Position numbers and translations under genes: made by a program. DNA of 12,839 bases, from positions 1 to 12,839 of the forward strand of contig JAGQKX010000007.1 in assembly GCA_020429905.1 (NCBI GenBank), read 5' to 3'. The notes below the pieces were generated by a model. The model worked only from the letters and a program-made list of their open reading frames with translations, made no database searches and was not told the DNA's origin. The stretch is from a candidate division WWE3 bacterium (GTDB lineage: Bacteria; Patescibacteriota; 4484-211; JAGQKX01). Each line of letters begins with the position of its first letter. Within the stretch, counting starts at the first letter, position 1. Positions 1-12,839 of the stretch are shown one piece after another.

Positions 1-1
1 C

Positions 2-46
2 GATCTGGTTGATTTCACGTTAGATTTAGAACTTAAAGCATCTTAG
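2..46 (+). CDS. C-terminal end of a probable PilN-like pilus assembly protein (partial)
   Basis: Only the last 14 codons and a TAG stop are visible; they read DLVDFTLDLELKAS. The alternating polar/hydrophobic pattern looks like a closing beta strand, as at the end of PilN-type inner-membrane pilus proteins. The identification rests mainly on position: the next gene, starting 13 bases after the stop, is PilO-like, and pilN-pilO order is conserved in type IV pilus operons. The fragment is too short to assign a family from sequence alone. Confidence 0.45.
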   Translation, partial: DLVDFTLDLELKAS

Positions 47-59
47 GTTCTTAGAATAT

Positions 60-659
60 ATGGAAATGCCATTTGCTAAAGACATTAATGAATTAAAGAA
101 AAATCAAAAGGCTCTTAGAATTATTGAACTGATAGCTAATGTTGTTATACTCCTTGTTGTTTTGGCAATTGTGATCCGGCCGACAGTTGTGGATATTTTG
201 GCACTGCGTGCAGATAAGCAGGAAGTTGAAGCTTTGGCAGGCAAGCTCTCAGAAAAAGTGACAAATCTCGCGAGCGCCGAGACGGCGGTTGATGAATTTA
301 AATCTTCAGTTCCACTCTTTACTGCTGCCTTACCGCTTGAACCTAAGCAATTTGATTTGTTGAATCAGGCACAACTTGTAGCTGAAGAACAAGGGTTGTC
401 TGTTGATCAACTCACGTATAAAGCAGGAGATAGTAGTATTGTTGAATTCACGATTGTAGGCAAAGGCAAATATGGCCAAATTGTTTTTTTTATAAATAGT
501 TTAGAAGAAATGCCCCGACTGGTTCAACTTAAAGAAGTTTCAATTGCTCAAGCTTCTGAGGATCTTGAAGAAAATCCGACATTAACATATACAATTACAG
601 GAAAAGGGTATTATTATACAGAGGAAGTTTCGTTAATTTCTGATCCTTCAGAAAATTAA
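60..659 (+). CDS. PilO-like type IV pilus inner-membrane assembly protein
   Basis: This 199-residue protein has the PilO layout: a short charged cytoplasmic N-terminus, one membrane segment (about residues 21-39), a helical probable coiled coil (about 48-80), then a small alpha/beta periplasmic-type domain to the C-terminus. The C-terminal half contains VEFTIVGKGKYGQIVFFINS and a later LTYTITGKGYYY strand, typical of PilO ferredoxin-like domains (a strand followed by a helix covering a single-residue 'L/F xx LE' stretch). PilO pairs with PilN to form the platform linking the cytoplasmic PilM ring and motor to the envelope. In a single-membrane organism the domain would face outward. The start at 60 is preferred; an in-frame ATG at 66 is possible. 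No Shine-Dalgarno precedes either, and translation probably follows the upstream gene. The family call is from architecture and context because PilO sequences diverge strongly. Confidence 0.75.
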   Translation: MEMPFAKDINELKKNQKALRIIELIANVVILLVVLAIVIRPTVVDILALRADKQEVEALAGKLSEKVTNLASAETAVDEFKSSVPLFTAALPLEPKQFDLLNQAQLVAEEQGLSVDQLTYKAGDSSIVEFTIVGKGKYGQIVFFINSLEEMPRLVQLKEVSIAQASEDLEENPTLTYTITGKGYYYTEEVSLISDPSEN

Positions 660-672
660 TGATAATGAAAAT

Positions 673-885
673 ATGTCAAAACCATCAATAATAGCGATCA
701 TCATTGCGCTTCTTTCAATTGGAAGTCGGGTAGGGGTGACCATGTTTGTAAATACTGAATCAATCTCAGCACCGACCGTAAGTGAGGAATGGTTAACCCC
801 ATTAGATCCTAACTTGTCTACAGTTAACGTAGATGAATTTGAATCTCGTTCAGAAAACCGTGTAGGTAAGGAACTAGAGCTCTAA
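673..885 (+). CDS. small membrane-anchored protein at the end of the pilus operon
   Basis: This 70-residue protein starts 13 bases after the PilO-like stop, so it is probably co-transcribed with it. Residues 4-25 are hydrophobic and could be a signal anchor; the remaining ~45 residues are acidic and outside the membrane by positive-inside reasoning. It contains no cysteine, so it is not a lipoprotein. It holds the place pilP has in many pilN-pilO-pilP operons, but it lacks a PilP-sized beta domain. It could be a pilus accessory protein or a reduced PilP counterpart; the sequence does not show which. The 3' end of the gene holds the 10-base palindrome TAGAGCTCTA, which has no loop and is not read as a terminator. 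Confidence 0.6.
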   Translation: MSKPSIIAIIIALLSIGSRVGVTMFVNTESISAPTVSEEWLTPLDPNLSTVNVDEFESRSENRVGKELEL

Positions 886-947
886 CTGTCTTCATCTCTC
901 TCATCTTGTGCAGCTTGCTTTTTCTTTTTAATAGGCTACCTCTGTAT

Positions 948-1017
948 CTCCAACTAAAAAATAACATGTAATAAGAGAATGTTTTCACAAGCCAATGCTA
1001 CGCAGTGTAGGTTGGAG
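948..1017. repeat. nested inverted repeats between convergent genes
   Basis: This lies in the 161-base gap between the pilus operon and the convergent LPDTA gene. CTCCAAC (948-954) is matched by GTTGGAG (1011-1017). Inside it are AACAT (963-967) with ATGTT (979-983) and CTAC (998-1001) with GTAG (1007-1010). The last arm directly abuts the outer 3' arm. Folded together they would form a three-way junction. The stems are only 7, 5 and 4 bp, so chance is possible. Confidence 0.3.
956..983 (-). terminator. weak candidate intrinsic terminator for the LPDTA gene
   Basis: Read on the minus strand, a 5-bp stem (AACAT/ATGTT) with an 11-base loop is followed by ATTTTTT. The position, about 65-90 bases past the minus-strand stop, suits a terminator of the two-gene surface operon. 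The short A/T-rich stem makes it weak. Confidence 0.3.
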
Positions 1018-1046
1018 TTAGGTCATGTTGGATGATTACTTCAAAT

Positions 1047-1529
1047 CTAGAGGATAATCAATAGCGCTCCGGCTGCTGTTAACACGATAGACATGGTGAT
1101 TAATAGTTTCCATCCGCCTCCAGCTGTATCAGGTAACTCATCAGATAACGGCGTTGGAGTAGCCGTAGGAGATGGTGTCACTTCCGTAGTTACAGTTGGT
1201 TCAGCAGTAGGGCTTGGCGTAGTTTCTGTCGATGGGGTCGGCGTTGCAACCGCAGTTGGTTCGGGTGTGGGAGCGGTTGTCGGCGTTACGGTAGGAACGA
1301 CAACGGTTGGAGTTGGTTCTGGTGTTGTCTCGGCGGTAGTTGGCGTTGGGACTACAGTTGTTGGGGTGGGAGTTGCTTGTACCGTTGGGGTAGGGGTTGG
1401 GGTTGGTTCCGGCCCAGTATCTCTTCTTTGACTAATGAGGATCAGACCGAAGACAAGTCCTACTAAAAGACCAAGTATCATGAGGATAATGTTGAAATGT
1501 CTAACTAATAAATTTTTTAGAGATCGCAT
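1047..1529 (-). CDS. Pro/Thr-rich stalk protein with C-terminal LPDTA sorting signal
   Basis: This 160-residue protein has four visible parts: a basic N-terminus, a hydrophobic segment (about 13-32) followed by two arginines, a low-complexity Pro/Thr/Val/Glu linker (about 40-128), and LPDTA (132-136) followed by GGGWK and a hydrophobic helix to the end. LPxT-A/G plus a hydrophobic tail is the layout recognised by sortases, which cut after Thr and transfer the protein to an envelope amine. Two things are odd. There is no clear signal-peptidase site after the first helix, so it may remain as an anchor. There are no basic residues at the extreme C-terminus, unlike classical signals. No globular domain is visible. 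The gene lies downstream of the cohesin gene on the same strand with a 94-base gap, and the sortase is next to both. It is probably a surface-exposed, possibly glycosylated stalk. The apparent Gly/Val-rich reading on the opposite strand is a by-product of the repeats. Confidence 0.75.
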   Translation of the reverse strand: MRSLKNLLVRHFNIILMILGLLVGLVFGLILISQRRDTGPEPTPTPTPTVQATPTPTTVVPTPTTAETTPEPTPTVVVPTVTPTTAPTPEPTAVATPTPSTETTPSPTAEPTVTTEVTPSPTATPTPLSDELPDTAGGGWKLLITMSIVLTAAGALLIIL

Positions 1530-1623
1530 AATGTGTCGCAGCTATAATCGCTTGGGGGCAGTGAACACAATATCACTTGCCAATACATCTATCCACGTAT
1601 AGAGTGCTATTTCTTTCATACTA

Positions 1624-2316
1624 TTACACGAGTAATATGATTGCAACGATTAAGAGCAGTATTCCAAAGCCCAAAAAGATGACTGTTGGGGCAACTATTC
1701 CTGCATCTGGAAGATCAGATGGGGTGGGGGAACCCGTGCCGCTTCCAGGAGTTGGTGAAGTGCCTGGGGTGATTGTTGTTGCTGAGGTTGGCGCAGGAGT
1801 TGTACCTTGCCCGGTAGGGGTGGGCGTAACCGCTTCTGTGGTTATGGTGACGACGCTTCCTACCGAACTCGTCAAAATATCGACATTATCACTGTCTCTA
1901 AAAATAGCACTATCGTCATTGAAGGCAATCTGAGTTGTGTTGGCGGCATTTGCCAGAAAAGTTACTCGGGCAAAAAGTAAATTGTCACCCGAGACACCCG
2001 GGCTCGGTACACTACCTGTCATCCTCACTTCATCAGAGCCAATGGAGTTTTCAAACCAAATGGAAACAAAACTTCCTGATTGATCAATGGTTTGGGGAGT
2101 GACATCAGCGCTGTTAAATGACAAATTCGCAGCGACAGTATTAACATTTGTACCGTCAGTGTTTACTCGTATTTCTACCGTAAAAATACTATCAACCGCT
2201 ACGGTTTGTGTTGATGGATCAATCGTTAACGACGCAGCTTGGGCGTGTGAATCAACAGCCATTAAGAAAAAGAAACCGATTAAAATAACTGGGATGCAAA
2301 AAAATTTCTTTAGCAT
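1624..2316 (-). CDS. secreted cohesin-domain protein with Pro/Thr linker and LPDAG sorting-like signal
   Basis: This 230-residue surface protein opens with a signal peptide: Lys-Lys, a hydrophobic core (residues 5-21) and an SHAQA site that allows cleavage near residue 25 or 27. Residues about 29-160 resemble a cohesin domain. They begin with a LTIDPSTQTVAVDSIFTVEI-type strand pair and include the VAANLSFNS strand and a LLFARVTFLA strand, typical of the jelly-roll beta fold. A Pro/Thr/Gly/Ser linker (161-200) leads to LPDAG (202-206), a hydrophobic helix and the terminus. LPDAG departs from LPxTG/A at position 4 (Ala for Thr). As in the neighbouring LPDTA protein, the tail from the motif to the end is exactly 29 residues and lacks a basic end. 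Cohesins bind dockerins in cellulosomes, but stand-alone cohesins occur in many surface proteins, so the ligand is unknown. The divergent sortase suggests covalent anchoring. Confidence 0.8.
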   Translation of the reverse strand: MLKKFFCIPVILIGFFFLMAVDSHAQAASLTIDPSTQTVAVDSIFTVEIRVNTDGTNVNTVAANLSFNSADVTPQTIDQSGSFVSIWFENSIGSDEVRMTGSVPSPGVSGDNLLFARVTFLANAANTTQIAFNDDSAIFRDSDNVDILTSSVGSVVTITTEAVTPTPTGQGTTPAPTSATTITPGTSPTPGSGTGSPTPSDLPDAGIVAPTVIFLGFGILLLIVAIILLV

Positions 2317-2379
2317 ATACTAATATTGTACTCAATTTTTAGTATTTATCTATTGTAATATACAGGATAACATAATCTT
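2317..2379. promoter_or_regulatory. divergent promoter region between cohesin and sortase genes
   Basis: This 63-base A/T-rich gap must hold the promoters of both genes. On the minus strand TACAAT (complement of 2325-2330) ends 8 bases before the cohesin ATG, so the transcript would start at or very near the start codon. On the plus strand TTTTTA (2336-2341), a 17-base spacer and TATACA (2359-2364) precede the sortase start by 15 bases; this is a weaker match. The sharing suggests co-regulation of substrate and enzyme. Confidence 0.5.
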
Positions 2380-3150
2380 ATGAGGAACATACCCATACCA
2401 AATATCGCCAAACGGACATCAGGAGTGGTTTTACTTTTGATCTCCGGAGCAATGTTTATATATCTTGGCTGGTTTTATTTCATCATGCCTCGTCTCATTG
2501 TCAATGATAAAGACACATTGGCGTCCGCATTTGATCGCGAAACATATCTTAGTTTGTCTGAGCGATACGGTGTGTATTCGCATATCAACGACGGTCAATC
2601 AGGAATAATTATCGGAGGTGTGCTCTACCCATTTGGCAATAATGGTAATGATTCATCTTCGGGCCCATCCGTACTTTCTGCTTCAGCAGATAAACCGTCT
2701 GAAGTAACGCTCTCAATTCCTGAACTCAATATTCATAACGCAGCGGTTCAGATCGATGTTGACGGTACGAATGAAGGAATTTATCAAACGGTGCTCAGAC
2801 GAGCAGTGGCCCATTTCGCTAACACTGCGTACCCGGGTCAAAAGGGCAATACATTTTTCTTTGGACATAGCAAAATTCCTATTTTGGCGGGAAGCGATTA
2901 TGAATCTATTTTCACAAATTTACCCCGCATTAAAAACGGTGCCATTGTCGAGGTAAAAACATCGAATGCAAAATACCGATACAGGGTAAATTACACTGCT
3001 GTGTTATCGCCCAAAGATGTATTCATTCTAAATCAACCGAAAGAGGAACGGCTTCTCACATTAATGACATGTATTCCGCCAGGTTTTGGATCTAATCGCT
3101 ATGTAGCGGTGGCAAATCTCGTTGGAGTTGAAGGTTTAACTAATGTTTAA
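2380..3150 (+). CDS. sortase (transpeptidase), class not assigned
   Basis: This 256-residue protein has an N-terminal membrane anchor (about 14-36), a variable stretch rich in Gly, Asn and Ser (about 65-105), and a C-terminal sortase domain (about 108-250). The catalytic set is complete and ordered: His163 in FFFGHSK, Cys231 in TLMTC, and Arg240 in SNRYVA. The protein is a single-pass type II membrane enzyme with its catalytic domain outside. Sortases cut LPxT-type signals and form an acyl-enzyme with the Cys before transfer to an amine. Two proteins with LPDTA and LPDAG tails are encoded immediately upstream in divergent orientation, which makes them likely substrates. The TLxTC motif followed by a proline-rich PPG loop resembles small class D/E-type enzymes, but the class cannot be settled by eye. 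There is no Shine-Dalgarno sequence. Confidence 0.93.
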   Translation: MRNIPIPNIAKRTSGVVLLLISGAMFIYLGWFYFIMPRLIVNDKDTLASAFDRETYLSLSERYGVYSHINDGQSGIIIGGVLYPFGNNGNDSSSGPSVLSASADKPSEVTLSIPELNIHNAAVQIDVDGTNEGIYQTVLRRAVAHFANTAYPGQKGNTFFFGHSKIPILAGSDYESIFTNLPRIKNGAIVEVKTSNAKYRYRVNYTAVLSPKDVFILNQPKEERLLTLMTCIPPGFGSNRYVAVANLVGVEGLTNV

Positions 3151-3152
3151 TG

Positions 3153-3260
3153 TTAATACATGACGAACCAGATATAGGCTGCAATGAGGGCTAAGGTGGT
3201 AATGCTGGTCGTTAGAAGCGTTTTTTTAACATCGGCTTTTAGATATTTAATCTCATCCAT
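3153..3260 (-). CDS. 35-residue single-pass membrane microprotein
   Basis: This small gene encodes 35 residues: MDEIKYLKADVKKTLL, then a hydrophobic helix (about 16-34) ending WFVMY. It has a charged amphipathic head and one membrane segment, with Lys residues just before the helix. Support comes from the sensible composition, from filling the gap between the sortase stop (3150) and the DUF4446 promoter almost completely, and from an extended -10 element placed exactly 6 bases before its ATG. It converges with the sortase gene; the two stops are 2 bases apart. Its function is not recognisable. It could act as a small membrane regulator or subunit, but nothing in the sequence shows a partner. 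Confidence 0.6.
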   Translation of the reverse strand: MDEIKYLKADVKKTLLTTSITTLALIAAYIWFVMY

Positions 3261-3266
3261 GACAGC

Positions 3267-3275
3267 ATTGTAACA
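3267..3275 (-). promoter_or_regulatory. extended -10 promoter of the 35-residue gene
   Basis: On the minus strand the sequence reads TGTTACAAT, then six bases (GCTGTC), then ATG. This is a TGn-TACAAT extended -10 element matching TATAAT at five of six positions. No good -35 is seen at the usual distance, which extended -10 promoters tolerate. The expected start of transcription is the A of the ATG, so the mRNA would be leaderless. Confidence 0.6.
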
Positions 3276-3296
3276 TATCACTATTCGTGTAACTGG

Positions 3297-3326
3297 TTGA
3301 CCATCGGTCATTTACCGTTGTATAAA
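3297..3326 (+). promoter_or_regulatory. promoter for the DUF4446-DUF3048 gene run
   Basis: TTGACC (3297-3302, five of six matches to the -35 consensus), an 18-base spacer and TATAAA (3321-3326, five of six matches to the -10 consensus) make one of the best sigma-70-type promoters in the window. Transcription would start around 3333, leaving a leader of about 7 bases before the ATG at 3340. It is back to back with the promoter of the small minus-strand gene. Confidence 0.65.
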
Positions 3327-3339
3327 ATAATTACTCGAT

Positions 3340-3852
3340 ATGGACACAATTTCTCCGTTTTTAAACAAGTTAATGATGGAAACTTCTGGGACGGTTTTGT
3401 GGATATTGTTGGTCGTTGCGGCGCTTATTTTTTGGGTATTATTGCTAACGCTCGCTTTGTGGAGACAGATGAAGATAAATAGGCGTTTAATTGGTGATGA
3501 TAGTGCCCGTTCTCTTAGAAAAATAGTACTAGAACAAATGGATAAGGTTGGTGCTATGCAAGTCGACCTCGCAAATGTTGAAGATATTATTTCTTCAGCC
3601 ACCAATGCTAATGTTTCCACAGTTCAACGGATTGGGTTAGTACGGTTCAGCCCTTTTGAAGATACGGGAAGTGATCAAAGTTTTGTGCTTGCGTTATTAG
3701 ATGGCACAAATACTGGGATTGTTTTATCATCATTACATGGGAGAGACAGAACGCGCATGTATGCCAAAAAAGTAATTAAAGGTAAATGCGAAGAATATTC
3801 TTTATCTGAAGAAGAGCAGGAGGCAATCAACCAAGCGATGTCTACCCAGTAG
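3340..3852 (+). CDS. DUF4446 family membrane protein
   Basis: This 170-residue protein has one membrane segment (about 18-41), a helical, probable coiled-coil region (about 45-90), and a C-terminal domain matching DUF4446. The domain shows the family's pattern: an IGLVRFSPFEDTGSDQSF-type motif, ALLDGTNTGIVLSSLHGRDR, a MYAKKVIKG strand, and LSEEEQEAI near the end. DUF4446 proteins are widespread in Firmicutes and candidate-phyla bacteria, and their function is not known. The start has a strong promoter just upstream and no Shine-Dalgarno sequence; an internal Met-Met at 12-13 is a less likely start. It probably shares a transcript with the DUF3048 gene 15 bases downstream. Confidence 0.88.
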   Translation: MDTISPFLNKLMMETSGTVLWILLVVAALIFWVLLLTLALWRQMKINRRLIGDDSARSLRKIVLEQMDKVGAMQVDLANVEDIISSATNANVSTVQRIGLVRFSPFEDTGSDQSFVLALLDGTNTGIVLSSLHGRDRTRMYAKKVIKGKCEEYSLSEEEQEAINQAMSTQ

Positions 3853-3867
3853 ATACGGCTTTCAATA

Positions 3868-5016
3868 ATGAAATATAAGATTCAAAATATTATTCAGAAA
3901 ATAAAAGGAAAATGGATTACACTGGGCAAAAAGAAACAAATTGTGGTGGTCATTACATTAGGTGTTTTCCTTTTAGTTTCGGTAGGTGGGATTTATGCCT
4001 TTGTGCAATCAAGGCAACCAGTCGCAATTCCAATTAATGCGAATACAGATGATAAAAATTCTGTTGATGTTGAGTCTCCAGAACCGCCAGAAAACCAAGA
4101 ACTACCACTAGATGGAGCGTTAGTTACTCAGGCTGAGTATGACCGGATTATGAGCTATTTGCCTATGGCGGTAATGATTGAAAACTCTACTACTGTGCGT
4201 CCAGTGAGTGGATTGTCGAGAGCAGATCTTGTCTATGAGGCGGTAGTAGAAGGGGGAATAACTCGGTACATGGCTGTATTTTTGCACCATGATGCCGAAG
4301 AAATTATGCCCGTGCGTTCATCCCGAAGTTATTATCTTGATTGGTTAGAAGAACTTGATGCTACCTACATGCATATTGGAGGGGCAATTAGTGATAATCC
4401 GCGTGCTGTTGCGCTGCCTCGAATATTTAGTACTGGAGTTAAAACATATATGAATGTTTCTGGTGCGTGGCTCAGAAAGCCAGGGGTACTTGCACCGCAT
4501 AACGCGTTCACATCGACGGACAGAATGAAAGATGTTCAAGATAAAAACGGATGGGCGAGATCGACAAAACTTCGTCCTTGGTTATTCAAAGATGAAGCAC
4601 CTCAGGATGAGCGACCATCAGAGCAGACAATCAGTCTAGAGTGGGGCTCTTGGGGAAGAAATGCGTATAGCGTAGTCTGGGTCTTTGATCCTGTGGGTAA
4701 CAGATATTTTTATGAAGTTGGCGGGGTTAGGCAAATGGACGCCAAGACAGGAGACGATGTTTCTCCCAAAAACGTCATCATGCAGTTAACCGGGTTCTCA
4801 TCTGCGAACGATCAATATGGTCATGTTCTGTATGACACGGTTGGAGAAGGCCGTGCTCTCATCTTTAGAGATGGTAAAATTATTGATGGAACATGGAAAA
4901 AAACTGCCCTTGATGCTCGTACCATCTACTACGATGAAAACGGTGACGAGATGGAATTTAATAGAGGTTTAAGCTGGATTCAGGCCGTCCCAACAGAAAG
5001 CGTGATTACCTACTAA
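3868..5016 (+). CDS. DUF3048 (YerB-type) membrane-anchored extracytoplasmic protein
   Basis: This 382-residue protein has a very basic N-terminus, one membrane segment (about 25-46), an acidic Pro-rich linker (about 55-85), and the two halves of DUF3048. The N-terminal half contains the family hallmarks AVMIENS, RPVSGLSRADLVYEAVVEGG, ITRYMAVF and PVRSSRSYYLDW. The C-terminal half (about 240-378) contains DAKTGDDVSPKNVIMQ, GRALIFRDGKIIDGTWKK and a terminal GLSWIQAVP. YerB of Bacillus is the named relative; its biochemical role is undefined, though an envelope location is expected. No cysteine follows the membrane segment, so it is an anchored protein and not a lipoprotein. It starts 15 bases after the DUF4446 stop and lies 3 bases before the next gene, so the three probably form an operon. 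Confidence 0.9.
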   Translation: MKYKIQNIIQKIKGKWITLGKKKQIVVVITLGVFLLVSVGGIYAFVQSRQPVAIPINANTDDKNSVDVESPEPPENQELPLDGALVTQAEYDRIMSYLPMAVMIENSTTVRPVSGLSRADLVYEAVVEGGITRYMAVFLHHDAEEIMPVRSSRSYYLDWLEELDATYMHIGGAISDNPRAVALPRIFSTGVKTYMNVSGAWLRKPGVLAPHNAFTSTDRMKDVQDKNGWARSTKLRPWLFKDEAPQDERPSEQTISLEWGSWGRNAYSVVWVFDPVGNRYFYEVGGVRQMDAKTGDDVSPKNVIMQLTGFSSANDQYGHVLYDTVGEGRALIFRDGKIIDGTWKKTALDARTIYYDENGDEMEFNRGLSWIQAVPTESVITY

Positions 5017-5019
5017 TTT

Positions 5020-5610
5020 ATGGAATTTGATGAAGCCTTACAATTTTTATTTACATCTAGGGTGCGTTTGAAAATCTTGGAGTTGTTTGTTCTTAATCCA
5101 GATACTCGTTTTTATGTCAGAGAAATCGTTCGAAAAGTTGATGAAGAGATCAATGCCGTCCGCCGTGAATTAAAACGTCTCCATAAGATTGGTTTGCTCA
5201 GAACTGAAAATCGAGCCAATCGAAAATATTACCAAGTTAAACAAGATTTTAGATATTACCCTGAACTCATCAGAATGCTTGGTAAATCAAGTGGACTCGG
5301 AGGAGATATCGTTACTCAGCAAGTAGAGCTAGGGAATATTAAATATGCAATTCTCTCTCTCGAACTTTTGCTTGGACGCGTGGCCAAGCCACATGAAGTC
5401 GATCTTATGGTTGTTGGCAACGTTAATGAAGAATTGCTTAATTCTCTTGTGAAGAAAGCCGAGGAACGATACGAACACGAGATCAACTACACCGTTATGG
5501 GAAATGAAGAATTCAAATTTCGAAGACAACGTCATGATCAGTTCATCGTACAGATCTTAACTCAGCCATTTGTTGTTTTGATAGGAAAAGAAGAGGAATT
5601 GTGGATATAA
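5020..5610 (+). CDS. winged-helix regulator fused to a degenerate minimal nucleotidyltransferase domain
   Basis: Residues about 1-78 form an ArsR-like winged helix: LFTSRVRLKILELFVLNP, a recognition-helix stretch (EIVRKVDEEINAVRRELKRL), and a wing ending in NRKYYQV. Residues about 100-196 follow the fold of minimal nucleotidyltransferases of the MNT/HEPN type: a hydrophobic helix, VDLMVVG (Asp128), a helix, INYTVMGNEEFKFR, and a final FVVLIG strand. The usual active site is not intact. The GSxxRG loop is replaced by LSLELLLGRV, and the usual D-x-D reads EVD. The domain is therefore probably not a working transferase and may serve in sensing or dimerisation. The gene starts 3 bases after the DUF3048 stop. 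It is probably a DNA-binding regulator; its targets are unknown. Confidence 0.8.
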   Translation: MEFDEALQFLFTSRVRLKILELFVLNPDTRFYVREIVRKVDEEINAVRRELKRLHKIGLLRTENRANRKYYQVKQDFRYYPELIRMLGKSSGLGGDIVTQQVELGNIKYAILSLELLLGRVAKPHEVDLMVVGNVNEELLNSLVKKAEERYEHEINYTVMGNEEFKFRRQRHDQFIVQILTQPFVVLIGKEEELWI

Positions 5611-5619
5611 TAATCCCCT

Positions 5620-5648
5620 TTGCGCTTTTTGCCTCATAGTCATAAAAT
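5620..5648 (+). promoter_or_regulatory. candidate promoter for secD-secF
   Basis: TTGCGC (5620-5625, three matches), a 17-base spacer and TAAAAT (5643-5648, five matches) lie in the 80-base gap before secD. The start of transcription would be near 5655, giving a leader of about 36 bases. That leader contains no Shine-Dalgarno sequence next to the ATG, where the sequence is A/T only. Confidence 0.4.
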
Positions 5649-5690
5649 ACAAAGCGGAAATAAGCCCCTCAGCGGTTTGTTTAATTTTAT

Positions 5691-7073
5691 ATGAAACATC
5701 ACAATCGGTTCTGGCTTTGGTTAATAACAGTTATTACATTTATCTCACTACTGATCTCAATTCCTGAGATTAACCCTCATATTAGTATCTTTGGTAAAAC
5801 GCTTGATTTCTCGTTTGGAGGATATTCAATTAATTGGAATCTGGGCTCGTCTCAATTTGTTCGCAGTCTCGATATTGTAAAAGGTCTTGATTTGGCCGGT
5901 GGTGTACGGGCTACCCTTAAAGCCGACATGTCTGGAGTAGCTGATGAAGATCGACAAGATGCCTTAGAGTCAGCACAGTTAGTTATTGAGCGCAGAGTAA
6001 ACTTTTTGGGGGTATCAGAACCAAACATTTATCCATCAAAATCCGGTGATGATTACCGGATTATTGTTGAACTTCCAGGGGTAACCGATACTAACCAAGC
6101 GATTGATCTTATCGGTCAGACAGCTCAATTACAATTTAGAGAGGTTGACGGAGAGTTTACCAGTTTGCAAGATGCGTTTGTTAATAACCAATTCAAGGAT
6201 ACTGAACTAACGGGGAAATATCTTAAACGAGCCTATTTAGAATTTTCGCAACAGGGACAATCATCGGTTGCAAATGAACCAATTATTCGTCTTACCTTCA
6301 ATGATGAAGGGGCGACACTTTTTGAGACTATTACCGAAAGAAATGTAGATAAACCATTGGCTATGTATCTGGATGAACTGCTTCTGTCGGCCCCAACAGT
6401 GAGTCAAAAGATTTCTGGTGGTCAGGCAATAATCAGCGGAGGATTTACGGTTGAAGAAGCGCAACTACTCGTCAAACAACTTAACGCTGGTGCCTTGCCT
6501 GTTCCCGTAGAGGTCGTTCAACAGGAAACCATTGGACCAACGCTCGGAGAACAGTCTGTAAATAAAAGCCTAACAGCAGGATTGGTTGGTCTAGGATTAG
6601 TCATTTTGTTTATGATTCTTAACTATGGACGATTAGGTATTCTTGCTTCAGTGGCATTAATGATTTATGGTTTGATTACATTAGCGCTTTATAAACTGAT
6701 TCCCGTCACATTAACGTTATCGGGTGTCGCTGGATTTATTCTTTCTATTGGTATGGCGGTGGATAGTAATATTCTTATTTTTGAACGCATGAAAGAAGAA
6801 ATAAGGGCTGGTAAACCACTTCACCAAGCTATGGAACTCGGTTTTGGAAGAGCTTGGGATAGTATTCGTGACGCCAATGTGGCTACGCTGATCACCGTAT
6901 TTATTTTGTTTAACCCTTTCAATTGGAATTTCTTAGTCACGAGCGGGATGGTACGAGGTTTTGCATTGACGCTCGGGTTAGGAATTGCGATTTCATTATT
7001 TAGCGGTATTATTGTTACCCGAACACTTATTCGCGTGTTTTATCGAACACAGCGTATCAAAAAAAATGATTAA
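5691..7073 (+). CDS. secD: SecD, protein translocase accessory subunit
   Basis: This 460-residue protein is a compact SecD. It has a first membrane segment (about 7-25), an extracytoplasmic P1-type domain, and five more membrane helices in the C-terminal ~180 residues. Family signatures are DLAGGVRATLKAD near residue 65, ERRVNFLGVSEP, YRIIVELPGV, and GPTLGEQSVNKSL just before the RND-like membrane domain. There the motif GMAVDSNILIFERMKEE carries Asp358, the residue corresponding to the proton-pathway Asp of SecD. With SecF it pulls exported proteins across the membrane using the proton motive force. It is shorter than the ~615-residue E. coli protein, as in many bacteria with a small P1 domain. 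secF follows with an overlap, so the two are co-translated. Confidence 0.97.
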   Translation: MKHHNRFWLWLITVITFISLLISIPEINPHISIFGKTLDFSFGGYSINWNLGSSQFVRSLDIVKGLDLAGGVRATLKADMSGVADEDRQDALESAQLVIERRVNFLGVSEPNIYPSKSGDDYRIIVELPGVTDTNQAIDLIGQTAQLQFREVDGEFTSLQDAFVNNQFKDTELTGKYLKRAYLEFSQQGQSSVANEPIIRLTFNDEGATLFETITERNVDKPLAMYLDELLLSAPTVSQKISGGQAIISGGFTVEEAQLLVKQLNAGALPVPVEVVQQETIGPTLGEQSVNKSLTAGLVGLGLVILFMILNYGRLGILASVALMIYGLITLALYKLIPVTLTLSGVAGFILSIGMAVDSNILIFERMKEEIRAGKPLHQAMELGFGRAWDSIRDANVATLITVFILFNPFNWNFLVTSGMVRGFALTLGLGIAISLFSGIIVTRTLIRVFYRTQRIKKND

Positions 7074-7956
7074 CTTCATGAAATACAAATGGATATACTT
7101 TGCAATTTCGGGTGTGGTGATCATCCCAGGGGTGATTTCTCTCGCTCTTTGGGGGTTGCGACCTTCTGTCGATTTTATCGGAGGAACAGTCTGGGAATTA
7201 CAACTTGCGCGTGACCAAGGAGATTGGAATGAAGTCCAGGGCCAGATAGACACGCTCATTGAGAACGAAGGAATTGAAATTTCAGGTAGCACGCTGAATG
7301 ACCAGGGAGTAGTACAACTTCGATCATCAACCATAACTCCTGATCAAAAGAAAACAATTCAACAAAAATATCAAGACGAGATAACCACAGACATTACCGA
7401 ATTACGATTCGAAACTGTTGGCCCATCGTTGGGCAGAGAACTCTTGATAAAGACGATCACGGGTGTCTCACTGGCGGCATTGTTAATTTTGGCCTATATC
7501 GCCTGGAGATTCAAGGAAAAAATGTACGGTGTATGTGCGGTATTAGCTATGCTACACGATAGTATTATTGTACTTGGTGTATTCAGTTTAATTGGACACT
7601 TCTGGGGTGTCGAAGTTGATTCCTTATTCGTGACGGCAGTACTAACTATTTTGTCTTTTTCTGTACACGACACGATTGTGGTATACGATCGTATCAGGGA
7701 ATCAATTCGAAAATATCCAAAGTTAACATTTATCGAGCTGATCAATAAGGCAGTAGGTGAAACACTTGTCCGGTCAATCAACAACTCGTTGACCATTATA
7801 TTTATGCTTTCTGCGTTATTACTTCTTGGCGGAGAATCGATCCGTTGGTTCGTTTTTGCCTTGCTAGTAGGTACAATAGCGGGTACCTATTCATCTACAT
7901 TTACTGCCGCCCCACTACTTGCCTTGTGGTCTGAAAAATTAAAAAAATCAAAATAG
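7066..7956 (+). CDS. secF: SecF, protein translocase accessory subunit
   Basis: This 296-residue SecF has an N-terminal membrane helix (about 7-28), a small outer domain starting with VDFIGGTVWEL, and the ETVGPSLGRELL motif before the five-helix membrane domain. The conserved SFSVHDTIVVYDRIRES motif contains Asp202, the counterpart of the functional Asp of the SecF D-T-I-V-V motif. The His preceding it replaces the more common Asn. LVRSINNSLTI completes the signature. The chosen ATG overlaps the secD stop by 8 bases and gives the natural MINFMKYKW start. An ATG at 7078, 4 bases after that stop, is the alternative. Longer readings starting at a TTG inside secD are not credible. A weak hairpin lies at the 3' end. 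Confidence 0.96.
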   Translation: MINFMKYKWIYFAISGVVIIPGVISLALWGLRPSVDFIGGTVWELQLARDQGDWNEVQGQIDTLIENEGIEISGSTLNDQGVVQLRSSTITPDQKKTIQQKYQDEITTDITELRFETVGPSLGRELLIKTITGVSLAALLILAYIAWRFKEKMYGVCAVLAMLHDSIIVLGVFSLIGHFWGVEVDSLFVTAVLTILSFSVHDTIVVYDRIRESIRKYPKLTFIELINKAVGETLVRSINNSLTIIFMLSALLLLGGESIRWFVFALLVGTIAGTYSSTFTAAPLLALWSEKLKKSK

Positions 7957-7974
7957 AGACGGTCTCTTTATTTT
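7955..7974 (+). terminator. weak hairpin with T-rich tail after secF
   Basis: AGAGA (7955-7959), loop CGG and TCTCT (7963-7967) are followed by TTATTTT. The stem begins within the secF stop codon. Five base pairs make a weak terminator; AGAGAC/GTCTCT is also a possible operator for the downstream gene, whose -10-like TATTTT (7969-7974) ends 6 bases before its ATG. Confidence 0.35.
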
Positions 7975-7980
7975 CGACGT

Positions 7981-8736
7981 ATGAATAACTTGCCAAGGAT
8001 TCTTTTTACAGGACCTTTTAACGAGGACCACATAATTATCTCTTTTTCTCCCGTCAGTAACCGCAAAATTGATCCATTGATAGAATCACGTTTAGAAAAA
8101 GAATGGGAGGACATTATGAAAAAGGCGAAAGAATCAGGTAAACTGGCCTTCGATGCTGATACCTTCCGATTAGACACATATAGAATTGACAATCATGAAC
8201 TCTACCTTGAAGTGAGTAATCTACGCTTTAGCAAACGCAAACCCTTGAAAGATATGGTTTCAGAATTGATTCCATTAGGGGAAGCATATTTTCCAAAAGG
8301 CATGAGCATCGGAGGATTTATTAAGACTACCGATGATAAATATATTTTTGGCCAGCGAAATGGTCGTTCGTTAACAAAAACGACACAAGATTTCATTGGT
8401 GGTATCGTGCAGCCGGAAAAACTAGACTCTGGGAGAGATTTATTCGGTGCAAATTATCAGGAGATTGATGAAGAATTAAATATTCCAAAATCAAAAATAA
8501 CATCGATGTGCTTGCTTGGGGTAGTTCTTTCGAATACTAGTGATGTAATCTGTGTGATGGATACGCACCTCTCATTAACTTTAGCAGAAGTAAACATGCT
8601 TTTTAGGGATAGAAAAGACGCCGAAATGGATTCTATCGTGGTGATTGAGAAAAAAGCATTGGAACAGTATATGCAAACTTTGGGCGGATACAAGCCGTGC
8701 GCATTCACGCTCTTTCAGAGCGTTTATTCACCGTGA
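7981..8736 (+). CDS. Nudix-superfamily-like protein with degenerate Nudix box
   Basis: This 251-residue cytoplasmic protein has an N-terminal region (about 1-105) of helices and strands and a C-terminal Nudix-like domain from GGFIKTTDDKYIFGQR. The Nudix box is recognisable but altered. Gly140-Gly141 opens it, and QEIDEELNI (160-168) stands for REUxEExGU, with Gln for Arg and Asn for Gly. About six extra residues separate the first Gly/Glu part from the helix. The three metal-binding acids (Glu161, Glu164, Glu165) remain, so diphosphate hydrolysis is still possible. The arrangement of a long N-terminal extension and inserted box recalls eukaryotic-type NUDT22/NUDT9-like enzymes, but the substrate cannot be read from the sequence. 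Its 3' end overlaps the convergent LytR_C gene by 13 bases. Confidence 0.65.
   Translation: MNNLPRILFTGPFNEDHIIISFSPVSNRKIDPLIESRLEKEWEDIMKKAKESGKLAFDADTFRLDTYRIDNHELYLEVSNLRFSKRKPLKDMVSELIPLGEAYFPKGMSIGGFIKTTDDKYIFGQRNGRSLTKTTQDFIGGIVQPEKLDSGRDLFGANYQEIDEELNIPKSKITSMCLLGVVLSNTSDVICVMDTHLSLTLAEVNMLFRDRKDAEMDSIVVIEKKALEQYMQTLGGYKPCAFTLFQSVYSP
8707..8723. terminator. perfect 7-bp hairpin inside a convergent gene overlap
   Basis: ACGCTCT (8707-8713), loop TTC and AGAGCGT (8717-8723) form a perfect stem just before the last codons of the Nudix-like gene and adjoining the stop of the convergent gene. On the plus strand it is followed by TTATT, so the U-tract is poor. It could slow or end transcription in either direction; function is inferred from position. 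Confidence 0.4.
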
Positions 8737-9800
8737 ACAATCACGACATTATATTGACTAAACCGATCACCTGGGCCAAATTCGGCAACTGTGGCTGTAT
8801 CATAGAGAGGTTTTAACACTGAGTATGCCGCATCAGCTACATCCTTGAAGCCAGTCTGGTAGTTTATTTGAACATGATCGTAGTTGTATGGAGGGGCATC
8901 ACCAACGTAGTCAACGATAATCTCGCGTTCTTCTAATTTGCTTTTGATTTCAGATGCAGCTCCTGGGACACCGCTTCCATTCAAAACATACAATTGATAA
9001 TCATTTGGATCTCTATCTAGCTGGACCGGGGGAAGTGGAGTGGGGGTTGGCTCCGGAGTTGGTTCAGTGGTTGGCTCAGATGTGGGGGTTGGTTCGTCAG
9101 TAGGAGCAGTTGTTGGTTCGTCGGTTGGAGCAACGGTGGGTTCTTCACTTTGAGTCGGTTCAAAAGTTGGTTGAGTTATATCAGCAGGTGTGGGGGTAAC
9201 CAGAACATCGAAGGCTTTTTGTTTGTTGATAGAATAGGCATTTTGATCTGTGTCTGATGGCCACAGGAACGTGTGAGCCACAATAATCCCTCCAAACAAG
9301 ATAAGCCAAATTAATATACTTGTTAACCATTCCTTTCCACTGTGTTTGATGTATGTTGCAAATTTTAGCCGTCTGTCATGATCGAACAATACAAAATTAA
9401 CACCTTGATCTTTACCGCTCCAAACGTAAAAAACCAAACCGATACTAAAAATAAGGAGAATCGATGCCATAATGCTGTTTCCATATCCCAAATCAAACCG
9501 CTTAAGTAATTGGAACAAAGTGCCGATTACGAGTAAGAAAAAGATCAAACCCCAATCAGATTTGCTCATTCGTTTATTGCTTATGGGGTGATTATGAAAC
9601 AGTAGCATGATTGTGAAACTAACAAGAATAACGGCCAAGATGGAAAGTTCATGGATATATGGAGTAATGCCTCCACCAAGCACTTGATTTACAAATAAAG
9701 TGAAAAAATACGTTGAAATTGATAGGGCAAATACTTTTTTGGCAATTTTTCCGACATTATCCAAAAAACTATCCCTCGGAGATTCTTTGTCCACGTGCAT
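8724..9800 (-). CDS. five-TM membrane protein with Pro/Thr linker and C-terminal LytR_C domain
   Basis: This 358-residue protein has five predicted membrane helices (about 23-45, 51-68, 82-99, 109-127 and 158-180). They are followed by a Pro/Thr/Glu linker (about 200-258) and a C-terminal LytR_C domain (268-358) that begins LYVLNGSGVPGAASEIKSKL and ends NVVIVHG. An odd number of helices with a cytoplasmic N-terminus places the linker and LytR_C outside. LytR_C is usually found after the LCP domain of cell-wall polymer ligases; no LCP domain is present here, so a ligase role is not supported. It is probably an envelope-associated module, perhaps binding a wall component. The linker includes a 24-base tandem duplication. 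The promoter is a clear extended -10 element. The gene overlaps the Nudix-like gene tail to tail. Confidence 0.8.
   Translation of the reverse strand: MHVDKESPRDSFLDNVGKIAKKVFALSISTYFFTLFVNQVLGGGITPYIHELSILAVILVSFTIMLLFHNHPISNKRMSKSDWGLIFFLLVIGTLFQLLKRFDLGYGNSIMASILLIFSIGLVFYVWSGKDQGVNFVLFDHDRRLKFATYIKHSGKEWLTSILIWLILFGGIIVAHTFLWPSDTDQNAYSINKQKAFDVLVTPTPADITQPTFEPTQSEEPTVAPTDEPTTAPTDEPTPTSEPTTEPTPEPTPTPLPPVQLDRDPNDYQLYVLNGSGVPGAASEIKSKLEEREIIVDYVGDAPPYNYDHVQINYQTGFKDVADAAYSVLKPLYDTATVAEFGPGDRFSQYNVVIVHGE
9091..9138 (-). repeat. 24-base tandem duplication in the Pro/Thr linker
   Basis: Two near-identical 24-base units (9091-9114 and 9115-9138) each encode a PTDEPT-containing octapeptide in the linker of the LytR_C protein. 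Being a multiple of three, changes in copy number would keep the frame and alter linker length. Confidence 0.7.
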
Positions 9801-9806
9801 ATGATT

Positions 9807-9815
9807 ATTGTATCA
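9807..9815 (-). promoter_or_regulatory. extended -10 promoter of the LytR_C gene
   Basis: On the minus strand TGATACAAT is followed by AATCAT and then the ATG at 9800. The TGn-TACAAT element ends 6 bases before the ATG, predicting that transcription starts on the start codon itself. It is the same arrangement as before the 35-residue gene at 3260. Confidence 0.65.
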
Positions 9816-9878
9816 ATTACGCCTTTAAAATGAAGAGTTATTATTGTCACCAGTTTATATCTCCTGTAAGCTATAAAA

Positions 9879-10373
9879 ATGGAACCCGGTTTGCTTGTCC
9901 CTTCCAGTGAAGAGATTCTTGTCACTGTCATTCGTACGGTGATCATCTTTCTGTATACATTTCTCTTACTCAGATTATTGGGTAAAAAACAGGTTTCTCA
10001 ATTCACTTGGTTTGATATTTTGCTGATTGTAGCTTTGGGGTCCGCTGTAGGCGACACAATGATTTACCCTGAACGCACGGTGCCGGTTTTTGTTTCTATG
10101 ACGGCGATTATGGTTGTTGTAGCGTTGGTTAAAGTTTTTTCATACCTGATGATTCACAGTGAAAAAACAGAAGATATTCTAGAAGGAAAAGAGCTGCTTT
10201 TGGTTAATAATGGGAATATTGTGGCTGACGGTTTAAGCAAATCTGATCTAACTGAGCGGCAATTGCGAACGCTACTTCGTGAAAAAGGACATATAAACCT
10301 CCGGTGGGTAGATAAAGTTTTTCTTGAAACAGACGGTGAAATTAGCGTCATAAAAAAGTCAAAAAAGAAGTAA
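9879..10373 (+). CDS. DUF421 / YetF-like membrane protein
   Basis: This 164-residue protein has three membrane helices (about 13-33, 43-61 and 67-91) and a cytoplasmic C-terminal domain (about 95-160) with a Lys-rich end. The family signatures are RLLGKKQVSQFTWFDILL and ALGSAVGDTMIY between the helices. ILEGKELLLVNNGNI and LTERQLRTLLREKGH lie in the soluble domain. DUF421 proteins (YetF, YrbG and others) are found across bacteria; their molecular function is unproven. The start follows TATAAA by one base, so that TATAAA is too close to serve as a -10 for this ATG. TTGTCA at 9844-9849 is a good -35-like match, but its 17-base partner TAAGCT is poor. The gene diverges from the LytR_C gene across 78 bases. 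Confidence 0.85.
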   Translation: MEPGLLVPSSEEILVTVIRTVIIFLYTFLLLRLLGKKQVSQFTWFDILLIVALGSAVGDTMIYPERTVPVFVSMTAIMVVVALVKVFSYLMIHSEKTEDILEGKELLLVNNGNIVADGLSKSDLTERQLRTLLREKGHINLRWVDKVFLETDGEISVIKKSKKK

Positions 10374-10390
10374 TTTGAGCATGTATCTAT

Positions 10391-10420
10391 TTGCATCGGA
10401 ATATTCGCACGGTGTATACT
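10391..10420 (+). promoter_or_regulatory. promoter for galU
   Basis: TTGCAT (10391-10396), an 18-base spacer and TATACT (10415-10420, five of six matches) precede the ATG at 10430 by 9 bases. Transcription would begin at about 10427, giving a leader of 0-3 bases. The TTG at 10391 is thus better read as the -35 element than as a start codon of a longer protein. Confidence 0.6.
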
Positions 10421-10429
10421 TATCTGACT

Positions 10430-11311
10430 ATGAAAGGTAAAAGACCAGTTACAAAGGCGGTCATTGCGGCCGCAGGATATGGAACTCGCTTTCTTCCCGC
10501 AACCAAAAATCAACCAAAAGAAATGCTCCCCATTATAGACAAGCCGATTATTCATTATCTCGTTGAGGAATGTGTGAAATCGGGAATTACAGATATCATT
10601 CTAGTTACTAGAGCTGGGCAGCATATCATGGAAGATTATTTTGATAATAATTACGAGCTTGAGTATTCCTTGGAACAGAATGGCAAAGAAAATAGATTAA
10701 AGATCATTAAAGATATCCCACAGATGGCTAACTTTGTCTATGTGAGGCAAAAGGGACATCTCCCGTATGGCAATGGTTCACCCTTAGTTGCGGCGGCGCC
10801 ATTAATTGATGACGATGAAGCCTTTGCCTATTTATTCGGTGATGATATGGTGCTATCCAAAACTCCCTGTATTCAACAGCTGAAAGAAGTTTATGAAAAT
10901 AATGATTGTGACGGAGTAATTGCTGCCCAAACGATCCCGCGAGAAGAGACGTATCGTTATGGAATTGTAAAATTTAAAGAAGGGACCAATCAATTTGAGG
11001 CGCTTGTTGAAAAACCCGATCCTGAGGATGCGCCATCGACGGTGGCAGAGTTCGGACGATTCATCCTGAATAATAAGACGGTCAGTGAAATATTAAAGAA
11101 AAATACAGGTTTAGACGGAGAGCTTTGGCTGGTTGACGCAATTACTCGAGCGTCTGAAAACGGCGGTACTTTTCTCGTTCACGACATCGAAGGGAAATGG
11201 ATGACCACAGGTGATCCGTTGCGATATATGAAAACGATGGTTGAATTTGCCTTAGAACGTGAAGATCTCGGACAAGAGTTTAAAGATTATCTGAAGAATT
11301 TAGAGATGTAA
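10430..11311 (+). CDS. galU: UTP--glucose-1-phosphate uridylyltransferase (GalU-type)
   Basis: This 293-residue enzyme would make UDP-glucose from UTP and glucose-1-phosphate for glycan and lipid glycosylation. The nucleotide-binding signature is clear: AVIAAAGYGTRFLPATKNQP with KEMLPIIDKPI (about residues 10-43). The metal-binding pair is Asp138-Asp139 in LFGDDMVL. The sugar-binding EKPDPEDAPS starts at Glu194, followed by FGRFILN and GELWLVDAI, and Lys appears in IEGKWMTTGDP. One deviation is that the usual GLGHAV stretch reads YGNGSPLV (Gly114-Gly116), so specificity for glucose versus a related sugar is a little uncertain. The ATG at 10430 is chosen because the signature begins right after it and a promoter lies directly upstream; a longer reading would put the promoter inside the protein. 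The 3' end overlaps the convergent gene by 12 bases. Confidence 0.92.
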   Translation: MKGKRPVTKAVIAAAGYGTRFLPATKNQPKEMLPIIDKPIIHYLVEECVKSGITDIILVTRAGQHIMEDYFDNNYELEYSLEQNGKENRLKIIKDIPQMANFVYVRQKGHLPYGNGSPLVAAAPLIDDDEAFAYLFGDDMVLSKTPCIQQLKEVYENNDCDGVIAAQTIPREETYRYGIVKFKEGTNQFEALVEKPDPEDAPSTVAEFGRFILNNKTVSEILKKNTGLDGELWLVDAITRASENGGTFLVHDIEGKWMTTGDPLRYMKTMVEFALEREDLGQEFKDYLKNLEM

Positions 11312-11674
11312 CACCTGCGTAAATGTGGTGGTTTCCTCGTTTACTTCTTCTATTCCATACGGAAATTGTTCAACTGAATAGTATCGGATTGGTAGTTTGA
11401 GGCTGTTGGCTAAGTTTATTTCTTTTTGTACTCCATCGGAGATATCACCAAATACCCATAGTTCATCTGCACAACGAATAAGGTCATTGTTTGCTTCGAT
11501 GAGTCTTTCGCGTTTTACGGTATCAAGCAGAAAATAGGAAAACATCATAAACGCACAGGTTGGGGTGTAATTCTGTTCTAAAATAAATTTAATAATATGT
11601 TCGCGAAGGTAAAAGTTTTGTTTACTCATCGCGGCGAAAACAATGGGTTTTTGCGTTTCGTGTAATGAGGACAT
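11300..11674 (-). CDS. small nucleoside 2-deoxyribosyltransferase-like / DUF4406-like protein
   Basis: This 124-residue soluble protein looks like one Rossmann-type domain of the nucleoside 2-deoxyribosyltransferase superfamily. It opens with a strand (KPIVFAAMSKQ) and a helix carrying YLREHIIKFILEQ. Next is RERLIEANNDLIRCADELWV with Asn62 and Asp70, then FGDISDGVQKEI (Ser79, Asp80, Gly81, Glu85), and a final LPIRYYS strand. The 'N...LI..AD.LWVFG..S.G...EI..A' pattern is typical of such nucleotide- or nucleoside-binding folds. Related proteins with this pattern are usually annotated as hypothetical, and the reaction is not known. The gene diverges from pcm and its 3' end overlaps galU by 12 bases. 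A GGAG lies 16 bases before the ATG, too far to be a normal ribosome binding site. Confidence 0.6.
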   Translation of the reverse strand: MSSLHETQKPIVFAAMSKQNFYLREHIIKFILEQNYTPTCAFMMFSYFLLDTVKRERLIEANNDLIRCADELWVFGDISDGVQKEINLANSLKLPIRYYSVEQFPYGIEEVNEETTTFTQVLHL

Positions 11675-11747
11675 GTGTAATTTAGTGACACTCCTATAGT
11701 TACAATACCATAGTTTTATTTTGGATTGCTTGATAAGCTTACTAATT

Positions 11748-11756
11748 TGGTATGAT
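11748..11756 (+). promoter_or_regulatory. extended -10 promoter of pcm
   Basis: TGGTATGAT is followed by ATTCGT and then the ATG at 11763. The TGn-TATGAT element ends exactly 6 bases before the ATG. TTGATA at 11730-11735 is a -35-like match but at only 15 bases; TTGCTT at 11726-11731 is at 19. The predicted transcription start is the start codon. Confidence 0.65.
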
Positions 11757-11762
11757 ATTCGT

Positions 11763-12407
11763 ATGGATTATATGCAGGAACGCCAGCATTTGGTTCAAAC
11801 ACTTCGAGAAGAGGGAATTACAAACGAAAGAATATTGAATGCCTTCGCTACGGTGCCGCGCCACGAATTTGTCCCAGAAGATCAGAAAGCGCTTTCGTAT
11901 CAGAATAGTCCACTTCCTATTGGTTATGAACAGACCATTTCTCAGCCCTATACGATTGCATTCATGATGGACTTACTTGATCCACAGCCTGGTGATACTG
12001 TTTTTGAAATCGGTACTGGTTCTGGATACCAGGCAGCATTATTATCAAAACTAGTCAAACATGTGTATACTATCGAACGAATACCTGAATTATCTAAGCA
12101 GGCTCGGACAGATATTGAGCGTTTATTTTTAGAAAACGTTACCGTCATGGAGGGTGATGGTACGTGTGGATATCAGGATCAGGCACCGTTTGACGGTATT
12201 ATCGTTACAGCAGGTGCGCCACAGGTGCCGACGCAATTAACTAATCAACTGACTAATGGTAGGCGCTTGGTGATCCCGGAGGGGTCTTGTTGGAATCATG
12301 AACTGTTAAAAATAACAAGAGAAGGCGCACAACTTAATCAAGAAAGTTATCCAGGGTTCATGTTTGTTCCGCTTATTGGAGAATGCGGATGGGAAGCAGA
12401 AAAATAA
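11763..12407 (+). CDS. pcm: protein-L-isoaspartate (D-aspartate) O-methyltransferase
   Basis: This 214-residue cytoplasmic enzyme would use S-adenosylmethionine to methylate isoaspartyl residues in aged proteins, starting their repair. Family features appear in order: VPRHEFVPED near residue 30, LPIGYEQTISQPYTIAFM (substrate-binding region), SAM-binding motif I FEIGTGSGYQAALLS (Gly84, Gly86, Gly88), an acidic end of the second strand in YTIERIPEL, GDGTCGYQDQAPFDGIIVTA, and a C-terminal LIG strand. Length is normal for the family. The ATG at 11763 is preferred: it matches the family start and sits 6 bases after an extended -10 element. A longer reading from a TTG at 11721 would run through the promoter. 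The next gene begins 7 bases after its stop. Confidence 0.95.
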   Translation: MDYMQERQHLVQTLREEGITNERILNAFATVPRHEFVPEDQKALSYQNSPLPIGYEQTISQPYTIAFMMDLLDPQPGDTVFEIGTGSGYQAALLSKLVKHVYTIERIPELSKQARTDIERLFLENVTVMEGDGTCGYQDQAPFDGIIVTAGAPQVPTQLTNQLTNGRRLVIPEGSCWNHELLKITREGAQLNQESYPGFMFVPLIGECGWEAEK

Positions 12408-12414
12408 TATATTT

Positions 12415-12839
12415 ATGGGATTAAGAACAATTAATAAATCTGAAGTTTTGTCACCTGAAGTCATCGCTGAGCAAGAAAAAAATATGCGTCGAGGCGTTCC
12501 GGAGGGTATTCCAATGATGAATCCCGTAAAAGCTATTGAAAACGAAGACGTTACTAATAGTGTAAAGGCCGAGATTGATCGATTATTAAAAGATTTAGAA
12601 CCCTCTACTCGAGAAATATTGAGGAATGCCCTGTCTATGCTCCAAAAAGGGGTGGAGCTAGATATGGTTAAATCAGTTCTGGAATCGGCACTAGCGCAGG
12701 TAGAAGCTCAAGAGCAGGAATGGGAAAAGGCATCCATGGCAATTCATTCAGTTTTAGGCATCATTGATAATTCTGAAAATGCTTCAAAAAGAGATGAACA
12801 GCAGGAAGCAGCCACAAATGGGCAAATGACCCCAGAATA
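12415..12839 (+). CDS. unidentified soluble helical protein (partial, runs off the window)
   Basis: An open frame begins with ATG at 12415, 7 bases after the pcm stop, and is still open after 141 codons at the window edge. It starts MGLRTINKSEVLSPEVIAEQ. The visible part is soluble, rich in Glu, Gln, Lys and Ala, and mostly predicted helix. A region around residues 58-105 (LLKDLEPSTREILRNALSML onward) looks like paired helices, possibly coiled coil. No membrane segment, signal peptide or known motif is seen, and I cannot name a family. Spacing suggests co-transcription with pcm. The A/T-only sequence before the ATG has no Shine-Dalgarno site. Confidence 0.65.
   Translation, partial: MGLRTINKSEVLSPEVIAEQEKNMRRGVPEGIPMMNPVKAIENEDVTNSVKAEIDRLLKDLEPSTREILRNALSMLQKGVELDMVKSVLESALAQVEAQEQEWEKASMAIHSVLGIIDNSENASKRDEQQEAATNGQMTPE

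Follow-up and report, generated by a model that had tools for sequence, protein, structure and literature searches.

Which proteins does the sortase of a candidate-phyla bacterium serve when two possible substrates, with tails that depart from the canonical form, are encoded directly beside it? The question is raised by a locus within a 12,839-nucleotide stretch of DNA (hereafter the window), corresponding to positions 1 to 12,839 of contig JAGQKX010000007.1 from a candidate division WWE3 bacterium (assembly GCA_020429905.1). WWE3 is also named Katanobacteria. The contig is part of an 812-kb assembly that is 77% complete. A sequence-only reading of the window had described a sortase gene divergent from two minus-strand genes, for proteins ending in LPDTA and LPDAG, and had taken the three for a self-contained, dedicated display island. 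The open reading frames, their strands and their coordinates agree with that description; the question is what the sortase acts on. Scans of the window for tRNAs and Rfam families gave no match, and neither the promoter scan (8 vs. 6.8 in shuffles) nor the terminator scan (3 vs. 2.2) rose clearly above shuffled sequence.

In CPR bacteria, the sortase family fam000526 is reported from more than half of the genomes and as near ubiquitous in Microgenomates (PMC6744442). The window sortase may be a member of this family, whose account in section 9 of that article names no substrates or sorting signals. Two further articles each mention a sortase (PMC7143001; PMC4736985), and the portions consulted of two others hold no account of sortase clients in these bacteria (PMC12857230; PMC8672522). 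Among the matches listed, which include neither subscription journals nor preprints, no title or abstract shown describes clients or sorting signals of candidate-phyla sortases.

The sortase gene (2380..3150, plus strand) encodes 256 residues. The protein matches PF04203 (E 4e-23; 81.9 bits against a curated cut-off of 26.6) and also exceeds the general TIGR01076 cut-off (47.3 vs. 39.35). Its AlphaFold2 (AF2) model has a sortase fold, with a single N-terminal membrane helix (residues 8-39), none at the C-terminus, and a catalytic domain at about residues 105-252. The complete catalytic set proposed earlier is borne out: His163 (2866..2868), Cys231 within TLMTCIPPGF (3070..3072) and Arg240 (3097..3099), all on the plus strand, show no variation when the window's sequence is aligned with 37 homologues (38 sequences in all). 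As judged from sequence and model, the protein is probably a transpeptidase of the known Sortase (PF04203) kind, with predicted activity. None of the NCBIfam class C, D, E, F and GN cut-offs (140-166 bits) is reached; the class D profile scores highest (53.7 bits vs. 165), followed closely by SrtD, C and E. The closest solved structure by sequence is Clostridium perfringens SrtD (4d70), and structural comparison of the model leaves sortases E and A tied in the lead. Class D sortases read LPXTA and class E sortases LAXTG (PMC5148588), whereas the tails found here are mostly LPx[STAG]G.

The order that includes this bacterium was sampled by eight genomes in three families: f1, the window's genome alone; f2, four genomes (G001, G003, G005 and G006); and f3, three genomes (G002, G004 and G007). 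In a sortase tree of 49 rows, to which loci L014 and L029 contributed none, the window sortase groups with the f3 sortases and with database CIPPGF sequences (support 100/99). The sortases of f80 and f20 branch next with weaker support (93/91), and those of f2 lie elsewhere. The f3 orthologues are 43-49% identical to the window sortase. Among 379 genomes drawn from the phylum, nine have sortase matches with E up to 1e-27, namely the four of f1 and f3 and five of f80. The window's genome also encodes a second sortase (C157; region L037:6101-9471), on a long branch of the tree; by eye, it is flanked by a polysaccharide-deacetylase-like and a glycosyltransferase-like open reading frame.

The adjacent minus-strand gene (1624..2316) encodes a 230-residue protein which, on its AF2 model, has a cohesin fold: a single cohesin domain at about residues 26-160 (1837..2241, AF2 and VIA-align) follows a probable signal peptide with an SHA site (2242..2316, read by eye). 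The LPDAG motif (1699..1713), extended as LPDAGIVAPT, precedes a C-terminal membrane helix (1630..1689; AF2 helix 210-229) with no Lys or Arg beyond it. The Pfam cohesin profile PF00963 gives no match in the window protein; it matches six of the 11 aligned family members at E up to 0.1, and P0003-P0007 bear a precomputed PF00963 annotation. In the family set P0001-P0008, where P0001 is the window's own protein, the tail is LPDAG in six cases, LPDTG in one and LPYVG in one; the two weakest family hits are P0009, which ends in LPEAG, and P0010, without such a tail. Across the 11 aligned members, the L, P and G of the motif are invariant and position 3 varies, its D being kept in seven of P0001-P0008 but not in f3.

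This architecture resembles that of ScaE from Ruminococcus flavefaciens, likewise a single-cohesin protein, which is anchored to the wall through a sortase signal at its C-terminus (PMC2930009). ScaE, however, has a canonical LPXTG, known dockerin partners and a place in the sca cluster, whereas the window protein has LPDAG and its genome contains no match to the dockerin family. PF00404 dockerins were found neither in the window's genome, at 77% completeness, nor in G002, at 95%.

Several cohesin and dockerin arrangements were seen in relatives. In G003 (C27, 5.5-17.3 kb) and G005 (C33, C36 and C1; among L075-L099), open frames bearing dockerins occur in runs, most of the frames having 621-719 residues. 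Nearby are frames of 945 (G003) and 969 residues (G005), each containing two cohesins, and the one in G003 also carries a dockerin; these runs form a cellulosome-like array. In G007 (C32, 44.6-46.6 kb; L050), a dockerin frame (32.9 bits) lies directly upstream of a 602-residue membrane protein whose N-terminal part is cohesin-like. In G004 (C39, 8.4-9.2 kb; L073, L114), an LPSTG-tailed cohesin protein lies downstream of a frame ending in dockerin-like repeats, read by eye and sub-threshold in Pfam (14.7 bits).

The sortase and cohesin genes are separated by a divergent intergenic region of 63 bp (2317..2379). The divergent pair recurs, with an LPxxG tail on the cohesin protein, in every other sampled member of the order whose genome encodes this sortase clade (three of three), so that it is present in 4/4 when the window is included; the tails of the f3 orthologues are LPVSG (G004), LPVGG (G002) and LPNSG (G007). 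The G004 contig and L003 agree in both length and gene content and were entered once in the counts. Three further sortase/cohesin orthologue pairs in the protein database agree in the length of their longest contig (2517, 34256 and 42559 bases), which suggests that they are likewise linked. The cohesin orthologue P0004 and the sortase homologues P0013 and P0031 are labelled candidate division WWE3. This part of the earlier proposal, a likely substrate encoded next to a sortase of a candidate phylum, is supported. The third gene of the proposed neighbourhood fares differently: the LPDTA gene is missing at all three equivalent f3 loci, where a different membrane protein of 146-182 residues fills its position. 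Family f80 is the next to have a CIPPG sortase; there, no tail was found beside the sortase at any of five loci within about 1.5 kb on each side. In f2, an LPxTG protein is adjacent to the sortase or one gene away at three of four sortase loci (G001, G005 and G006), so that sortase-client linkage recurs there with a different pair: the f2 sortases at L039, L040 and L041, if their motif is complete, show the CWPLGL type, and two of the LPxTG neighbours, of about 1200 residues, have tails unlike those of f1 and f3.

The LPDTA candidate substrate is a 160-residue open reading frame (1047..1529, minus strand) comprising an N-terminal hydrophobic helix, a P/T-rich spacer, the LPDTA tail (motif at 1122..1136) and a C-terminal helix. 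Because codon usage does not separate it from the antisense frame (0.028 vs. 0.027), its coding status is argued from this architecture. BLASTP detected no likeness to the f3 gene in the same position (E 57) or to the LPDAG protein (E 3.2). A search with its tail (residues 119-160) returned nine candidates, none of which scored, with a sensitivity limited enough that the window's own protein was also missed. A G034 protein (L107:1492-1965) has the same layout, with an N-terminal helix, a P/T-rich spacer and an LPEAGTSWPT tail; the BLASTP match between the two (E 1e-4) lies mainly across the P/T-rich spacer and was not counted as homology. We place the LPDTA protein, a candidate substrate of lineage-restricted occurrence, in a tail group apart; its processing enzyme may be the window sortase, the second sortase or neither. 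Convergent with its gene, at 60-885 of the window, a PilO gene is followed by a 70-residue single-helix frame; the two may be the last genes of a type IV pilus operon.

Both window tails consist of an LPxTG-like pentapeptide and a hydrophobic helix, and both deviate from the canonical Thr-Gly at positions 4-5. As described earlier, each motif begins 29 residues from the C-terminus and is followed by a hydrophobic stretch. With a strict tail rule, 5 of 164 open reading frames in 13 loci match, two of them being the window's, where shuffled tails predict 0.08; such tails are therefore more frequent than chance would give. Their shared spacing carries little weight: across the four genomes that encode this sortase clade there are 14 candidate tails, of which six start at 29 and the other eight at 31-35.

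Of these 14 tails, 12 are of G type, each with a Thr at position 10 (LPxxGxxxxT). This Thr is absent from both LPDTA tails (the window's and that of G004:C21) and from five LPxTG tails near other sortase types (three of f2, one each of G022 and G029). When positions 6-10 were shuffled within tails, an all-Thr column arose in 6 of 200,000 trials with the 12 tails and in 803 of 200,000 with six family representatives. In f80, whose sortase is of CIPPGI type, five tails in four of five genomes have Pro9-Thr10, these tails having been chosen by profile. The pattern hints at an extended sorting signal; as tail selection was biased, Thr10 is a lead rather than a proven recognition element. The LPD[TA][AG] logo proposed earlier proves too narrow, for the 12 G-type tails show seven residues at position 3 (D, V, K, E, S, N and T) and four at position 4 (S, T, A and G).

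How far such tails extend beyond the locus was assessed with a tail profile run over the eight genomes. With an E limit of 10, it recovers three tails from the window's genome, LPDAG, LPDTA and LPDSG. The LPDSG protein is a 679-residue open frame on contig C132 with PD40 beta-propeller repeats, and it ends in LPDSG, a helix and KEARLKR. Among the relatives, G004 has six tails, G002 three and G007 two, and 8 of these 11 lie on contigs other than that of the sortase discussed. The candidate clients are thus scattered over the genomes, which is why we favor a general sorting system. In a search of 58 genomes, all 13 matches with E ≤ 2e-8 fall in the four genomes with this sortase, a result biased by profile rows drawn from those genomes and from orthologues. 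Weaker matches include a true LPTTG tail in G007 and, in G034, an LPEAG tail that also has the position-10 Thr. The G034 sortase matches are distant from the window's (5e-20 and 7e-18), and the one placed in the tree belongs to another clade; a Thr10 tail in a genome with only distant sortases weakens a strict link between tail and sortase. The G034 tail looks real and was excluded from the 14 since G034 falls outside the four genomes. A control profile made from the tails of f2, G022 and G029 gave strong matches in three of four f2 genomes and none in f1 or f3; the control profile, A3 and A5 mostly recover their own training rows. Profile matches without an LPxx[GA] tail near the end of the frame were left out of the tail counts, including G002:C89, G001:C19:36046, G005:C18, G007:C6 and G034:C1:574429, as were four of nine f80 rows (L129-L132) and G049:C6, where the LPFTG, 49 residues from the end, falls within an apparent multi-helix membrane protein.

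These data bear on three other readings. A self-contained, dedicated display island of three genes would fit their tight physical grouping, the one conserved substrate linkage and the linked pairs at three of four sortase loci in the sister family f2. It is quite unlikely, given the unlinked LPDSG protein in the same genome, the several unlinked tails in relatives and the absence of LPDTA at 3/3 equivalent loci; neither "self-contained" nor "dedicated" is retained. A narrower role, in which the sortase would act mainly in type IV secretion or pilus assembly with the cohesin gene as a bystander, is suggested by the f3 loci, where a Cys-rich pilin-like membrane protein is encoded between the cohesin and sortase genes (L003:8766-9977, L035:1015-2085 and L036:7542-8729), the sortase gene lying directly 3' of it. 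Two of the three were scanned: for T4SS_pilin (cut-off 26.6) they score 36.1 and 24.9 bits, so that one passes and the other falls slightly short, and for CarboxypepD_reg (cut-off 32.3) 29.4 and 20.8. In the window, however, no such gene separates the sortase gene from the cohesin gene, scanning the loci for tails did not flag the pilin-like gene, and what all four loci share is the cohesin gene; we consider this role very unlikely.

The tails could also be uncleaved C-terminal membrane anchors, their LP motif stemming from ancestry or linker composition. The window tails end in AIILLV and ALLIIL, lacking after the helix the positive charge typical of classical sorting signals, and Lys and Arg are equally absent there from both LPKSG tails and the LPTTG tail; P/T-rich linkers moreover favor LPxx matches, shuffled pre-helix regions matching at about 3% per window protein. 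Against this, L, P and G are retained throughout the cohesin family despite the variable position 3, and the motif recurs with similar spacing on proteins of differing domain make-up. Plain anchoring is therefore unlikely.

We favor, with a probability of about 0.66, a sortase clade of the WWE3 order that serves several scattered clients, its conserved neighbor being a single-cohesin surface receptor. The computational support comprises the sortase fold and catalytic set, the cohesin fold, the conserved divergent linkage, the tail form and the wall-synthesis genes; the assignment of client to sortase is made from linkage and co-occurrence in four genomes, on which the tail profiles were trained. 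The membrane-held sortase would act on several proteins encoded around the genome. The cohesin protein would be exported by Sec and retained by its C-terminal helix, Cys231 would cut LPDAG after residue 4, and the product would be joined to a peptidoglycan precursor, displaying the cohesin on a P/T-rich stalk where it could bind a dockerin-like or other partner. The second sortase could be the processing enzyme instead. A peptidoglycan acceptor is plausible from the gene content of the window's genome, which has three transpeptidase-domain matches and one Mur_ligase_M match, the latter being weaker evidence of wall synthesis because the family also matches in two archaeal controls. Another envelope protein, a membrane protein with a P/T-rich linker and a LytR_C domain, is encoded at 8724-9800 (minus strand).

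More tentatively, the clade may read LPx[STAG]GxxxxT, tolerant at the residue of cleavage, locked on Thr10 and with no need of a charged tail, and place single-cohesin sockets on minimal, possibly epibiotic cells; LPDTA spacer proteins with an N-terminal membrane helix would then be a second class that could tie membrane to wall. The locus appears to hold a conserved sortase-client pair of known kind, in which the signal is a variant one and the cargo a cohesin. It offers one defined putative pair of enzyme and client, a set of further candidate clients, and a possible extended signal. Finally, if the cohesin is truly wall-anchored, these reduced cells would offer docking sites for enzymes or partners.
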